This document shows, piece after piece, positions 1 to 64,000 of a stretch of 64,000 bases of DNA. How positions within the stretch are numbered: position 1 is the stretch's first letter; each line of letters starts with the position of its first letter. Both the position numbers and the translations under genes were made by a program. Source of the stretch: Minicystis rosea (GTDB lineage Bacteria; Myxococcota_A; Polyangia; Polyangiales; Polyangiaceae). The DNA lies in the NCBI GenBank assembly GCA_001931535.1, contig CP016211.1:10586377-10650376 (forward strand). The letters are read 5' to 3'. The notes under the pieces are model-generated. The model did not search any database and had not been told where the DNA came from. It saw nothing but the letters and a program-made list of their open reading frames with translations.

Positions 1-1
1 C

Positions 2-1225
2 ATCTACGACTGGAACGAGGTGGGGAGAAAGGGACGGCTCATCCCCAAGGGCGTCACCTTCTTCGACGAGACGCTGCGCGATGGTCTGCAGAACCCGTCG
101 GTGGCGGATCCGCACATCGACGCGAAGCTCAAGCTCCTGCACTTGATGGCCAAGATCGGCATTCACGTCGCCGACATCGGCCTGCCCGGCAGCTCGCAGC
201 GCGCGTTCAACGACGTGCTCCGGATGTGCCGCGAGATCAGCGATCACAAGCTCCCGCTGCGCGTCGCCTGTGCGGGGCGCACGGTGCCGAGCGACATCAC
301 GCCGATGATCGAGATCTCGCAGCGCACGGGGATGCCGATCGAGATCTACGCGTTCATCGGCTCGAGCCCGATTCGGCAGCTCGCGGAGGAGTGGGACCTC
401 TCCACGATCATCAAGCGCAGCGCGGAGGCGATCGACGTCGGGGTGAAGGCCGGGCTGCCCGTCTGCTACGTGACCGAGGACACGACGCGATCGCGGCCGG
501 AGGTGCTGGCCACGCTCTTCAAGATGGCGATCGATCACGGGGCCACGCGGCTCTGCCTCTCGGACACGGTCGGCCACGCGACGCCCGACGGCGTGCACAA
601 CCTCATCGCCTTCACCAAGGCGATCATCGCGGGCGCGGGGGCGAACGTGGGGATCGACTGGCACGGGCACAACGATCGCGGCCTCGCGCTGGAGAACGCG
701 CTCTGGGCGCTCGAGTTCGGCGCGGACCGCGTGCACGGCACGGCGCTCGGCATCGGCGAGCGCGTGGGCAACGCGCAGATGGAGCTCATCCTCCTGAACC
801 TCAAGCTGCTCGGTCTCCTCGACGGGCAGGACCTCACGCATCTGCTCGAGTACGCGAACACCGCGGCGCAGGCGGTCGGCTGGCAGGTGCCGATCAACTA
901 TCCGCTCGTCGGTCGCGACGCGTTCCGCACGGCCACGGGTGTGCACGCGGCGGCCATCATCAAGGCCGAGGCCAAGGGCAATGCCTGGCTCGCGGACCGG
1001 ATCTACTCCGGCGTGCCGGCGGGGATGTTCGGGCGCAAGCAGGAGATCTGCGTCGGGTACATGTCCGGCGCCTCGAACGTGAACTACTGGCTCAGGCAGC
1101 GAAAGATCGAGCCGTCGAAGGATCTCGTCGACGCCATCCTCGCCAAGGCGAAGGGGACCGATCACATCCTCGGTGAGGAAGAGATCCTCGCCGTCGTGGA
1201 GCAGGTGCGCGGCGCGCGGGGTTGA
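2..1225 (+). CDS. LeuA/HMG-CoA lyase-type (DRE-TIM) enzyme, 5' partial
   Basis: The reading frame is open from base 2, with residues IYDWNEV preceding the first possible GTG at 20. The true start is therefore probably upstream of the window and the GTG internal. DETLRDG is the DRE-TIM metallolyase signature; HGHND is the metal-binding HxH; GIGERVGN is the loop typical of isopropylmalate and homocitrate synthases. The family condenses acetyl-CoA with a 2-oxo acid, or cleaves HMG-CoA, using a divalent metal in a TIM barrel. About 100 residues follow the barrel (VGRDAFRTATGVHAAAI, then a helical tail), as in the LeuA subdomain region. There is no room for the C-terminal leucine-feedback domain, so the enzyme is presumably not leucine-regulated. 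The exact substrate (isopropylmalate, citramalate, homocitrate or other) cannot be read from sequence. Confidence 0.85.
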   Translation: MYDWNEVGRKGRLIPKGVTFFDETLRDGLQNPSVADPHIDAKLKLLHLMAKIGIHVADIGLPGSSQRAFNDVLRMCREISDHKLPLRVACAGRTVPSDITPMIEISQRTGMPIEIYAFIGSSPIRQLAEEWDLSTIIKRSAEAIDVGVKAGLPVCYVTEDTTRSRPEVLATLFKMAIDHGATRLCLSDTVGHATPDGVHNLIAFTKAIIAGAGANVGIDWHGHNDRGLALENALWALEFGADRVHGTALGIGERVGNAQMELILLNLKLLGLLDGQDLTHLLEYANTAAQAVGWQVPINYPLVGRDAFRTATGVHAAAIIKAEAKGNAWLADRIYSGVPAGMFGRKQEICVGYMSGASNVNYWLRQRKIEPSKDLVDAILAKAKGTDHILGEEEILAVVEQVRGARG

Positions 1226-1230
1226 TCAGG

Positions 1231-1331
1231 CTGATCTCGATGGGGCCGCTCGCGGCCCCAAACCCCGGGCCGGACGAGCCGGTCCTGATCACGACGGGGC
1301 CGCGAGCGGTCCCAAACGTGGGCCGGACGAG
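1231..1331. repeat. Two imperfect 47-nt direct repeats, each headed by a hairpin
   Basis: Copies at about 1231-1278 and 1285-1331 share CTGATCxCGA, then a stem-loop GGGGCCG-N4-CGGCCCC (CGGTCCC in copy 2), then CCAAAC and GGGCCGGACGAG. They lie between the convergent LeuA-like gene and the Cys-rich lipoprotein gene. The stem-loops could act as terminators for the upstream gene; the near-identity of the flanks points to local duplication. Confidence 0.6.
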
Positions 1332-1360
1332 ATCGTCATCGGAGAGCTTCACATGTGAAG

Positions 1361-1377
1361 GATCTCCGGCGGAGATC
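1361..1377 (-). terminator. Short hairpin just downstream of the lipoprotein stop
   Basis: GATCTCC-GGC-GGAGATC is a perfect 7-bp stem ending 3 nt from the stop codon of the minus-strand lipoprotein gene. A 12-bp palindrome TTCACATGTGAA (1348-1359) follows it in the minus direction. There is no T tract, so termination is plausible but unproven. Confidence 0.4.
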
Positions 1378-1380
1378 ACC

Positions 1381-1995
1381 TCACAGCGGGCACACCTGCT
1401 CGCTGTCCCATTTCCACAAGCCGTTCTCGCACACGGCCTTGGCGCCGAAGGCGCTGCACGGGGATCCGTACGTGCAGGTCGCGCCGGGCGTTTGGCAGAC
1501 GGTGCCGTCGTTCGGCACGATCGCGGGGCAGCCCGAAGGCGGCTTGAAGCAGGTCCAGACGGCGTTCTGCATGCACGGACCGCCCGTGCACGAGGAGCAC
1601 ACGCAGAAGTCGTTGCCGTACGTGCACGCCGCACCCTCGTCCTCGCAGAGGGTGCTCTGCGCGGGCTCTGCCGGGACGCAGGCGCCCGCGGGCGGTTCGA
1701 GGCAGAGGTTCTTCGCCGTGACCCACTTGCCGTCGGTGCAGAACCACTCACGACGACAGTCCGGGCGCACCGAGTCGCCGTAGGTGCAGCGGAAGCCGGA
1801 GGGGACGCCGAGGCACGCGAGGCCGCTCGGCTCCGCCGGAGGACACGGGCTCTCGCCGACCGGATCGTCGCCGGTGCCGGTGCTGCCGCCGGTGTTGGTG
1901 TTGCCACCGGCGCCGCCGGTGCCGCCGGTGACGATGCTCGATCCGCAGCCGGCGAGGAGCGCGAGGAAGAAGAGAAGGCTCGAAGCGATGCGCAT
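1381..1995 (-). CDS. Cys-rich lipoprotein, hypothetical
   Basis: 204 residues. The N-terminus MRIASSLLFFLALLAGC is a type II signal peptide with lipobox LAGC, so the mature protein should be a lipoprotein. A Gly/Thr/Asn linker (about residues 20-42) leads to a Cys-rich body with recurring blocks: a Cys pair around a Tyr-Gly turn (CTYGDS, CTYGND, CTYGS) followed by a Trp-containing strand (WFCTDGKW, WTCFKPP, CENGLWKW). This suggests three small disulfide-stabilised repeats. The architecture resembles the two Cys-rich lipoproteins at 15.2-16.6 kb. Function is unknown; surface or periplasmic location is inferred. Confidence 0.75.
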   Translation of the reverse strand: MRIASSLLFFLALLAGCGSSIVTGGTGGAGGNTNTGGSTGTGDDPVGESPCPPAEPSGLACLGVPSGFRCTYGDSVRPDCRREWFCTDGKWVTAKNLCLEPPAGACVPAEPAQSTLCEDEGAACTYGNDFCVCSSCTGGPCMQNAVWTCFKPPSGCPAIVPNDGTVCQTPGATCTYGSPCSAFGAKAVCENGLWKWDSEQVCPL

Positions 1996-2105
1996 GAAAG
2001 GTCCCTCCGGAGCGGCGCTCGCGGAGGGGCGCGGCTCATGCGCGCGACGCTACCGGCGGGGCTCGGCGGCGCCAAGCGGACGCCGAGCCACGCGCGCGGC
2101 GCGCA

Positions 2106-3728
2106 TCAACGCACCCAGGCGTTGCGCGCGAGGTTGCCGCGACCGGTGGGCCAGAGGAGGCAGTTCGTCGAGGAGCCGGGCACGGTGTAGACCTGGACGC
2201 TCTCGACCTTGTCTTCGGCGTCCTTGAGGGACACGACGATCTCGACGGTGCCGTCGCCGTCCACGTCGGCGAGCGTCGGCACCGGCATGGCGCCGCGGCG
2301 GGGCAGCGGGATTTGGTGCTGCACGTTGCCGCCGCCGTCGAGGATGAAGAGCGCGCCCTTGCCGTCGTCGGGCGAGTACGTGTTGAACACGATCTCGGGG
2401 ATCCCGTCGCCCGAGAGATCGCCGACCACGACGCCGCCCGTGAGCACGTTGTCGTCGGTGGTGTAGGTCAGGGACCAGAGCTCTTTGCGATCGGCGGTGA
2501 CCGCGTGGATGCGGCCGTCGAAGCCGGCGAAGATCATCTCCGGGCCGGGGTGCGAAGGATCGATGTCGGCGACGGTGACCTGGTTCGTCGCCGCCACGAC
2601 GTTGGTGCCGTCGAAGTCCCAGAGACCGGCGAGGTAATCGGGGGCGTGGAAGGGCCTCTCCCAGCCTTGCAAACGGCTCGCGTCGTGGTGCACGACCCAG
2701 AGGGCCACGCCCTGCTCGCGATCGGACTGCGAGGCGTTCTGCACGCTCGCGAGGAGGATGATCTCGGGGACGCCGTCGCCGTCGACATCGGCGATCGCGG
2801 GCGCGGTGTTGGTGAAGTGCGCTTGCAGCGCGGTGTCCTCGTGCTCGGAGTAGCCTTGCTTGGCTTCGCCGAGATCGTGCAGGTAGCGCACGCCCGGGGT
2901 CTTCTTCACGGGGAACATGGGGTTCGCATCGAACGCTTCGCCCGTGTGCTTGTGGAAGCTCGCGTAGGCGTCGTCGTGGCCGACGACCACGTCGGCCTTG
3001 CCGTCGCCGTCGAGGTCGCCGAGCGCGACGTTCTGATCGTAGCAACCGGCGAGGTAGCACTTGTCGTCGATGTCGCAGCCGCTCACGCCGGCTCCGTTGG
3101 GCGGGAAGCCGGGGATCTCGCTGCCGTCGGCGTGCCACGCGGCCATGACGTCTTCGGGGCTGCCGTGCGCGGGCGCGGCCACGAGATCGAGCTGGCCGTC
3201 GCCATCCACGTCGGCGGCGGCGAGGCTGCGCAGCTCGTCTTCCCACGTGACGGGGAAGCCGGGGAGCACTTCACCGGCGGCGTCGAGGAGGAAGATTTGA
3301 TCGCGCGACGCGATGGCGACCTCGAGCTTCCCGTCGCCGATGAAGTCGGCCACGACGGGGCTCGCCCAGATGCGTCCGACGTCGGTGTCGAACGACCATT
3401 TCACGGTGCCATCGGGTTCCCACACGACGAGGCGCTCGTCGCGGGGCACGATGATCTCGTTGATGCCGTCGCCGTCGAGATCGGCGACCGCCGGCGATCC
3501 GAGCCAGGCTTCGTGCCAGCGATCGCTGAGCGTCACGAGCAACGTGGGCTTCTGCACGGTGGCCGTGCCCTGGTCCGTCGCCGTGCACGACGGCGCCGGA
3601 GGCAGGGGTCCGCCGGTTCCAGAACCGCCGCTGCCCTTGTCACCGTGGCACGAAGCGACCACGACGGTTGCGAAGATCGCGCCCGCGAGCGCGCGCGTCG
3701 GAAGACCGAAGCGTAAAGCCGTGTTCAT
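2106..3728 (-). CDS. FG-GAP/VCBS repeat lipoprotein
   Basis: 540 residues. The signal sequence ends in VVASC, a permissive lipobox, followed by a Gly/Ser linker. The body has repeated calcium-binding motifs of the DxDGDG type: DLDGDGINEI, DVDGDGQLDL, DLDGDGKADV, DVDGDGVPEI, DLSGDGIPEI, DVDGDGTVEI. Each is followed by a hydrophobic strand. This is the FG-GAP/VCBS beta-propeller pattern, as in integrin alpha-like bacterial surface proteins, so an extracytoplasmic Ca2+-stabilised propeller is expected. The ligand is unknown. The gene lies between other minus-strand genes for exported proteins, but gaps of over 30 nt give no clear operon evidence. Confidence 0.8.
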   Translation of the reverse strand: MNTALRFGLPTRALAGAIFATVVVASCHGDKGSGGSGTGGPLPPAPSCTATDQGTATVQKPTLLVTLSDRWHEAWLGSPAVADLDGDGINEIIVPRDERLVVWEPDGTVKWSFDTDVGRIWASPVVADFIGDGKLEVAIASRDQIFLLDAAGEVLPGFPVTWEDELRSLAAADVDGDGQLDLVAAPAHGSPEDVMAAWHADGSEIPGFPPNGAGVSGCDIDDKCYLAGCYDQNVALGDLDGDGKADVVVGHDDAYASFHKHTGEAFDANPMFPVKKTPGVRYLHDLGEAKQGYSEHEDTALQAHFTNTAPAIADVDGDGVPEIILLASVQNASQSDREQGVALWVVHHDASRLQGWERPFHAPDYLAGLWDFDGTNVVAATNQVTVADIDPSHPGPEMIFAGFDGRIHAVTADRKELWSLTYTTDDNVLTGGVVVGDLSGDGIPEIVFNTYSPDDGKGALFILDGGGNVQHQIPLPRRGAMPVPTLADVDGDGTVEIVVSLKDAEDKVESVQVYTVPGSSTNCLLWPTGRGNLARNAWVR

Positions 3729-3761
3729 GGACGGATTGTACGGCCGCGCGAGGCTGCCGTG

Positions 3762-4391
3762 TCAGTCGCGTCCTGCATCCATCGGGCCGGCATCGGACGG
3801 CGCGCCCGCCTCGGGCACGCCGCCGTCACGGTGCCCCACCGCACGCACGCCGCCGTCCGGGAAGTCTCCGGGCTTGGCTTCGGTGAGGCCGCTCTTCCAG
3901 GGGATGAGGCGACCATCGGGCTCGGGGGGCCAGTCGAGCTTCTGGGTCTCGCCGGTCTCGCGATCGACGAGGAGCAGGTACGCGGCGCGCGGGTTGTCGG
4001 CGATGCGCACCGTGAGGCGCGAGGTGACGTTCTTGTCGAAGCGCGGGCGCGGGAGCTTGTTGCGGTTGCCCTCGGGCGGCTCGTCGCCCATCAAGGGCAC
4101 GTTGAAGCGCACGCGATCGAGCAGCTCGCGGCCGACGTAGAGCTCGAGGGCGAAGCGGCCGATGATGCGCGCGCTCTCCGCCGGCTGCGCGAGCGTCGTC
4201 GCGGTGGCGCGCTCCGCGGTCACCTTGCCGGCGCGCGCGGTGATGTCGATCGTCCACTGCTTCCGGCTCGCATGCGGAGGCGGATCGGGCGGGTATCCCC
4301 CGCGCGGCGGCTCGGCGAAGGCGACGAGCCCGCCGGTGCCGAGCACCACACCGAGGAGCGCGGCCGTGACGAGGGAGCGAAGAGGACGCAT
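3762..4391 (-). CDS. Exported protein of unknown function
   Basis: About 209 residues from ATG 4391; a TTG two codons upstream is less likely. An N-terminal signal peptide (MRPLRSLVTAALLGVVLG..VAFA) is followed by a Pro-rich stretch. A single soluble domain rich in beta strands comes next, then a low-complexity Asp/Gly/Ala tail (VRAVGHRDGG..DAGPMDAGRD). No family is recognised and no catalytic motif is visible. Likely periplasmic. Confidence 0.6.
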   Translation of the reverse strand: MRPLRSLVTAALLGVVLGTGGLVAFAEPPRGGYPPDPPPHASRKQWTIDITARAGKVTAERATATTLAQPAESARIIGRFALELYVGRELLDRVRFNVPLMGDEPPEGNRNKLPRPRFDKNVTSRLTVRIADNPRAAYLLLVDRETGETQKLDWPPEPDGRLIPWKSGLTEAKPGDFPDGGVRAVGHRDGGVPEAGAPSDAGPMDAGRD

Positions 4392-4561
4392 GGGCAAAGC
4401 GGTTTCGAGCGAGGGAGCGCGCAGTCATTCCATGCGCCGCGCGCGCCGTCGAGCCGAGAAAGGAGGCGCGACGCGGGAAGGAGGCGAGCGCTGCGAGCGA
4501 GCGTGGGTGGTTTCGGATATGGGAGGCTTCCGCGTCGATCGAAATGCGCGGTCGCCGGCGA

Positions 4562-7480
4562 TCAGGCGGGGCGCGGGCCCTCGGTCTCCGGCGGGGGGAT
4601 GAGGCTCGGGGGCGCGCGATCGTCGAGCCGTTCGACCACGCCGCGGTCGCCGTCGACGCGCAGGCGATCGCCGGTGCGAATGGCGATGGTGGCGCCGGGG
4701 ACGTTGACGACCGCGGGGATGCCATACTCGCGTGCGACCACGGCTGCGTGCGAGAGCGGGCCGCCGAGCTCGGTGACGACGGCCGCCGCCACCAAGAAGA
4801 GCGGCGAGAGCCCGACGTCGGTGGTGCGTGAGATCAAGATCTCGCCGGCCGCGACGGCATCGAGGCCGACGGCGCCGGGCTCGAGCACGCGGGCGCGGCC
4901 TTCGACGACGCCCGCGCTCGCGGGCAGGCCGGCGAGGCGCGTGCCCGGCACCGGTGGGAGCAAGATCGGCGGCGGGCGGCCGATGAAGGTGGCCGGCGGA
5001 TCGGGGCGCGCGGCGTCGCGCACGTGCTCGGCGCGGCGCAGGCGCACGACGTGACCGACCTCGGCGCGGCCGCTGCGGAGCGCGGCGATGAGCTCGTCGT
5101 AGGTGCAGAAGAAGACGCTGCCCTTCGCGAGCGTGGGGTCGATGCGGCGGAGGCGGCGATCGACGTCGAGCGCGATGGTGCGGATCATCCCGAGCACGCG
5201 CGTGACCCAGGTGCGCATGCGCTCGCGGAGCCGGGTGAACCGCTGCGTGCGGGCCACGAGGGCGCGGACCACCGCGAGCTCGACCGAAGAGACGCGCGTC
5301 TCGAGGCGCGCCATCTCGCGATCGGCGAGCGCGCGCGCGCGGGCCAGGGCGCGCTCCGGATCGCTGGGAGGCGCGCGCAGCGAGGCCACGAGCATGGCGA
5401 TGATCTGCGTGGCATCTTCGCGCCAGCGCGGCGTGGCGAGCTCGGCCTCGCGCACGGCGCGATCGCCGTAGAGCTCGAGGAACTCTTCGACGGCGCGGCG
5501 GGTGGCGCCGTCGGGGAGATCGGCGAGGCCGTGGATCTCCCCGGCGAGCAGGCGATCGCGCGTGGCCGCGTCCGCGCGCACGATCTCGGCCATCTTCGCG
5601 AGCGCGATGCCCGGGTTCGCGCTGTCGAGCTCGCGCGCGCCGCCGACGAGGGCCTGCGCGATGGGCTCGGCGGCGCCCCAGCCGGCGCTGGGATCGATGT
5701 GATCGACCTCGGTGACGCCGCTGCGGGCCGAGGCGCGCCGCCGGCCGACGCGATCGAGCACGCGGCACAAAGCGAGGTGGCTCGCGAGCGAAGCCGAAGC
5801 GCACGCGAGCATGAGGGTGCCGGTGCGTTCGAGGAGCTGGGTCGCGCTGCGGAGCGTGGTGGCGAGGCCATCGTCGGGCAGGATGCCGAGATCCATGTCG
5901 AAGAGGCCGCGGCGCGCGCGATCGATCTCGGCCTCGAACGCGGCGACCTCGCGCTCGAGCCGCGCTTGCCGCGCGATCTGGCGGGGCGCGGTGAAGGGGA
6001 GGCGCAGGAGGAAGCGGCCGTGCGAAACATCCTCGATTTGCCGCTCCAAGAGCGCGATCGCGGCTTCGTTGGCGCCGCCGCTCGCCGTGAGCAGCGCGCG
6101 CGGGCCGAGGCCGGGCACCTGCGCGGCGATCTGCATGAAGGCCGAGAGGTTCAGGTAGAAGCGGCCCTGCACGTTGCCCACGAGGGTCGCGTCGCGCGGC
6201 ACTTTGCAGCCGAGGGCGGTGAACGCTTCATGGAAGCCTCTGTCCGAGAAGGCGCGCGCGATCGACCAGGTGAGCGGTGTGGCCGGGCCGGGCAGCGCTT
6301 CGCCGACGTTGGCGCGCGACCACACCGTGTCGGCGTCGCCGCCTTCGGGGAATCCACCGCCGGTGACGGGCCGCGCTTGCAAGAGCCACACGCGCGGCGG
6401 CGCTTCGCCGAGGCGCGACTCCCACTCGGTGATGGCGGAGCCGTCCTCGTCTTCGGCGGCGACGGCGAACTCCACGTCGAGCGGCGCCGGGGTGTCGCGA
6501 CGCAGGAGCGACGAGTCGGATCGGGTCGCCTTGAACAGCGCGGGGGCGCGCGCTTCGAGCTTCTCGGCGAGGGCCGCGATCTCGCGGAGCACCTCGCGCG
6601 AGAGCGCCGGCGCGCGGGCCTTGCGATCGGCGACCTCGATCTCCTGGACGCCTTCCGTGCCGACCACGAGCGCGCGCCTTTTGTCCGCGATCACCGCGTG
6701 AGAAACCGCGCCGCCTTCGCGCGCGATCCGCACCGTGTCCGCGGTGGCGGCGCCTTCGACCACCGGCGCGCCCAGGCCGAGCGTCGCGTTGACGAGCCGC
6801 TCGTCGAGATGCCAGTGCTCGCCGTCGAGCCCCGGCGGCGGCGCCGTGAAGAGCACGCCGGCCGCTTCCGCGCGCACCACGATTTGGAGCACCACGGCCA
6901 TGCCCAGCTCGCGCACGCCCGCGTGCGAGAGGTACGCGAGCGCCCGCGGCAGGTACGCGCTCGCCCACACCTTGCGGACCGCATCGCCCATGGCCTCGGG
7001 CCCGCGCACGCCGAGCACCGTCGCGGCCACGCCGGCGAGCGACGTCTCTTCCATGTCCTCGCAGGTCGCGCTCGATCGCGCCGCGAAGCCCCACGGCGCC
7101 TCGGCCTCCATCGCCTTCCACAGCGCTTCGAGCGCGTGCCGGAGGCCATCGGGCAGGTCCATCCCCAGGATGTGATCGCGCGCCCGCGCCGCGCGATCGA
7201 CGCCGGCCTTGGTGTGGGCGAGCTTGATCAGCGTGGCGATGTCGTGCCCGCGAGGCAGGGCGCCCTCGACGTCACGCTCGAACCGGCGCGCGTCGATCAC
7301 CCACCCGCGCGGGACCGGGAAGCCCTCGCGGATCAGCCGCCCGAGCGACGCGGCCTTGCCGCCGACGCGCTTCGGGCTCGATTTGCGACCCGAGCCCGCC
7401 GCTTCGAGGGGCATGAGCCACTCGGCGATCTCCGGGGCCGAGAGGAGGCCGCCGCGGGCATCGTGGGGAGCGGAAGGCAC
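4562..7480 (-). CDS. PEP-utilising/phosphohistidine enzyme, rifampin-phosphotransferase-like layout
   Basis: 972 residues. The N-terminal ATP-grasp (PPDK_N) domain has VGGKAASLGRL near residue 40 and FAARSSATCEDMEETSLAG as the nucleotide-binding loop. A long helical middle region spans about 400-860. The swivelling phosphohistidine domain lies at the very C-terminus: GGPLSHAAVVAREYGIPAV, catalytic His about residue 911. PEP synthase and PPDK carry a PEP/pyruvate barrel after the His domain; here only about 60 residues follow. The order ATP-grasp, substrate domain, His domain is that of rifampin phosphotransferases and related dikinase-like enzymes, which phosphorylate a small molecule while cleaving ATP to AMP and Pi. 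The substrate is unknown. The start used is GTG 7480; an ATG at 7414 is also possible. Confidence 0.85.
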   Translation of the reverse strand: MPSAPHDARGGLLSAPEIAEWLMPLEAAGSGRKSSPKRVGGKAASLGRLIREGFPVPRGWVIDARRFERDVEGALPRGHDIATLIKLAHTKAGVDRAARARDHILGMDLPDGLRHALEALWKAMEAEAPWGFAARSSATCEDMEETSLAGVAATVLGVRGPEAMGDAVRKVWASAYLPRALAYLSHAGVRELGMAVVLQIVVRAEAAGVLFTAPPPGLDGEHWHLDERLVNATLGLGAPVVEGAATADTVRIAREGGAVSHAVIADKRRALVVGTEGVQEIEVADRKARAPALSREVLREIAALAEKLEARAPALFKATRSDSSLLRRDTPAPLDVEFAVAAEDEDGSAITEWESRLGEAPPRVWLLQARPVTGGGFPEGGDADTVWSRANVGEALPGPATPLTWSIARAFSDRGFHEAFTALGCKVPRDATLVGNVQGRFYLNLSAFMQIAAQVPGLGPRALLTASGGANEAAIALLERQIEDVSHGRFLLRLPFTAPRQIARQARLEREVAAFEAEIDRARRGLFDMDLGILPDDGLATTLRSATQLLERTGTLMLACASASLASHLALCRVLDRVGRRRASARSGVTEVDHIDPSAGWGAAEPIAQALVGGARELDSANPGIALAKMAEIVRADAATRDRLLAGEIHGLADLPDGATRRAVEEFLELYGDRAVREAELATPRWREDATQIIAMLVASLRAPPSDPERALARARALADREMARLETRVSSVELAVVRALVARTQRFTRLRERMRTWVTRVLGMIRTIALDVDRRLRRIDPTLAKGSVFFCTYDELIAALRSGRAEVGHVVRLRRAEHVRDAARPDPPATFIGRPPPILLPPVPGTRLAGLPASAGVVEGRARVLEPGAVGLDAVAAGEILISRTTDVGLSPLFLVAAAVVTELGGPLSHAAVVAREYGIPAVVNVPGATIAIRTGDRLRVDGDRGVVERLDDRAPPSLIPPPETEGPRPA

Positions 7481-7578
7481 GCCCTCCGCTTATCACGGCT
7501 CGGCGCCGCCGGGATCGGGGCGCCGCACTTGCGTGAATCGCGAGCGACCGGACGGGCGAGGTCATGCCTCGCGGCGCG

Positions 7579-8172
7579 CTATTCGTCCGGCTCGTCGTCG
7601 CCGAACAGCACGTCCGCGTACAGCTCGACCGCATCGAACGGTTCCGCGCGCACACGCTCTCCGCGCTGCGCGGCGAGCACCTCGATGTACCCGTCCGGGC
7701 CCCAGCGATTCACGGCGAGCGTCTGCTCGATGGGATCGAGGATCCAGTAGTGGGGGACGCGGTCCTGGTGATAGATGCGCTTCTTCTTGACGAGATCGTT
7801 GCGCCGGTTCGTCGAGAGGATCTCGCAGATCCAATCGGGCACCAGCGCGATCGGCGTCCCCGTCGGGCGCTGCTCGGCGCGCTCGCGCCGCCAGCCGACG
7901 ATGTCGGGCCGGAGCACATTTCCGCGGCTCATGAGGATCTCGACCTCGGTCGCGAACCACCAGCCGCCCGGCCGTCGCCCTCCTGGCCGCCGGTCGAATG
8001 GACCGCCCAAAGTAACCACGACGCGCGCCTGCGCGCCGCCGTGCTCGCCTGTCGCAGCGCCCTTCTCGATCAGATCACCGTCGATGAGCTCGTGCCGCCG
8101 CTCCTCCTCGGGGATGGCGAAGAGATCGTCGAGCGTGGCCGGTGCGGGCGGGACCTTCTTTGCGACGCTCAT
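7579..8172 (-). CDS. Uma2 family PD-(D/E)XK nuclease-like protein
   Basis: 197 residues from ATG 8172 (MSVAKK); the longer frame to 8208 adds an unlikely N-terminus. Uma2 (DUF820) signatures are present: HELIDGDLI near the N-terminus, RPDIVGW (putative metal-binding Asp), PDWICEILS (Glu) followed by a conserved Lys-rich stretch (KKKRIYHQ), and VPHYWILDP. Members have a restriction-endonuclease fold and are found in many copies in cyanobacteria and myxobacteria. Their cellular role is not established. The gene is downstream of sdhB on the same strand, with a 73-nt gap. Confidence 0.85.
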   Translation of the reverse strand: MSVAKKVPPAPATLDDLFAIPEEERRHELIDGDLIEKGAATGEHGGAQARVVVTLGGPFDRRPGGRRPGGWWFATEVEILMSRGNVLRPDIVGWRRERAEQRPTGTPIALVPDWICEILSTNRRNDLVKKKRIYHQDRVPHYWILDPIEQTLAVNRWGPDGYIEVLAAQRGERVRAEPFDAVELYADVLFGDDEPDE

Positions 8173-8245
8173 GCTGGCAGGATAGCGCGAGCCGGCGTGC
8201 GGGGGCATGGGGGCGCGCCCGGCCTCGCCGAGCGCGCGGGGCTCG

Positions 8246-9034
8246 CTACTTCAGCAGCCAGCCGAAGAGCATGTGCTTCGTGGTGTCGCGGGCGACGCTG
8301 GAGATCGAGTCGACGAGCGGGATCTCCTTGGGGCAGACCTCGACGCAGTTCTGCGCCTTGCCGCAGTCGGCGATGCCGCCCTCGGTCATGAGCGACTCGA
8401 GGCGCGCCGTGCGGTGCATCGCGCCCGAGGGGTGCATGTTGAAGAGGCGCACCTGGTTGATCGCGGCCGGCCCGATGAACGGCGACGACTCGTTGAACTG
8501 CGGGCACGCCTCCACGCAGCAGCCGCAGGTCATGCAGCGCGAGAGCGGGTAGCGCTCCTGCTGCTGCTCCTGCGACTCGCGCGGGCCGGGGCCGAGCTCG
8601 TGGGTGCCGTCGAGATCGATCCAGGCCTTCACGCGCTTCAGGTTGTCGAACATGCGGCTGCGATCGACGACGAGGTCGCGCTCGCAGGGGAACTTGCTCA
8701 TCGGCTCGATGGTGATCACCTCGCCGTTGGGCGCGATCTGCTCCACCAGCGCGGAGCAGGCCTGCCGCACGCGGCCGTTGATGATCATCGTGCAGGAGCC
8801 GCAGACCTCCTCGAGACAGGCGGCCTCCCAGACGGGCGGAGCGACCTCCTTGCCGTCGAGGGTGACCGGGTTCTTCCGGATCTGCTCCAGCGCGCTGTTG
8901 ACGTTCATCTGCGGCAGGTAGGGGACCTTGAACTCCTCCCACCGGCGCGTCTCGGGCATGTCGCGCCCGTCCTGCCGGCGCACCTTGAGGTGAACGAGCC
9001 TTCCGCTTCCCTTGCTTTCGTTCGTCTCGGCCAT
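8246..9034 (-). CDS. sdhB: Succinate dehydrogenase/fumarate reductase iron-sulfur subunit
   Basis: 262 residues. An N-terminal ferredoxin-like domain has the [2Fe-2S] ligands in CLEEVCGSC and a later Cys (RVRQAC). The C-terminal domain has the [4Fe-4S] and [3Fe-4S] clusters in CMTCGCCVEACPQ and CGKAQNCVEVCP. It passes electrons from SdhA flavin to the membrane anchor. It is the last gene of sdhC-sdhA-sdhB, 80 nt after sdhA. The sequence style and CAB order match the menaquinone-linked Bacillus/delta-proteobacterial type. Confidence 0.96.
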   Translation of the reverse strand: MAETNESKGSGRLVHLKVRRQDGRDMPETRRWEEFKVPYLPQMNVNSALEQIRKNPVTLDGKEVAPPVWEAACLEEVCGSCTMIINGRVRQACSALVEQIAPNGEVITIEPMSKFPCERDLVVDRSRMFDNLKRVKAWIDLDGTHELGPGPRESQEQQQERYPLSRCMTCGCCVEACPQFNESSPFIGPAAINQVRLFNMHPSGAMHRTARLESLMTEGGIADCGKAQNCVEVCPKEIPLVDSISSVARDTTKHMLFGWLLK

Positions 9035-9114
9035 GTCTTCGCTCGCAGACCCCGCGCCCTCGAAGGGCGCGGTTCGGTTCAGTCACGCTTGTCGGTGCGT
9101 CGCGTGCGTCGCGG

Positions 9115-11142
9115 TCACGCGATCTTCTTCTGCTGCCCCTCGGGCAGCTTGCCCGTCGCGGCGGCGCTGGCGGCGCCGGCCTGCTCGTACTTGCGCTCGC
9201 GCGGCGTCACCAAGCTGGTGTCGACCGCGTCGGTGACGTGGATGCTCTTGCCGCCCACCGAGTAGTCGAGCTCGCGGACGTACTTCACCGCGCCCTTCTG
9301 CTCGTGGACCGCCATCGTCGTGCGCAGCCAGTCGGCGTCGTTGCGCGTCGGGAACGCCGGCTTGTAGTGGGCGCCGCGCGACTCGTCGCGGTTCTTCGCG
9401 CCGGTGGCGATGACGCGGGCGAGCACCAGCATGTTCTCCAGGTGCCGCACGAACTGGGCGCCCTGGTTCACGCGCGCCGAGGTGTCGGGCGTCTTCACCT
9501 TCTTCACGCGCTCGTCGAGCTCGCTGATCTTCTCGAGCACCTTCTCCAGCGTCTTGTTGTGGCGCTCGATGGTGCAGTCGCGGAGCATCGTCTCGCCGAG
9601 CTCCGCGTGAAGCACGTAGGGGTTCTCCGCGTCCTTGCGATCCTGGTTCTGCGTGAGCACGCGCTCGTACTCGCCCTGCGCCCGCTTCTCGGACTTGTCG
9701 AAGATCGACTGCGGCAGGTCGAACGAGCTCTGCGGCAGGTTCTTTTGGTACGTCGCCACCGCGGGCCCGCAGGCCATGCCACCCCAGATGCAGGAGAGCA
9801 GCGAGTTGGCGCCGAGGCGGTTCGCGCCGTGGTACTGGTAGTCGACCTCGCCCACCGCGTAGAGCCCGGGGATGTTGGTCGAGTGGTTGCGCGGCGAGCC
9901 CGTCTTCAGCGAGCCGCGCGCGTCCTTCTCGTAGTCGACCCAGAGGCCGCCCATCGAGTAGTGCACGGCCGGGAAGACCTTCATCGGGTTGTGGTACGGG
10001 TCGACGCCCACGAACTTCTCGTAGATCTCGAGGATGCCCGCGAGCTTCGAGCGGAGGAACTTCTCGTCCTTGTGCGTGAGGTCGAGGTAGACCTCGTTCT
10101 CGTTCTTGCCGGTCTTCTCGTTGAAGATGCCGCGGCCCTCGTGGAAGCACGTCTTGAAGAGCGCGCGCGAGGCGATGTCGCGGGGCACGAGGTTGCCGTA
10201 GCCCGGGTACATCCGCTCGAGGAAGTAGTCGCGCTCCTTCTCGGGGATGTCCTTGGGGTTGCGCTTGTCCTTGCCGTCCTTCGGCACCCACACGCGGCCG
10301 CCTTCGCCGCGGGCGCTCTCGCTGATGAGGCGGAGCTTGTCGGCGCCCGGGATCGCGGTCGGGTGCACCTGGATGAACTCGCCGTTCGCGTAGACCGCGC
10401 CCTGCTGGTACACGGCCGAGGCCGCGGTGCCGGTGCAGATCACGCTCAGCGTCGAGCGGCCGAAGATGATGCCGCAGCCGCCCGTCGCGAGGACGACCGC
10501 GTCGCCGCGGAAGTGGCGGATGGCCATCGTCTTCAGGTCCTGCGCGATGGCGCCGACGCACACGCCGTTGTCGTCGATGACGGCCTGGAGGAAGTCCCAG
10601 AACTCGAACTTCCGCACCATCTTCTCGCCGGGGATGGAGACGCCGTGCTCGTCGACGACGTCCTGCGTCTCCCAGCGGCGCACCTGCTCGTCGAGGGCGT
10701 AGAGGAGCTGCTGCCCCGTGGTCGCGCCCGCGAACGCGGTGCGGTGGAAGAGCGTGCCGCCGAAGCGGCGGAAGTCGAGCAGACCTTCGGGCGTGCGGTT
10801 GAAGGGCACGCCCATGCGGTCGAGCATGTAGACGATGCCGGGGGCCGCGTCGGCCATGCCCTTCACGGGCGGCTGGTTGGCGAGGAAGTCGCCGCCGTAC
10901 GCGGTCTCCTCGAGGTGCACCTGCGGGCTGTCGCCCTCGCCCTTGGTGTTCACGGAGGCGTTGATGCCGCCCTGCGCGCACACCGAGTGGGACCGCTTCA
11001 CCGGCACGAGCGAGATCAGATCCACCGGGACCTTGGCCTCGCAGAGCTTGATGACCGTCATCAAGCCGGCGAGCCCGCCGCCGACGACGATCACGCGCCT
11101 CACCTTACCGCCTTCGCTCCGGATCGTGCTCTTTGCTGCCAT
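9115..11142 (-). CDS. sdhA: Succinate dehydrogenase/fumarate reductase flavoprotein subunit
   Basis: 675 residues. An FAD-binding Rossmann motif VIVVGGGLAGL lies near residue 17. SHSVCAQGGINA contains the His (about residue 52) that covalently binds FAD in this family. HPTAIPG and SARGEGG belong to the substrate site, and GGLWVDYEKD and GANRLGANSLL to the second half of the flavin domain. The C-terminal helical domain is complete. It oxidises succinate to fumarate on the cytoplasmic face. The gene lies 54 nt downstream of sdhC. Confidence 0.97.
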   Translation of the reverse strand: MAAKSTIRSEGGKVRRVIVVGGGLAGLMTVIKLCEAKVPVDLISLVPVKRSHSVCAQGGINASVNTKGEGDSPQVHLEETAYGGDFLANQPPVKGMADAAPGIVYMLDRMGVPFNRTPEGLLDFRRFGGTLFHRTAFAGATTGQQLLYALDEQVRRWETQDVVDEHGVSIPGEKMVRKFEFWDFLQAVIDDNGVCVGAIAQDLKTMAIRHFRGDAVVLATGGCGIIFGRSTLSVICTGTAASAVYQQGAVYANGEFIQVHPTAIPGADKLRLISESARGEGGRVWVPKDGKDKRNPKDIPEKERDYFLERMYPGYGNLVPRDIASRALFKTCFHEGRGIFNEKTGKNENEVYLDLTHKDEKFLRSKLAGILEIYEKFVGVDPYHNPMKVFPAVHYSMGGLWVDYEKDARGSLKTGSPRNHSTNIPGLYAVGEVDYQYHGANRLGANSLLSCIWGGMACGPAVATYQKNLPQSSFDLPQSIFDKSEKRAQGEYERVLTQNQDRKDAENPYVLHAELGETMLRDCTIERHNKTLEKVLEKISELDERVKKVKTPDTSARVNQGAQFVRHLENMLVLARVIATGAKNRDESRGAHYKPAFPTRNDADWLRTTMAVHEQKGAVKYVRELDYSVGGKSIHVTDAVDTSLVTPRERKYEQAGAASAAATGKLPEGQQKKIA

Positions 11143-11196
11143 GGGGATGACGTTGCTCCGACAGAGGGGCCCGGCGCTGCGCCGGACCTTCGAGGA

Positions 11197-11979
11197 TCAA
11201 TGCGCTGCGCTCGCCTGGGCCTTGGTGAAGTTCACGTCCGCGCAGGTGCGCGCGCCGCTGTGAGACTCGCTCGCGCCGAGGATCTTCTCCTTGATCGCGT
11301 CCGGGAAGCGCGAGCCCGTGGCGAAGTAGATCGCCGTGTTGGCCCCGAGCAGGAACACGACGAGGCCCACCAGGCCGAACGCCGTCGCCGTGAGCTGCTG
11401 CGCCCGGCGCGACACGGTGAAGCCCCACGAGAAGCAGAAGCCCCAGAGGCCGTTGGCGAAGTGGAACACGCACGCCGCGATGCCGAGGATGTAGATCAGC
11501 GCCACCACCGGCACCGGCCCGATGGTCGAGCTCATGTTGGCGCAGAGCTGCGGGTAGAACTGCTCGGGAGCGAGCTTGCCCGTCTGCTTCGGCCACCAGT
11601 ACTCGTAGAGGTGGAAGAGGATGAACGCGAAGGCCGCGAGCCCCGTGACGCGCTGGAGCGTGAACATCCAGTTCCGCGAGTACGGATAGCGGCCCACGTT
11701 GTACCGCCCGCGGAGCGCGATCACCACGCCGTACACCGCGTGGAACAGGAGGGGCAGGAGGATCGTCGCCTCGAGCACCGGCAGGTACGGCATGTGGTTG
11801 ATGCCGGAGACCGCCTCGTCGAACGGCGCCTGCCCTTGAAGGGCCTTCGCGTTCTCGAAGAGGTGGAACACCATGAACCCGCCCACCGGAAGCACCCCCG
11901 TGAGGGAGTGAATCTTGCGCATCAGAAACGGGCGGCGGCTCTTGTCGAAGAGGGACTTCGTGTTGGATTCTTCGGACAC
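11197..11979 (-). CDS. sdhC: Succinate dehydrogenase cytochrome b558 membrane anchor
   Basis: 260 residues from GTG 11979, chosen because GAGG sits a few nt upstream and the protein then starts VSEESNTKSLFDKSRRPFLMRKIHSLTG, like other b558 anchors. The upstream extension of this frame to 12639 is antisense to another gene. About five membrane helices are visible, with His residues in MRKIHSLTG, MVFHLFENA, LLFHAVYGV, LFHLYEYWW and VFHFANGLW that suit di-haem ligation. This single large anchor replaces the SdhC/SdhD pair and is typical of menaquinone-reactive complexes. It is the first gene of the sdh operon. Confidence 0.92.
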   Translation of the reverse strand: MSEESNTKSLFDKSRRPFLMRKIHSLTGVLPVGGFMVFHLFENAKALQGQAPFDEAVSGINHMPYLPVLEATILLPLLFHAVYGVVIALRGRYNVGRYPYSRNWMFTLQRVTGLAAFAFILFHLYEYWWPKQTGKLAPEQFYPQLCANMSSTIGPVPVVALIYILGIAACVFHFANGLWGFCFSWGFTVSRRAQQLTATAFGLVGLVVFLLGANTAIYFATGSRFPDAIKEKILGASESHSGARTCADVNFTKAQASAAH

Positions 11980-12285
11980 GATCGACCTCGGGCACACCAC
12001 CGCGTGCGGGACCCGCCCATCGAGCGGGCAGACAAATCGGCGTGTGCGGGCGAGGGCGATGTATGGGAAGGGGATGGGGACGTCAAGGTAATGCCTGAGG
12101 CGAGGACCCACGAGCCGCCGCACCTCCCCGTCGCCACACCCGGCGCCGCTCGGCAGAATCATGGTGCCGTTCATCTCCCGAGGCGCCCGAACGAGCTGGG
12201 CCACGCGCTCGAGGGTGCCGCTACGGCGCATTTCATCGCGGTGCCGTCCGGCGCACCTGCGGCTCCATGTGTGCTCGATCGCGTG
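11980..12285. other. Divergent intergenic region between sdhC and the LppC-like lipoprotein gene
   Basis: 306 nt carrying the 5' regions of two divergent genes. The only element I can support is the sdh promoter candidate at 12058-12086. Confidence 0.5.
12058..12086 (-). promoter_or_regulatory. Candidate sigma-70 promoter of sdhCAB
   Basis: On the minus strand TTGACG (12081-12086) and TACATC (12058-12063) are separated by 17 nt, and the sdhC GTG lies about 78 nt downstream. The -35 matches consensus at five of six positions; the -10 is weaker. Confidence 0.45.
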
Positions 12286-14070
12286 ATGCGTGGTGCCGGG
12301 GCCTTCGCGCTTTGGATGGGGCTCGGGCTCACCGCCTGCTCGGGCGCGAGCGAAGAGGCGAAGAAGCCGACCGCGCTCCTGTCGCCGTCGCTCCGTGCCG
12401 AGACCGCGTACCGGAGACTGCTCGCCGATTGGTCCCGCGCCTCGCGCGCGGAGCGGCTCCGCATGGAGATCCCGATCGAAGAGCTCAAGAAGAAGTACCC
12501 CACCGATCCCTTGGTCCGCCAAGCCGACGCGCTCCTCTCCTGGATCGCGCTGGAGCAAGGGGATCTCGCGCTCGCGCTCGCCCGCGCCCGCCTCGTCGAG
12601 AAGGGCGTCGGCACCGGCACGGTCGGGGACATCGCCCACACCGTGCAGGGCGCGGCGCTGCGCCGGCAGGGCAAGCCGCGCGAGGCGCTCGATCTGCTCG
12701 CCCCGCTCGTGAGCAAGCTCATCGATGGTTGGGCGCGGTCGCTATTCAACGCCGAGATCGTCGAGAGCGCGCTGCAAGCCGGTGAGTGGGACTATGCGCT
12801 CGGCCTCATGAGCATCTGGCAGCGCGAGGCCGGCCTCGAAGAGCGGGCCACGGTGCGCGCCCAGATCGAGCGCAACCTGGAGCGCGTCCCGGGCCTCGAG
12901 CTGTCGTTGTGGATGCGCCGCCCGCGCGGCATCGAGGTCGCCTCCGTCGCCGAGGAGGAGCTCGAGATCCGGCGCCTCGTCGCCCAGCGCCTCGCCACCG
13001 TGGCCCGCGCCGACAAGGACGCCGAGCTCGCGCATCAGCTCCTCTCGATCGCGGGCAACCTGCTCGGCGATCAGAGCGACGCCGTCGCCCAGCTCGCCGC
13101 CGGCGCGAACCGCGCGCGCGTCGAGGCGCGCACCGTCGGCCTCCTGCTCTCGCTCCGCAACGACAAGACACGCCGTCGCGGCGCCGACGTCGCCGAGGGC
13201 ATCGCCTTCGGCCTCGGTCTGCCGGGATCGGCCGCGCGCCTCGTGAGCCGTGACGACAAGGGCTCACCCGATCGCATCGAAGAGGCGCTCGCCGCCCTGA
13301 GCGCCGACGGCGCCTCGATCTTGATCGCCGGCTCCGACACGCAGGAGGCGACCGTCGCGGCCATGTTCGCCGAGTCGCGGCAGATCCCGGTGATCCTCCT
13401 GCGTCCGCCCGCGCGCTCGGCCCGATCCGACAAGGCGCGCTTCACCTTCGTCATCGGCCTCGATCCCGACGACATCGAGAGCGCCCTCATCACCGCCCTC
13501 ACCGCGCGCGGCGCGAGCCCGCTCGCGCTCCTCGTCGACGAGCCGATCCCGCCGCGCGCGCCGCGCCCCGAGATCGCGCATGTCCGCGGATGCCGCGAGG
13601 CGGCCGCCTCGTGGAAGCCGCTCGGTGTAGGCGGCATCCTCTTGGAGGCGCAGCCGGACTGCGTTCGCGCGGCGGTCGTGTCCTCCGCCCCGCTGCGCCT
13701 CAAGCTCGCCGCGGGCTTCGAGTCGGACCCCGCCGGCTTGCCATCGGGCAGCGTGGCCGCGAGCGCGGGCCTCTATCCCATCGCGCTCGGATCGAAGCCC
13801 CGGGCGCTCGAAGGTTGGTTGAAGACGCACGCCTCGCCCCCCGGCTTCTGGACCGCGCTCGGCCGCGACGCCGCTGTGCTCGCTTGGGCCGGCGTGCAAT
13901 CGCTTCCCCCGCGCGGCACCGAAGATCCGCAGGAGGTCACCGCCCGCCGCGCCCTCGCCACCTCCAGCTTGGAGAACGCCCAAGCCGATCTCTGGACCAC
14001 CGAAGCCAAAGGCTTCGCCGGCGCCCGCACCCTCCCCCGCACCGTCACCGTCCGCGAAATCTCCCGCTGA
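12286..14070 (+). CDS. Lipoprotein with periplasmic-binding/LpoA-like fold
   Basis: 594 residues from ATG 12286. The signal peptide ends in lipobox LTAC (Cys18). Residues about 30-300 are helical, repetitive and TPR-like (DPLVRQADALLSWIALEQGDLALAL, REALDLLAPL). The second half, with VGLLLSLRNDKTRRRGADVAEGIAFGLGL, ASILIAGSDTQEAT, FTFVIGLDPDD and SVAASAGLYPIAL, looks like a type I periplasmic-binding (Peripla_BP_6) domain. TPR plus such a domain on a lipoprotein is the layout of LpoA/LppC, activators of penicillin-binding proteins. A role in peptidoglycan synthesis is an inference. The same frame continues open upstream antisense to sdhA; that part is not coding. Confidence 0.75.
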   Translation: MRGAGAFALWMGLGLTACSGASEEAKKPTALLSPSLRAETAYRRLLADWSRASRAERLRMEIPIEELKKKYPTDPLVRQADALLSWIALEQGDLALALARARLVEKGVGTGTVGDIAHTVQGAALRRQGKPREALDLLAPLVSKLIDGWARSLFNAEIVESALQAGEWDYALGLMSIWQREAGLEERATVRAQIERNLERVPGLELSLWMRRPRGIEVASVAEEELEIRRLVAQRLATVARADKDAELAHQLLSIAGNLLGDQSDAVAQLAAGANRARVEARTVGLLLSLRNDKTRRRGADVAEGIAFGLGLPGSAARLVSRDDKGSPDRIEEALAALSADGASILIAGSDTQEATVAAMFAESRQIPVILLRPPARSARSDKARFTFVIGLDPDDIESALITALTARGASPLALLVDEPIPPRAPRPEIAHVRGCREAAASWKPLGVGGILLEAQPDCVRAAVVSSAPLRLKLAAGFESDPAGLPSGSVAASAGLYPIALGSKPRALEGWLKTHASPPGFWTALGRDAAVLAWAGVQSLPPRGTEDPQEVTARRALATSSLENAQADLWTTEAKGFAGARTLPRTVTVREISR

Positions 14071-14116
14071 TCACCGCGGGCCTCTCGAGTCGGAGCCAAC
14101 GCCGAAGCAAAGACGC

Positions 14117-14251
14117 CTCTCTGCTCCTTCGCGCCTCCGCGCCTTGGCGTTCCCTCCCCTACCCTCGGTCGAGCCGGCGCTGCGAGCCTCACTTTTCCCG
14201 CCTTTTTGCGTGTTCCTTCCCCTCGCCCTCGGTCGAGCCGGCGCCGCGCGC
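14117..14251 (-). repeat. Two copies of an intergenic repeat with an 8-nt periodic A-rich core
   Basis: On the minus strand, CCCTCGGTCGAGCCGGCGC (read here on plus at 14162-14180 and 14226-14244) heads two direct copies. Each continues into a purine-rich GGGGA(A/G)GGAAC followed by periodic units such as AACGCCAAG-GCGCGGAG-GCGCGAAG. A related periodic core lies at 21592-21646 in the opposite orientation. The element fills most of the 324-nt gap 14071-14394, and I see no gene in it. Confidence 0.6.
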
Positions 14252-14394
14252 TCGCGCAACGAGCCTCGTTCCTCCCCGCGTTCGCGGCGGTGAAGGTCAG
14301 TCATCAAAGTCAACTTTCCCGCTGAACACCTGCGCGGAGCTGAACGAGTTCGTGTTAGACGTTCGAGCAGATCCCGCCTTCGGGAATCGCGCGA

Positions 14395-15210
14395 ATGTCG
14401 AAGCCCAACGGTTCCTCCGACGCCGAGCACGCAGCACGCCTGTTCAAGCTGCTCGCCGACACCGATCCCGAGAATGCCAAGGCTCGCGCCGACCGGGCCG
14501 CGCGTCACGGCGGCCGCGTGCGCCGTCGTCCCGCCGCGTCGGCCACCGTCACCAAGCCGCCCGCCGAGATCCACGAGCCGCAGCCCGTCCGCGATCGGCA
14601 TGCGCCGGCCGCGTCCGCGGCGACTTCGGTCGAGCAACCGCCGATCGTCTACGTCCACCAGACCCCGACGAGCTCCGCGGTCTTGAACGCCTTCATCCAC
14701 GCCTTCGGTGCCTACGGTCTCGTGCCCGACACCGTGGGCGTTCCCGATGAGCACCTCTTGGCGCCGCGCCTCGTCGAGGTCGCTCGTCGCCACTGGTCCA
14801 TGCTCCTGCGCATGGCCGGCCACGAAGAGCTCGCCGACGAAGTCGAAGAGCGCACCGCTCCGATCGAGAACGAGCTCGCCGCGCGCTTCATCATCCGCCG
14901 CGCCCTCGGCACGTCGGGTGAGCTCGGCGCGATCGCGCGTGACTACGACGAGCACCACAAGCGCGCCGGTGCTCCCGAGAGAGACGACTGGGTCGCTCAC
15001 GCCATGATGGCGACCTTCGCCGGCCGACTGCTCCAGCACGCATCGAACAAGCTCGGCCCCTACGTGCGCGACGACGTGCGCCGCGTCCTGCAAGCGCTGA
15101 CCGTCACCAGCTCACTGCCGGCGCGTCAGGTCGCCGTGCGCGTGAGCGTGTTGCCTCCCGCCGGCGAGGCGTCGCTCGCGACCGCGCCGCGCCGCCGTCG
15201 CCGCGTCTGA
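14395..15210 (+). CDS. Hypothetical protein
   Basis: 271 residues, no signal peptide. The N-terminal region is basic and disordered (RAARHGGRVRRRPAAS) with an Ala/Pro/Glu stretch. The middle and C-terminal region (about 80-240) is helical and well structured: SSAVLNAFIHAFGAYGLVPD, LVEVARRHWSMLLRMAGHEELADE, YVRDDVRRVLQAL. It ends in a basic tail PRRRRRV. No family is recognised. Ends rich in Arg could bind nucleic acid, but no DNA-binding motif is seen. The antisense frame is a shadow. Confidence 0.6.
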   Translation: MSKPNGSSDAEHAARLFKLLADTDPENAKARADRAARHGGRVRRRPAASATVTKPPAEIHEPQPVRDRHAPAASAATSVEQPPIVYVHQTPTSSAVLNAFIHAFGAYGLVPDTVGVPDEHLLAPRLVEVARRHWSMLLRMAGHEELADEVEERTAPIENELAARFIIRRALGTSGELGAIARDYDEHHKRAGAPERDDWVAHAMMATFAGRLLQHASNKLGPYVRDDVRRVLQALTVTSSLPARQVAVRVSVLPPAGEASLATAPRRRRRV

Positions 15211-15241
15211 GGGGAAGCCGTCGCGATCGCCGCGCCCTGCC

Positions 15242-15862
15242 TCAGCACGGCGTCGTGGCGCAGCGCCATGACGGCTTCGCGGTCTCGTCGTCCAGCGTGC
15301 ACGTGCAGAACGTGCCGCCGCAGGCCGGGCCGATGCTGCACCCCTGGCCGATGTGGCCGTCGCAGGGTGTGTCGTGCAGGGCCTGGAGATCGCCGACGTC
15401 GGTGGGGCACGCGAAGGGCTCGCACATGACGTCCGGCTTGCAGGACCACGCGCCGCCCTCACACGTGCAGACCGGCCCGCAGTCTTCGTAGCCGCCGCAA
15501 GTCATCCCCTCGATGTCGCAGCACGCGCCGTTGGGCGGCACCTTCGCGAGGCCCTTGAAGGGCAGCGGCGAGAAATCCACCGTGCTGCGACAGTCGAACG
15601 AGCTGCTGTCACAGGAGCAAGCAACCCCGGGCGCCACGCACTGCATGGTGTGCGCGCAGACCGCGCCGGTGTCGCTCCAAGGCGTGCACGCGCCGCCCGA
15701 TCCACCCGAGCCGGCGCCTCCCGATGCGCCCGTGCCGCTCGAGCTGCTCGAGCTGCTCGTGGTCCCCCCGGAGCCGCTCGTGGTTCCACCGGTGAGCTGT
15801 GGATCGTTCGACCCGCAAGCGACGAGGGCACCTAACGCGAAGACCGGAAGCCAGATGCGCAT
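15242..15862 (-). CDS. Cys-rich lipoprotein (paralogue A)
   Basis: 206 residues. Signal peptide MRIWLPVFALGALVAC has lipobox LVAC; a Gly/Ser/Thr linker runs to about residue 55. The body has about 20 Cys in patterns shared with the adjacent gene at 15972-16586: CTPW, PPNGACCDIEGMTCGGYEDCGPVC, WSCK, CPTDVG..ALHDTPC, HIGQGCSIG, CTCTLDDET, WRC. This is a tandem duplication in the same orientation, 109 nt apart. Likely an outer-membrane or periplasmic disulfide-rich lipoprotein; function unknown. Confidence 0.75.
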   Translation of the reverse strand: MRIWLPVFALGALVACGSNDPQLTGGTTSGSGGTTSSSSSSSGTGASGGAGSGGSGGACTPWSDTGAVCAHTMQCVAPGVACSCDSSSFDCRSTVDFSPLPFKGLAKVPPNGACCDIEGMTCGGYEDCGPVCTCEGGAWSCKPDVMCEPFACPTDVGDLQALHDTPCDGHIGQGCSIGPACGGTFCTCTLDDETAKPSWRCATTPC

Positions 15863-15971
15863 GCCTCATCATACCCAGCCACATCGTGCGGCGGGCCTGC
15901 TCGATGTCGCGCCCGTCGTGCTCCCCGCGCTCGGCTCGTGGAGGCAACGGCGCGCTCTCCTGACGTGATGG

Positions 15972-16586
15972 TCAGCAGGGCGCCGCGATGCAGCGCCAGG
16001 CGGCGTCTCCCGTCTCCGGCTTCAGCGTGCACGTACAGCCCAGGTAGCCGCAGCCTTCACCGACGCTGCACAACAGGCCGATGTGCTCTTTCGGGCACGC
16101 CGCGTCCTGCAGCGCGAACAGCGCATTGGAGGTCGTGGGGCACGTGAACGGCGGGCACGCGGCGGGCGTCGCGCAGGACCAGGTGCCGCCCGTGCAATGA
16201 CAGAGCGGCCCGCAATCCGAGTATCCACCGCACGTCATTCCTTCCGTGTCGCAGCAGGCGCCGTCCGGCGGCGGCGCCGTGGGCCCTTGGAAGTCGAGCT
16301 TCGTGAAGGTCTCGCTGTCGTAGCAGTCGAGCGCGCCGCCGCCGCACGAGCAGATGGCCTTCGGCGTCACGCACTGAACCATCGTCATCGGCTCCGAGGC
16401 CGTGCACGCTTCGCCCGATCCGTTCCACGGCGTGCATGCGTTGCCTCCTCCCGACGCGCCCGATCCGCTGGATGCAGCAGCGCCGCCGGAGCCGCTCGTC
16501 GTTCCGCCGGTGACCTCCGAAATCGCCGTCGATCCGCAAGCCGTCGATCCACACAGCATGAGAGCGACAAGAACCCAGGCGCGCAT
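15972..16586 (-). CDS. Cys-rich lipoprotein (paralogue B)
   Basis: 204 residues from ATG 16586 (MRAWVLVALM); the longer frame upstream runs into repeat DNA. The signal peptide ends in STAC and a Ser/Gly linker follows. The Cys-rich body is clearly paralogous to the gene at 15242-15862: CTPWNGSGEAC, PPDGACCDTEGMTCGGYSDCGPLC, WSCATPAACPPFTCPTTSNALFALQDAAC, HIGLLCSVG, CTCTLKPETG, WRCIAAPC. The conserved Cys spacing with diverged loops suggests an old duplication. Function unknown. Confidence 0.75.
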   Translation of the reverse strand: MRAWVLVALMLCGSTACGSTAISEVTGGTTSGSGGAAASSGSGASGGGNACTPWNGSGEACTASEPMTMVQCVTPKAICSCGGGALDCYDSETFTKLDFQGPTAPPPDGACCDTEGMTCGGYSDCGPLCHCTGGTWSCATPAACPPFTCPTTSNALFALQDAACPKEHIGLLCSVGEGCGYLGCTCTLKPETGDAAWRCIAAPC

Positions 16587-16654
16587 GCCCCAGCATACGG
16601 CCAAGCGCTCCACGTCGACGCGCATCCGCCATCGATCGTTCCGGCCCGGACCCG

Positions 16655-16945
16655 ACGATGCTGCCGGCGTCACCGGGCCTTTTCGGGGCGGCGCCTCGCG
16701 CCGTTCGCCGCGTTCCGAAAGGATTCCGGTCGCTTGCGTCACGCCTGTTGGGCCCTGCCGGGAGCTCTCGGCGTCGCGCCGAGCACCGTTCGCGCCGTCC
16801 CGGAAGATGCTCGGCGTCGCGCCTCGCGCCGTCCATCGCTTCCCGCGCCTTTCCGGGCGCGCGCCGAGGGCCCTTCGCCACGATCCGGAATCCATCCGGG
16901 CGCGCGCCGAGCGCCCTCGTGCTCGTCCCGGAAAAGCACAGGAGG
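16655..16945. repeat. Degenerate tandem repeat tract, unit about 43 nt
   Basis: The 445-nt gap 16587-17031 is largely made of five or six degenerate units. Recurring blocks are TCGGCGTCGCGCC (16771 and 16822), CGCGCGCCGAG (16859 and 16900), a C-rich GCGCCxTTCGC and CGTTCCGAAA/CGTCCCGGAA. Spacing between matching blocks is about 41-51 nt. The tract can be read open on the minus strand, but the reading is Arg/Ala-rich and has no start of its own. I see no gene. Confidence 0.55.
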
Positions 16946-17031
16946 CGCCGAAGTCGCCTTCGACGCCTCCCGGATACCCTGGCTCGGTCGGCTCGATGCG
17001 CCGGAGCGTCATCGTCCCCGAGCCGCTGCGA

Positions 17032-17754
17032 TCAGCCGGTCGACTTGCCCGTGCCGTCAGCGGTGACGGGCTTTCCCGGCACGGCCTTCTTCGCCGCTGC
17101 CGGCTTGGGCTTGCGGAACGGCTTGAAGCACCGCTGCACCCGGCTCGAATCCAGCGGCCACGCCGCGGTGAGCGCGGCCTCCAGCGTCTTGTACTCGGTG
17201 CGCCAGGTGACGAGGAGCGCGGGGATGACGTTCTTCTCGAGGTGCGCGGCCTCGGACTCGGTGGCCGCGAGATCTTTCTCCGCGGCGAGCACCCGCTCGT
17301 TCGCGGCTTGGAGGCGCGGCGCCATCTCGGTCGCGAGCGGGCCGATCCCGGGCTTGTCCTCGTCCTCGGTGAGGAGCTTGACGATCTCGGCCACACGCGC
17401 GGGCTCCTCCACGCGCATGTCGGCCTGGGTGATGTCGCGCACGCTCCCGGGCACGTAGCGACGATAGAGCGGGTGCTCGTAGTCCTTGTCGACCAGCAAG
17501 AGGAGCCGTCCGGCGAGCTCGTTGACCAGGCGATCCACGACGCCGTCGAGCTGCGTGAGCACGGCGCTCTTCTCCTGCTCGGTCTCGCGCAGATCTTCCA
17601 GCGCGCGCACGGTGCCTCGCAGCGCTGCATGGGCTCCGCGGAGCCCCTTCTCTTTTCCCCTCACCGACTCGTCGGCAAAGACCGCCGCGCAGGTGAATGC
17701 GCTCCGCTTCAAGACCTCGACGGGTGTCGTGTCGTCCTCGGGCATCTGAACCAT
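17032..17754 (-). CDS. Predicted coiled-coil protein, hypothetical
   Basis: 240 residues from ATG 17754, chosen because GGAGGG lies just upstream; the frame to 17817 adds a spurious N-terminus. The protein is highly helical and charged throughout (LRGTVRALEDLRETEQEKSAVLTQL, ERVLAAEKDLAATESEAAHLEKNV), with heptad spacing suggesting coiled coils. A Lys/Pro-rich basic tail follows (FRKPKPAAAKKAV). No signal peptide or known domain. Cytoplasmic and structural is a guess. It lies between two repeat-rich intergenic tracts. Confidence 0.65.
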   Translation of the reverse strand: MVQMPEDDTTPVEVLKRSAFTCAAVFADESVRGKEKGLRGAHAALRGTVRALEDLRETEQEKSAVLTQLDGVVDRLVNELAGRLLLLVDKDYEHPLYRRYVPGSVRDITQADMRVEEPARVAEIVKLLTEDEDKPGIGPLATEMAPRLQAANERVLAAEKDLAATESEAAHLEKNVIPALLVTWRTEYKTLEAALTAAWPLDSSRVQRCFKPFRKPKPAAAKKAVPGKPVTADGTGKSTG

Positions 17755-17847
17755 GTTCCCTCCTCGGCCCCCCGTTGTCCGCGTCAGGCTAAGAACGCCG
17801 CCGGCCATCACAATCATTCACGCACGTCCAAACCGTGCTCCCACCGC

Positions 17848-18008
17848 GCCGACATGCGCTGCGCGCCGGCGACGCGAGCAGACCGCGCGTCGGCGACACG
17901 TGCACCCCGGCATGCGTACCGGCGCCCTTCGCCGACATGCGCTTCGCATCGGCGACGTGCATGCCGACATGCGCACCGACACACGCGGCGCCCATGGCCG
18001 ACATGCGC
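17848..18008. repeat. Degenerate tandem repeat with GCCGACATGCGC core
   Basis: Four exact copies of GCCGACATGCGC at 17848, 17931, 17963 and 17997, with degenerate intermediates (GTCGGCGACACGTGC, ATCGGCGACGTGC) between. The period is about 32-34 nt. It lies in the 416-nt divergent gap 17755-18170 that should also hold promoters for both flanking genes. No gene seen. Confidence 0.6.
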
Positions 18009-18170
18009 TGCGCGTTCGGGCGAACGAAGCGGCGGTGCCGGCTTGCGGGGCTGGAAGTCCCCTCCGCGTGGCCCCGACGTGCCTGTGTGCGCGGCTTCCG
18101 TCTGCCTGCTTGGGCTGGAAGCGTGCTCGCCCTCGCCGCCCCGCGCTCGCCAAGCTAGACCGAGAGGCGG

Positions 18171-19346
18171 ATGATCACCCGCCCTCTCGCCTCCACAGCG
18201 GCGCTCTTCGCGGTGCTCCTCGCCGCGCCTCTCGCGTGGGCCGATCGCATCGCCTTGCTGCCGTCGCGCGGCGGCGCCGATCCCGCGGCGCGCGTCGCCC
18301 TCGACGGCGACCTCGGCCGGAGCCTCGCGGCGCTCGGGCACACGCTCGTCCCTGCGCCCGAAGTCAGCGCCGCGATCACCACCTACGTCACCGACGGCGT
18401 CGCCGACACCACCGAGGAATACCGCGCCGTCGGTGCCGCCACGCACGCCGATTGGGTGCTCGTCGGATCGGTCGAGCCCGCGGTGACCACGGAGCGCGTG
18501 GAGCTCGTGGCGGCGTTGATCAAAGCAGGCCGCGTCGAGTCGGTCGCCCGCGAGGTCGAGAAGGCCCGCGCGCAGGCGCAGATTCAAGAGATGCTCGCCG
18601 TCCTCGTCCGCCCCGAGGGCATCGGTGCCGGCGCGCTGCCCTGGGAACGCATCAACCCCGCCGCGCCTCCGCCTGCGCCGCCCGCGCCTCCACCTCCGGT
18701 GGCCCCTCCGCCTGCGCCTCCCGCGCCTCCGCCGCCGCCTGCGGTCCCGCCGGTCGATGGCCGCGCGCACGTCAACTACCCGCTCGGTGCTTCCGGCGAC
18801 ACCTGGCCTCCGTACAGCGGCGGCAAGCGCGGCTTCATCGGCGCGACGATCGGCTTCGCGCTCCCCGCGGTTCGTCCCTCGGTGCCGGCAGGCGTCATGC
18901 AGCCCAAGGGCACCTCGTTCACCGGCGCCGTGCGCGGCGGCGTCGCCGTCACCGATCTCGGGCTCGAGCCCTTCGCCGAGCTCGGCGGCAACCTCGCGGG
19001 CCCGCGCGCGCTTTGGCTGGCCGCGGGCGCGCGCTGGATGTTCTCGCCTGCGCTCTCACGCGGCGCGGACGGCGTCCTCGCGGGCGCGCCGTTCTACATC
19101 GGACCGGAGATCTTGGTCGGCGGCTTCTTCCAGCTCGGCGCCAACGTCGTCGACGACAAGAGCCTCGGCACGTACACCTCGGGCACGGAAGCGCATCCCA
19201 TGCTCGGCGCGGCGCTCGATCTCGCCTACGCGCTGTCCCCCTCGTTCCAGCTCGAGATGAACCTCGGCAACCTGCGATGGGTGCCGGTGAGCAACGGATC
19301 GATCCTCGTGCTCGGGGCGACGCTCGGCGCTTCGGTGCGCTTCTGA
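18171..19346 (+). CDS. Exported protein with Pro-rich linker and putative outer-membrane barrel
   Basis: 391 residues. Signal peptide (MITRPLASTAALFAVLLAAPLAWA) with cleavage after AWA. The N-terminal domain (25-150) looks like a nucleotide-free alpha/beta fold (DRIALLPSRGG, ADWVLVGSVEPAV). A Pro/Ala linker follows (about 160-198). The C-terminal part has alternating hydrophobic strands, Gly turns and a terminal aromatic residue (GATLGASVRF), as in outer-membrane beta-barrels. It is followed directly by tsaE. Function unknown. Confidence 0.7.
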   Translation: MITRPLASTAALFAVLLAAPLAWADRIALLPSRGGADPAARVALDGDLGRSLAALGHTLVPAPEVSAAITTYVTDGVADTTEEYRAVGAATHADWVLVGSVEPAVTTERVELVAALIKAGRVESVAREVEKARAQAQIQEMLAVLVRPEGIGAGALPWERINPAAPPPAPPAPPPPVAPPPAPPAPPPPPAVPPVDGRAHVNYPLGASGDTWPPYSGGKRGFIGATIGFALPAVRPSVPAGVMQPKGTSFTGAVRGGVAVTDLGLEPFAELGGNLAGPRALWLAAGARWMFSPALSRGADGVLAGAPFYIGPEILVGGFFQLGANVVDDKSLGTYTSGTEAHPMLGAALDLAYALSPSFQLEMNLGNLRWVPVSNGSILVLGATLGASVRF

Positions 19347-19351
19347 GGCGG

Positions 19352-19816
19352 ATGGACCTCGTCGCGCTCCCCACCCGTCGCGCCACCATTCACCTCGCCG
19401 AGCGCCTCGCGCCCGCGCTCGCGGCGGGCGATCTCGTCGTGCTCGAAGGCGACCTCGGCGCCGGCAAGACCTTCTTTTCGCGCGCGCTCTGCCGGGCCCT
19501 CGGCGTGCCGCCGTCGATCCCGGTCACCAGCCCCACCTTCACCATCGTACACGAGTACGACGGCCGCCTTCCCATCCGGCACGCCGATCTCTACCGCCTG
19601 CACGGCCCGGAGGAGCTCGGTCCGCTGGGCCTCCGCGAGCAGCGCGGCGACGGCGCCCTCCTGCTCATCGAGTGGGGGACGCCGTACCTCGACGCGCTCG
19701 GCGGCGACGCGCTCGTCCTCTCGCTCCGCGTCTCGCCGGCGGGCGAGCGGACCGCGCATCCCCGCGGCACGGGCCCGCGCGGCGACGCGCTCGCGCGCAC
19801 CTCACGGGCTCCGTGA
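19352..19816 (+). CDS. tsaE: tRNA t6A biosynthesis ATPase TsaE
   Basis: 154 residues from ATG 19352, 5 nt after the preceding stop. Walker A GDLGAGKT at residues 33-40; TSPTFTIVHEY and HADLYRL are TsaE family blocks, with LLLIEWG as the last strand. The ATPase works with TsaB and TsaD to make N6-threonylcarbamoyladenosine at position 37 of ANN-decoding tRNAs. The same open frame extends far upstream antisense to nothing recognisable; only this part has family features. A mlaE-like gene begins 7 nt downstream, suggesting cotranscription. Confidence 0.93.
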   Translation: MDLVALPTRRATIHLAERLAPALAAGDLVVLEGDLGAGKTFFSRALCRALGVPPSIPVTSPTFTIVHEYDGRLPIRHADLYRLHGPEELGPLGLREQRGDGALLLIEWGTPYLDALGGDALVLSLRVSPAGERTAHPRGTGPRGDALARTSRAP

Positions 19817-19823
19817 TAGAACG

Positions 19824-20639
19824 TTGCCACCCGTGGACGGCAGCGGAAAGAGCCTGAAAAATAGTGCCCTCGCGCGCGCCGTCGAGCCCGTGCTCGATGC
19901 GCTCGACAACGTGGGCACCATCGTCACGCTCACGGCGAAGACCGTGGTGTGGCTCTTTCGCCCTCCGTTCAGGCCCGGGCAGATGCTGGCCATGATGGAC
20001 TTCATGGGCGTGCAGTCGCTGTTCATCGTCGGCCTCACCGGCGTCTTCAGCGGCATGGTGCTCGCGCTCCAGACCAGCTACGCGCTCCGCCAATTCAGCG
20101 CCGAGGGCCGCGTCGGTGGCATCGTCGCGCTCTCCCTCACGCAGGAGCTCGCGCCCGTCTTCTCGGCCATCATGGTCACCGCCCGCGCCGGCAGCGCCAT
20201 GGCGGCCGAGCTCGGCAACATGCGCGTCACCGAGCAGATCGACGCCATCGCCACCATGGGCGTGAACCCGGTGCAGTACCTGCTCTCGCCGCGCCTCGTG
20301 GCCGCGGTGCTGATGGTGCCGCTGCTCTGCATCCTCTACACGTGCGTCGGCATGTGCGGCGCCTACTTGGTCGCCGTCATCTGGCTCGGCGGCGACACCG
20401 GCATCTTCCTCCAGAGCGTGCGCGATCTCGCCACGCCCAAAGGCCTCTACATCGGCATCATCAAGGCGGCCGTCTTCGGCTTCTTGGTGTCCTCGATTTC
20501 GTGTCGCCACGGCTTCTTCGCTTCGGGCGGCGCCCGCGGCGTCGGCGTGGCCACGACGCGCGCCGTGGTGGAGAGCGCCATCTCGATCCTCGTGGCCAAC
20601 TACATCCTCACGCAGGCGCTCATCGACGTCGACATGTAG
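19824..20639 (+). CDS. MlaE-family ABC permease
   Basis: 271 residues with start TTG 19824; a GTG at 19833 is an alternative. Signature region TQELAPVFSAIMVTARAGSAMAAELGNMRVTEQIDAIATMGVNPVQYL is the MlaE/YrbE permease hallmark, and five or so membrane helices follow the N-terminal amphipathic segment. The family moves phospholipids between inner and outer membranes with an ATPase (MlaF) and an MCE protein (MlaD). Neither partner is adjacent here: the neighbours are tsaE and a methyltransferase. Partner genes are probably elsewhere. Confidence 0.9.
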   Translation: MPPVDGSGKSLKNSALARAVEPVLDALDNVGTIVTLTAKTVVWLFRPPFRPGQMLAMMDFMGVQSLFIVGLTGVFSGMVLALQTSYALRQFSAEGRVGGIVALSLTQELAPVFSAIMVTARAGSAMAAELGNMRVTEQIDAIATMGVNPVQYLLSPRLVAAVLMVPLLCILYTCVGMCGAYLVAVIWLGGDTGIFLQSVRDLATPKGLYIGIIKAAVFGFLVSSISCRHGFFASGGARGVGVATTRAVVESAISILVANYILTQALIDVDM

Positions 20640-20751
20640 CGATGGCCCGCGCGCCCCGGGGCTTTCCAGGCTCCTCCGGCGAGGCCTCGCAGCGCGCGTG
20701 CAGCACCCGTCGATCGTTGGAGAACGACGGTCCCAATGCTAAAGAGCGCCG

Positions 20752-21426
20752 ATGCAGAGCGACGCCGATGTCGAGGCCATCAACGATCGTTTGGCTCGCG
20801 ACTACCCGATCGAGGATTACTACGCCAAGTCGCCGCTCCCCATCCGGCTCATCGAGCGTCGCCGCCTCGAAATCATCCGTGAGTTCGCGGGTGACGTGCG
20901 CGGCCTCGAGCTCGCCGAGGTCGGCTCCGGCGGCGGTCACGTGCTGCGCATGTTCCCCGACGCGCGCCTCACCGCCATCGACGTCTCCTCGGTCTTCCTC
21001 GACGTCGCGCGCAAGACGCTGGCCGGCTACGACGTGCGCTTCATCAAGGGCGAGGTCGACAAGCTCGATCTCCCCTCCGCCTCCTTCGACCGCATCATCT
21101 GCACCGAGGTGCTCGAGCACACCAAGGATCCGGAGGCCATCCTCGCCACCATCGCGCGCCTCCTCCGGCCTTACGGCGTGGCGGTGATCACGGTCCCCAA
21201 CGACCCGCTCATCCTCAAGCTGAAGGACGTCGTCCGCCGTTCGCCCGCGTACTACGTGCTTCGCGATCGCGTGCAGTGGGGCGGCGACGAGTTCCACATC
21301 CACCAATGGACGCCGGACGCCTTCGAGCGCGTCCTCGATCGCCACTTCCGCATCACCGCCCGTCGCAGCGCCCCATTCGACGCCCTCCCCATCCGCGCCT
21401 GCTTCCGCTGCGTGAAGCGCGGCTGA
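20752..21426 (+). CDS. Class I SAM-dependent methyltransferase
   Basis: 224 residues. Motif I is LELAEVGSGGGHVL (about residues 52-64); acidic ribose-binding position in LTAIDVS; motif II region FDRIICTEVLEHTKDPEAIL; motif III LLRPYGVAVITVPND. This is a Methyltransf_11-type Rossmann fold. The C-terminal DEFHIHQWTPDAFERVL resembles small-molecule and lipid methyltransferases. Substrate unknown. It lies 112 nt downstream of the mlaE-like gene, too far to claim coupling. Confidence 0.85.
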   Translation: MQSDADVEAINDRLARDYPIEDYYAKSPLPIRLIERRRLEIIREFAGDVRGLELAEVGSGGGHVLRMFPDARLTAIDVSSVFLDVARKTLAGYDVRFIKGEVDKLDLPSASFDRIICTEVLEHTKDPEAILATIARLLRPYGVAVITVPNDPLILKLKDVVRRSPAYYVLRDRVQWGGDEFHIHQWTPDAFERVLDRHFRITARRSAPFDALPIRACFRCVKRG

Positions 21427-21501
21427 TCCCTCTCCCATCGATCCCGCTCACCGCCTCCGCACGCATCACTGCGTCTGCTCGCGGGGTGTGTTCGCTCACG
21501 C

Positions 21502-21697
21502 GCGTATCACCGCGCCTCGCGTGATCATCAAGCGCTGTCGCCGAGCTCGCGTATCACCGCGTCTCGCGTGATCGTGATTCGGGAGCGGAGAGGGAGAAGG
21601 AACGCAAAGGCGCAAAGACGCGAAGACGCAAAAAGACGAAGAAGAGGCTCATCAAGCGCTGTCGCCGAGCCCGCATAGCACTGCGCCTCGCGTGATC
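21502..21697. repeat. Three direct repeats, full unit 48 nt
   Basis: Full copies at 21526-21573 and 21650-21697 begin CATCAAGCGCTGTCGCCGAG and end CTCGCGTGATC, differing at a few positions. A 25-nt partial copy (GCGTATCACCGCGCCTCGCG...) lies at 21502-21526 directly before copy 1. It is part of the 834-nt gene-free stretch 21427-22260. Confidence 0.7.
21592..21646 (+). repeat. 8-nt periodic purine-rich repeat
   Basis: GGAGAAGGAACGC is followed by AAAG-phased units: AACGCAAAG, GCGCAAAG, ACGCGAAG, ACGCAAAAAG, ACGAAG. It sits between two copies of the 48-nt repeat. The same core occurs inverted at 14117-14251. Confidence 0.65.
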
Positions 21698-21870
21698 CTC
21701 GAGCGCTCCGGCCGAGCGGCGCTGACGCGCTGAGCGTGCGCGATCGTGATCATCACGCCGTGCTGATCCGTGCTGTCGTGCTCGCGCTCGTTGCGCTCTG
21801 TACGCGCGTGCCCGAGCTCACCGCATGGCCCTTGCGTGCTCGCGCTCATCGCTTTGCGCCCTCGCCTCAT

Positions 21871-21947
21871 CGCATGGCGCTTTGCGCTCGCATGGCGCTC
21901 TGCGTGCTCGTGCCCACACGCGCTCGCTTCATCGCATGGCGCTCTGC
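21871..21947. repeat. Three copies of CGCATGGCGCTYTGC
   Basis: Copies at 21871-21885, 21889-21903 and 21933-21947, embedded in a tract of short degenerate GCTCG/CGTGCTCG repeats (about 21720-21985). No gene is visible; the open frames here are repeat-derived. Confidence 0.6.
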
Positions 21948-21997
21948 ACGCACGTGCTTCCCAACACGCCTGCGTGCATCGTCGTGCTCGTGATCGC

Positions 21998-22027
21998 GAA
22001 TGCGGCTCGCCTTCGCGAGTCGCATTC
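21998..22027. other. Isolated 13-bp hairpin
   Basis: GAATGCGGCTCGC-CTTC-GCGAGTCGCATTC, with one G-T wobble. It lies mid-spacer without a T tract and far from any stop codon. It may be part of the repeat array or a remnant of a mobile element end. Confidence 0.5.
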
Positions 22028-22169
22028 GCCCACGTGCGCGCAGCCCCTCCGCGCCGTCCACCTTCGGCGGCGGCGTCGGTGCTGCGTGCGATCCCAAGCT
22101 CGTGGGGGGAAGGACCTCCCACGCGCGCGAGGCGCGGGGAGGTAAGAGCCGACCGAGAATCTCATGCAC

Positions 22170-22199
22170 CCCGCCGCGTGAGCGATGTCACGCGGCGGG
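22170..22199. terminator. Perfect 12-bp GC hairpin
   Basis: CCCGCCGCGTGA-GCGATG-TCACGCGGCGGG, a perfect 12-bp stem with a 6-nt loop and no T tract. It lies 62 nt beyond the stop of the minus-strand lipoprotein gene, so it may be a second terminator for it. Confidence 0.45.
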
Positions 22200-22232
22200 A
22201 TCTTCCGGAGAATTCGCGGGGAGTGGCGAGAG

Positions 22233-22254
22233 ACGCGCGCTGATGAGCGCGCGT
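22233..22254 (-). terminator. Hairpin 6 nt beyond the lipoprotein stop
   Basis: ACGCGCGCT-GATG-AGCGCGCGT, a perfect 9-bp stem ending just outside the stop codon at 22261. Position and stability fit a GC-only terminator. Confidence 0.5.
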
Positions 22255-22260
22255 GATGAA

Positions 22261-22962
22261 TCACGCCTTGAAGGCGGCCTTCATCTTGGTCGGGATGTCC
22301 TTGGCCTTGGTCGGAATGTCGGTGACATCCTTCTTCCAGCCCTCGGCCTTCTCGGGGAAGGACTTGACGATACCCTCGATCGTCTTGATGTCCTCCTCGG
22401 CCTTCTTCTTGTCGTCGGCGCTCACGCCGAACGGCGCCATCGCCTTGGCCTTCGCCTTGCCGATCGCCGCCGGGCCCGCCGTCGCGACCTTCTTGGCCGC
22501 GTCGCCGATCTTGCCCGGGAGGGCCGCCGTCTTCTCCGGCAGCGTCTTGATCGAAACGACGAGCGCCTTCAGCTTCTCGAAGCGCTCCGTCACCTTGGTC
22601 TTCAGCTCGCCCTCGAGGCCCGTGCCCTCGAGGTTGAACTCGCCGCTGTCGACGAGCTTGGAGGCCTCGGCCATGAGCTTCTTCGGGTCAGCCTTGCTCT
22701 TGGCGGCCTTGATCTCCTTCGGGATGTCGGCAACCGCCGTGATGACCGCGTCCGCGTTCTTGATCGGCTCGAAGAGCGCGTCGATCTCCTTCTGGAGGCC
22801 GTCCGACGTGGCCTTCAGATCCGCGACCGGATCACCGCTGCCCTCGTCCTTCTTCTCCTCGCCGCCGGGCGTCGTGGGCTCACCAGTCGCGCCGCCGCCG
22901 CAGGCGGGCATGGCAGCAGTGAGAGCGAGAACGAGTGCCGACAACAAAAAGCTCCGCTTCAT
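22261..22962 (-). CDS. Helical lipoprotein, hypothetical
   Basis: 233 residues. Signal peptide MKRSFLLSALVLALTAAMPAC gives a lipobox-like MPAC. An acidic Gly/Pro/Glu linker is followed by a long Ala/Lys-rich helical body (ADLKATSDGLQKEIDALFEPIKNADAVI, SIKTLPEKTAALPGKIGDAAKKVATAG). The composition resembles periplasmic helical-bundle lipoproteins. No known domain. It reads without partners, between a repeat-rich spacer and the tRNA-Cys region. Confidence 0.75.
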   Translation of the reverse strand: MKRSFLLSALVLALTAAMPACGGGATGEPTTPGGEEKKDEGSGDPVADLKATSDGLQKEIDALFEPIKNADAVITAVADIPKEIKAAKSKADPKKLMAEASKLVDSGEFNLEGTGLEGELKTKVTERFEKLKALVVSIKTLPEKTAALPGKIGDAAKKVATAGPAAIGKAKAKAMAPFGVSADDKKKAEEDIKTIEGIVKSFPEKAEGWKKDVTDIPTKAKDIPTKMKAAFKA

Positions 22963-23416
22963 GAATCCTCCGGATGTTCGGGTCGGAGGCGATCCTCGCC
23001 CCTTCCTGGCGGCCGGCTGTAGTCAATTTCGTTTGGGAACGCTAGCGGGGATTTTCGAGGAGGGCGCTTTCTTCCGGCACGAGAAGGCTGGATCGCTGCT
23101 CCCATGCGCAGGAAAAAGCGCGTGTGAGGCCTATTGATCACGGCAGTTTCGCGCATTTACGCGAGACCCCAGAGAGCACGATCACAACGCCTTCCCGCGT
23201 GAGCTTCGTCACGGCATAGGCGCGTGAGAAACCGCTTCCGCGCGATCGGTTCGACGCGCGGCGCGAGAGCGGCGACGAGCGCGCTCGTCACGCCCCGCGA
23301 GCAGACGACGAGCGCGCCCGCCGCGCTCTCTGCACGCATCGTCGAGCACATACTGTCCCAAGGGTTGACAGCGCCGGCCGGATGGAGCAGAACGCGCGGC
23401 GTTTCAACCACTTCCC
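22963..23416. other. Intergenic region upstream of tRNA-Cys
   Basis: 454 nt. It must contain the promoter of the minus-strand lipoprotein gene and that of the tRNA. Apart from the TTGACA element below I see no conserved signal and no plausible gene. Confidence 0.4.
23365..23393 (+). promoter_or_regulatory. Candidate promoter of tRNA-Cys
   Basis: A perfect -35 TTGACA at 23365-23370, followed after 17 nt by CAGAAC, a poor -10. The tRNA begins 23 nt further on. Confidence 0.35.
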
Positions 23417-23488
23417 GGTGAGGTAGCCAAGTGGTTAGGCAACGGTTTGCAAAACCGTCATACGCGGGTTCGAATCCCGTCCTCACCT
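23417..23488 (+). tRNA. tRNA-Cys (anticodon GCA)
   Basis: Acceptor stem GGTGAGG/CCTCACC. D arm GCC-AAGTGGTTA-GGC. Anticodon arm ACGGT-TTGCAAA-ACCGT gives anticodon GCA. T arm GCGGG-TTCGAAT-CCCGT. The discriminator base T matches the U73 identity of tRNA-Cys. CCA is not encoded (the next bases are CTC), so it must be added enzymatically. Confidence 0.97.
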
Positions 23489-23874
23489 CTCAGATTCAGT
23501 AATCTTCGTTCTTCGGCCTTCCGGCCCCTTCCGCAGCGCAGCTCCCCACCGAGCAGCGCGCGATGATCCGAAGCGCTGCTCGCACAGCGTGACCCAAGCG
23601 ACGCGCGTCCTGCCCACGTGAGCGCCGCGCGCCTCTCCGTGATGCGCGCAGCAGCACGCCGGCCTGTCGCCTCGCATCCACCCGCACGCCGCGCCTCGAT
23701 CACCGTCGCGCCCGCGATCGCGACGTCGGTCACGCAGCGTCGCGTGCGGCGCGTGCTTTGGTGCCTCTTCCATCTGGCGTCCCGCGCTCATTCGGAGCAA
23801 CCTCGGGCCTCGATCTCGCTGCATCCTGCGAGCGCGCGCTGCGCCGTGCCGACGAGATCGCGCACCATCACGAC
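23489..23874. other. Intergenic region downstream of tRNA-Cys
   Basis: 386 nt without a gene I can support. Frames on both strands are short and compositionally Arg/Ala-rich. No T-tract terminator is seen right after the tRNA. Confidence 0.4.
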
Positions 23875-24342
23875 ATGCTTCGGCTGCAACGATTCACGCC
23901 CGTCCTCGCGCTCGCCTGGCTCACGCTCACCGGGTGCAAGCCGAAGTACGGCGTCGGCGATCACGTGCTCGTGCAATGGGAAGGCAACGAGTACCCGGCG
24001 CACATCCTCGAAGCGCAGGGCCCGGCGAAGTTCAAGGTCCACTACGACGGCTACGCCGACGTCTGGGACGAGGTCGTGCCGAAGGATCGCATCAAGAGCC
24101 TGATCGAAGGCCCGGTGCGCATCCCCGAGCCGCCGCAGAAGGTCCGCGCCAAGGCGCTGCAAGCCGCGCAGAGCAACCGCTACAAGATCAACGATCGCGT
24201 CCGCGTCGAGTGGCACGGTCAGATCTACTCGGCGACGATCACCGGCATCGTCGGCCAAGAGCAGTACCGCGTGCGCTACGACGGCTACGGCCCCGAATGG
24301 GACGAGATCGTCGGCCTGGCGCGCATCCAGCCCCGTCCCTGA
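23875..24342 (+). CDS. Lipoprotein with two Tudor-knot/chromo-like repeats
   Basis: 155 residues from ATG 23875; the frame is open to 23758 but the signal peptide starts here. Signal peptide MLRLQRFTPVLALAWLTLTGC, lipobox LTGC at 18-21. Two repeats of about 48 residues (25-73 and 103-152) share the pattern GDHVLVQWEGNEYPAHI...KVHYDGYADVWDEVVPKDRI and DRVRVEWHGQIYSATI...RVRYDGYGPEWDEIVGLARI. This W-x-G-x-x-Y/YDGY/WDE signature is that of the Tudor-knot (MOF/MSL3-type chromo barrel) and Agenet-like folds. In eukaryotes these bind nucleic acids or methylated histones. On an exported bacterial lipoprotein they more likely mediate peptide or glycan binding; function unknown. Confidence 0.8.
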   Translation: MLRLQRFTPVLALAWLTLTGCKPKYGVGDHVLVQWEGNEYPAHILEAQGPAKFKVHYDGYADVWDEVVPKDRIKSLIEGPVRIPEPPQKVRAKALQAAQSNRYKINDRVRVEWHGQIYSATITGIVGQEQYRVRYDGYGPEWDEIVGLARIQPRP

Positions 24343-24527
24343 GCTCGCTCGGGATCGCTGCTCCCGAGCTCACCCGCTCGATCTCGAGCGTCGAACCCGA
24401 TGGCAAAGGGCGCGTCCCTCGAACCAGCGGCCCTTCGCGAGACAACGGAAGAGGGCAACGGGGCGAGGGACCCGGATCGGGAAGAAGACGAGCCCCTTCC
24501 GCCGTCCGGCCGAACCTCGGGCTTTGC

Positions 24528-24548
24528 CGCTTTCCCCCTGGGAAAGCG
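24528..24548 (+). terminator. 9-bp hairpin upstream of fusA
   Basis: CGCTTTCCC-CCT-GGGAAAGCG, a perfect stem 186 nt from the previous stop and 186 nt before the fusA start. With no T tract, it could terminate the Tudor-like gene or be part of a leader if a promoter lies upstream. Confidence 0.35.
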
Positions 24549-24617
24549 CCTATCCGGCCGATTACGTGGGACCTCAGGTAGGCTTTGTACCCGGCCTAGG
24601 CTTTCCCGCTGGCGCTG

Positions 24618-24638
24618 GGTGCCGGGCACCACTATAAG
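24618..24638 (+). promoter_or_regulatory. Palindrome and TATAAG box upstream of fusA
   Basis: GGTGCC-G-GGCACC (24618-24630) is followed after 2 nt by TATAAG (24633-24638), a good -10 hexamer, 95 nt before the fusA GTG. No clear -35 is present at 17 nt. The palindrome overlaps the spacer where a repressor or activator could bind. Confidence 0.35.
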
Positions 24639-24733
24639 GCCGCGCGAATTCTTCGGCGAAGCCGCCGGTCCCGCGCCCCCATGGCTCCGAGCCTTGTGGT
24701 CGAGGTCCCCCGGGCGGTGATCATGGAGCGATC

Positions 24734-26821
<2,088 letters not shown>

Positions 26822-26833
26822 GGAGGCGGAGCC

Positions 26834-28150
26834 ATGTACCGTAAGGATGTCAACGAGAGGAGCCCGATGCGTGTCTTCGAGAAATCGATGCACGGCGGGC
26901 TCGGTCGGGGGAACGTTGGCGTGGTTGCGGCCCGCCCGGGCGTCGGCAAGACGCCCCTCCTCGTGCAGATCGCCCTCGACGATCTGATGCGTGACCGCCG
27001 CGTGCTCCACATCTCGCACGAGCACGCGGTGGATCACGTGCGCGCCTACTACGACGAGATCTTCCACGATCTCTGCGCCGTCTGTCGGCTCGAAGCGCAG
27101 GACGCGGTGAAGCTCGACATCGAGCGCCACCGGCTCATCTTCTCGCTGATGTCGCAGGCCGCGGCGTCGCCGCCCTCGCTGCGCGGTGGCCGCTCGAGCC
27201 TCGCGCGCATCCAGGAGACGGTGCAGTTCGCGCGCGACATCGCGCACTTCGCGCCCGACGTCATCGTCATCGACGGCTTCGATCTGGAGCACGCCGGTGA
27301 GGACGCGGCCGTCGCCCTGGCCAAGCTCGCCAAGGATCAGAACGTCGAGCTCTGGCTCGCCGTCCAGTCCGAGGCGCCCAAGGCTCCGAGCGAGCTGCCG
27401 GCGGCGCTGGCTCGCTTCCAGAGCCAGGTGGGCGTGATCGTCTTCCTGCAGCCCGAGCGCGACGTCGTGCGCCTGCGCCTGCTCAAGGATCACGACAGCA
27501 AGGACCTCGCCGATCTGCACCTCCGCCTCGACCCGCACACCATGCGGATCATCGACGAGGACGTGCCGGCGGCGTCCGAGCGCCCGCGCGATCCGCGTCG
27601 CTTCCGCTGCATCTCCGGCGGCAACAAGGGCGCGGAGGCGGCTTTCGGCGCCTGCGCCGAGCGCTACGGCATGACGGAGGTGAACTTCACCTTCGACGGC
27701 CACACGCTCCTCGAGCGCAACCGCGGCATCGTCCAGCTCAGCGAGAACGAGCTGAAGAAGGGCGACTTCAGCCTGGTGAACGCCTCCAAGCGTCTCAACC
27801 GGGTGCTCTCGGAGATCCCGCTCGTGCGCAGCATCCTCCAGACGATCTGGCACCAGATCACCAACGCCAGCCAGGTGTTCGTGGTCGGCGTGATCCAGGA
27901 GGACAACACGGTCCGCGGCGGCACCGGCTGGGGCGCCGAGCTCGCGCGTCTCTGGAAGAAGCCGCTCTACGTCTTCGATCAGCAGAAGCGCGCGTGGTTC
28001 CGCTGGAGCGGCTCGGCCTGGGAGATCTCCGGCCAGCCCACCATCATCAGCGAGTCCTTCGCCGGCATCGGCACGCAGAACCTGACCGACGACGGCCGCG
28101 CGGCCATCAACGACCTGTTCCTGCGCAGCTTCGGCGACCCGTCGAGCTGA
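26834..28150 (+). CDS. RecA-like ATPase fused to SLOG/Rossmann-like domain
   Basis: 438 residues; ATG preceded by GAGGAGG that overlaps the fusA stop, so the two genes are probably cotranscribed. Residues about 10-240 form a RecA/DnaB/KaiC-like ATPase: Walker A ARPGVGKT (33-40), HISHEH after strand 2, Walker B VIVIDGF (143-149), and a sensor-like WLAVQSE (174-180). Residues 258-438 are a separate domain: SGGNKGAEAAFGACAERYG, ERNRGIV, SKRLNR, GGTGWGAELARLWKKPLYVFDQ, GIGT and a C-terminal helix. The Gly-rich GGxxGxE motifs recall the SLOG/lysine-decarboxylase-like Rossmann superfamily that binds nucleotides. I do not know an assigned function. Confidence 0.8.
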   Translation: MYRKDVNERSPMRVFEKSMHGGLGRGNVGVVAARPGVGKTPLLVQIALDDLMRDRRVLHISHEHAVDHVRAYYDEIFHDLCAVCRLEAQDAVKLDIERHRLIFSLMSQAAASPPSLRGGRSSLARIQETVQFARDIAHFAPDVIVIDGFDLEHAGEDAAVALAKLAKDQNVELWLAVQSEAPKAPSELPAALARFQSQVGVIVFLQPERDVVRLRLLKDHDSKDLADLHLRLDPHTMRIIDEDVPAASERPRDPRRFRCISGGNKGAEAAFGACAERYGMTEVNFTFDGHTLLERNRGIVQLSENELKKGDFSLVNASKRLNRVLSEIPLVRSILQTIWHQITNASQVFVVGVIQEDNTVRGGTGWGAELARLWKKPLYVFDQQKRAWFRWSGSAWEISGQPTIISESFAGIGTQNLTDDGRAAINDLFLRSFGDPSS

Positions 28151-28177
28151 GCCCCGACAGCGCTGCCAAAGCGCGAT

Positions 28178-28210
28178 GAAGCCCCCGTTCCAGCCCGGAG
28201 CGGGGGCTTC
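28178..28210 (+). terminator. Terminator after the fusA operon
   Basis: GAAGCCCCCG...CGGGGGCTTC, a 10-bp perfect stem with an inner TCC/GGA extension, 27 nt after the RecA-like stop. Followed by GTCGTTC, a weak T tract. Well placed as the operon terminator. Confidence 0.7.
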
Positions 28211-28474
28211 GTCGTTCATGCCCTCGCGTCGCGTCCCGCTCGGCCTCGCTCACCGCGCCACACGCACCAACGACATCGTCGGCGTTCAACCCGCTCGCAT
28301 CGTGGCCGCGCCGAAGCGCCGGGTGTGAACGGCACCTCTGTGACCTGATCGCCACACCGAGCCTCGAACGCCGCGCCGGGAGCCGTGTTCGGGCCGATGT
28401 CGAGCGCGGGCGCACGGGCCCATCGCTTGCTCTGCGCGCCCGCTGCTCGCGAGGGACGCGAGCGATGAGGTGCG

Positions 28475-29353
28475 ATGATGGGAACGCGGATTGCGAAGCT
28501 CCTTGTGCCGATGGCCGCCGTCTCTTCGCTGGCGCTCGTATCGTGCGCTGCGACCATGAGGGACATCACCTCGGGGAAGATTGGCTGTCCCCCGGAAGAG
28601 GTCGAGATCGTCAAAGACAACGTCGGCTTCACCACCCGCACCTGGACAGCCACCTGCCGCGGCCGGACGTTCTATTGCAGCTCGCGCACCGACACCGCCT
28701 CGACGCTCAACTTCAACAAAGGTGGGATGAGCTCCGGTTTCACGACATACACCGCTGACATCTCTTGTACGGAGGGCAAGCCCGCGCCCGGCGACGTGGC
28801 GGCTGGTGGCTACGAAGGCGTGGCCGCGGACGCGCCTCGCCCCAAGATCCAAGAGGCCCCGAAGGGCGCAGGCGGCTTCTCGTTCGGCATCGATTCGCAG
28901 GCCGCCGCAAAGCTCTGCACCGACGCCGGCCACGCTTGGGACGAGCCCGAAAAAGAGCGCTTTCGTTGCAGCGGCACGGCCGTCGACATCGGTTACAAGG
29001 CCACGAGCCGGCTCCGCTTCTGCGGTGGAAAGCTGTGCGCCGTCACCCTCAACGTCGATCTCGCCGACGAAGAGAAGGCACGATGGGTGACCCGTTATCG
29101 GTCCATTCAGGGCGCCATCGTCCACAAGTATGGTCAAACGACGGCGCGCGCCGACGAGATCGCGCCCGAATGCACGAGCCAGCTCCCCGTGTGCCTCGAT
29201 CGCGGCAATGCCTCGATGGAGTCGAAATGGCATTGGGCAGGTGGCCAATCCATCCGCCTGGCGCTCGGTCGAATCGACGGTGAGGTGGGCATCGGCATCG
29301 TCTACCGCGACGGCACGCAAGACGGGCCGAAGCCCAAGGCCGATGGCCTGTGA
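28475..29353 (+). CDS. Lipoprotein, paralogue 1 of a tandem pair
   Basis: 292 residues (ATGATG start, GAGGTG upstream). Signal peptide ends LALVSC. The N-terminal part has a small Cys-containing module (GKIGCPPEEVEI...WTATCRGRTFYCSS). The C-terminal half begins PKGAGGFSFGIDSQAAAKLC and has DAGHAWDEPEKERFRCSGTAVDIG, RLRFCGGKLCAVTLNVDLADEEKARWV and KWHWAGGQSIRLALGRID. The next gene repeats this order throughout. The family is unknown to me; paired Cys suggest disulfides, and the GKLC...WDEP...RCSGT block is the family's hallmark. Confidence 0.75.
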   Translation: MMGTRIAKLLVPMAAVSSLALVSCAATMRDITSGKIGCPPEEVEIVKDNVGFTTRTWTATCRGRTFYCSSRTDTASTLNFNKGGMSSGFTTYTADISCTEGKPAPGDVAAGGYEGVAADAPRPKIQEAPKGAGGFSFGIDSQAAAKLCTDAGHAWDEPEKERFRCSGTAVDIGYKATSRLRFCGGKLCAVTLNVDLADEEKARWVTRYRSIQGAIVHKYGQTTARADEIAPECTSQLPVCLDRGNASMESKWHWAGGQSIRLALGRIDGEVGIGIVYRDGTQDGPKPKADGL

Positions 29354-29514
29354 CGGCCGCGCCAAGCAACATCGATTGACGATCCGCGCGTCCCCCATCG
29401 CTTGACGCTGCCCGCATGGCATCGTCGCTCGGCCGCTGCCGCGAATCCTGGGATCGTCGATTGCTATGGCCCCGTCGCCGGCTCGCAATGGATGCGCGCC
29501 GCGATGGGGTGACG

Positions 29515-30447
29515 ATGGAAACCAACACGCTCCCGAGGGCGCCGCGCAGGCTCGACGGTGAAAAGGCAAGCCTCGGGCTTCCGGCCAAGCTCGCTTTGCC
29601 GATGGGCGCCGCGCTCGCGCTCACGCTGACCTCGTGCGCCGCATCGCGGATGAGGGACCTCTCCTCGGCGAAGCTCGGCTGCGCGCCGGAAGAGACCGCC
29701 ATCTCCAATGAGCACTTCGGCCTCAATGCCAGCACCTGGACTGCGACCTGCCGCGGCCGCACCTTCCATTGCACCTCGCGCGAAAGTGCCATTTCCAAGG
29801 CCAATCCGAGCCCTGCCGGCAAGAAGGCGCCCGAGGTCGAAATCACCAAGCTCACCCCTGACGTCTCCTGCGTCGAGGCGAAGCCGAAGGAGACCTCCGC
29901 GCGCGTCGAGCCGCGCGAAGCGCCAGCGCGCAAGATCGAGACGCCCGACATCGCGCCCAAGGGCGCGGGCGGCTTCTCGTTCGGCATGGATGTGCTCACC
30001 GCCGGGAAGCTCTGCATCAACGCCGGGCATCGCTGGGACGAGCCCGAGAAGGACCAATATCGATGCAGCGGCACCGTGGCCGACATCGGGCATCCGGCCG
30101 AGACGCGCCTTCGCTTCTGCGACGAGAAGCTGTGCGCCATCCACCTCGATGTTCACCTCGCGGACGAGAAGGGCTCCGAATGGGTGGCCCTCTACCAAGA
30201 CCTCTGGAGAGCCCTCGCCGTGCGATACGGCAACACCAGCAAGCGCGCCGACCAGATCCCCTCGACCTGCAAAGAACGCATGACCGAATGTCTCGAGGAC
30301 GGGACGGCGCGCCTGGACTCACGATGGCAGTGGCCGGATGGCAAATCCATTCGCCTGCTGCTCGGCCGGATCGGCAAAGAGCCGGGCATCGAAATCACCT
30401 ATCGCGACACCGCCCGTGAAGCACCGAAGGTGCCCGCGGGGCTTTGA
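29515..30447 (+). CDS. Lipoprotein, paralogue 2 of a tandem pair
   Basis: 310 residues from ATG 29515, chosen because its upstream GATGGGGTGACG matches the GATGAGGTGCG before paralogue 1; the frame is open to 29416. A long n-region precedes the hydrophobic core LALPMGAALALTLTSC. The rest mirrors paralogue 1: SAKLGCAPEETAI, TWTATCRGRTFHC, PKGAGGFSFGMDVLTAGKLC, AGHRWDEPEKDQYRCSGTVADIG, RLRFCDEKLCAIHLDVHLADEKGSEWV, RWQWPDGKSIRLLLGRIGKEPGIEITYRD. The middle linker is charged and diverged. Same orientation, 161 nt after paralogue 1. Confidence 0.75.
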   Translation: METNTLPRAPRRLDGEKASLGLPAKLALPMGAALALTLTSCAASRMRDLSSAKLGCAPEETAISNEHFGLNASTWTATCRGRTFHCTSRESAISKANPSPAGKKAPEVEITKLTPDVSCVEAKPKETSARVEPREAPARKIETPDIAPKGAGGFSFGMDVLTAGKLCINAGHRWDEPEKDQYRCSGTVADIGHPAETRLRFCDEKLCAIHLDVHLADEKGSEWVALYQDLWRALAVRYGNTSKRADQIPSTCKERMTECLEDGTARLDSRWQWPDGKSIRLLLGRIGKEPGIEITYRDTAREAPKVPAGL

Positions 30448-30554
30448 GCAGCAACCGACACGTCGCCGCCGGAGGATGGTGCAATTAGGATCGCCCGGCG
30501 GCGAAGCCTCACCGCGACCCTGGCCCGAGCCTGCTTCATCGAGATAGAGTCTTC

Positions 30555-31262
30555 GTGGAGCGCGCCGTGAAGAACTTCTCGAGCTACGTCACCGCGTTCG
30601 ACCCCAGCTTCCCGTCTCGTATCCAGGGCGCCACCCAAGTCGAAATCGACGAGCTCGAGGCCGTGTCCGGCCATGTCTTGCCGACGTTCTACCGAGAGTT
30701 CTTGCTCTCGATGGGACACAAGGATGACGGGTGCCTGAGCCAGCAGGACATCGAGGCGGACGTTCCAGCCCTCGTATCCTATTATCGCGAAGCCGTCGCT
30801 ACGGGTGAGGATGAAGTCCCGCGAGACAGCATTGTGGTCGCGGTTGGATTCTCGATCGAAAAACTATGCTTGGAAGCACGTGACGGTGGGGGCCTGTGGA
30901 ACTGTGATCTCGCCACGAAGCACAAGCTCTGGGCCGAGTCCCTAGAGAACTGGCTTTTTCAGTGGGCATACCTCAAATACCGCACGCGCGCTTTCCCGTA
31001 CTTCGCCTGTTACAGCGCGGCCACACGTATCAGGTTCCTCGAGCCAGCGCGCGCGGAGGCACATCGCCGGGGCTTCAAGGAGCAATGGTTTTCGGATCGG
31101 GTCACGCTATGCACGGAGACCTCGGACGCGGTGCTCATCGTTCAGCAGATGGCGCATGATCCACCGGCGATCGCGATCGCTGGACGTGACGCGTCGGGAG
31201 GAGAATCGTTCATTCGACATCTCGTCCAGACGACGGGCGTGGCTCTGCAGCGGCAGCTCTGA
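30555..31262 (+). CDS. SMI1/KNR4 (SUKH) family protein
   Basis: 235 residues, GTG start. The N-terminal block ATQVEIDELEAVSGHVLPTFYREFLLSMG is the SUKH signature (a helix, then LPxxYxxFL). The middle contains CDLATKHKLWAESLENWLFQWAYLKYRTRAFPYFACY. SUKH proteins are commonly immunity partners of secreted nuclease or deaminase toxins. No toxin gene is adjacent. Codon use and base composition here are visibly less G+C-rich than the flanks, and the small gene that follows shares this. Both suggest acquired DNA. Confidence 0.75.
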   Translation: MERAVKNFSSYVTAFDPSFPSRIQGATQVEIDELEAVSGHVLPTFYREFLLSMGHKDDGCLSQQDIEADVPALVSYYREAVATGEDEVPRDSIVVAVGFSIEKLCLEARDGGGLWNCDLATKHKLWAESLENWLFQWAYLKYRTRAFPYFACYSAATRIRFLEPARAEAHRRGFKEQWFSDRVTLCTETSDAVLIVQQMAHDPPAIAIAGRDASGGESFIRHLVQTTGVALQRQL

Positions 31263-31267
31263 GCCTC

Positions 31268-31534
31268 GTGGATGCCAAGGTCATGAAAACGCTGCTTCTC
31301 AATATTCGCCCCGAAGGGCGCGCGGACCACTACGTTGTCGATGTCGATGTCGATGACGTCCAAAAGAGCTTCGTTGCGCAGGCGTCCTCAGACGGTTCCG
31401 TCTATTTCTACGACCGCGAATACGGGGTCATGCGAAGGCATCGGCCCCTCCTCGGAGACATCGTTCCCCTGATCGTTCGTTTCCATGAAGGCGAACGACT
31501 GCAATTCCCGATCGACCTTCATAAGGACATCTGA
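31268..31534 (+). CDS. Small hypothetical protein
   Basis: 88 residues, GTG 31268 six nt after the SUKH stop, or ATG 31283 (MKTLLLNIRP). Beta-strand-rich sequence with VVDVDVDDVQKSF, DGSVYFYDREYG and FPIDLHKDI; no signal peptide, no known family. Spacing and shared composition suggest it is cotranscribed with the SUKH gene, perhaps part of the same mobile immunity cassette. Confidence 0.55.
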   Translation: MDAKVMKTLLLNIRPEGRADHYVVDVDVDDVQKSFVAQASSDGSVYFYDREYGVMRRHRPLLGDIVPLIVRFHEGERLQFPIDLHKDI

Positions 31535-31614
31535 ACGGGCTCCTCACCCATCACAGCATCCTCGAGGCAGTGAGAGCGCCTTTGCTAGCCAGGCGCCCTC
31601 ACTCCCTCTCGCCA

Positions 31615-34071
31615 TCACATCTTGATCCGCTTCATCTCCGGATCGTACATCGGCCGGAGCGACGCCACCGCAGGGTACAGCTTCCCAGCGATATCCACTT
31701 CCCAGCTCCCGTTGTCCAAATACGCCTGGTCCACCGGCTCGCCGCCCTCGACCATCGCCAGGCCCACCGCGCCGCCGAGCGTGAATCCATACGACGCGGC
31801 CCGCACGTACCCCACCGGGCGGCCGTTGCGGCGCACGACCTCGGCGTGGAACATCAAGGGATTGGGGTCCTTCACCAGAACCTGCACCAATCGGCGCGTC
31901 AGCGGCCCCGCGGCCTTCTTGGCCAACACAGCATCACGGCCGATGAAGCCGCCGGGCTTTTTCAGGTCGACGGCGAAGCCGAGGCCGACCTCGAGCACGG
32001 AGTCGGTGTTGTCGATGTCGTGGCCGTAGTCGCGGTAGCCCTTTTCCATGCGGAGGCTGGCGAGGGCTTTGAGGCCGGCGTGGCGGAGGCCTACGGGCTC
32101 GCCGGCGGCGATGAGGCGGTCGTAGACGTGGGTGGCCTGCTCGGTGGGCACGTAGAGCTCGTAGCCGAGCTCGCCGAGGTAGGTGATGCGCACGCAGAGG
32201 GCGCGGGCGAAGCCGATGTCGATCTCTTTGGCGGCGCGGAAGGGGAAGGCTTCGTTCGAGAGATCGGCGGTGGTGAGGGATTGCAGGAGCTCGCGGGAGC
32301 GGGGGCCTTGCACGTTGATTTGGGCGTAGCCGGAGGTCACGTCGGTGACGAAGGCGTGCGCGTCGTCGGGGATGTGGCGGCGCATCCACGTGAGGACGTG
32401 GCGATGGGCCGTGTCGGAGGCGACGACCCAATAGCGCTCGTCGTCGAGCTTGGTGACCGTGAGATCGGCTTCGAGGGTGCCGCCCTCGTTGAGCCATTGC
32501 GTGTAGGTGATGAGGCCGGGCGCGCCGTCGACGTTGTTGGCCGAGATGTGATTGAGCACCTTCCCGGCGTCGCGGCCTTGCACCCAGAATTTCGACATGA
32601 AGGACATGTCCATGAGGATCACGCCTTCACGCGTGGCCCGGTGCTCGGCCTCCCAGTGCTTGAACCAATGTTGGCGGCCCCAGGACAGCTCGACTTCGGG
32701 CTTCTCCCCGGGCGGCGCAAACCAATCTGCGCCTTCCCAGCCGCTCACGTCCTTGAAGTAGGCGCCGCGGGCGGCCAGGCGATCGTGGAGGGCCGATTTC
32801 TTGGCGCCGCGGGCCGTCTGCATGGAGCGCGTGGGGTAGTGGCATTGGTAGACCATGCCGAGCGACTCCACGGTGCGGGTGCGGCGGTATTCGGGGTTCG
32901 ACTGGTAGGTGTGCAGTCGATCGATGTTCATCCCGGTGACGTCCATGTCGGGACGGCCGGTGATGATCCAATGGGCGAGCATGCGGCCCAGGCCGCCGCC
33001 GGTGAGGATGCCAATCGAGTTGAGGCCGGCCGCCACGAAGCAGTTCTTGAGCTCGGGCGCTTCGCCGACGACGGGGCGGAGATCGGGCGTGAAGCTCTCC
33101 GGACCGCAGAAGAACTTGCGCACGCCCACCTCGAGCGAGACGGGGACGCGGCGCATGGCGCGCTCCAGATAAGGGCCCATGCGGTCCCAATCGGGAGAGA
33201 TCTCGCCGAAGGAGAAGTCCTCCGGGACGCCGCCGATCTTCCAGGGAGCGCACTCGGGCTCGAAGAGGCCAATCATCAGGCCGCCGACCTCTTCACGGTA
33301 GTAACCGTGGGAGGCCGGATCTTCGAGGACCGGGAAAGAGCCGGACATCCCGGGGATCTTGTCGGTGATGAGATAATAGTGCTCGGCCGATTGCAGGGGG
33401 ATGTTGATACCCACTTTGTCGCCGATCTGGCGGGCCCACATGCCGGTGCAATTGACCACGTACTCGGCCTCGATGGCGCCGAACGGGGTCTCCACGCCGG
33501 TCACCACACCGCGCTTTTGCCGGATGTTGGTGACGGGGACGCCCTCGAAGATCTGCACGCCTTGAAGCTTCGCGCCCTTGGCGAGAGACATGGTGACGTC
33601 GACCGGGTTGGCGGTGCCGTCCTCCTTCACGTAGAAGCCGGCGAGGATGTCGTCGGTGCGGGCGAGGGGGAAGAGATCGCGCACCTCGGAGGGCGAGATC
33701 TCGTGCACGTCGACGCCGCAATAACGATTGAAGGTGGAGACGCGGCGATACTCTTCGAGGCGGTCGGGCTCGCTCGCCACCTCGATGAAGCCGACGGGCT
33801 TGAAGCCCGTGCCGAGGCCCGTCTCCGCTTCCAGCTTGGAATAGAGATCGCGCGTGTATTTGCGCATTTCGGTCGACGTTTCGGACGTCGATCCGAAGGT
33901 CACGATGAGGCCGGCGGCGTGCCACGTGGTGCCGGAGGTGAGCCGGTCGCGCTCGAGGAGCACCACGTCTTTCCACCCCATGTGGGCCAAGTGATAGGCC
34001 ACGGAGCAGCCAATGATTCCACCCCCGACGACCACCACACGAGCATGCTTCGGCAACACCGGATCGGACAT
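31615..34071 (-). CDS. FAD oxidoreductase-GcvT fusion, dimethylglycine/sarcosine dehydrogenase-like
   Basis: 818 residues. The N-terminal DAO-type flavin domain starts VVVVGGGIIGCSVAYHLA, with LLERDRLTSGTTWHAAG, the segment carrying the flavin-linking His in this family. A FAO_M-like bridge follows (KGYRRT..). The C-terminal half from about 430 is a GcvT/aminomethyltransferase fold (GVILMDMSFMSKFWVQGRDAGKVLNHI, YAQINVQGPRSRELLQSLT, GELGYELYVPTEQATHVYDRLI). Such fusions demethylate dimethylglycine or sarcosine and pass the one-carbon unit to tetrahydrofolate; the mitochondrial PDPR homologue has lost this. Which substrate applies cannot be decided. The gene stands alone. Confidence 0.85.
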   Translation of the reverse strand: MSDPVLPKHARVVVVGGGIIGCSVAYHLAHMGWKDVVLLERDRLTSGTTWHAAGLIVTFGSTSETSTEMRKYTRDLYSKLEAETGLGTGFKPVGFIEVASEPDRLEEYRRVSTFNRYCGVDVHEISPSEVRDLFPLARTDDILAGFYVKEDGTANPVDVTMSLAKGAKLQGVQIFEGVPVTNIRQKRGVVTGVETPFGAIEAEYVVNCTGMWARQIGDKVGINIPLQSAEHYYLITDKIPGMSGSFPVLEDPASHGYYREEVGGLMIGLFEPECAPWKIGGVPEDFSFGEISPDWDRMGPYLERAMRRVPVSLEVGVRKFFCGPESFTPDLRPVVGEAPELKNCFVAAGLNSIGILTGGGLGRMLAHWIITGRPDMDVTGMNIDRLHTYQSNPEYRRTRTVESLGMVYQCHYPTRSMQTARGAKKSALHDRLAARGAYFKDVSGWEGADWFAPPGEKPEVELSWGRQHWFKHWEAEHRATREGVILMDMSFMSKFWVQGRDAGKVLNHISANNVDGAPGLITYTQWLNEGGTLEADLTVTKLDDERYWVVASDTAHRHVLTWMRRHIPDDAHAFVTDVTSGYAQINVQGPRSRELLQSLTTADLSNEAFPFRAAKEIDIGFARALCVRITYLGELGYELYVPTEQATHVYDRLIAAGEPVGLRHAGLKALASLRMEKGYRDYGHDIDNTDSVLEVGLGFAVDLKKPGGFIGRDAVLAKKAAGPLTRRLVQVLVKDPNPLMFHAEVVRRNGRPVGYVRAASYGFTLGGAVGLAMVEGGEPVDQAYLDNGSWEVDIAGKLYPAVASLRPMYDPEMKRIKM

Positions 34072-34263
34072 ACGGCGCCGAGGATAGCTCTATCCCACCG
34101 AGAGGCGACAGCTCCGTTGTGAGCTCGGCCGCAACTCTCCCGGATGCCGGACAGCGTTCAATCTCGGAAATGATGCGCACGAGCGCGCGCGCGCTCACGC
34201 ACCGCCCGGCGCTCCAAGGCATTCACAAGGGATCGCGCGACGCGCGATCCCGCGCGAAAACCG

Positions 34264-34698
34264 CTACTTCGCGTGCTTGTCGAGGAGCTTCGCGAGGCGC
34301 GGGACGGCGTCCTCGACGTTCTTCTTGGCGGAGCCGCGGAGTTTTTCGTACGTGCCGCGCACGACGGAGCTCTTGGCGTTCTTGGACTTCGCGTCGGTGA
34401 CGGCGAGGAGCGCATCGGCGACACGCGACTTGTTGGAGGTGAAGTGAGCCACGGCGTCGCCCTTCTTCAGGCCTTCGTCCCAGATCGGATCGATGGCTTG
34501 GGCGAACTCGGGCAGGAGCTTCTCGACCACTTCGGTGATGAAGCCCGGCTTGATGCCCTTGACGGCCGCGTAACCCGCTTTGACCGCGAGGCCCGAGAGG
34601 CCGCCCTTATCGGCCACTTCCTCGTCGATCATCGTGCAGCAGTCTTTGATGATGACGCCCTTTTTGCTCGCGTCGTTGATGGCGCCGGAAAGGCTCAT
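34264..34698 (-). CDS. Hypothetical helical protein (DUF6918-like)
   Basis: 144 residues. Two in-frame ATGs (34704 and 34698) follow a perfect GGAGGA. The SD lies 7 nt from 34698 but only 1 nt from 34704, which decides for MSLSGAINDASKKGV. Helical throughout, with EVADKGGLSGLAVKAGYAAVKGIKPGF, VVEKLLPEFAQAIDPIWDE, VADALLAVTDAKSK, TYEKLRGSAKKNVEDAVPRLAKLLDKHAK. I believe this matches a family annotated as DUF6918, but am not certain. No signal peptide; function unknown. Confidence 0.75.
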   Translation of the reverse strand: MSLSGAINDASKKGVIIKDCCTMIDEEVADKGGLSGLAVKAGYAAVKGIKPGFITEVVEKLLPEFAQAIDPIWDEGLKKGDAVAHFTSNKSRVADALLAVTDAKSKNAKSSVVRGTYEKLRGSAKKNVEDAVPRLAKLLDKHAK

Positions 34699-34864
34699 GG
34701 TCATTCCTCCGTAGAAGGTCCGGCGCCATACCACACCTCCCGGCCCCCGCGCGAGGAACGTCATCACGGCCTCGCGACGTCGAGCGGACGGTCAGCATCG
34801 AAAGTACGGAGAACCCCGGCGAGAAATTCCTTGAAGCTCGCTCGGGAGAGGAACGGGGGACGCG

Positions 34865-35503
34865 ATGAACGGAACGGGCAACGAGCGGAACGGATCGTTC
34901 GCCGACGCGAGCGCTCCGGACGACGAACCAGCGGTTTACGACACCGATCAAACGTACCAGCGCGATCTGCGGAGCCTGGTGGCGCAGGCCTATGCCGAGC
35001 TGCCGCCTCTGCCCGCACGCGATGAAGAGATCGTCGAGGTGCCGCCCAGCGTGCGTGCGGCAATTCGCCTGACGGACTCGCTGATACCGATCGTCCCACC
35101 GGACGAGCCGCCGCCGGCGCCCGTCGTCACGCCGGCGGCGCGCATGGCGAGCCGCGGGGCCATGGTCGGCGGCGTGGTGCTCCTCACCCTGGGTTTCGTG
35201 GCACTCGCGCGCTTCGCGCCCACGGCGCCGCCGCCGCCCGCAGAGGTCGCCCGCGCCGTGGACGCGCTCGGCTTGCCTCCGCCGGTGGAGACCGCCGCGC
35301 CCGCCCCGCGCGCTCCAGAAGCGAAGCCGGAGCCTGCGACCACACCGCAGGTCGAGCCATCGAGCAAGCCGATCCGCATGCGCAAAGCGCAGCCACCGGC
35401 GAAGGCTCAACCGCAGGCGCCTGCCTCTCCACCGCCGCTGATGGACGCCATCACGGACGCCGTGCGCCGCCGCTCGGGCGAGGCATCCGCACCGCGGCGC
35501 TGA
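34865..35503 (+). CDS. Single-pass membrane protein with Pro-rich exterior
   Basis: 212 residues, ATG 34865 after GAGG/GGGG. The N-terminal cytosolic part (1-95) is acidic, with a short helix (QRDLRSLVAQAYAELP) and SVRAAIRLTDSLIP. One transmembrane segment follows (about 100-116: AMVGGVVLLTLGFVALARFA), then a Pro/Ala/Lys tail to the end. No known family; the arrangement recalls anti-sigma or TonB-like membrane adaptors, but no such domain is seen. Confidence 0.65.
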   Translation: MNGTGNERNGSFADASAPDDEPAVYDTDQTYQRDLRSLVAQAYAELPPLPARDEEIVEVPPSVRAAIRLTDSLIPIVPPDEPPPAPVVTPAARMASRGAMVGGVVLLTLGFVALARFAPTAPPPPAEVARAVDALGLPPPVETAAPAPRAPEAKPEPATTPQVEPSSKPIRMRKAQPPAKAQPQAPASPPPLMDAITDAVRRRSGEASAPRR

Positions 35504-35530
35504 TCACGGGTCGGCTCATCCAGCGAGGGA

Positions 35531-35554
35531 GATGGGGTCGCATGCGGCCCCATC
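35531..35554. terminator. Bidirectional hairpin between convergent genes
   Basis: GATGGGGTCG-CATG-CGGCCCCATC, a 10-bp stem including one T-G pair, 27 nt after the stop at 35503. It separates that gene from the convergent ABC ATPase. Confidence 0.55.
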
Positions 35555-35705
35555 GGCCCTGTCGCTGGCACACCCACGTGCCATCTTCGATGGTCGTATT
35601 GGGCATTGGCGCCGATAAATCCATTTTGACCTCCGCTCCACGCGGTGCCGACGAGGAGCAGAATGGCTTTGGCTTTCACATGCTCACGCCGAATGGAGAC
35701 CCTGC

Positions 35706-37325
35706 TCAGGCGGGGCTCACCTGCGGGTCATTCGTTTGAGCTCCAACGATCTCCGCGGCACCCGTAGACAGCTCCACGATCGCCGCCTCCGTCGCGGTGG
35801 CAGGATCGAGCTCGCCGGCCACGCGGCCATGGCGAAGGACGAGGATGCGATGGGCGAGGCGGAGCACCTCGGCCAAGTCCGACGAGGCCACGAGCACGGC
35901 CACGCCGCGCCGGCAAAGCTCCTCGAGGAGGCCGTAGATCTCCTCGCGCGCGCCCACGTCGACGCCGCGCGTGGGCTCGTCGAGGAGGAGGACCTTGGGC
36001 GGTCGTTCGAGCCACTTGCCGAGCACGACCTTCTGTTGATTGCCGCCCGAGAGCGTGGACACTGCGACATTCGCCGTCCCGCGGATGCGGAGCTCGGCGA
36101 TGCGCTGCGCCGACATGCGGCTCTCGGCGGCCGCGTCGAGGAGGCCGAGGCGCGCCGACGTGCCCATCACCTCACGCGAGGCGAGCCATGGAAGCGAGAG
36201 GTTCTCTTGGACGCTCATGTCGAGCACGAGCCCGCGGCCTTTGCGATCCTCGGGCAAGAGCGCGATGCCTGCGGCGATCGCTTGCTGCGGAGATCCGAGG
36301 TCGGCGCGTCGCCCCGCGACCTTCACCTCGCCGAGGGTCGGGCCGAGCGCGCACCCGAACAGCGTCGAGAGGAGCGCCGTCCGCCCCGATCCCATCGCCC
36401 CCGCGATGGCCACGATCTCGCCTTCGCGCACCAAGAGCGAGACCCCGTTCACCACGAGCCGCTCACCCGGCGCGGGCCACCCGCCCGCGCGTCTCGATCC
36501 GGGCAAACCCACCTGCAAGTCGACGATCTCGAGCGCGACCTTGGCATCGTCCTTCGGCTTCGTGCGCGCGCTCATTTTCTCGTCGATCGACCTTCCCACC
36601 ATCAAGGCCACGATCTCGTCCGGCGTCGTCTCCGCCATGATGCGCGTGCCCGCGGTCTTGCCGTCGCGGAGGACGGTGATGCGATCGCAGATCGAGAAGA
36701 CCTCGTCCATGCGATGCGAGACGTAGATGCAGGTGGTGCCCGCGGCGCGTAGATCGCGGAGCCACGCCATCAAGCGCTCGGACTCGCGATGGGTGAGCGC
36801 GGCCGTCGGCTCGTCGAGCACGAGCACGCTGCCGTCGTACGAGAGCGCTCTCACGATCTCGACGACCTGCTGGAGCCCGATCCCCAGCGCGCCCACGGGC
36901 ACCGTCGGATCGATCTCGTCGGCGAACCCGAAGCGCTGGAGCATGGCCTGCGCCTTCGCTTCGACGGCCGCGTCGTCGATGATGCCGAAGCGCGAAGGCT
37001 CGCGGCCGAGGAGCAGGTTCTCCGCGACCGTGAGCTCGGGCACGAGCATCAGCTCTTGGTGCACCATGGCGATGCCGGCCCGCTGCGCATCGATGGTGCC
37101 GCGGAAGCGCTGGATCTCGCCGCGCACGCGCACCTCGCCGCTGTAGCTGCCGAAGGGGTACACGCCCGAGAGGATCTCGAGGATCGTCGATTTGCCTGCG
37201 CCGTTTTCGCCGCAGAGGCCGAGGATCTCGCCGGCATGTGCCGAGAGATCGGCGCCGTCCAACGCGCGCACACCGCCGAAGCGCTTTTCGATGCGGATCA
37301 TCTCGAGCACGGCGCCGTCGCGCAT
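35706..37325 (-). CDS. Sugar ABC transporter ATPase, RbsA/MglA/XylG type, orphan
   Basis: 539 residues from ATG 37325; upstream starts to 37385 are possible. Two fused ABC domains. First: Walker A GENGAGKST (39-47), degenerate signature LGIGLQQVVEIVRAL, Walker B VLVLDEPTAAL. Second: degenerate Walker A GAMGSGRT, signature LSGGNQQKVVLGKWL, Walker B VLLLDEPTRGVDVGA. This split of an active and a degenerate P-loop is typical of CUT2-family monosaccharide importers. No permease or binding protein gene flanks it within the window; the divergent neighbours encode secreted carbohydrate enzymes. It either works with remote partners or is a relic. Confidence 0.88.
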   Translation of the reverse strand: MRDGAVLEMIRIEKRFGGVRALDGADLSAHAGEILGLCGENGAGKSTILEILSGVYPFGSYSGEVRVRGEIQRFRGTIDAQRAGIAMVHQELMLVPELTVAENLLLGREPSRFGIIDDAAVEAKAQAMLQRFGFADEIDPTVPVGALGIGLQQVVEIVRALSYDGSVLVLDEPTAALTHRESERLMAWLRDLRAAGTTCIYVSHRMDEVFSICDRITVLRDGKTAGTRIMAETTPDEIVALMVGRSIDEKMSARTKPKDDAKVALEIVDLQVGLPGSRRAGGWPAPGERLVVNGVSLLVREGEIVAIAGAMGSGRTALLSTLFGCALGPTLGEVKVAGRRADLGSPQQAIAAGIALLPEDRKGRGLVLDMSVQENLSLPWLASREVMGTSARLGLLDAAAESRMSAQRIAELRIRGTANVAVSTLSGGNQQKVVLGKWLERPPKVLLLDEPTRGVDVGAREEIYGLLEELCRRGVAVLVASSDLAEVLRLAHRILVLRHGRVAGELDPATATEAAIVELSTGAAEIVGAQTNDPQVSPA

Positions 37326-37415
37326 GGCGTCAATGTACGTGGCACCGCGGCGATCGACCATCGGGCCGAGCCGGGGCCTTGACACGGGCTCCCCGATGCC
37401 GCGTCGTAGATCGCC

Positions 37416-40139
37416 ATGAACGCCCTTCGTTCCGTGCTCGGCTCGTGCTTCGTGTCCCTCGGAGCGGCCGCGCTCGTCGGCTGCGGCGGCGGCGGGACGG
37501 ACACCACGAGCACGGGCACCACGACGACCACTGCGTCATCGGGCAGCACGAGCAGCAGCGGCGGCGGTCATGGCGGCACAGGCGGTACGGGCGGCACGGG
37601 CGGCGCGCATACGGGCGGCAGCAGCACCGGCGGCGCAGGCGGCGCGTCGATCGCCGACTGCTTGCCGGCGACGGGCCCAGGCACAACGGAGTCGAGCACG
37701 TGGAAGGACTCGACGGGCGATGCCTCGGTGACGATCCAAGATCCTGCGAGCTGCGCGCGCACGTACGTGCTCTCGACCACCGGCCCGCTGCGCGACAACA
37801 ACCCCAGCAACCCGCGCACGTACGCCGAGAAGCTGGGCCAGCCCGTGGTGCGCACCGGCCATGACATGCTCGACGCGCTCTATGCGCTCGCCGTCGAGGA
37901 GACGCGCGAGGCCTCGGTCGACGCGATCTCCGACGGCGCGTTCAACGGCGGACAGCCGCTGACTTGCGCGCCCGGTGGGTGCTTCGAGACGGGCCGGTTG
38001 TGGAAGTACGTGTGGACGCGCGACACGTCGTACTCGGTCACGCTCGGCCTCGGCCTGCTCGACCCGACGCGCGCGCGCAACTCGATGGAGTTCAAGCTGA
38101 GCCCGCGTCGCGACGGCACGAAGCGCGAGATCGTGCAGGACACCGGCACGGGCGGGAGCTGGCCCATTTCATCGGACCGCGTCGTCTGGGCGATGGGCGC
38201 GTACGAGCTGCTGAAGGTGCTCGACGGCGCCGAGCGCACCGCGTTCCGCGATCTCGCGTACGAGGCCATCGTCAACACCGCCGAGCACGATCGGCTCGTG
38301 GTGTGGGACGCGAAGGACGGCCTCTATCGCGGCGAGCAATCGTTCCTCGATTGGCGCGAGCAGAGCTACCCGGCGTGGACGGCGACCGACACCGTGCAGA
38401 TCGGCATGAGCAAGGCGCTCGGCACGAACATCGGGCACATGGTGCTGCTCGACGTCGCGTCGAAGCTCGCGACCGAGAAGGGCGACGCCGCGGCGAGCCA
38501 GAAATACCAAGGCCAAGCGACCGCGCTCGCGGACGCCATTCGCGCGCGGTTCTACCTCGCCGATCGGCAGATGTACTCGTCGTTCATCACGACCTACCTC
38601 GATGCGGCGCCCACCCTCCGCTTCGATCTGCTCGGCTCGGCGTTCGCCGTCCTCTTCGATGTGGCGACGCCGGCGCAGGCGGACGAGGTCGTGGCGCGCT
38701 ACCCGCACCTGCCCAAGGGCGCGCCGGTGATCTGGCCGCAGCAGCAGGAGACGCGCATCTACCACAACCGCGCGATCTGGCCGTTCGTCACCGCGTTCTG
38801 GGCCAAGGCCGCCGCGAAGACGGGCAACGCGGACGCCGTCACCCACGCCGTTCGATCGCTCGTGCGCGGCGCCGCGCTGAACCTCTCCAACATGGAGAAC
38901 TTCGAGGCGGCCACGGGCGCGAGCTGGCTCGACGAAGGGCCGACGAGCGGGCCCGTCGTCAACTCCCAGCGTCAGCTCTGGAGCGTCGCCGGCTTCCTCG
39001 GCGTGATCCACGACGTCGTCTTCGGCCTCGAGATGACGCAGAGCGGGCTCCGCTTCGCGCCCAAAATCCCGGGCGAATTGCGCGACACGATCTTGAGCGG
39101 CGCCGACACCGTCACGCTCTCCAACCTCGCGTACAAGGGCAAGCGCGTGAGCGTGCGGGTGAAGCTCCCGCCCGCGCCCGCCGGCAAGGGCATGCTCGCC
39201 GTGACCGCGGTGCGGCTCGACGGCAAGGACGTCGGCACGGGCTTCGTCGACGCGAGCGCGCTCGGCGCGAGCAGCGTCTTCGAGATCGACCTCGCTTCAG
39301 GCACCTCCTCCGGCAAAGGCATCACGCTCGTCGACGACGCGCAGCTCGCCGATTACAAGAACGTCTTCGGCCCGCGCACGCCGGTCATCTCCACCATCGG
39401 GATCTCCAACGACCGGGTGAAGATCGATTTCACCGTGGGCGAGAGCGCGGCCGACGTGACGTTCAACGTCTATCGCGACGGCATGCGCATCGCGGAGGGC
39501 CTGCCGGGCAACACCAGCAGCTACGTCGATCAGGACAGCGCCCAGCACGCCACGACGTCGTATTGCTACACGGTGGAGGCCGTCTTCGGCGCGAGCGGCA
39601 ACGCCTCCCAGCGCGCGCAGCCCGCCTGTTATTGGGGCCCGAGCAACCAACGCATTCAGACCTTCGGCGCGCAAAGCTTCCTCGCCCAGGGAGGCACGCT
39701 GTCGATGAGCCACGGCCGCTGGCACTACGACGATTGGGGCAACCCGAGCGACAAGCTCACCATCGGAAACGTGACCGCTGCGCAATCGGGCCGGCACCTC
39801 GTGCAGGTGAACGCGGGGAACGGCGCCGGCGACTTCACGACGGGGATCACCTGCGGCGTCAAAGCCGTCGAGGTGTGGGACGGCGCGACGCTCGTCGGCG
39901 GCGGACAGCTCACCATGCCTCAGCTCGCGACCTGGGACGACTTTCGCGGCAGCAACTTCGTGCCCGTCGATCTCGTCGCCGGCAAGACGTACACGGTGGT
40001 GATTCGCGAGGACGGCGCGTCCGGCAACATGAGCGACTTCGCCCACTTCGCCATCTACGGCGGTATGGGCGGCAGCAGCGGGCGCTTCAACAAGGTGAAC
40101 ATCTCCGAGCTGAAGCTCCTCGCGATGGGCGCGCCCTGA
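37416..40139 (+). CDS. Secreted lipoprotein with six-hairpin glycosidase domain
   Basis: 907 residues. Signal peptide ends ALVGC (lipobox); a Ser/Thr/Gly linker runs to about residue 75. Residues 100-560 have the alternating helices and motifs of (alpha/alpha)6-barrel glycosidases (GH15/37/63-like): TRDTSYSVTLGLGLLDP, GGSWPISSDRVVWAMGAYELL, WDAKDGLYRGEQSFLDWREQSYPAW, PQQQETRIYHNRAIWPFVTAFWAKAA and MENFEAATGASWLDEGPTSGPVVNSQRQLWSVAGFL. The Glu/Asp of the last blocks would be the acid/base. A fibronectin-III-like segment (VKIDFTVGESAADVTFNVYRDGMRIAEGLPGNTSSYVD) and a beta-rich end follow. Likely degrades an alpha-glucan outside the cell; adjacent to an alpha-amylase gene. Confidence 0.78.
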   Translation: MNALRSVLGSCFVSLGAAALVGCGGGGTDTTSTGTTTTTASSGSTSSSGGGHGGTGGTGGTGGAHTGGSSTGGAGGASIADCLPATGPGTTESSTWKDSTGDASVTIQDPASCARTYVLSTTGPLRDNNPSNPRTYAEKLGQPVVRTGHDMLDALYALAVEETREASVDAISDGAFNGGQPLTCAPGGCFETGRLWKYVWTRDTSYSVTLGLGLLDPTRARNSMEFKLSPRRDGTKREIVQDTGTGGSWPISSDRVVWAMGAYELLKVLDGAERTAFRDLAYEAIVNTAEHDRLVVWDAKDGLYRGEQSFLDWREQSYPAWTATDTVQIGMSKALGTNIGHMVLLDVASKLATEKGDAAASQKYQGQATALADAIRARFYLADRQMYSSFITTYLDAAPTLRFDLLGSAFAVLFDVATPAQADEVVARYPHLPKGAPVIWPQQQETRIYHNRAIWPFVTAFWAKAAAKTGNADAVTHAVRSLVRGAALNLSNMENFEAATGASWLDEGPTSGPVVNSQRQLWSVAGFLGVIHDVVFGLEMTQSGLRFAPKIPGELRDTILSGADTVTLSNLAYKGKRVSVRVKLPPAPAGKGMLAVTAVRLDGKDVGTGFVDASALGASSVFEIDLASGTSSGKGITLVDDAQLADYKNVFGPRTPVISTIGISNDRVKIDFTVGESAADVTFNVYRDGMRIAEGLPGNTSSYVDQDSAQHATTSYCYTVEAVFGASGNASQRAQPACYWGPSNQRIQTFGAQSFLAQGGTLSMSHGRWHYDDWGNPSDKLTIGNVTAAQSGRHLVQVNAGNGAGDFTTGITCGVKAVEVWDGATLVGGGQLTMPQLATWDDFRGSNFVPVDLVAGKTYTVVIREDGASGNMSDFAHFAIYGGMGGSSGRFNKVNISELKLLAMGAP

Positions 40140-40413
40140 CGGCTGGGCGCGCGGCTCGAATGGCAGGTCTCGGAGCCGCGAGCGATCCCGCGATGGCCTA
40201 TCGCCTCTCCTTCGTGCCGCGCCGATAACCATTCTCGTTTCATTCGTGGCGCCGGTGCCACGCACGAGCGCGGCATAATGGATGTCGCCGACGAAGAGCC
40301 GCTCCGTCCTTCGACCAGCGCGACGCGTCGCGAGGCACGCCTCCGGGAATGCCGCCGGCATGGTGCGCTCGGGCCTATCCGCGCCGCGCGCGCGCTCCTA
40401 TGCTCTTCGGCCC

Positions 40414-42800
40414 ATGAAGCGCTCCCTTCGCCTCCTTCTCGTCGCTTCGGCCCTCGCTTCTTGCGCGTCGCTCCTGCCGATCGGCTGTGGGGGCGGCGAG
40501 AGCTACGGCACCGGCGGCGGGGGGCCGCGACAACTTCCACCACGTGGACGGGCGCCACCTCCACGACGAGCACCAGCTCGAGCTCGAGCACGTCGATGGG
40601 TACGAGCACCAGCTCGAGCACGGGTAGCGGCGGTGCAGGCGGAGCGATGCCGGGGCTCACCTGCCCGACGACGTTCTCGTTCATCCCGAGCGGCCCGCTG
40701 CAGAAGGTGCGGGTCGCGGGCGAGTGGCAGGGATTCGATCCCGCATCTGCGCCCGAGATGACGCCGAGCGCGGGGGTGTACAGCGTGACCGTGGATCTGC
40801 CGCCCGGGCTCTGGGCCTACAAGATCATTTACGACGACGGCGGCAACACCAACTGGCTCCTCGATCCCGGCCAGGGCCGCCGCAAATACGTGGGCGGCGT
40901 GGAGAACTCGGCCATCAAGGTGCGCGATTGCAGCCTGCCCACGTTCACCGTCTCGAAGAGCCAAGCCGCGCGCCCCTCGGCCGGACAAGGGACGTATCAA
41001 GCCGAGCTCGCCTATGTGGATGGCGTCGACGGCGGCGGCCCCGACACCAGTGGATTCGTGGCCACGATCCAACACGACGGCATCGAGACGAACCTCGCCA
41101 ATACCCAGCTCACCGTCGACCCGAGCGGCAAAGCCACCCTCTCGCTCACCGGCCTCGCCGACGGCAAATATCGAGTCACCATCGCGGGCAAGACCAAGAA
41201 CGGCAAGCTCGGCCAGCCGATGCGGCTCATCTTCTGGATCGAGCCCGAGAAGTTCGATTGGAACGACGCCCTCATCTACATGGTGATGACCGACCGTTAC
41301 CGCGACGGCGAGCCCGGCAACAACATCGCTTCTCCCACGACCGGCGCCGATCCCCGGGGCGATTTCTCGAACGGCGATCTCCAGGGCGTGCAGCAGTCCA
41401 TCGCCGACGGCACCTTGGACAAGCTCGGTGTCCGCGCCATCTGGCTGAGCCCCTTCGGCACGAACCCGGAAGGTGCGTATCTCGCCGCCGACGGCGTCCA
41501 CATGGTGACGGGCTATCATGGCTACTGGCCGATCAAAGGCCGCGAGGTCGACCCGCGCTGGGGCGGCGACGCGGCCTTGAAGGCCATGGTGGTCGAGGCC
41601 CACAAGCACGGGATCCGCGTGCTCCAAGACTACGTCATTCACCACGTCCACTCCGATCACGAATACGTCAAGGCCCACCCGGAGTGGTTCATCCTCAATG
41701 GTTGTGTGTGCGGCACGAACGACTGTGATTGGACCGCGCACGCCCTCGACTGCAAGTTCACCGAGTACCTGCCCAACATCGATCACACGAACACCGACGC
41801 CAACACCGCCTTCAACGAAGACGCGAAGTGGTGGCTCGACACCTTCGATCTCGACGGCTTCCGCATCGACGCCGTCAAGCACGTGCCCGAGTCGGCCACG
41901 CGCAACCTGGCCGCCGACGTGCGGGAAGACTTCGAGAAAGCCGGGACGCGCTACTTCCTCATGGGCGAGACGGCCATGGGTTGGAACGACTGCAGCGACC
42001 CGTGCAACGACGAGAACTACAACACCATCTCCAAGTACATCGGGCCCTTCGGGCTCGACGGGCAGATCGATTTCGTCCTCTATCACGGCGTCTCGTATCG
42101 AACCTTCGCCTACGGCGACAAGGGGCTGATCCACGCGGACTACTGGCTCAAGCACGGCCTCGAGAAATGGGGCTCGAGCGCCGTCATGACGCCGTACATC
42201 GGGAGCCAGGACACCGCGCGCTTCGCTTCGCTCGCCGATTATCGCGGGCAGGACGGGGCACACGATCGCAACATCCCCAACAACCAATGGACCAACACGG
42301 CGGTCGCCCCGGGCGACGCCGAGCCGTACCGGCGCACGCGCATCGCCATGTCGTGGCTGCTCGAGCTGCCCGGCGCGCCGCTGCTCTACTACGGTGACGA
42401 ATACGGCCAGTGGGGCGGCTCCGATCCCAACAACCGCCTCATGTGGCGGAGCGAGGCGGCCCTCACCGCCAACGAGAGCGCGACGCTCGCGCACGTGCGC
42501 AAGTTGGGCGCCGCCCGCAAGGCCCAGGTCGCGCTGCGGCGCGGGAGCTACGTGTCGCTCGTGAACAACAGCGAGGACACGCTCGCCTTCGGCCGCTCGC
42601 TCACGCCGGGCAACGGCGCCGTCGTGGCCTTCACGCGGATGACGACGGCGCAGACCGTGTCCATCGATCTGGGCGCCACCATGGGCTTCTCCGCCGGCAC
42701 GAAGCTCCACGACGCCATGGGCGGGCCGGACGTGACGGTGACGGGCGGGTCGACGTCGATCACGATCCCGGCGAGCGGCACGGTGATCCTGGCGCCGTGA
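40414..42800 (+). CDS. Secreted alpha-amylase-family lipoprotein, apparent -1 frameshift
   Basis: Signal peptide and lipobox (MKRSLRLLLVASALASCASL..PIGC) start at ATG 40414. They read into a run of six G at 40519-40524; the linker and all later domains are in the -1 frame, open to 42800. After the Ser/Thr linker comes a CBM48/E-set-like domain (VRVAGEWQGFDP...VYSVTVDLPPGLWAYKIIYDD). The GH13 catalytic barrel follows: IYMVMTDRYRDG, DYVIHHVHSDHEY, GFRIDAVKHVP (nucleophile Asp), FLMGETAMG (acid/base Glu) and IGSQDTARF (transition-state Asp). A beta-sandwich C domain ends the protein. It should cleave alpha-1,4-glucan outside the cell. A one-base deletion, a sequencing error or slippage could explain the frame change. 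Confidence 0.75.
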
Positions 42801-42812
42801 TGCACGACGAGA

Positions 42813-42830
42813 TCGTTTGAGCTCAAACGA
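42813..42830. other. Perfect 18-bp palindrome
   Basis: TCGTTTGAGCTCAAACGA, just after the amylase stop. A near-identical 18-mer lies inside the ABC ATPase gene at 35732-35749 (one mismatch). It could be an operator site or terminator stem; no T tract follows. Confidence 0.4.
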
Positions 42831-42941
42831 AATCGCGGGCACGCGCTGAGCTTGCCCACGATGGCGTGCGCCGGGTGGGAATGGACGGCCTACCCTCGTT
42901 GCTGCATCGGCTGGATGGAGCGTCGGCTCCCCCGGCGATGG

Positions 42942-42958
42942 GCCCCGCAGGGCGGGGC
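42942..42958 (+). terminator. GC hairpin downstream of amylase
   Basis: GCCCCGC-AGG-GCGGGGC, a perfect 7-bp stem followed by GCTGTTTCC. A plausible terminator 141 nt after the amylase stop. Confidence 0.4.
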
Positions 42959-43159
42959 GCTGTTTCCGTGATGTGAGGGCGGATCGTCGCCGAGATTTGG
43001 TCCCGGGCCTCGGAGGCGTGCTAACGCCCCGGAGGCGGATCGCATACGCGCTCGTCGCGTCGTGCGTCCGTGGATTGGCAAGCGTCCGCACGCGCGCGCC
43101 CCGATGGGCGTCGCGAGGGACGGGCGTGTGCCTTTCGCTCGATCGAACCTGGAGGAACC

Positions 43160-43720
43160 ATGCAACGAATGCACGTGATCGCCCTCGCCGCCGTCGCGAC
43201 GGCCCTCAGCGCCGGCTGCGGATCGGAGCCCGCGCCCGCGCCTCGCTTCGCGTCCGCGCCCATGACGGCGACCGATGCGATGCCGCGCGCCGCCGCGCCG
43301 CAGCCGATGCCCGCGCCGGTGCGGCAGGACACGGCCACGCCGACGAGCGGGTCGGTTCACATCGACAACCGGATCCTCAAGGCGTGCGGCAACCTGCCGA
43401 CGGCGCGGTTCGCCTTCGATTCCTCGTCGATCCAACCGGAGGCCGCGGCCGCGCTCGACGCGCTCGCGCACTGCTTCACCAGGGGCGCGCTCGCGGGGCA
43501 TCGCATGACGCTCATCGGGCACACCGATCCGCGCGGCGAGGTGGAGTACAACCTCGGCCTCGGGCAGCGGCGCGCGGGCAGCGTGGCCGATTACATCGCG
43601 GCGCGCGGGATGGCGCGCACGCACCTCTCCACGAGCTCGCGTGGTGAGTTCGATTCGGTGGGCACCGACGAGGACGGCTGGGCGCGCGACCGCAAGGTCG
43701 ACGTGATCCTCGCCGACTGA
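43160..43720 (+). CDS. pal: Pal-like OmpA-domain lipoprotein
   Basis: 186 residues from ATG 43160, with perfect SD GGAGGA 4 nt upstream; the longer frame is not needed. Signal peptide ends LSAGC (lipobox); a short Ala/Pro linker follows. The OmpA/Pal domain has FAFDSSSIQPEAAAALDALA, LIGHTDPRGEVEYNLGLGQRRA with the Asp and Arg that bind diaminopimelate, and WARDRKVDVIL. It anchors the outer membrane to peptidoglycan and belongs to the Tol-Pal system. The four genes after it are packed and in order tolQ, tolR, tolA/tonB, tolB; pal precedes rather than follows them. Confidence 0.85.
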   Translation: MQRMHVIALAAVATALSAGCGSEPAPAPRFASAPMTATDAMPRAAAPQPMPAPVRQDTATPTSGSVHIDNRILKACGNLPTARFAFDSSSIQPEAAAALDALAHCFTRGALAGHRMTLIGHTDPRGEVEYNLGLGQRRAGSVADYIAARGMARTHLSTSSRGEFDSVGTDEDGWARDRKVDVILAD

Positions 43721-43730
43721 AGAGGTCGCC

Positions 43731-44426
43731 ATGATCAGCAACGCCACGGCCCAAGGCGCCTCGTCGGCCCTGCCGATCAAGCTCGATCCCGTCTCGCTCG
43801 TCGTCCACGCCTCGGGGCCCGTCTTCGTCGTCGTGTGGACGCTGGTCGCGGCGGCGGTGATGGTGTGGATCATCACCGCGCTCAAGCTGTTTCAGCTCTC
43901 GCGCCTCTCGCGGGCGGAGCGACGTTTCCAGGCCGAAGCCGTGCAGGCCACGAGCGCCGATCAGCTCTTCGCGCTCGGCCGCAGGCACGCCGAGGCGCCG
44001 GGCGCGCGCGTGGTGCTCGAGCTCTCGCGAAGGTCCGGCGGGCAGGCCAAGGTCATCGAGGCCGCGGCCAAGCGCGCCCTGGTGACCGAGCAGCAGCGCG
44101 TGGGATCGCTGATGGCGACGCTCTCCTCGATCGCGGCGGCGGGCCCGTTCGTCGGGCTCTTCGGCACGGTGTACGGGATCATGGACGCGTTCCTCCGCAT
44201 CGGTCAGGAGAAGAGCGCGTCGTTGCCCGTGGTGGCGCCGGCCATCGGCGAGGCGCTCATCGCCACGGCGATCGGGCTCTTCGCCGCCATCCCTGCGGTC
44301 ATCGCGTACAACGCCATCAACAAGCGGGCCGAGGATCTGCTCGCCGAGGTCGAGGCCTCGAGCGAGGGCTGGATCGCGATCGCGGGCGCTTCGAGCACCT
44401 CGCCGGCGCCCGCGCCCGCGTACTGA
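43731..44426 (+). CDS. tolQ: TolQ/ExbB-type proton channel subunit
   Basis: 231 residues. The first membrane helix is at about residues 23-45 (VVHASGPVFVVVWTLVAAAVMVW). The large cytosolic loop is followed by helices with the family block LSSIAAAGPFVGLFGTVYGIMDAF, and by IGEALIATAIGLFAAIPAVIAYN. MotA/TolQ/ExbB subunits carry the proton pathway that powers TolA or TonB. It starts 10 nt after pal. Confidence 0.93.
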   Translation: MISNATAQGASSALPIKLDPVSLVVHASGPVFVVVWTLVAAAVMVWIITALKLFQLSRLSRAERRFQAEAVQATSADQLFALGRRHAEAPGARVVLELSRRSGGQAKVIEAAAKRALVTEQQRVGSLMATLSSIAAAGPFVGLFGTVYGIMDAFLRIGQEKSASLPVVAPAIGEALIATAIGLFAAIPAVIAYNAINKRAEDLLAEVEASSEGWIAIAGASSTSPAPAPAY

Positions 44427-44433
44427 GGACACC

Positions 44434-44844
44434 ATGGCGGTATCCATCGGGAAGAAGAAGCGGGGCTTCAGCGACATCAACGTCACGCCGCTCGTCGACG
44501 TGATGTTGGTGCTGCTCGTCGTCTTCATGGTGACGGCCCCGCTCCTCACCGCGGGCCTGCGCGTCGAGCTGCCCAACGTCGAGGCGCACGACACGGCCAT
44601 CAAGGATACGAAGCTCGTGGTCACGGTGACGAAGGAGGAGAAGATCCTCTTCGGCGAGGATGACGTGACGGGCGACGTCGAGGGCGTGCTCGCGCAGAAC
44701 GCCCGCGTGCAGAAGGAGAAAGAGCTCTACGTGCGGGCCGACAAGAACGCGCGCTACGCCGCCGTGGCCCGCGTGGTCGCGGCCGCGCGCGCCGCCGGCG
44801 TCACGGGGCTGAACCTCCTCGTGGAGCCAGAGCAGGAGAAATGA
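44434..44844 (+). CDS. tolR: TolR/ExbD-type subunit
   Basis: 136 residues. A single transmembrane segment (NVTPLVDVMLVLLVVFMVTAPLL) carries the conserved Asp at residue 22, which takes part in proton flow. The periplasmic domain follows (VVTVTKEEKILFGEDDV, LYVRADKNARYAAVARVVAAAR). It starts 7 nt after tolQ and overlaps the next gene by 4 nt (ATGA), indicating translational coupling. Confidence 0.92.
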   Translation: MAVSIGKKKRGFSDINVTPLVDVMLVLLVVFMVTAPLLTAGLRVELPNVEAHDTAIKDTKLVVTVTKEEKILFGEDDVTGDVEGVLAQNARVQKEKELYVRADKNARYAAVARVVAAARAAGVTGLNLLVEPEQEK

Positions 44845-45662
44845 AGCACGACGGCGCGCTCTCCGATTTCCGGGCGCGCGAGGTGGCGGCGAGCGTCGTC
44901 ATCGGCGCGGCGGTCCTCCTCGGCGCGGGCTTTTCGCTCTCGCGCGCCGCGCTCGATCGGCCCGCGGCGGCGCCCGAGATCGAGAAGGGCACGGCCGTGC
45001 CCGTGAAGGTCGTGCCCGTGATCGACATGGACACGCCGCTCCTCAAGCTCGGCGGCAAGCGCGATCAAACGAAGCTCCCCGATCGCTGGGTCCGCCAGAC
45101 ACCCAAGCCGCGCGTCGAGCAGCGCGCCCACGTCTCCAGCAAGGCCGGCAAGAGCGAGCAGGACATCCCGCCTCCCGAGGTGAAGATGGCCGAGCCCAAG
45201 ACCCCTCCGCCGCCGCCGGACGCGGAGATTGCCAAACAGGTGGATACGCCTCCTCCGCCTGTCGTCGACGCGGGCGCGCCGGCCAACGTCGATGAGAAAG
45301 GCCACGCCGACGGCGTGAAAGAAGGCACCGAGACCGACCCGCTCAAGGCGCGCGCCGTGGACCTCTATCGCGCCAAGATCGCGGGCTGGTTCTCGAGCCG
45401 ATTCCGGGTCTCCGGATCGGGCATGGCGCAGGCCGAGCTCACCAAATATCGAGTCTCCGCCACCGTCGAGATCGGCGCGGATCGCACGGTGCGGGGCTTC
45501 ACCATCGCGCCCAGCGGCAATCCCACGTTCGACGCGGCCGCCCGCTCCACGTTGGAATCGTCACGAGGACGAGAGCTGCCTCCGCCGCCCGAGAACTACC
45601 CCGACGTGGTGCAGAGCCGAATCAACGTCACCTTCGTCTGTCGAGAGAACCGATGCGACTGA
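44841..45662 (+). CDS. TolA/TonB-like energy transducer
   Basis: 273 residues, ATG overlapping the tolR stop. One N-terminal membrane helix (about 13-32), then a Lys/Pro/Glu linker rich in VDTPPPPVVDAG, and a C-terminal TonB/TolA domain (LTKYRVSATVEIGADRTVRGFTIAPSGNPTFDAAARSTLESS). It links the TolQR motor to outer-membrane or periplasmic partners. Whether it acts in Tol or Ton mode is unresolved, but its position between tolR and tolB favours TolA. Confidence 0.88.
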   Translation: MKHDGALSDFRAREVAASVVIGAAVLLGAGFSLSRAALDRPAAAPEIEKGTAVPVKVVPVIDMDTPLLKLGGKRDQTKLPDRWVRQTPKPRVEQRAHVSSKAGKSEQDIPPPEVKMAEPKTPPPPPDAEIAKQVDTPPPPVVDAGAPANVDEKGHADGVKEGTETDPLKARAVDLYRAKIAGWFSSRFRVSGSGMAQAELTKYRVSATVEIGADRTVRGFTIAPSGNPTFDAAARSTLESSRGRELPPPPENYPDVVQSRINVTFVCRENRCD

Positions 45663-46978
45663 CACGCTTCCTGTCCCTGACCGCGGCGCTCCTGGCGCTC
45701 GGATCCGTGGCGCCCGCGGGCGCGCAGACGCCGGCCGCGGCGCCGCTCGATCCCAACGATCTGCTCGGCAACATCGTCGTCGTCGCCGGCGCGGGGCGGC
45801 CTTTGCCGAAGATCGCGGTGCTCCCCTCGCTCGCCCCCGACATGGAGGACGTCACGCTGCGCAGCGTGGTGCGCCGCGATCTCGATCTCTCGGGTGAGTT
45901 CGAGCTCCTCCCGGAGAGCGCCGCGCCCGAGGGCTTGTACCTGCCCGACACGCCCGTCGACGTGAAGGCGTGGAGCGGCAAGGGCGTCGAGGCCGTGGTG
46001 AAGGTGAGCGGGAAGAAGCTCGACGCGACGCGCGCCGAGCTCCGCGCGGTGGTGTTCTTCGTCAAGCACGGTGACGCCCCCGTGCTCGACAAGCGCTTCG
46101 CCGTGCCGGCCGCGAAGCTCCGGGAGGAGTCGCATCGGATCGCCGATCGGCTCATCGGCGCGCTCACCGGGCAGAACGGCGGCTTCGCCAGCCACATGAC
46201 CTTCGCCGCCGGATCGGGCGGCCTGCGTCGCGTCTTCACCATCGATGCGGATGGTCATGACGCCCGCGCCATCTCGCCGGCCGAGAAATCCGCCATCGCG
46301 CCGGCCTATGGCAAGAACGGCGAGCTCTATTATGCGGCCGCCGCGCCCAACGGGCTTTACGAGATCTATTCGGGGACGGGCACGCTCGTGCCGATTCCCT
46401 ACAAGGGCTCGGTCTATGGGATCGCGTTTTCCCGCGATCATGCCCAGGTGGCCGTGTCGCTCGGCGTGGGGAGCACCGTGAAGGTCTTCACCGGGCCTGA
46501 TTTCGCGAGCCTCAAGCCGGCCTCCGACATCGGCATGGCCCTGCGCCCGACCTTCACCCCGAGCGGCAAGCTCGCTTTCGCCGGCGAGGGCAAGGTCGGC
46601 CAGCGCGTGTACGTCGACGGCGAGCCCATCACGCCGGATGGTCTCTGGGCCTCGTCGCCCGTGTTCTGCAGCCACCCCGACGGTGTGCGCACCGTGTTCG
46701 CGGTGGGCGTCGGCAAAGACACCGATCTGGTCTCCACCGGGGAGAAGGGCGGCCCGCTCTCGCGCCTGACGCAGAACCAAGGTCGCAATGGTTATCCGGC
46801 GTGCAGCCCCGATGGGCGGCTCGTGGCCTTCTTCTCCACGCGGACCTCGGGCGAGGGCCCGGGGCTCTACATCATGCGTGTCGACGGTGGGCGCCCGAAG
46901 CGGGTTTCTCCGCTCGTCGGCGATTCGTTGCGGTGGGATGCGCTGCCGTCGAGCGCGGTGACCGAGATCCCGAATTGA
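45653..46978 (+). CDS. tolB: TolB-like periplasmic beta-propeller
   Basis: 441 residues, overlapping the previous gene by 10 nt. Cleavable signal peptide (MRLTRFLSLTAALLALGSVAPAGA). The N-terminal domain (about 40-170) matches TolB-N: ITV-like PLPKIAVLPSLAPDMEDVTLRSVVRRDLDLSGEFELLPES. The C-terminal half has PD40/WD40-like blades (ARAISPAEKSAIAPAYGKNGELYYAA, TQNQGRNGYPACSPDGRLVAFFSTRTSGEG). TolB binds Pal and outer-membrane proteins. It is the last gene of the Tol cluster, followed by a strong hairpin. Confidence 0.9.
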   Translation: MRLTRFLSLTAALLALGSVAPAGAQTPAAAPLDPNDLLGNIVVVAGAGRPLPKIAVLPSLAPDMEDVTLRSVVRRDLDLSGEFELLPESAAPEGLYLPDTPVDVKAWSGKGVEAVVKVSGKKLDATRAELRAVVFFVKHGDAPVLDKRFAVPAAKLREESHRIADRLIGALTGQNGGFASHMTFAAGSGGLRRVFTIDADGHDARAISPAEKSAIAPAYGKNGELYYAAAAPNGLYEIYSGTGTLVPIPYKGSVYGIAFSRDHAQVAVSLGVGSTVKVFTGPDFASLKPASDIGMALRPTFTPSGKLAFAGEGKVGQRVYVDGEPITPDGLWASSPVFCSHPDGVRTVFAVGVGKDTDLVSTGEKGGPLSRLTQNQGRNGYPACSPDGRLVAFFSTRTSGEGPGLYIMRVDGGRPKRVSPLVGDSLRWDALPSSAVTEIPN

Positions 46979-47008
46979 CGGCTCGGCCCGACAACCATTG
47001 ATGTGAGG

Positions 47009-47038
47009 CGCCGCCGCCTGCTCGTGCAGACGGCGGCG
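47009..47038 (+). terminator. Terminator of the Tol cluster, between convergent genes
   Basis: CGCCGCCG-C-CTGC-TCGT-GCAG-A-CGGCGGCG: 8 bp plus a 4-bp inner stem with one mismatch, followed by TTGTTCTCTC. It ends 8 nt before the stop of the convergent rbfA and is preceded by ACAACCATT at 46991. Confidence 0.7.
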
Positions 47039-47046
47039 TTGTTCTC

Positions 47047-47430
47047 TCAATCGTTGTCGCTCGGCGCGGCGGCCGCGTAGGTATCCCACGCGAAGCGCAG
47101 GGCCGGGACCTGCTTCAGATCGACCGCGTCCGTGAGGCGGGCGCGGAGGAACGGCGTGGCCTTGTCGAGCAGCCGCTCGAGACGCTCGCGCTCGACGCGC
47201 GGAATCTCGGCGACGGGCCCGATGAACCCGATGCGCGCGTTCTTGTAGTCGACCGACAGCTCGACGAACGTGATGCGGACACCGTCGAGCCGCGGATCGG
47301 CGAGCTCGTCCCGCACCACCGCCGCGATCTCCTCGCGGAGGATGCGCGACAGGCGCTCGTGACGATGGCCGGCGTGCTCGTCGTCGGAGGACGATCGGCG
47401 TCGATCGTCCCGCGTCGTGTGCTTGCTCAT
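47047..47430 (-). CDS. rbfA: Ribosome-binding factor A
   Basis: 127 residues from ATG 47430 (MSKHTTRDDRRR); the frame upstream is not conserved-looking. HRHERLSRILREEIAAVVRDELADPRLDGVRITFVELSVDYKNARIGF is the RbfA KH-like domain, and ERERLERLLDKATPFLRARL continues it. RbfA aids 16S rRNA 5'-end maturation of the 30S subunit, notably in the cold. Usually it is in nusA-infB-rbfA-truB; here it stands alone, convergent with tolB. Confidence 0.92.
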   Translation of the reverse strand: MSKHTTRDDRRRSSSDDEHAGHRHERLSRILREEIAAVVRDELADPRLDGVRITFVELSVDYKNARIGFIGPVAEIPRVERERLERLLDKATPFLRARLTDAVDLKQVPALRFAWDTYAAAAPSDND

Positions 47431-47776
47431 GTGCTCGAAAACCTCGAAAAAACGTGGACGCTTGGCCGCACGAGGCGGCCTCTGGGCACGCCCTCCGGAC
47501 CCGATGGGGCCGCGGGCGCGACAGCCGTCCTGACGAAGCGGGCCCACGAGATGGGGGCCGCGCGCCTCGATCAAGAGGGCGAGCCAGTCGTCTTCGAGCG
47601 TTGCCCCTCAGGCGCGAACGACGCGCGCCAGAGAGCCGTTGGAATGAGAAGCGAGCATGACCCACCTCCGGCGCAATGAGCGCGCGTAACGTGCGCGACA
47701 GGCGCCCGTCCGTCAAGCCCGAGCGCGGCGCTCTGTGCGTGCGCTGGGCGCGCGTTCGGGCAACAATGGCGCGCCG
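47431..47776. other. Divergent intergenic region, rbfA and PHP lipoprotein
   Basis: 346 nt. Promoters for both genes must lie here; I see no consensus elements or gene. Confidence 0.4.
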
Positions 47777-48979
47777 ATGCCCGAACGATTCCGCCCGAGC
47801 CTTCGCCCGAGCCGCCTTTTGGGTGGCTCGATCGCCTGTGCAGCAGCCGTGCTCGGCCTCCTCGCCGCGTGCAAACGTCCGGCGCCGGATCAGCATCCGC
47901 CCCCTGCCGTCCTGGCCGCCTCCACCGACATGGCGCGCGTCGATCCGGCGGGAACCGCCTCTCCCTCGGGCACGCCGTCCGCGAGCGCATCACCTTCGGG
48001 CACGCCGACCGCCGCGCCCTCCGCGAGCGCCGCGTCGGGGCCGCCGCGCTTCGATGCGGAGCTCGACGTCTCCACCTTCCAAAAGGGCAACATCCACACG
48101 CACACGACGTGGAGCGACGGCGATCATCCGCCGCAGGACGTCTACGGTTGGTATCGCGATCACGGGTACAACTTCCTCGCCATCACCGATCACAACTCGC
48201 TCACCGATCCCGCGGTCTTCCGCCTGCTCGAACGGAAGAAGCGATTCGTGATGATCACGGGTGAAGAAGTGACCATGTGGGGCGCGGGCAAGCAGGTCCA
48301 CGTCAACGCCATCTGTCATTCGCGCACCATCGGCGGGAAGAAGTTCGACACGCAGCGCGAGGCGCTCACCTGGGGCGTCGCGCAGGTGCGGGCGCAGGGC
48401 GGCGTGGCCCTCGTGAACCATCCCAATTGGGATTGGGCGCTCGTCGCCGACGATCTTCCCTCGGCGCACGGCGCGCAGCTCCTCGAGATCGCGAGCGGCC
48501 ATCCCTACGTGCACACGCTCGGCGACGAGACCCATCTGTCGCACGAGGCCATCTGGGATTGGACGCTCACCCACGGCGAGACCTTCGCGGCCGCCGCCGT
48601 CGACGACGCCCACGCCTACAGCCCGCGGGCGCCCGACAACGCCGCGCGCCCCGGCCGCGCCTGGATTCAAGTCTTCGCCCCCGAGCCCACGAAACAAGCG
48701 ATCTGCGAGGCCCTCGGCGCCGGCAAGCTCTACGCGTCCACCGGCGTGACGCTGAAGCGCATCGTGGTGAAGGACGACACCTATGCGGTCTACCCGGCCG
48801 AGCGCTCGGCGAAGGTGACCTTCGTCGGCAAGGCCGGCGCCGTTCTCCAAGAAGGCAAAGCCGGCGACGACGGCGCCGCCCGCTACAAGCTCAAAGGCGG
48901 CGAAGGCTACGTGCGCGCGCGCATCACCAACGACGCCGGCAAGCACGCCTGGACGCAGGCCTCGCACGTGATCGGCTGA
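47777..48979 (+). CDS. PHP-domain lipoprotein phosphoesterase
   Basis: 400 residues from ATG 47777. Signal peptide ends LLAAC (lipobox); a Ser/Pro/Ala linker runs to about residue 90. The PHP metal-binding core is complete: GNIHTHTTWSDGDHPP, LAITDHNSL, VMITGEEVTM, VALVNHPNWDW and AAAVDDAHAY. PHP proteins are trinuclear-metal phosphoesterases; exported ones probably act on extracellular phosphate esters or nucleotides. A C-terminal beta domain (VKDDTYAVYPAERSAKVTFVGKAG) follows. Converges on the FGE-like gene. Confidence 0.85.
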   Translation: MPERFRPSLRPSRLLGGSIACAAAVLGLLAACKRPAPDQHPPPAVLAASTDMARVDPAGTASPSGTPSASASPSGTPTAAPSASAASGPPRFDAELDVSTFQKGNIHTHTTWSDGDHPPQDVYGWYRDHGYNFLAITDHNSLTDPAVFRLLERKKRFVMITGEEVTMWGAGKQVHVNAICHSRTIGGKKFDTQREALTWGVAQVRAQGGVALVNHPNWDWALVADDLPSAHGAQLLEIASGHPYVHTLGDETHLSHEAIWDWTLTHGETFAAAAVDDAHAYSPRAPDNAARPGRAWIQVFAPEPTKQAICEALGAGKLYASTGVTLKRIVVKDDTYAVYPAERSAKVTFVGKAGAVLQEGKAGDDGAARYKLKGGEGYVRARITNDAGKHAWTQASHVIG

Positions 48980-49028
48980 GAGAGCTTTCGGCGGCTCACC
49001 CTGCCTGAACCACCCCGACGGTGATTCG

Positions 49029-49059
49029 AATTGGCCGCGGAGAATCTCCGCGGCCAATT
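49029..49059. terminator. 31-nt perfect inverted repeat between convergent genes
   Basis: Arms AATTGGCCGCGGAGA and TCTCCGCGGCCAATT with a single central A, 49 nt after the PHP stop. Would form a long hairpin on either strand; bidirectional terminator. Confidence 0.7.
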
Positions 49060-49329
49060 GCCATTTTGGATCGAAACCATTTCATCGACGCATCCGAACC
49101 TCGCCCGTGCGTGATGGGACGACGGGTGCCTGCGCTCATCTCCATGGCAATGGGCCGTTCGCTTCGTGGCCGGCTGCGATCGGTCGATTACCATTCTCAA
49201 GTCGATGCTTGGTTTGCAATCGATTGAAGAGGCCGATTGGACGATTGAATGGTTGTTGCGTTGGTGAAACAATGAGATGTGTAGGTGTGATGATTGTGGT
49301 GTGAAAATGGTTGTCGACAAAACCACTCT
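49060..49329. other. A+T-rich convergent intergenic stretch
   Basis: About 270 nt, the last 150 visibly poor in G+C for this window. It contains three copies of AACCATT/AATGGTT (49075, 49248, 49306) and a CAATCGATTG palindrome (49217). No gene is seen on either strand. Confidence 0.55.
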
Positions 49330-50430
49330 TCACTTCACCGATTTGCAGCAGCGGAATCCGAGGTGGTAGTTGTTGTGCCAGGCCTCGGTCATCAGCTCGA
49401 CGTGCCAGCGGGGGTCGTAGGCGCAGTGATCGGGGTAGGTCTCGCGGCCCTTGGGCGGGCGCTCGTTGGGGCCGCGGGCGACGTCGACGTAGAAGAAGGC
49501 GCTGCCTTTGAGCTGATCGTAGGTGTGCCCGTCCTCGTCGAGGCGGGTCATGATCTCGGCGACGTTGCCGTGCAGATCGAAGACGCCGAAGCGTGAGCGG
49601 CACTTGGGGAAGGAGCCGGCGGGCTCGGTGTTGGTGGAGCAGGTCTTCCACGCGGTGGTGGCGGATTTGGCCTCGCAGCCGGGGCCGTAGGTGGCCGCCG
49701 GTTTGTTGGAGTTGCACACCTCGAGATCCATCTCGTCGCCGTAGGCGAACTTCGAGGGCTTGCCGCCGTCGGGATCGGCGTTGCACGAGAGCGTCCACTC
49801 TTCCTGCGAGCAGAGGCGCTTGCCTTGGAGCTCGCAGATGACCTTGGCCTGCACGGGCGCGACCCACACGAGCGGCAGCTCGCAGGGCTTGTTGGGGAAC
49901 TCGAAGATGTCGATGCAGTACTTGGGCTTGTTCTTCTTCCCCCGCTTCCACACGGGGACCATGTTCTCGAAGCCGCCGCAGATGGCCTTTTGCTCCTCCG
50001 TTTGGAGGGTGATGCCTTGAAGGCCGGCGAGGCACTTGGCTTTGGAGATGGAGTGCTTGGCAAGGGCCTTGTTGCCTTGGTTGATGAGCGCGGGCGAGCC
50101 GGGGCCGAAGCTCTTTTGCAGGAAGCCGTCGGCGTTGCTGTCGGGCTTCGGCGGCCGCTTGATCGAGAAGAGGGCGAGGAGCTCTTCCTTGGTCTCGAAA
50201 TGGTGGGCCATCGGATCGTCGTCCGGGCCGCCTGCTTCGCTGCCCGCGTCGCTCGGCGGGGGCGCGGGGGCGGGCGGCGCGGCCGCGGAGCCGCTCGCGC
50301 TCGGGGGCACGGAGGCGGAGGCCGTCGCGGTGCTCGATGGGCCCGGGGCGGGCTCCGACGTTCCATTGGAGCAGCCGGCGGCGAGCGCGACGGCGGCGAA
50401 GATCAGCGGGCGGCGAGACACGGCGCGCAT
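49330..50430 (-). CDS. FGE/SUMF1-fold lipoprotein
   Basis: 366 residues from ATG 50430. Signal peptide MRAVSRRPLIFAAVALAAGC (lipobox), then an Ala/Ser/Pro linker. The rest has formylglycine-generating-enzyme fold blocks: KYCIDIFEFPNKPCELPLVWVAPVQAKVICELQGKRLCSQEEWTLSC, FGVFDLHGNVAEIMTR, LGFRCCKSVK. FGE-fold lipoproteins are abundant in myxobacteria and mostly lack enzyme activity; the catalytic Cys pair of true FGE cannot be assigned here. Function unknown. Confidence 0.85.
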   Translation of the reverse strand: MRAVSRRPLIFAAVALAAGCSNGTSEPAPGPSSTATASASVPPSASGSAAAPPAPAPPPSDAGSEAGGPDDDPMAHHFETKEELLALFSIKRPPKPDSNADGFLQKSFGPGSPALINQGNKALAKHSISKAKCLAGLQGITLQTEEQKAICGGFENMVPVWKRGKKNKPKYCIDIFEFPNKPCELPLVWVAPVQAKVICELQGKRLCSQEEWTLSCNADPDGGKPSKFAYGDEMDLEVCNSNKPAATYGPGCEAKSATTAWKTCSTNTEPAGSFPKCRSRFGVFDLHGNVAEIMTRLDEDGHTYDQLKGSAFFYVDVARGPNERPPKGRETYPDHCAYDPRWHVELMTEAWHNNYHLGFRCCKSVK

Positions 50431-50533
50431 GGTAGTGAGCGGCGCGCGGCAATCCAGCCCTCGCTTCGGATCCCGTTCACTCTGGGCCTTGCTTCCGGGC
50501 GCGCGTGCCCGAAAGAGTGTCGAGGAGGACACC

Positions 50534-50734
50534 ATGGAGACCGTGCAGGATCATCGAGAGGCCGTCGCCGCGGGCCCCGCGCAGACGCCGCCGCCGAAGA
50601 AAAAAGAAGAGAAGGTCGCCGAGCCCGAGGCCCCGCGCCAGGGCGACAAGAGCGCCGACGAGAAGATCGACGAGGCCATCCAGGAGTCGTTCCCCGCGAG
50701 CGATCCCCCGGCCTGGACACCCACCGAGGTTTGA
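50534..50734 (+). CDS. 66-residue protein with ESFPASDPP motif
   Basis: Start ATG 50534 with SD GAGGAGG at 5-6 nt. Sequence: METVQDHREAVAAG, a Pro/Lys/Glu-rich segment, then DEKIDEAIQESFPASDPPAWTPTEV. The end motif ESFPASDPPAW recurs in small proteins of many bacteria, where I know no assigned function. Highly charged, no signal peptide. Divergent from the FGE-like gene. Confidence 0.75.
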   Translation: METVQDHREAVAAGPAQTPPPKKKEEKVAEPEAPRQGDKSADEKIDEAIQESFPASDPPAWTPTEV

Positions 50735-51182
50735 GCCTTCGACGAAGGCGCGCGCATTCACGCGCTCGCGTCGGTGCCATCGCGATCGCGAGCGCCGGCG
50801 CGGGCCGTCGCGATCGCTCACGGCGCGATCGCCGGGCCGATCAAAGCACCTTGCCAGATACGCCTTCCGACCTGCGTCAGCACCGATCCAAGCACCGAGG
50901 GTGAGGGGCCGAGGCCGCAGCGCGTCCCGTGACTGAGGGGCGTCGCGCTCGGGGTCGAGGCCTCATGAGGGGCGCCGGGGAGCGTCGCGGACGGCGCCGT
51001 GTCGTGGCGATGGGCCTGATTTTTGGGGTCCTTCGCCACGAGAGCAGGCGGCACGTACTTCGCTTCGGCGCGCGCCGCTGCTACCGTCGCGCACCATCCA
51101 CGTCCTTCGGGTTTGCTCCCGAGCCCGAGGCTTCACGTGGACCAGAGCCGACCTCCACCTTCGAACGAAAGGCGACGAACGA
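50735..51182. other. Intergenic region before the OmpA/TSP3 gene
   Basis: 448 nt; no gene, hairpin or promoter I can support. Confidence 0.4.
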
Positions 51183-53033
51183 ATGCGCTCCTTGCGGGTA
51201 AAAAGATGGATGAGCCTCACCGGGGCGCTGTGCGCGGCCCTCGGCGTCCAGACCTCCGCGCTCGCTCAAGGAGTTGCGCTCGATCGCTTCGAACCGGCGC
51301 CCACCGGCGACCGCATGTTCGGCGTCGAGTCGCCCTTCACCGCCGGTGAGTCCACGCCCCACGTGGCGATGCTCCTCGACTACGCGCACAACCCGTACAC
51401 GCTGAAGCACGGCCCTGGGCACGCGGATTCCGGCGCCGTCGTGAGCGACCAGCTCTTCTTGCACTTGAACGCGACGATGGCGCTCTTCAACCGCGTCACG
51501 CTCAACTTCAACGTGCCCGCCGCCGTCAGCCAGTCGGGCTCCGATCCGACCGACGGGCGCACCGTTTATCTCTCTCCGCACGACAGCGTCTTCGGCGACG
51601 TGCGCGTCGGCGCGCGCGTCACCATCTACGGCTCTTACAACGATCCTTTCCAGCTCGCCGTCAGCGGCTATCTGTGGATCCCGACGGGCGCGCGCGATCA
51701 GTTCGTCTCCGACGGCGTCGTGCGCGGCATGCCGAGCGTGGTGATCGGCGGGCGCACGTCGCGCATCGTGTGGTCGTTCTCGAGCGGCGTGGCCTTCCGC
51801 CCGACGCAGGTGGTGAACGGGATCCAACAAGGCATCCAGCTCCACGCGGGCGGCGGCCTCGGCTTCCTCTTCGGCGACGGGAAGGTGCAAATCGGGCCCG
51901 AGGTGAAGTCGCAGATGGTGCTCAAGCAGGTCGATCTCAAGACCACCAATGCCGAGCTCCTCCTCAATGCGCGTTATCGCCTCTTCGACGATTTCGAGCT
52001 CGGCCTCGGCGTCGGCCCCGGCCTGACCTCGGGCTTCGGGACGCCGGACGTGCGCGTGGTCGGCATGATCGCGTTCTCCCCCAAGGGGAAGGGCGTGATT
52101 CAGGATCGCGATGGAGACGGCGTGGCGGACGCCGACGATCAATGCCCCGACGTGGCCGCGCCGCGCGAGGCGAACCCGCAGAAGCCCGGCTGCCCGGCGC
52201 TGGCCGATCGCGATCACGACGGCGTGGCCGACGCGGTCGATGCTTGTCCGGACACCGCCGGTGTGGCGTCTCCCGACGTGACCAAGAATGGTTGTCCCGC
52301 CGATCGCGACGGCGACGGCATCGCCGACGCGGCCGACGCCTGCCCCGACGCGGCCGGCCCCGCCAACCAGGACGCGGCCAAGAATGGTTGTCCGCCGCCC
52401 AAGGACGAAGACGGCGACGGCATTCCCGATCCCGAGGACGCGTGCCCGGCCATTGCCGGCCTCAAGTCGAGCGATCCGAAGCAGAATGGTTGTCCCGGCG
52501 ATCGCGACGGCGACGGCTTCCGCGACGATCTCGACGCCTGCCCCGACGTGAAGGGCGTCGCCCACCGCAACCCGAAGCGCAATGGTTGCCCGCGGGCCCG
52601 CATCGCCGAGCGATCGATCGACATCAACGAGCAGGTCGAGTTCGACACGGGCAAGGCCACGATCCAGGTGTCGAGCGATCATCTGCTCGAGGAGGTCGCC
52701 GGGATCTTCAAGGAGCACCCGGAGATCGCCAAGGTCGAGGTGCAGGGGCACACCGACAACGTCGGCGGCGCCGCGGCCAACAAGAGGCTCTCGCAATCGC
52801 GCGCCGACGCGGTGAAGACCGCTCTGGTGAAGCGCGGTGTCGAGGCCAAGCGGCTCGTGGCCAAGGGCTATGGCGAGGAGCAACCCCTCGCCGACAACGC
52901 GAGCGAGGACGGGCGCGCGCAGAACCGGCGCGTGCAGTTCGTCATCGTCGAGAAGAAGGACGCGAAGAACGACAAGCCCAAGGCGGAGAAGCCGAAGGCG
53001 AAGGCCCCCGCCGCTCCGGCGAAGAAGAAGTGA
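51183..53033 (+). CDS. OmpA-family protein with thrombospondin type 3 repeats
   Basis: 616 residues. Signal peptide (MRSLRVKRWMSLTGALCAALGVQTSALA). Residues 30-300 are a beta-rich outer-membrane domain (LNATMALFNRVTLNFNVPAAV, VRVGARVTIYG). TSP3 repeats follow (about 305-470): DRDGDGVADADDQCPD, DRDHDGVADAVDACPD, DRDGDGIADAADACPD, DEDGDGIPDPEDACP and DRDGDGFRDDLDACPD, with KNGCP linkers, binding Ca2+. The C-terminal OmpA domain (VEFDTGKATIQVSSDHLLEEV, QGHTDNVGGAAANKRLSQSRADAV) binds peptidoglycan, and a Lys/Ala/Pro tail ends the protein. An outer-membrane-to-cell-wall tether; the gene that follows may be cotranscribed (50-nt gap). Confidence 0.9.
   Translation: MRSLRVKRWMSLTGALCAALGVQTSALAQGVALDRFEPAPTGDRMFGVESPFTAGESTPHVAMLLDYAHNPYTLKHGPGHADSGAVVSDQLFLHLNATMALFNRVTLNFNVPAAVSQSGSDPTDGRTVYLSPHDSVFGDVRVGARVTIYGSYNDPFQLAVSGYLWIPTGARDQFVSDGVVRGMPSVVIGGRTSRIVWSFSSGVAFRPTQVVNGIQQGIQLHAGGGLGFLFGDGKVQIGPEVKSQMVLKQVDLKTTNAELLLNARYRLFDDFELGLGVGPGLTSGFGTPDVRVVGMIAFSPKGKGVIQDRDGDGVADADDQCPDVAAPREANPQKPGCPALADRDHDGVADAVDACPDTAGVASPDVTKNGCPADRDGDGIADAADACPDAAGPANQDAAKNGCPPPKDEDGDGIPDPEDACPAIAGLKSSDPKQNGCPGDRDGDGFRDDLDACPDVKGVAHRNPKRNGCPRARIAERSIDINEQVEFDTGKATIQVSSDHLLEEVAGIFKEHPEIAKVEVQGHTDNVGGAAANKRLSQSRADAVKTALVKRGVEAKRLVAKGYGEEQPLADNASEDGRAQNRRVQFVIVEKKDAKNDKPKAEKPKAKAPAAPAKKK
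52106..52600 (+). repeat. TSP3-coding tandem repeats
   Basis: Five degenerate units of about 90-100 nt coding for the calcium-binding repeats. Four linkers, (K/Q/R)NGCP, are written AAT GGT TG(T/C), codons unusual in this window. Confidence 0.75.
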
Positions 53034-53083
53034 GACCGAGCATGGGACGTTCCGAAAGCTTGTCATCGATGAGGAGGATTACC

Positions 53084-54400
53084 GTGACTCGACTCGCACC
53101 CATCTCCGCGCTCGGGATCGTCGCCGCGACGCTCTGCGCCGGTGTCGCCGCCGCCCAGCCGGCGCCGGGCGTGCCGGCCGCGGCCACCGGCGCGCTGCCT
53201 CCGCCTCCGCCCCCGCCCCCACCGACCGTGGCCGGCGCGGCGACCGCCATCGCCGGCGTGACGCCGGAGTACACGAACAAGCCTGATTTCAAGGCTCCGC
53301 GCAAGCCGAACGGCTGGGACACCAAGATCGCCGTCGGCGGCACGGTGAGCTTCGCCAACAACAGCAACGTGGCCGGGCAGATGGACGGCACGTCGTTCTC
53401 GATGGGCTTCAAGCTCGACGCCGGCGCCGACTACAACCATTTCGATCACGAATGGCGCAACACGCTGGTCCTCGGCGCCAGCATCACGCGGACACCCGTC
53501 ATCCCCGAGTTCGTCAAGACCAACGACTCGCTGACGCTCGAGAGCATCTATCTTTATCACATCGTCGATTGGTTCGGCCCGTTCGTGCGGTTCCAGCTCA
53601 ACACGGCCATGTTCCCCGGCCGCGACGTGCGCTCCGGCCTCTCGAAGTACAAGGTGCAATTGCCCGACGGCACCATGGCCTCGCTCCCTCAACAAGGCAC
53701 GGATTGCACGCCGAACCCCGATGGCACCTTCCTCCCCACGTGCCGTACGTCGTTGTCGCTGTCCGATGGATTCCGGCCGCTGACGTTCAAGCAATCCATC
53801 GGTCTCTTCGTGCAGCCGCTCCAGAGCGAGCCCATCACCTTCGAGGCCCGCGCGGGCCTCGGCGCGCAGGAGGTCATCGCGAAGAACCAGCTCGCGCTGG
53901 CCGACGACGCGACGACGATCGGCGTGATCGAGCTGAAGCAGCTCTCCAACGCGAACCAGCTCGGCGGCGAGCTGGCGCTGAGCGTGTGGGGGACCTTGGT
54001 CGACAAGCGGGTCATCTACAAAGCCAACGCCGCGGCGCTGGCGCCGTTCGCGTATCCGGCGCTGCCGCCCGGTGACAATCGCAAAGCCTTCGAATTGACC
54101 AACATCCAGCTCGACGCGACGCTGTCGTTCAAGATCGTCGAGTGGGCGTCGATCGATTACCAATTCAAGGCCATCCGGCAGCCGCAGGTCCTCGATGCCT
54201 TCCAGATCCAGAATGCGCTGCTCCTGACGTTCGGCCTCTCGTACGGCACGAAGCCGCCCGAGCCGATGCCCCCGGCGCCGCCTCCGCCTCCGCCGCCCGC
54301 TGCGCCCGGCGCCGCGCCGGCTTCGGGTGCGCCCGCGCCTGCTGCTCCTGCTACGCCCGCCGCGCCTGCGCCTGCTGCTCCGGCGCCTGCGCCGAAGTGA
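53084..54400 (+). CDS. Outer-membrane beta-barrel protein, DUF3078-like
   Basis: 438 residues. Start taken as GTG 53084, since AGGAGG lies 6 nt upstream; ATGs at 53042 and 53069 are in frame, but 53069 overlaps that SD. Signal peptide VTRLAPISALGIVAATLCAGVAAA, then a Pro linker. Residues 60-390 alternate strands with aromatic girdles (GWDTKIAVGGTVSFANNSNVAGQMDGTSFSMGFKLDAG, HEWRNTLVLGASI, LLLTFGLSYG), which I relate to DUF3078 with modest confidence. The tail is Pro/Ala. Probably an outer-membrane porin or scaffold, cotranscribed with the OmpA/TSP3 gene. Confidence 0.7.
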   Translation: MTRLAPISALGIVAATLCAGVAAAQPAPGVPAAATGALPPPPPPPPPTVAGAATAIAGVTPEYTNKPDFKAPRKPNGWDTKIAVGGTVSFANNSNVAGQMDGTSFSMGFKLDAGADYNHFDHEWRNTLVLGASITRTPVIPEFVKTNDSLTLESIYLYHIVDWFGPFVRFQLNTAMFPGRDVRSGLSKYKVQLPDGTMASLPQQGTDCTPNPDGTFLPTCRTSLSLSDGFRPLTFKQSIGLFVQPLQSEPITFEARAGLGAQEVIAKNQLALADDATTIGVIELKQLSNANQLGGELALSVWGTLVDKRVIYKANAAALAPFAYPALPPGDNRKAFELTNIQLDATLSFKIVEWASIDYQFKAIRQPQVLDAFQIQNALLLTFGLSYGTKPPEPMPPAPPPPPPPAAPGAAPASGAPAPAAPATPAAPAPAAPAPAPK

Positions 54401-54407
54401 CGAATCC

Positions 54408-54435
54408 CCGCGGCGCCGGAGGGCCGGCGCCGCGG
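54408..54435. terminator. Bidirectional terminator between convergent genes
   Basis: CCGCGGCGCCGG-AGGG-CCGGCGCCGCGG, a perfect 12-bp stem 7 nt after the stop at 54400, with ACAACCATTTT just beyond it (54444). The convergent membrane gene ends at 54463. Confidence 0.7.
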
Positions 54436-54462
54436 ACCCCTCCACAACCATTTTGATTTCCG

Positions 54463-54873
54463 TCAGCCGCGCGGCGCCGCGGGGAGCTCGGCGAGGCGCC
54501 GGCGTCGCAATGCCACGAGCATGCCCGCGGCGCAGACGAAGATCAGGATCTCCGAGAGAATGGTAATCGCCCGGTGCGACGGGGCCATGCGGAAGACGGC
54601 GAAGGCGAGGCGCACCGTGAACCATTCATGCGCTTCGGCCGGGATGGGGCCACCGCCGTGCTGCCAGAAGAAGCGCGCGACGGTGGTGAGGAAACACTCG
54701 CCGAGGAAAAAGCGAGACGCCTGGTTGAGCACGATGAAGCCGATGGCGTAGCGCGCGTACCAGCGCGTCGCGCGCGGGTATTTCCGCGTGAAGAGGAGGG
54801 GCAGACCGGCGACCCAGAGGACCATGAAGATGGCGTGGACGAAGTCGACGAGCGACGCGATCACGGGGAACAT
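54463..54873 (-). CDS. DUF2784-like four-helix membrane protein
   Basis: 136 residues. Four hydrophobic segments: IASLVDFVHAIFMVLWVAGLPLLF, YAIGFIVLNQASRFFLGECFLTTV, HEWFTVRLAFAVFRM and AITILSEILIFVCAAGMLVAL. The layout and CFLT block recall DUF2784 membrane proteins. No catalytic residues are evident. Confidence 0.7.
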   Translation of the reverse strand: MFPVIASLVDFVHAIFMVLWVAGLPLLFTRKYPRATRWYARYAIGFIVLNQASRFFLGECFLTTVARFFWQHGGGPIPAEAHEWFTVRLAFAVFRMAPSHRAITILSEILIFVCAAGMLVALRRRRLAELPAAPRG

Positions 54874-55110
54874 CGCTCGGGGAAGGTCAGCAAATCGGGT
54901 TCCAAGGCACCCCGATCGCGACTCGGGCCCTCCCGGATAGGGCTTCTGCGCGCGCCCGGAGGGTGGTTGTCGCGGGCGGATTGCGGCGGCGAACGACCCT
55001 CGAGCACCTCGATGGTTTGGGCAGATCGCGCGCAGCGCGGGGCGGAGATGGGGTGAGCGTGATGCCGAATCGAGGCGCGCCGGGGCGGAGGTGAGGTGTG
55101 GCGCGACGGA

Positions 55111-55539
55111 TCAGTGAGGCACGGATGCGTCCATTTCGCACGAGATGCCGCCCTGGTCGCTCGACGAGGGATTGCAGCCGGCGTCGGCGCCGTCGGTCGG
55201 CGGGACGGAGTATTCGTGACCGGGCGGGTACGAGGCGGTGGCGGTGAGCGGGTGATGGCCGCTCGGCGCAACGGCGGGGGCGGCGTTCGGCGCAGTGGGC
55301 GCGGGGCTCGGGCGGCGATGCTCGGGCACGCACATGCCATTCGCGGGGTTGCACACGGTGCCTTGCAGGCATTGCGCCCAGCATTGGCCGGCGGCGCGGT
55401 TGGCAGCGCCGGCGGCGACGGCGAGGCCGGTGGCGACGGCCGCGTGGCCGGTCGTGCCGTAGGGCGCCGAGCTCTGGCAGGCGGCGAGGGCCGCGATGAT
55501 GGTGAGCGGGAACGCGAAGGCAGCGAGGCGACGCGACAT
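55111..55539 (-). CDS. Small lipoprotein
   Basis: 142 residues from ATG 55539. Signal peptide MSRRLAAFAFPLTIIAALAAC (lipobox). A helical Ala-rich segment (AAVATGLAVAAGAANRAAGQC) and a short disulfide-type stretch (CWAQCLQGTVCNPANGMC) are followed by a Pro-rich tail. No known family. Minus strand, just after the next lipoprotein gene (19-nt gap). Confidence 0.7.
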   Translation of the reverse strand: MSRRLAAFAFPLTIIAALAACQSSAPYGTTGHAAVATGLAVAAGAANRAAGQCWAQCLQGTVCNPANGMCVPEHRRPSPAPTAPNAAPAVAPSGHHPLTATASYPPGHEYSVPPTDGADAGCNPSSSDQGGISCEMDASVPH

Positions 55540-55558
55540 CGCCGCCGACCCTAGCATG

Positions 55559-55915
55559 TCAGAAGCAGTTGTCGGGATCGGTGCACACCATGGAAACGCA
55601 GGTGGTGAGCGCGGCGAGCTCGCTGTCACAGGCCGAGATGCCCATGCATTGCGAGGCCGGGTTCTCGGTGATGCACGCGAGCGACGCGCTCCAGGCCTCG
55701 GGGCACTTTTCGGCGAAGAGAGCTCCGGATTGCTCGCAGCTCGCCGTGCACGTGTCCGAGGCCATGCCCGGACAGGCCGCGGCGGTGGCGTTGCACGCGT
55801 CCGCACAGGAGGGCTGCTCGGTGATGGGCGAGCTGCCGTCGGTGTCGACGACGACGCTGCCACCGCACGCGACGAGGAGGAGCGAAAGAGGAAGGAGCGA
55901 AAGGAGGCTTCTCAT
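55559..55915 (-). CDS. Cys-rich small lipoprotein
   Basis: 118 residues from ATG 55915. Signal peptide MRSLLSLLPLSLLLVAC (lipobox). The body has about ten Cys in a helical pattern (CADACNATAAACPGMASDTCTASCEQSG, CPEAWSASLACITENPASQCMGISACDSELAALTTCV), as in small disulfide-linked helical bundles. Probably cotranscribed with the lipoprotein gene downstream. Confidence 0.7.
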   Translation of the reverse strand: MRSLLSLLPLSLLLVACGGSVVVDTDGSSPITEQPSCADACNATAAACPGMASDTCTASCEQSGALFAEKCPEAWSASLACITENPASQCMGISACDSELAALTTCVSMVCTDPDNCF

Positions 55916-56126
55916 GGTGGTGGAGGATCGGCCATGGCCGGGGTCATGGTCAATGAAGGCGCAGAACGCGCCGCGCTCGGGCCTCGAATGAAATGCGCGA
56001 GCGCTTCCTTCAGCTCGGAAGCTTGGGGATAGGGCGAGCGACACCGCGCGGGCCATGCTCTTTTCGCGCGCCGCATCGGGCCCTGACAGCGATGCTGTGC
56101 TGCCGGGCCCGATCGCAGGTGCGCTC

Positions 56127-56888
56127 TCAAGCGCCGCGGTGCTGCGCGTAGCCCACGAAGAAGGGGCCCATCTGGGCGATGAACTCCGCGGTCTGCCGCG
56201 TCTTGCGCATGGTCTGCACGAGGTGGCTGAGGGGATGGAGATCCTTGCCGACGAGGCCGATGACGAACTCGTTGTCCTCGGCGTCGAGGCCATGACAGGC
56301 GAGGCGGACGTCGTGCGCCAGCTCGGCCTGGCCGTAGGCGAAGCCGATGGTGGCGTGCTCGCGGAGGATGCCCGACTGCTCCTGCGGCTCGAGCCGATTG
56401 AAGGGCCCGTTGCGGCGCAGCGGATACCACACGTGCCAGGGCCAAGCCTCGTTGGAGACGTACTCGATGGGGCGGCGGAGGATGGCGTGATCGAGATCGG
56501 GCTCGTGGCCGAGCGCGTAGGTGCGGCCGAGCATCCCGAACGACGGGCGCATCACCGCGCGGCGGAGGTCGCCTTCGGCGAAGAGCGGGCGCACGTTGCG
56601 CACGAAGTGGGCGGGATCTTCGTTCCAGGTGAGCAGGCCGACACCACGAGGGGACATGGTATCTGCGTAGACCACGCCGGGGATCTGACGCTCACGAAGG
56701 AGCTTGGCGAGGGCGGCGCTGCTCGCGTCCGCAGCTTCGCCTTCGGGCATGTCGAAGACGAGGAGCTGCATGAAGAGGCGCCGGTTCATCGCCTGGCGCT
56801 CGCCGTCTTTCTTGCCGCCGTACTCGTTGACGTCGATCGCGGGCAGGCCCGGCATGCGAGAGGCTTCGGGCGAAGTGGGGGTCGTCAT
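56127..56888 (-). CDS. Chlorite dismutase/HemQ-family protein
   Basis: 253 residues from ATG 56888. The ferredoxin-like dimeric Cld fold is suggested by RRLFMQLLVFDM, and the second half has WHVWYPLRRNGPFNRLEPQEQSGILREHATIGFAYGQ, NEFVIGLVGKDLHPLSHLVQTMRKTRQTAEFIAQMGPFFVGY. Tyr155 in WYPLRR corresponds by position to the catalytic Tyr of coproheme decarboxylases, and His178 in REHATIG to the haem-ligating His. Most such bacterial proteins are HemQ (coproheme decarboxylase, last step of coproporphyrin-dependent haem synthesis). Whether this organism uses that path is not shown here. Divergent from the kinase gene. Confidence 0.83.
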   Translation of the reverse strand: MTTPTSPEASRMPGLPAIDVNEYGGKKDGERQAMNRRLFMQLLVFDMPEGEAADASSAALAKLLRERQIPGVVYADTMSPRGVGLLTWNEDPAHFVRNVRPLFAEGDLRRAVMRPSFGMLGRTYALGHEPDLDHAILRRPIEYVSNEAWPWHVWYPLRRNGPFNRLEPQEQSGILREHATIGFAYGQAELAHDVRLACHGLDAEDNEFVIGLVGKDLHPLSHLVQTMRKTRQTAEFIAQMGPFFVGYAQHRGA

Positions 56889-57047
56889 GGCGGCCCATTC
56901 TGCCGCGCCGAGGCCGCGAGCAACAGGGCGGCGCGCGCGTTCCGTCGAGCCTGGCCGTCTCGAGATTTGCCGATACGTCACCAGGAGCTGCCCGAGGCTG
57001 GTACTCTCGCGCCGTCGCGTCCTCCGGCGCGTCGAGGTCTCCGGGCC

Positions 57048-60000
57048 ATGAGCGAAGACAGGGCGGCGTACGAGAGCATCGGCAAGGCGCACGAGAGCGT
57101 CGGCAAGGCGTACGAGAGCATCGGCAGGCGCTACTGGATCCTCGGCACGCTCGGCCAAGGCGGCATGGGGACGGTGCTGCTCGCGAAGGATCGCCTCGAC
57201 GGTCGCGTCGCGCTCAAGCGGCTCACGCCGGCGCAGGAGCAATGGGACGGCGCGCTGCGCGCGCTCCGGAACGCCGACGCGCCCACGCCGCAGCTCCTCA
57301 CGACCAAGGGTCCGGCCGGCTACGCGCCCGCGCGGCGCGCGCCGCTCGACGGCGCGACGCTCGTGTCGATGAACGGCGCGGCGCCGAGCGGCGTGCTGGC
57401 GAGCGAAGCTTTGGCGAACGACGCTTCGGCGAACGAGGCTTTGGCGAGCGGGCTCGGCATGGCTTCGACCATCTGGCACGTCGCCGATCCCGCGCGGCCC
57501 ACCGTGGTCCTGCCGACCACCGCGGTGAGCGCCGGCGAGCGCGTCGCGGTGAGCGAAGGGCAGAGCGACGAGCAGGACGAGGCGCTCGCGGAGATGCTCC
57601 GCCTCACGCTGGCGCGGGAGTTTCGGCTCCTCTCGTCGCTGCGTCACCCGAACATCATCAGCGTGCTCGACTACGGCTTCGACGACGAGCTCCGGCCCTA
57701 TTTCACGATGGAGCTGCTCGAAGGGGCGGAGTCCATCCTCCTCGCGGGCCGGGGAAAATCGTTGGAGGTCAAAGTCGATCTGATCGCGCAGACGCTCCAA
57801 GCGCTGGCGTATCTCCACCGCCGTGGCGTGATTCATCGGGATTTGAAGCCCGGAAACGTGATGGTCGTGGACGGGCGGGTGAAGGTGCTCGACTTCGGCG
57901 TCTCCATCCTGCGCGAGCGCGAGGTCAACGATGGGCGCTTCATCGTGGGCACGCTCGCGTACATGGCGCCGGAGCTGCTCGGCGGCGCGCCCGCGAGCGA
58001 GCAGTCGGATCTGTATGCCGTCGGCGTCATCGCGCACGAGCTGTTCTCGGGTCGGTATCCTTTCGACACCACCAGCATCGCCGCGCTGCGGGAGGCCGTG
58101 CTGCGCGCGTCGCCGAGCCTTTCCGATGTCGACGCGACGGTGGCGCCCATCATCGCGCGGCTCCTGTCCAAGCAGCCGGAGGATCGGCCGGCCAACGTCG
58201 ACGAGGTGATCGCGGCGCTCGGCACACGCACCGGGCAGCCGCTCTCGGTGGAGACGGCGACGACGCGCGAGAGCTTTTTGCAAGCGGCTGAGCTCGTGGG
58301 TCGAGACGTCGAGCTCGCGCAGCTCTCCGAGAAGCTGATGGCGGCCATCCGCGGCCAAGGCAGCGGCGCGCTCGTGGGCGGCGAGAGCGGCGTGGGCAAG
58401 TCGCGGCTGATCGACGAGCTTCGGGCGCGCGCGCTGGTGGACGGCGTGGTGGTGCTGCGCGGGCAGGCGCTGCGCGAAGGCGGGCCGTACCATGCGTTCC
58501 GCGACGTGATTCGAGGGCTCGTGCTGCGCACGGAGCCCGATGATCACGAGGCCTCGGTGCTCCAAGCGGTGGTGCCCGACATCGACGCGCTCCTCGATCG
58601 CGCGGTGCCCGAGCGGCTCGCGATCGATCCCGAGGCCGCCAAGACGAGGCTCTTCGGCGTGGTCGAGGCGCTGCTCGCGCGGAGCCGAGAGCCCACCCTG
58701 GTGGTGGTGGAAGATCTCCACTGGGCCGGCAGCGAGAGCTTGCGGCTGCTCGCCGAGGTGGCGCGGATCGCCGCCGATCTGCCGCTGCTCGTGGTGGGCA
58801 CGTTCCGCGACGACGAGCGCTCCACGCTGCCGTCCGAGCTGCCGGGGATGGCGGTGCTCAAGCTGCGCCGGCTGGATGCGGTGGGCATCGCGGCGCTGGC
58901 GCAGTCGATGCTGGGTGAAGCGGGGCGGAGGCCGGAGGTGCTCGATCGGCTCGCCCGCGAAACCGAGGGCAACCCGTTCTTCTTGGTCGAGGTGGTGCGC
59001 GCGCTCGCGGAGGACGCGGGCGCGCTCAGCCGCGTGGGCCAAGAGCCGATGCCGAAGACGCTGTCGGCCGGGGGCATGCACTTGATCGTGCGCCGCCGGC
59101 TCGATCAGGTGCCGCGCCGCGCTCGCCCGCTGTTGGAGGCGGCGGCGGTGATCGGGCGGCGCATCGATCGGCCGCTCCTCGAACGGGTCTCGCCGAAGAC
59201 CAATCTCGAAGCGTGGCTCGAGACCTGCGCGAGCGTGGCCGTGCTCGAGGTGGACGAGAAATCGTATCGCTTCGCGCACGACAAGCTGCGCGAAGGCCTG
59301 CTCGCCGCGCTCTCCGAGGACGCGTGCCGCGCGCTCCACCGGCGCGTCGCCGAGGCCATCGAAGCGGAGTACCCCGGCTCGCCGGAGCACACGGCCGCGC
59401 TCACGCAGCATTGGGCCGCGGCCGGCGACAAGGCGAAAGAAGCGCACTATGCGACGCTCGCCGGTGAGCAGGCGCTGGAGAACAGCGCGTACCTCGAGGC
59501 CGTCGCGTACTTCGAGCGCGCCGTGGCGCTCCTCTCCGCGGGCCAGACCCAAGAGCCCAAGGGCTTCGTGGCGAAGGCGCGGCGCACGCTCTCGGCCATC
59601 GTTCCGGTCGGGCGCGAGGAGGTTTCGTCGGCGAGCGATCGCTTCCGCTTAGGCTTGCTCGAAGGGCGCCTGTCGGAGGCTTATGGCCGCCTCGCCAACC
59701 ATTTCGAGGCGTTCCAGCGAGGAGAGCGCGCGCTCGCGCACCTCGGGCGGCCGATGCCGCATGGGCCTTTGGGGCTCGTCGTCGGCTTGTCGGTGCAGGC
59801 GGGGCTCCGCGCGTTGATGAGCACGTGGCCGGATCGCTTCGAGGCGCGCTCGGCCGAAGAGCGCGCGGCGTTGCTCGAAGCGACGCGCATCCAGACGCGC
59901 ATCACCGAGGCCTGCTTCTACACGCAGTCGTCGCTGCCGATGATGTGGAGCGGCCTCGCGGTGCTGAACCTCGGCGAGCCGGCGGGGCCGTCGGCGACCC

Positions 60001-61025
60001 TCGCGTGCGGCTACGCGCTCATGGCTGCGGTGGCGGGCATCATCCCGCTGCATGCGATGGCCGAGGCTTGGAGCCGGCGCGCGCTCGAGCTCGTCGACAT
60101 CGCGGGCACGCCGTACGACGTCGCGTTCGTCTTGCAGCGCGTGTGCTCGTACCGCTTGTGGATGGGCGAGTGGCGCGTCGCCGAAGAGGGCTTCGGGCGC
60201 GAGCTTTCGATCGCGCGGCAGGTCGGGGATCACCGCCTCCTCGCCGACGTGATGATGTGCATGATCTTCACGGCCACGTACAAGATGGAGCTCCGCCGCG
60301 CCGAGGAGCATTTCGCCGAGCTCAACGTGTGGGTGCGCAAGACGGGGGACGCGCAGATCCTCTGCGGCGGGCGCATCGCCGAAGCGACGGTGATGCTCCG
60401 GCTCGGCCGCACGGAAGAGGCGGTTGCACTCTGCCAGGAGGCGCGTCCCATGGCGGATGCCTCGGCCCCGAGCCACGACGATGTGCGCTGCTACGGCGTG
60501 CTCGCGCTGGCCGCCTGGCGGGCCGGCGACGCTCAGCTCGCGCGCACGAGCGTGGAGCGCGCGCTCCAAGTGATCCTCGCGACGCGGCCGGTCGCCTATT
60601 GGACGCACGACGGCGTCACCTTTGCGGCGGAGGCGGCGCTCGCGATGTTGGAAGCGGCCTCGGCGGCGCCGCCGTACGAGCGCGCGGCCTTCGAGAAGCT
60701 TGCCGATCAAGGTGTTCGCGGGGCCGAGGCGTTCGCCAAGGTCTTCCCCATAGGAAAGCCGTTTGCGCTCTTGTGGCGAGGGTTGCGTCATCAGCTCGCG
60801 GGCCGGCCGGACAAAGCACGGCGCCTGTGGGAGAGCTGTCGCGCCGAAGCGGAGCGCATGAGCCTCCCGTACGAAGAGGGCCGCGCGCTCTTGGAGCTCG
60901 GGCGGCATTTGCCGCCGGGGCATCCCGATCGGCGCCCGCTGCTCGCGCGCGCCTCGGCGATCTTCGAGAGGCTCTCCACCGTGCCCGATCAACAGCGCGC
61001 CGACGAGGCGGCGGCGGTGACGTGA
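57048..61025 (+). CDS. Ser/Thr protein kinase fused to AAA ATPase and TPR region
   Basis: 1325 residues from ATG 57048. Kinase domain: Gly loop GTLGQGGMG, Lys57 in VALKRL, alphaC Glu191, HRD 263-265, DFG 282-284, APE 307-309. About 130 residues separate Lys57 and Glu191 where 15-25 is usual, so the N-lobe has a roughly 110-residue insertion. An AAA/STAND ATPase follows: Walker A GGESGVGKS (444-452) and Walker B LVVVEDLHWA (551-560). Helical tetratricopeptide-like repeats run from about 760 to the end (ALENSAYLEAVAYFERAVALL, AWRAGDAQLARTSVERAL). This kinase-ATPase-TPR layout is typical of myxobacterial signalling proteins; target unknown. A methyltransferase gene overlaps its stop. Confidence 0.92.
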   Translation: MSEDRAAYESIGKAHESVGKAYESIGRRYWILGTLGQGGMGTVLLAKDRLDGRVALKRLTPAQEQWDGALRALRNADAPTPQLLTTKGPAGYAPARRAPLDGATLVSMNGAAPSGVLASEALANDASANEALASGLGMASTIWHVADPARPTVVLPTTAVSAGERVAVSEGQSDEQDEALAEMLRLTLAREFRLLSSLRHPNIISVLDYGFDDELRPYFTMELLEGAESILLAGRGKSLEVKVDLIAQTLQALAYLHRRGVIHRDLKPGNVMVVDGRVKVLDFGVSILREREVNDGRFIVGTLAYMAPELLGGAPASEQSDLYAVGVIAHELFSGRYPFDTTSIAALREAVLRASPSLSDVDATVAPIIARLLSKQPEDRPANVDEVIAALGTRTGQPLSVETATTRESFLQAAELVGRDVELAQLSEKLMAAIRGQGSGALVGGESGVGKSRLIDELRARALVDGVVVLRGQALREGGPYHAFRDVIRGLVLRTEPDDHEASVLQAVVPDIDALLDRAVPERLAIDPEAAKTRLFGVVEALLARSREPTLVVVEDLHWAGSESLRLLAEVARIAADLPLLVVGTFRDDERSTLPSELPGMAVLKLRRLDAVGIAALAQSMLGEAGRRPEVLDRLARETEGNPFFLVEVVRALAEDAGALSRVGQEPMPKTLSAGGMHLIVRRRLDQVPRRARPLLEAAAVIGRRIDRPLLERVSPKTNLEAWLETCASVAVLEVDEKSYRFAHDKLREGLLAALSEDACRALHRRVAEAIEAEYPGSPEHTAALTQHWAAAGDKAKEAHYATLAGEQALENSAYLEAVAYFERAVALLSAGQTQEPKGFVAKARRTLSAIVPVGREEVSSASDRFRLGLLEGRLSEAYGRLANHFEAFQRGERALAHLGRPMPHGPLGLVVGLSVQAGLRALMSTWPDRFEARSAEERAALLEATRIQTRITEACFYTQSSLPMMWSGLAVLNLGEPAGPSATLACGYALMAAVAGIIPLHAMAEAWSRRALELVDIAGTPYDVAFVLQRVCSYRLWMGEWRVAEEGFGRELSIARQVGDHRLLADVMMCMIFTATYKMELRRAEEHFAELNVWVRKTGDAQILCGGRIAEATVMLRLGRTEEAVALCQEARPMADASAPSHDDVRCYGVLALAAWRAGDAQLARTSVERALQVILATRPVAYWTHDGVTFAAEAALAMLEAASAAPPYERAAFEKLADQGVRGAEAFAKVFPIGKPFALLWRGLRHQLAGRPDKARRLWESCRAEAERMSLPYEEGRALLELGRHLPPGHPDRRPLLARASAIFERLSTVPDQQRADEAAAVT
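57069..57128 (+). repeat. 21-nt tandem repeat encoding a heptad
   Basis: Three near-identical 21-nt units (TACGAGAGCATCGGCAAGGC and relatives) encode YESIGKA-HESVGKA-YESIGRR, residues 8-28 of the kinase, immediately before its Gly-rich loop. Confidence 0.8.
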
Positions 61026-62284
61026 TCGATCCGCGCGAGCCTGCGCCCTTCGAGGCTGCGCGTGCGTTTGCGGAGGTGCGGAAGGTCCTCGAGCCGGTGC
61101 GCGACATCCTCGAGGGCCGCGTCGAGAGCGAGGAGCCGCCGCGCTGGTGCAGCACGCGCGGCTGGGAGGCTTTCCTCCTCGGGCTCGACGACGTGGAGCT
61201 CTCGCGCTGCGAGGCCGAGGGGCTCTCCGCGCGGGCCGCGGTGATCGCGGGCGCGCCCGCCGGTCTGGTGGCGCTCGCCGCCGACATCGCCGCGGTCACG
61301 CGTCTGCCGGTCCTCGCGGAGGAGGCGCGATCGCCTTCCGAGGCCGCGCTGCGCGCCGTCTCTCTGCGCAAGCGAACGCAGCTCGGCGCGCTCCTCGGCG
61401 CGCTCGGTCCGATGGCCGAGCACGCCGCGCGGATCGTCGACGTGGGCGCGGGCAGCGGGCACTTCACCCGTCTCGCGGCGGAGATGTTCGCGCGCGATGT
61501 GATCGGGATCGAGCGCGACGCGGCCCGCGTGGCCGCTGCGACGGCGCGCGCCGAGCAGCAAGCGCCGGCGGCGGGGGCTGCACGATTCGTGGCCATGGAT
61601 GCGAGCCGCGAGGCGCTCTCGCTCGCCGCAGGCGATCTCGCGGTCGGCCTGCACGCGTGCGGCGAGCTCGGTGATCGATTGGTCTCCGTGGCCGCGGAGG
61701 CGGGCAGCGACGTCGCGCTCGTGTCCTGTTGCTTGCAGAAGATCGGCGTCGTCGAGCGTGCCCCGCTCGCGCGCGCGGCCGCGGGCTTCACGTTGCGCCG
61801 CGACATCCTGGGCCTCGCCAACCTCACCTCGCAGCCGCAGGGCGTGGAGGTGAGCATCGACGCGACCTTGGCCGCGCGGGAAGCACGTCACGCGCTCCTC
61901 GGTCTGCTCCGCGCGCGCGGCGTCGCGGTCGCCCCCGGTGAGGAGATGCGCGGCATCAACCGCCGTCGCGCCCGCGGCGGCCTCGCCGAAATCGCGGCCC
62001 CCGCGCTCGCGCAGCGTGGCCTCGCGCCGGCGACGGAGGCCGAGATCCGAGAGCACGAAGCGGAGGCGCGCCGGCAGTACGCATCCATTCGACGGCTCTC
62101 GCTGCCGCGGAGCATGTTGGGTCGGCTGGTCGAGGTCGCCGTCGTCCTCGATCGCGCGGCCATGCTGGAGGAAAAAGGATACGGCGCCGAGGTCGCGACG
62201 ATCACGTCGCGCGCGGCCACGCCGCGGAACCTGGCCATTTTTGCGAGCCGCTCACCGGAGCGGCTCCCGCGCGTCGCGCGCTGA
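61022..62284 (+). CDS. SAM-dependent methyltransferase
   Basis: 420 residues; GTG 61022 overlaps the kinase stop (GTGA), so translation is coupled. Residues 15-130 are a helical extension (EPVRDILEGRVESEEPPRWCSTRGW). Motif I ARIVDVGAGSGHFTRLAAEMFARDVIGIERD is a clear class I SAM site. Then FVAMDASREALSLAAGDLAVGLHACGELGDRLV and VALVSCCLQKIG, as in Methyltransf_32/METTL25-like proteins. A C-terminal alpha region follows. Substrate unknown; coupling to the kinase suggests a shared pathway. Confidence 0.82.
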   Translation: MIDPREPAPFEAARAFAEVRKVLEPVRDILEGRVESEEPPRWCSTRGWEAFLLGLDDVELSRCEAEGLSARAAVIAGAPAGLVALAADIAAVTRLPVLAEEARSPSEAALRAVSLRKRTQLGALLGALGPMAEHAARIVDVGAGSGHFTRLAAEMFARDVIGIERDAARVAAATARAEQQAPAAGAARFVAMDASREALSLAAGDLAVGLHACGELGDRLVSVAAEAGSDVALVSCCLQKIGVVERAPLARAAAGFTLRRDILGLANLTSQPQGVEVSIDATLAAREARHALLGLLRARGVAVAPGEEMRGINRRRARGGLAEIAAPALAQRGLAPATEAEIREHEAEARRQYASIRRLSLPRSMLGRLVEVAVVLDRAAMLEEKGYGAEVATITSRAATPRNLAIFASRSPERLPRVAR

Positions 62285-62321
62285 GTCGACGACCCGTCGC
62301 GATCGCGACGAGCTGCCGGCC

Positions 62322-62843
62322 TCAGTTCTTGACGATGTGCTCTTGGATCGCGGCGCCGCCCGCGATCTCCTCACCGAACACGTCGACGTAGAGCACCTTC
62401 GGGATCATCCCCGACTCGTCCGTGGCCACGTAGAGGTGCTTCATGTACGCGTCCTTGCCCGCGATGGTGGTGCGCACGCGCCACTTGCCGGCGTCGGACT
62501 TCACCACCCACATCGGCCGCTCCTTGAAGGCCTTGAGCTTGAGCTGCCAGCTCTGCCCGTCCTTGGTCTGATCGCAGTCGTAGCCGTAGGCGATCTTCTG
62601 GAGCGTGGTGATCGAGCTGCGGCTCCCGTCCTCCGCCTTGTTGATCCAGTAGCCGACCATCGGCTCCTTGGGATCGAGCGTGCCGGCCTTGGTCACGCGG
62701 GCGTCGTAGTGGACCTCGTTGGCGTTCTTGCTCCGCTTGATGAAGAAGAGCTTGTCGTAGGTGACGTCGTCGGCGAGCGCCGGGAGCGAGGTGGAGAGCG
62801 CGACGGCGAAGCTCGTGAGGAGGAATGTGCGGCGGTGGTGCAT
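62322..62843 (-). CDS. DUF4833-like exported protein
   Basis: 173 residues. Signal peptide MHHRRTFLLTSFAVALSTSLPALA. DVTYDKLFFIKRSKNANEVHYDARVTKAGTLDPKEPMVGYWINKAEDGSRSSITTLQKIAYGYDC matches my memory of DUF4833 (FIERSKN...VHYDA...YW). Small periplasmic beta-rich domain; function unknown. Confidence 0.75.
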   Translation of the reverse strand: MHHRRTFLLTSFAVALSTSLPALADDVTYDKLFFIKRSKNANEVHYDARVTKAGTLDPKEPMVGYWINKAEDGSRSSITTLQKIAYGYDCDQTKDGQSWQLKLKAFKERPMWVVKSDAGKWRVRTTIAGKDAYMKHLYVATDESGMIPKVLYVDVFGEEIAGGAAIQEHIVKN

Positions 62844-62977
62844 GGCGGCTCCATGGTGCCATACCGGGTGAGCGCAGCGAAGCCCCGGGTGGCGCGGGAT
62901 GATTGTTCAGGTGAGGCGGCCGGCGCGGGTGCCGGGCAGAGCATCCGACGGACGAGGGCCCGAGGATCTTCAGCGCT

Positions 62978-63952
62978 TCACGACGCCACGCGGTAAAGAA
63001 TGGCGCCGTACGCGAGGCCGCTGCCCACGCCGATCATGAGGATCCGGTCGCCCGGCTTCACGTCGCGGGTGCGCATCAGGCGGTCGAGGCTCGTCGGAAT
63101 CGAGGCCGAGACCAAGCTGCCGACCTCGCCGACCACCGGCACCATGCGCGACCGTTCGATGCCGAACGTCTCCACGATCAGATCGAGCATGGCCCCATTG
63201 GGCTGGTGGGGAAGCACCCACTCGATGTTCTTGATGTCCTCGCCGCATTGATCGAGCACCGCCTGTGCGCCTCGCCGGAGCGCGTCCACCACGATGCGAC
63301 CCAGGTCGGCGTTGGGGAGGGCGAACTGCACGCGCTCGATCTTGCGGGTCAACATCGGGTGCGCCGCGAAGACCGTGCCGCTGTGGGCGCCGTCGTTGCG
63401 TAGAAAGCTACCCAGCACGCCCTCGCCGGGCCGGCCCGGGCCGAGCACGGCCGCAGCGGCGCCGTCGCCGAAGACCACGTAGGGGCGTGGCTCGTCGGGA
63501 TGAATGAAGCGGCTCATCGTCTCGGTGGCGACGATGCCCACGGGATGAAGCCCCGTGGCCACCGAGCGCGCGGCCAGATCGAACGCGGAGACGAAGCCCA
63601 TGCAGGCGTTCACGAGGTCGAAGCCGTCGCAGCGATCGTCGAGGCCGAGGGCGTGGATGACGGTGTTCGCCGTGGCCGGGCCGATGTGATCGCCGCCGGT
63701 GCTGGTCACCAGGATGACGCGCCGCAGATCGCGCACGTCGATGCCTGCGGTCGCCGCCGCGTCGCGGAGCGCCTGCGTGGCGAGGTCGGCCGCGAGCGCG
63801 CCGGGCTCGGCCCAGTGACGCGTGCGCACGCCGGTCTTGGCGAGGATGACGGCGGGATCTTTGCTCGGCAGATCGCGGGCCACGATCGCTTCGGTGGCGA
63901 TGGGAGCGCCGGGGAGCGCCGAGGCGGTGCCGAGGATGCGAACCGGGATCAT
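62978..63952 (-). CDS. KAS-III (FabH-like) homologue lacking the usual Asn
   Basis: 324 residues. Thiolase fold: TKTGVRTRHWAEPG-like N-terminal region, Cys117 in DLVNACMGF as the acyl-Cys, His249 in VLPHQPNGAM. Where FabH has GN(T/S)SAAS, this protein has GSLVSAS, so the catalytic Asn is Ser279. GVGSGLAYGAILYR ends the fold. FabH starts fatty acid synthesis; homologues with an altered triad include acyltransferases and ketosynthases of secondary metabolism. ATG 63952 follows a good SD (GGAGGT). A gene for another reaction may lie beyond the window edge. Confidence 0.85.
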   Translation of the reverse strand: MIPVRILGTASALPGAPIATEAIVARDLPSKDPAVILAKTGVRTRHWAEPGALAADLATQALRDAAATAGIDVRDLRRVILVTSTGGDHIGPATANTVIHALGLDDRCDGFDLVNACMGFVSAFDLAARSVATGLHPVGIVATETMSRFIHPDEPRPYVVFGDGAAAAVLGPGRPGEGVLGSFLRNDGAHSGTVFAAHPMLTRKIERVQFALPNADLGRIVVDALRRGAQAVLDQCGEDIKNIEWVLPHQPNGAMLDLIVETFGIERSRMVPVVGEVGSLVSASIPTSLDRLMRTRDVKPGDRILMIGVGSGLAYGAILYRVAS

Positions 63953-64000
63953 CGTTTGACCTCCAACGAATTCGTCGCGATGCCTGCGAGCGACGCGCAG

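Follow-up and report, generated by a model that had tools for sequence, protein, structure and literature searches.

The gene at positions 4562 to 7480 on the minus strand of the window, by which we mean the whole 64,000-nucleotide stretch of DNA that was analyzed, is predicted to encode a phosphohistidine dikinase of 972 aa resembling rifampin phosphotransferase (RPH). Judging from its domains, catalytic residues, homology to RPH, place in a family tree, and signature of selection, all of which were observed, we estimate at roughly three chances in four that the protein is an active RPH-type dikinase whose acceptor is not pyruvate and most likely not rifampin either. In most of its relatives, the gene is directly followed by one that encodes an RluA-type pseudouridine synthase. 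Searches among open-licence papers turned up neither this dikinase subfamily in myxobacteria nor the dikinase/synthase gene pair, and the conserved pair is, as far as those searches show, new here.

The dikinase gene and its domains

The gene was identified from the list of open reading frames, Pfam, its orthologs, and a profile match to RPH. It starts with a GTG, just 5′ of which lies a GGAGG stretch, and it is overlapped by an antisense open reading frame of 908 aa at 5024-7750 on the plus strand. The dikinase had a match at 1e-30 in 48 of the 59 genomes searched, the window genome included, and its dN/dS against the nearest relative was 0.37, which together indicate a real gene rather than a chance frame in high-GC DNA. 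The closest named relatives by this gene were Sorangium and Polyangium, of the order Polyangiales, and on this basis we assign the window to a myxobacterium of the Polyangiaceae. The window genome is a single contig of 16.04 Mb.

Pfam placed an ATP-grasp domain (PPDK_N) at 6359-7369 on the minus strand (residues 38 to 374, E 1.1e-50), with K42, R135, E337, Q368, and R370 present, and a swivel phosphohistidine domain (PEP-utilizers) at 4640-4849 on the same strand (residues 878 to 947, E 7.5e-21), whose H911 aligns with His825 of RPH. Between them lies the substrate domain at 4943-6325, also on the minus strand (residues 386 to 846), with approximate borders set from the hhalign comparison and the residue tables. 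Pfam agrees with the initial annotation, made from the letters alone, in finding the ATP-grasp domain first, a long middle without a match, and the phosphohistidine domain at the C terminus, and this order is, as had been proposed, that of rifampin phosphotransferase. The absence of a PEP/pyruvate barrel was likewise borne out: no PEP-binding barrel (PF02896) was reported in the dikinase even at E up to 10, and the same scan recovered it in two positive controls from the same genome, the PPDK L062 (2.7e-81) and the PTS enzyme I L061 (4.5e-103). These two proteins and the dikinase made up the three matches to the swivel-domain family in the window genome.

The dikinase and the neighboring gene are approximately 165 bp apart. 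This neighbor, directly 3′ of the dikinase at 3762-4397 on the minus strand, encodes a small protein that has no Pfam match and whose N terminus, judged visually, resembles a signal peptide; its listed start is a TTG, with an ATG 6 bases further in. This small protein is a conserved neighbor in the dikinase family, being present in 18 of 28 neighborhoods by tblastn. The five neighbors of the window dikinase that were scanned with Pfam included an HMGL-like synthase (PF00682) and no pigment cluster, peptide cluster, or aromatic pathway; SDH-like genes, named by eye, lie beyond those five. A scan of 3600-8400 gave one terminator-like site, against 1.1 expected, and nothing resembling a promoter. 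Among viral contigs, the window protein found no relative of the dikinase, and the dikinase-family profile found three, distant or partial. A defence-system library gave no match at 0.1 for either the dikinase or the pseudouridine synthase partner. Plasmid records yielded 224 with a dikinase match (15 of the 224 matches listed), all below 60% identity and the first-listed at 34%, and none of the matches listed covered 80% of the dikinase query in one place.

Homology to RPH and the predicted reaction

A sequence search of the PDB with the dikinase returned 5HV1, 5FBS, and 5HV2 as the best three matches, all titled phosphoenolpyruvate synthase there; 5HV2 is presumably RPH. The other two, 5FBS and 5HV1, are named as RPH in excerpts of PMC12167813. 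Residues 604 to 953 of the dikinase matched Listeria RPH (RPH-Lm) by plain sequence, and hhalign aligned a profile of 28 orthologs with one built on six RPH and RPH-like sequences from the same bacterial family over 842 columns (27% identity, probability 100, E 8e-107). This alignment, displayed up to near residue 772, was weak over approximately 386 to 600 and clear from about 604 on, and it leads us to read the middle domain as a diverged RPH substrate domain. The middle had been described initially as unassigned and as showing no recognized family. The former holds for Pfam, which left it blank in 28 of 28 orthologs (E 0.01), but not for the RPH profile, which aligns there, and the latter can be refined to a diverged homolog of the RPH substrate domain. 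The weakly aligned residues 386 to 600 cover some of the rifampin-binding region of RPH. AlphaFold2 models were of low confidence, both from the single dikinase sequence (pLDDT 37) and from eight aligned sequences (pLDDT 41), namely, the window protein and seven of nine loci, L038 and L040, partial or running open to a contig edge, being excluded.

RPH fell inside a set of 39 rows (support 99) in a 99-row tree that was built by a quick method, rooted at its midpoint, and supported by SH-aLRT values only. The window dikinase lay apart from that set and paired with L064 (support 99). The remaining 60 rows, which we call the group, comprise 59 from the window's order and L127 of the same class; midpoint rooting splits them into 41 and 19 rows, and they make up a single clade only with a root placed within the other 39.

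The catalytic residues of RPH were largely found again in the window dikinase. With residue numbers from Stogios 2016 (PMC4844700, in excerpts) transferred by alignment, and with Arg666, Glu667, and Lys670 located by counting along the RPH-Lm row of the alignment, the kept residues were Lys22 (K42), Arg117 (R135), Glu297 (E337), Arg666-Glu667 (R752-E753), and His825 (H911); Thr136 aligns with T154, a site outside the residue table. The changed residues were Thr523 (S620), Gln337 (E394), and Lys670 (R756), the Q336-Q337 of RPH being G393-E394 in the window dikinase. This Gln and Lys hold the rifampin phosphate in RPH, according to the excerpts of PMC4844700, and the six RPH and RPH-like rows all have Q at position 394 and K at position 756. 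Conservation within the group was 60/60 for R752, 59/60 for R756 and for H911, 58/60 for E753, and 57/60 for E394. We consider rifampin an unlikely substrate of the dikinase. All seven core residues (K42, R135, Q368, R370, R752, E753, and H911) were present in the window dikinase and in 53 of the 60 orthologs; of the seven remaining orthologs, one is truncated (L029), one departs from this set at E753 only (L021), and five (L027, L028, L146, L163, and L164) show losses at the ATP site or at other residues. The family may also tend, weakly, toward a more positive C-terminal half of the substrate domain than the RPH-like rows: leaving aside rows L035 to L038, L127, L146, L163, and L164, the mean charge per 100 aa was +2.16 in the family (52 of 60 rows), against −0.91 in seven RPH-like rows and −1.31 in 18 other Myxococcota rows.

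A small-molecule dikinase appears to be the best reading of this protein. By analogy with RPH and HpeHI, from which both the chemistry and the swivel motion are taken, ATP would be held in the ATP-grasp domain by K42, R135, Q368, and R370, and H911 of the swivel domain would take the β-phosphate, leaving AMP, with inorganic phosphate released. The swivel domain would move to the middle domain, and R752-E753 would direct the transfer of the phosphate to the acceptor.

PigC and RedH condense two pyrroles, and a ligase of this kind would use the phosphorylated intermediate to join two molecules instead of releasing it as a phosphate ester. The RedH and PigC models (NCBIfam NF052632 and NF052631) scored 314.2 and 285.9 bits, exceeding the 269 bits of the RPH model, but both scores are far below the cut-offs of 1350 and 1300, and the five scanned neighbors hold no pigment or peptide cluster. 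We regard such a ligase as unlikely, at well below even odds.

A pseudouridine synthase gene beside the dikinase in relatives

In most relatives, whose neighborhoods were annotated by a simple gene finder based on codon usage, an RluA-type pseudouridine synthase is encoded directly 3′ of the dikinase. The partner synthase contained PF00849 (PseudoU_synth_2) in 3/3 tested, scored 98 bits against the cut-off of 192.7 for TIGR00005 (one tested), and had an RLD motif whose Asp was invariant in 10/10 aligned. Within the group, 43 rows had a possible synthase start no more than 60 bases from the dikinase stop, many at −4 with the stop and start overlapping, spacings that lean small because they use the start nearest the dikinase stop. 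Three rows differed, the synthase being further off in L071 and L121 and in one frame with the dikinase in L038; two had too little sequence, and 12 had no synthase at first, with at least 1.2 kb of room. Longer flanks revealed a synthase about 1.4 kb 3′ in two of those 12 (L025 and L112) and still none in L020 and L119. In total, a synthase was found in the dikinase neighborhood in 48 of the 58 rows with enough sequence, and the 10 dikinases without one were that of the window, L066, L020, L119, and six rows from a single Polyangium-like branch.

The pairing was also evident across genomes. Of the 59 genomes, the window's included, 39 had both genes, 9 had a dikinase without a synthase, 3 had a synthase without a dikinase (G037, G057, and G027, the last at a contig edge), and 8 had neither (Fisher p 0.001, kinship ignored); among the 49 genomes with a completeness of 90% or more, the corresponding numbers were 34, 9, 2, and 4 (p 0.036, kinship again ignored). 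For these counts, dikinase presence was any match at 1e-30, and linked synthases, at 179 bits or more, were separated from other RluA paralogs, at 164 bits or less, by a line drawn after viewing the scores. The synthase of G037, a genome without a dikinase match, scored 193 bits. Among the nine dikinase-only genomes, G028 has a diverged synthase beside the dikinase by the neighborhood count, G046 has only 0.9 kb downstream, and the dikinase matches of G017 and G024 are partial or broken. In all 39 two-gene genomes, which span nine families, both genes lay on one contig and strand with the synthase 3′ of the dikinase, the distance measured between profile and tblastn ends being at most 100 bp in 37 of them and about 1.4 kb in two. 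Other dikinase neighbors mostly vary between families. Outside the group, a synthase stood beside the dikinase in 0/39 rows (35 of which extended 1.2 kb or more downstream, the other 4 less), in a scan in which some negative gaps reflect a spurious second profile match. The direct adjacency of the genes suggests that the dikinase and the synthase serve one process in the relatives.

In the window, the gap at 4398-4561 (no strand) is where the RluA-type synthase starts in 37 of the 39 two-gene genomes, and it holds no such gene. The linked synthase is absent from the window genome, where the best matches were other RluA paralogs (31% identity; 130 bits versus at least 179 for linked synthases). 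Because the sister L064 has the synthase, it is simplest to suppose that the window's lineage lost it, and the window genome indicates that the dikinase can persist without its partner. A dN/dS of 1.2 obtained for the partner gene of L064 and L065 was rejected as an artefact, since the compared frames ran into the neighboring gene. Charges of the C-terminal half of the substrate domain averaged +4.0 in members without the synthase partner (10 rows) versus +5.7 in those with it (42 rows), and some partner-bearing dikinases were negative in substrate-domain charge.

Some orthologs have lost their ATP sites. The residues concerned were variously changed in L027, L028, L146, L163, L164, and L174 to L179, mainly K42 in L028 and L177; the histidine was also lost in L163, L174, and L175 and kept in L027, L028, L146, L164, and L176 to L179. 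By the Nei-Gojobori method, dN/dS was 0.12 for L028-L177, 0.25 for L177-L178 and for L028-L178, and 0.30 for L146-L179, the last resting on a dS of 1.4. At 0.12 to 0.30, these members look like kept proteins rather than wrecks, and such purifying selection implies that catalysis may not be the whole function of the dikinase. HpeH without its ATP-grasp partner still moves phosphate between phenols, as described in excerpts of PMC12167813. By analogy, phosphate transfer of this phenol-to-phenol type could be one way in which a protein without an ATP site stays useful.

The gene pair hints, at low odds, at RNA or nucleotide metabolism for the dikinase; we keep these odds low because the dikinase persists without the synthase. 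Spelled out for the window's order, an RNA-directed module would have the RPH-like protein phosphorylate RNA or a nucleotide, or position RNA for the synthase, with members that lack the ATP site keeping only the positioning and the window genome representing a natural synthase loss; we rate this module a long shot. A noncatalytic or RNA-linked partner of the synthase, by which the dikinase would steer, block, or assist an RNA-modifying step, seems a longer one. The strict linkage in 39/39 two-gene genomes, with 37 within 100 bp, the many possible start-stop overlaps, and the purifying selection on ATP-site-less members that have the synthase in their locus would all fit such a partner, but the dikinase occurs without the synthase in the window and nine further rows of 58, every core residue is kept in 53/60 orthologs, and the synthase is beside the dikinase in 0/39 rows outside the group.

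Family placement and comparison with known systems

An active RPH-type dikinase with an acceptor of its own also appears preferable to either of the names that automatic annotation might supply. The protein matched 26 NCBIfam models, several of which bear the name phosphoenolpyruvate synthase, and it fell short of the cut-off in all 25 of those listed. A true rifampin phosphotransferase would share the architecture and catalytic residues seen here, but the dikinase reached 269 bits against the NF041857 (RPH) cut-off of 999, it has G393-E394 for Q336-Q337 and R756 for K670, and it stands elsewhere in the tree. Moreover, RPH over that cut-off was found in 3 of the 59 genomes, and in two of them, G019 and G020, it exists beside a full ortholog of the window dikinase (G021 has RPH and a diverged ortholog). 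We rejected the RPH identity on these grounds and hold it very improbable; excerpts of PMC4844700 also report on a distant-clade protein that conferred no resistance to rifampin. PEP synthase or PPDK, the name usually assigned by automatic pipelines, has the ATP-grasp and swivel domains in common with the dikinase and lends its name to related NCBIfam models, but it was rejected as having next to no chance, since there is no PF02896 barrel, the swivel domain is C-terminal and not in the middle, the scores were 218.3 of the 739.75 bits needed for TIGR01418 and 35.5 of 843.45 for TIGR01828, and a normal PPDK (L062) is encoded elsewhere in the window genome. The clear clustering with a PEP-utilizing enzyme that the initial annotation named as evidence against its proposal was thus not seen in the PEP synthase and PPDK models.

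Many RPH homologs with diverged substrate regions, the nonresistance protein among them, are described in the excerpts of the 2016 paper, which terms RPH homologs a large unexplored group (PMC4844700). The kind of enzyme is therefore already known, and the window dikinase is, by its sequence, a subfamily member of the RPH-type dikinases described then. RPH homologs are widespread, and this subfamily offers a handle on them in the form of a conserved partner gene of an RNA-modifying family; nature provides members that have the partner, members that lack it, and members that lack the ATP site, which makes the question of the dikinase substrate testable. In annotation, a gene of this type may be labeled phosphoenolpyruvate synthase or, on account of its domain order, a rifampin-resistance gene, and it is probably neither. 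Substrates of RPH-type enzymes include rifampin, a few phenols, and prodigiosin precursors.

Compared with known systems, the window dikinase resembles Listeria RPH (5FBS/5HV1; PMC4844700, in excerpts) in the order of its domains, its ATP-site residues, its Arg-Glu pair and swivel histidine, and homology along its length, but differs in having 27% identity by profile alignment, Glu394, Arg756, and Ser620 for Gln337, Lys670, and Thr523 of RPH, a score below the equivalog cut-off, and another place in the tree. Like the distant "clade Q" homologs, compared here through the excerpted description in the same paper, it keeps the Arg-Glu pair and differs at the rifampin-site residues, whereas the Lys of that block is Arg in the window dikinase. 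The phenolic dikinases HpeHI, CreHI, and PpsAB (PMC12167813, in excerpts) similarly have an ATP-grasp domain, an RPH-like substrate domain, a swivel histidine, and dikinase chemistry, which the window protein would share, but they consist of two proteins; the window dikinase is one chain, with no aromatic pathway among its five scanned neighbors. The prodigiosin ligases PigC and RedH are alike in that both of their models match parts of the window dikinase and unlike in that the scores are far below cut-off. Finally, the partner synthase of the relatives resembles the RluA family in its PseudoU_synth_2 domain and RLD motif, and its scores separate it from the RluA paralogs of the same genomes.

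Dikinase orthologs with a decayed ATP site and a joint frame

We found the ATP-grasp residues to be decayed in a set of orthologs of the window dikinase (loci L027, L028, L146, L163, L164, and L174-L179), three of which had also lost the catalytic histidine. These genes retained long open frames, with 785 to 870 aa compared, and an RluA-type pseudouridine synthase was present in their loci. The dN/dS values between them were 0.12 to 0.30 in the four pairs tested. At a further locus, L038, a single 1148-aa open frame (6953-10396) spans both the dikinase and the synthase; it reached the end of the contig and represents either a fusion or a sequencing slip.

Genes around the dikinase in the window

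A small protein with a signal-peptide-like start (3762-4397, minus strand) had no match in Pfam; of the 28 dikinase neighbourhoods compared by tblastn, 18 contained it. On the other side, a Uma2-family protein (7579-8208; PF05685 in the Pfam scan) lies between the dikinase and two genes on the minus strand (8246-11142) that, by eye, resemble those for succinate dehydrogenase B and A. On the strand opposite the dikinase, the ORF listing also gave an open frame of 908 aa (5024-7750, plus strand), of the kind that arises by chance in high-GC DNA. The one-contig genome itself is listed with 14.83% contamination, perhaps reflecting duplicated marker genes within its 16 Mb.

More distant relatives and rifampin phosphotransferases

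In another Myxococcota family, f26, a conserved gene pair, whose members occur at 8 and 7 loci, precedes the dikinase relatives (L134, L135, L137-L141, and L143); at L134, Pfam assigned one gene of the pair to the TetR-type regulators and the other to CutA1. The genes 5′ of the distant dikinases at L149, L152, and L156 were related to one another, the one at L149 being an AMP-binding ligase by Pfam. A further protein sits between the preceding gene and the dikinase at L149 and L156, and the Pfam scan, run for L149, gave no match for it. Within the window's own family, three genomes encode rifampin phosphotransferases scoring above the curated cut-off of NF041857 (L041, L042, and L043).

Follow-up and report, generated by a model that had tools for sequence, protein, structure and literature searches.

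The defining signature of spdEFG1 is a KDG insertion in switch I, as stated in PMC3150367. The genomic context of EF-G subfamilies was analyzed in the same paper for genes with E. coli orthologues, and the available text describes no ATPase partner. The upstream gene of the pair reported here resembles spdEFG1 and mitochondrial EF-G1 (PMC3150367, PMC4342817) in its KDG insertion, in having human mtEFG1 as its closest structure, and in its location outside the str operon; unlike the spdEFG1 described in the available text of PMC3150367, it coexists with a canonical EF-G and has an ATPase partner gene. As for proteins acting on EF-G, the FusB-type EF-G-binding proteins (PMC12008383), small accessory proteins with an action on EF-G at the ribosome, are taken here as a working analogue only: FusB has neither an ATPase nor a SLOG domain, and no relationship is claimed.

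The partner is made of two domains, each of which has described relatives. With the KaiC/RadA/DnaB group, the RecA-like domain shares the fold, the P-loop, and a KaiC-type N-terminal lead-in (GGLGxGNVGVV), but it comes without helicase or clock domains, and the position that we equate with the catalytic Glu is variable, as is its Walker B acid; the invariant residues H59, Y73, P141, and W174 and the near-constant tie to an EF-G paralogue are its own. The SLOG domain shares with the cpYpsA/YAcAr branch (PF12694, PF10686; 3imk) the fold and the SGG and GGT loops, in the same order; it differs by an extra C-terminal W..W and FAGxGT block and by scores under the Pfam cut-offs. In phages, the members of PHROG 768, which are this same SLOG domain by sequence and motifs, occur alone, within a virion RNA polymerase, or within a giant crAss-like protein. 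We know of no test of the DprA function attributed to PHROG 768.

Results

The gene pair lies in a window, i.e., the whole stretch of 64,000 nucleotides analyzed here, taken from the 16 Mb genome of Minicystis rosea. Its features, in window coordinates, are as follows:

24734..26821, + strand: spdEFG1, 695 aa, mitochondrial EFG1-type paralogue of EF-G, which opens the pair
26820..26826, + strand: ribosome-binding site GAGGAGG, read from the sequence, sharing two bases with the spdEFG1 stop codon
26834..28150, + strand: two-domain gene, RecA-like plus SLOG domain, 438 aa, with orthologues in 11 other genomes
26834..27568, + strand: domain of the RecA superfamily (residues 1-245; P-loop, 33-40), recognized by its fold and, in other genomes, encoded alone behind spdEFG1
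27581..28147, + strand: SLOG-type domain, residues 250-438, nearest to 3imk, also a stand-alone protein of ~183 aa in many phyla and in phages

The upstream gene had been named fusA in a preliminary description of this DNA, a name that has to be abandoned. Indeed, among solved structures, it matches human mitochondrial EF-G1 best (790 bits, versus 650 bits for T. thermophilus EF-G), and its switch I carries the three-residue KDG insertion (VKGKDGVGA) that is found in all linked homologues and is absent from EF-G I; moreover, the canonical fusA of this genome is located elsewhere, in a str operon with rpsL, rpsG, and tuf (G000:C1:9031118-9033217). We, thus, treat the pair as spdEFG1 and its partner, an assignment based on the insertion, on the best solved match, and on the location outside the str operon, independently of the EF-G trees presented below. 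The insertion was ruled out as a mark of partnered spdEFG1, since unpartnered spdEFG1 of the same family carries KDG too. A third full-length EF-G is encoded in the same genome (L184 3688-5757, G000); it is nearest to canonical EF-G and has an odd switch I (GSVDRGDTEMDFGELEQQMGIT).

The 438-residue ORF at 26834-28150 (+) is a real gene and not a chance reading frame, as its 11 orthologues, from relatives including Sorangium and Polyangium, share 46-74% identity with the window protein; the 12 orthologous sequences (window and 11 relatives) align without large gaps. Its start codon follows the spdEFG1 stop by 12 nt, with the Shine-Dalgarno sequence overlapping that stop, exactly as first described. 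Scanning for sigma-70 promoters and terminators gave no signal above chance. The two genes probably share one mRNA. Farther along the window, two tandem lipoprotein-like paralogues (28475-29353 and 29416-30447, both +) are 49% identical and have no Pfam match, and a DUF6918 protein is encoded at 34264-34767 (-), upstream of a dimethylglycine/sarcosine-dehydrogenase-like gene (31615-34071).

The AlphaFold model of the RecA-like domain was compared with the PDB and matched T7 gp4, DnaB, Twinkle, RadA, and KaiC over ~210 residues (Z about 19-21), the best folds being those of T7 gp4, DnaB, and RadA; sequence matches to DnaB and RadA are weak. The RecA-like ATPase domain recognized from the sequence alone is, thus, confirmed by its fold, and so are its motifs: the Walker A at 33-40 (A33-RPGVG-KT40), with G36, G38, and K39 identical in 63/63 family members, and a Walker B-like strand at 143-149 (V143-I-V-I-D-G-F149). 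H59, Y73, P141, and W174 are likewise identical in all 63. The position of E63, which we take to be the RecA-family catalytic Glu, is occupied across the family by E, D, N, G, A, or other residues (E63 in the window protein), the Walker B acid may be D, E, or Q (D147 in the window protein), and the K-x-R-like finger, where it is not lost, reads K-D-H. As the P-loop is kept in 63/63 members, in contrast to the E63 position and the Walker B acid, we infer that the domain is likelier to be a switch binding ATP than a motor; on sequence grounds, ATP-driven motor activity is doubtful. A DnaB replicative helicase was considered and rejected, the DnaB N-terminal domain being absent and the score against family TIGR00665 being 17.7 bits for a cut-off of 385.25, with a match confined to the P-loop region. 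In three fused proteins (L040, L042, L050), the RecA-like part is shortened and divergent, with the P-loop and the site behind spdEFG1 kept.

The neighbors of these EF-G genes were surveyed in 377 Myxococcota genomes and in 148 genomes from the phylum to which G426, a MAG labelled as Deltaproteobacteria, belongs (hereafter the Desulfobacterota-type sample). The survey is confined to these two samples, although Spirochaetes and Planctomycetes also carry spdEFG1; many of the genomes are fragmented metagenome assemblies, and the domains were detected with profiles built from these very families. In Myxococcota, where the best-scoring 100 RecA-like genes were listed (weaker copies are outside the count, and one gene is at a contig end), the RecA-like gene, fused or alone, immediately follows spdEFG1, in the same orientation, in 94 of the 99 testable matches listed; the first count had been 78 out of 100, before unresolved loci were fetched. 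The five exceptions among these matches (L201, L205, L209, L210, and L211, in genomes G176, G309, G133, G142, and G267) come from a single genus, in which the fused gene is located away from spdEFG1; L213 is the spdEFG1 of G133, without partner. Adjacency without exception is ruled out by this genus. In the Desulfobacterota-type sample, the RecA-like gene is present in 39 of the 40 genomes with spdEFG1 and in none of the 108 others (Fisher p = 5e-35, relatedness ignored), and all 39 copies (39/39) come right after spdEFG1, on its strand.

Taken together, adjacency is found in 133/138 cases (the Myxococcota part among the matches listed), so that the pair is conserved well beyond the window, and, seen from the RecA-like side, the pairing is near-obligate across at least two phyla. 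The gap between spdEFG1 and the RecA-like gene ranges from -4 to about 220 nt, some genes overlapping by 1-4 nt. The stand-alone RecA-like gene (~230 codons) follows the same rule, as 28/28 testable fetched copies are directly downstream of spdEFG1, one more being at a contig end.

The two domains of the partner are joined in one protein in 34 non-redundant loci and are encoded by two genes in others. Among 80 named SLOG-domain loci, a window-type EF-G is directly upstream of all the fused ones (25/25) and of none of the stand-alone ones (0/55); a fixed neighbor for the stand-alone SLOG gene was rejected as a general rule. In the Desulfobacterota-type sample, the domains co-occur beyond chance, with a SLOG gene in 18/39 genomes having the RecA-like gene versus 15/109 genomes without it (p = 8e-5); nonetheless, the RecA-like gene is found without SLOG gene in 21/39 genomes and the SLOG gene without RecA-like gene in 15/33. 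The two genes are, thus, not an obligate pair, as many genomes with one lack the other; many Acidobacteria-, Nitrospina-, and Ignavibacteria-labelled genomes have the SLOG domain and no RecA-like domain. In genome G582 (L237 2429-6077), the SLOG gene, spdEFG1, and the RecA-like gene are directly consecutive, in this order, on one strand. The ATPase-SLOG fusion behind EF-G, as initially described, therefore stands as a pairing, with the correction that it is the ATPase domain that is tied to spdEFG1, the SLOG domain being optional and mostly encoded by a separate gene.

In the EF-G tree, partnered spdEFG1 genes form one clade (support 0.68) that includes a single unpartnered member. When unpartnered genes were added in a second tree, they were scattered inside the clade, which corresponds, by eye, to about eight losses or relocations; for two of the loss cases (L222 and L224), the gene ends too near the contig edge for certainty. 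The possibility that every spdEFG1 of the clade has a partner is ruled out by these losses. The partner was probably present early and dispensable, that is to say, an accessory protein and not a subunit, since it has been lost repeatedly without loss of spdEFG1 and since the window genome also has the canonical fusA of its str operon. Likewise, the genus in which the fused gene has left spdEFG1 indicates that co-translation is not essential.

The SLOG domain was modelled by AlphaFold from 47 sequences (pLDDT 94.8, pTM 0.91). Its best solved match is 3imk (Z 13.6, rmsd 3.3, 142/158 residues), followed by DprA 4ljk (Z 6.6), all others being at or below 5.4. This supports the SLOG/Rossmann-like domain initially proposed from residue 258 onwards: strand 258-260 opens it, SGGNKGAE, GGTGWGAEL, and GIGT are conserved among 47 homologues belonging to several phyla, and structure prediction returned a SLOG-type fold and no unrelated fold with an assigned function. 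We presume that 3imk, whose title is “putative molybdenum carrier”, belongs to the cpYpsA branch of the SLOG superfamily. The Pfam matches, which agree with the fold, are weak, the best E-values being 0.01 (YAcAr) and 0.03 (cpYpsA), below the curated cut-offs of PF10686 and PF12694, and no family covering the domain was found in Pfam and NCBIfam. Foldseek gave no match below E 0.001 for the domain folded alone, 3imk surfacing in the second aligner only, and returned only KaiC/DnaB-type chains for the full-length model; the domain profile had no match among PDB sequences, and a plasmid search gave none either. Across phyla, the glycine-rich loops and charged residues are invariant (SGG..GAE, R43, R71, GGTGW..E; domain numbering). 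Outside the fusion, the domain is a widespread protein of ~183 aa, usually encoded elsewhere in the genome.

PHROG 768, annotated as “DprA-like DNA recombination-mediator protein”, is matched by 43/47 members of this SLOG family. In Klebsiella phage Pylas (Schitovirus; L235 3001-3522), the domain is embedded in the virion RNA polymerase; in crAss-like phage cr113_1 (L234 3001-3513), it is at the C-terminus of a protein of ~4300 residues; and, in a jumbo phage, it is a small gene two genes after one annotated as NAD synthetase. These copies keep the SGG and GGTGW motifs, the latter being GGTAW in the jumbo phage. Virion proteins of such kind are delivered at infection, and the presence of the domain in them fits an action on a small cellular molecule.

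Discussion

Our main reading, to which we give a probability of about 45%, is that the partner binds ATP and regulates spdEFG1 as an accessory protein, its SLOG domain serving as a nucleotide sensor or an enzyme. The partner would be made just after spdEFG1, probably from the same mRNA; its RecA/KaiC-like domain would bind ATP, probably as an oligomer, and touch spdEFG1 or the spdEFG1-ribosome complex, and the ATP state of this switch would decide whether spdEFG1 is permitted, held back, or released. The SLOG domain would read or turn over a small nucleotide-type ligand and pass the signal to the RecA-like switch, acting, in most other bacteria, from a separate gene. What would be controlled is when spdEFG1 works alongside canonical EF-G. 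Going further, the RecA/KaiC-type ATP switch and SLOG sensor may be an undescribed module shifting cells between canonical EF-G and spdEFG1 according to their energy or nucleotide state, a broader proposal that is rather unlikely. One has to keep in mind that many spdEFG1 lineages have no partner, that spdEFG1 and the fused gene have come to lie apart in one genus, and that the RecA-like and SLOG genes are often apart (21/39 and 15/33), all of which speak against the regulator. The “ATP-dependent sensor or effector” of the preliminary description is partly borne out: its domain calls and the conserved pairing hold, the fusA identity is corrected, and nothing points to a conflict system.

The SLOG domain could instead be a nucleotide-processing enzyme, making or removing a molecule that affects translation, with the RecA-like domain recruiting it to spdEFG1 or the ribosome. 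Loops and charged residues that are invariant across phyla, and largely so in phage copies too, speak for it, and a domain found in a virion RNA polymerase, in a crAss-like protein, and near an NAD synthetase gene fits a nucleotide action at infection; however, no catalytic activity is known for 3imk, and numerous genomes with the RecA-like partner are devoid of a SLOG gene. We hold this explanation to be distinctly unlikely. A motor of the DnaB or RadA kind, with the RecA-like domain running on mRNA or DNA beside the ribosome, is improbable: the best folds (T7 gp4, DnaB, and RadA; Z 19-21) and weak DnaB and RadA sequence matches would suit such a motor, but the DnaB N-terminal domain is absent, TIGR00665 scores far under its cut-off, neither the position aligned with the catalytic Glu nor the Walker B acid is constant, and the K-x-R-like finger has become K-D-H or disappeared.

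Little credit is also given to a factor dedicated to the folding or assembly of spdEFG1 itself and not acting on translating ribosomes; the strict order of spdEFG1 then partner, the near-zero gaps, and the dependence on one EF-G clade would be accounted for, but spdEFG1 stays conserved after repeated partner loss, and the SLOG fusion is left unexplained. The leaning of the earlier sequence reading was towards a role in phage defence or conflict, as an effector or sensor making use of the EF-G promoter. Thoeris is among the nucleotide-signalling defence systems that do contain SLOG domains (PMC7272460), and the domain has phage homologues; nevertheless, PADLOC gave no meaningful match (best E 0.002, to a mad8 fragment only, in the P-loop region), no effector gene lies alongside, and the pair follows one EF-G clade, with deep clade-wide inheritance beside a single paralogue, making this leaning very improbable. 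Least probable is hitch-hiking, i.e., an unrelated gene profiting from spdEFG1 expression: genes that lie side by side often have no relation to each other, and the pair is split in one genus, but adjacency in 133/138 cases (Myxococcota among the matches listed) has persisted in two phyla, through fusion and fission. Motor, folding factor, conflict effector, and hitch-hiking are, thus, all less likely than an accessory regulator of spdEFG1.

Conclusions

We found no description of the pairing of spdEFG1 with RecA-like/SLOG proteins in the open-access literature, to which the search was confined, and no partner is mentioned in the available text of the main open-access papers on spdEFG1. Each domain comes from a known superfamily; their combination with spdEFG1 appears to be new. 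Two uncatalogued and widely occurring protein families are brought to light, the RecA-like partner and the SLOG protein, the latter also present in phage virion proteins. spdEFG1 is a little-studied second EF-G, from the group in which the mitochondrial translocase originated, and an uncharacterized, near-obligate partner gives a genetic handle on why bacteria keep it beside canonical EF-G. That this partner, in the window genome, combines an ATP-binding protein with a nucleotide-binding-type domain suggests an undescribed layer of control on protein synthesis.
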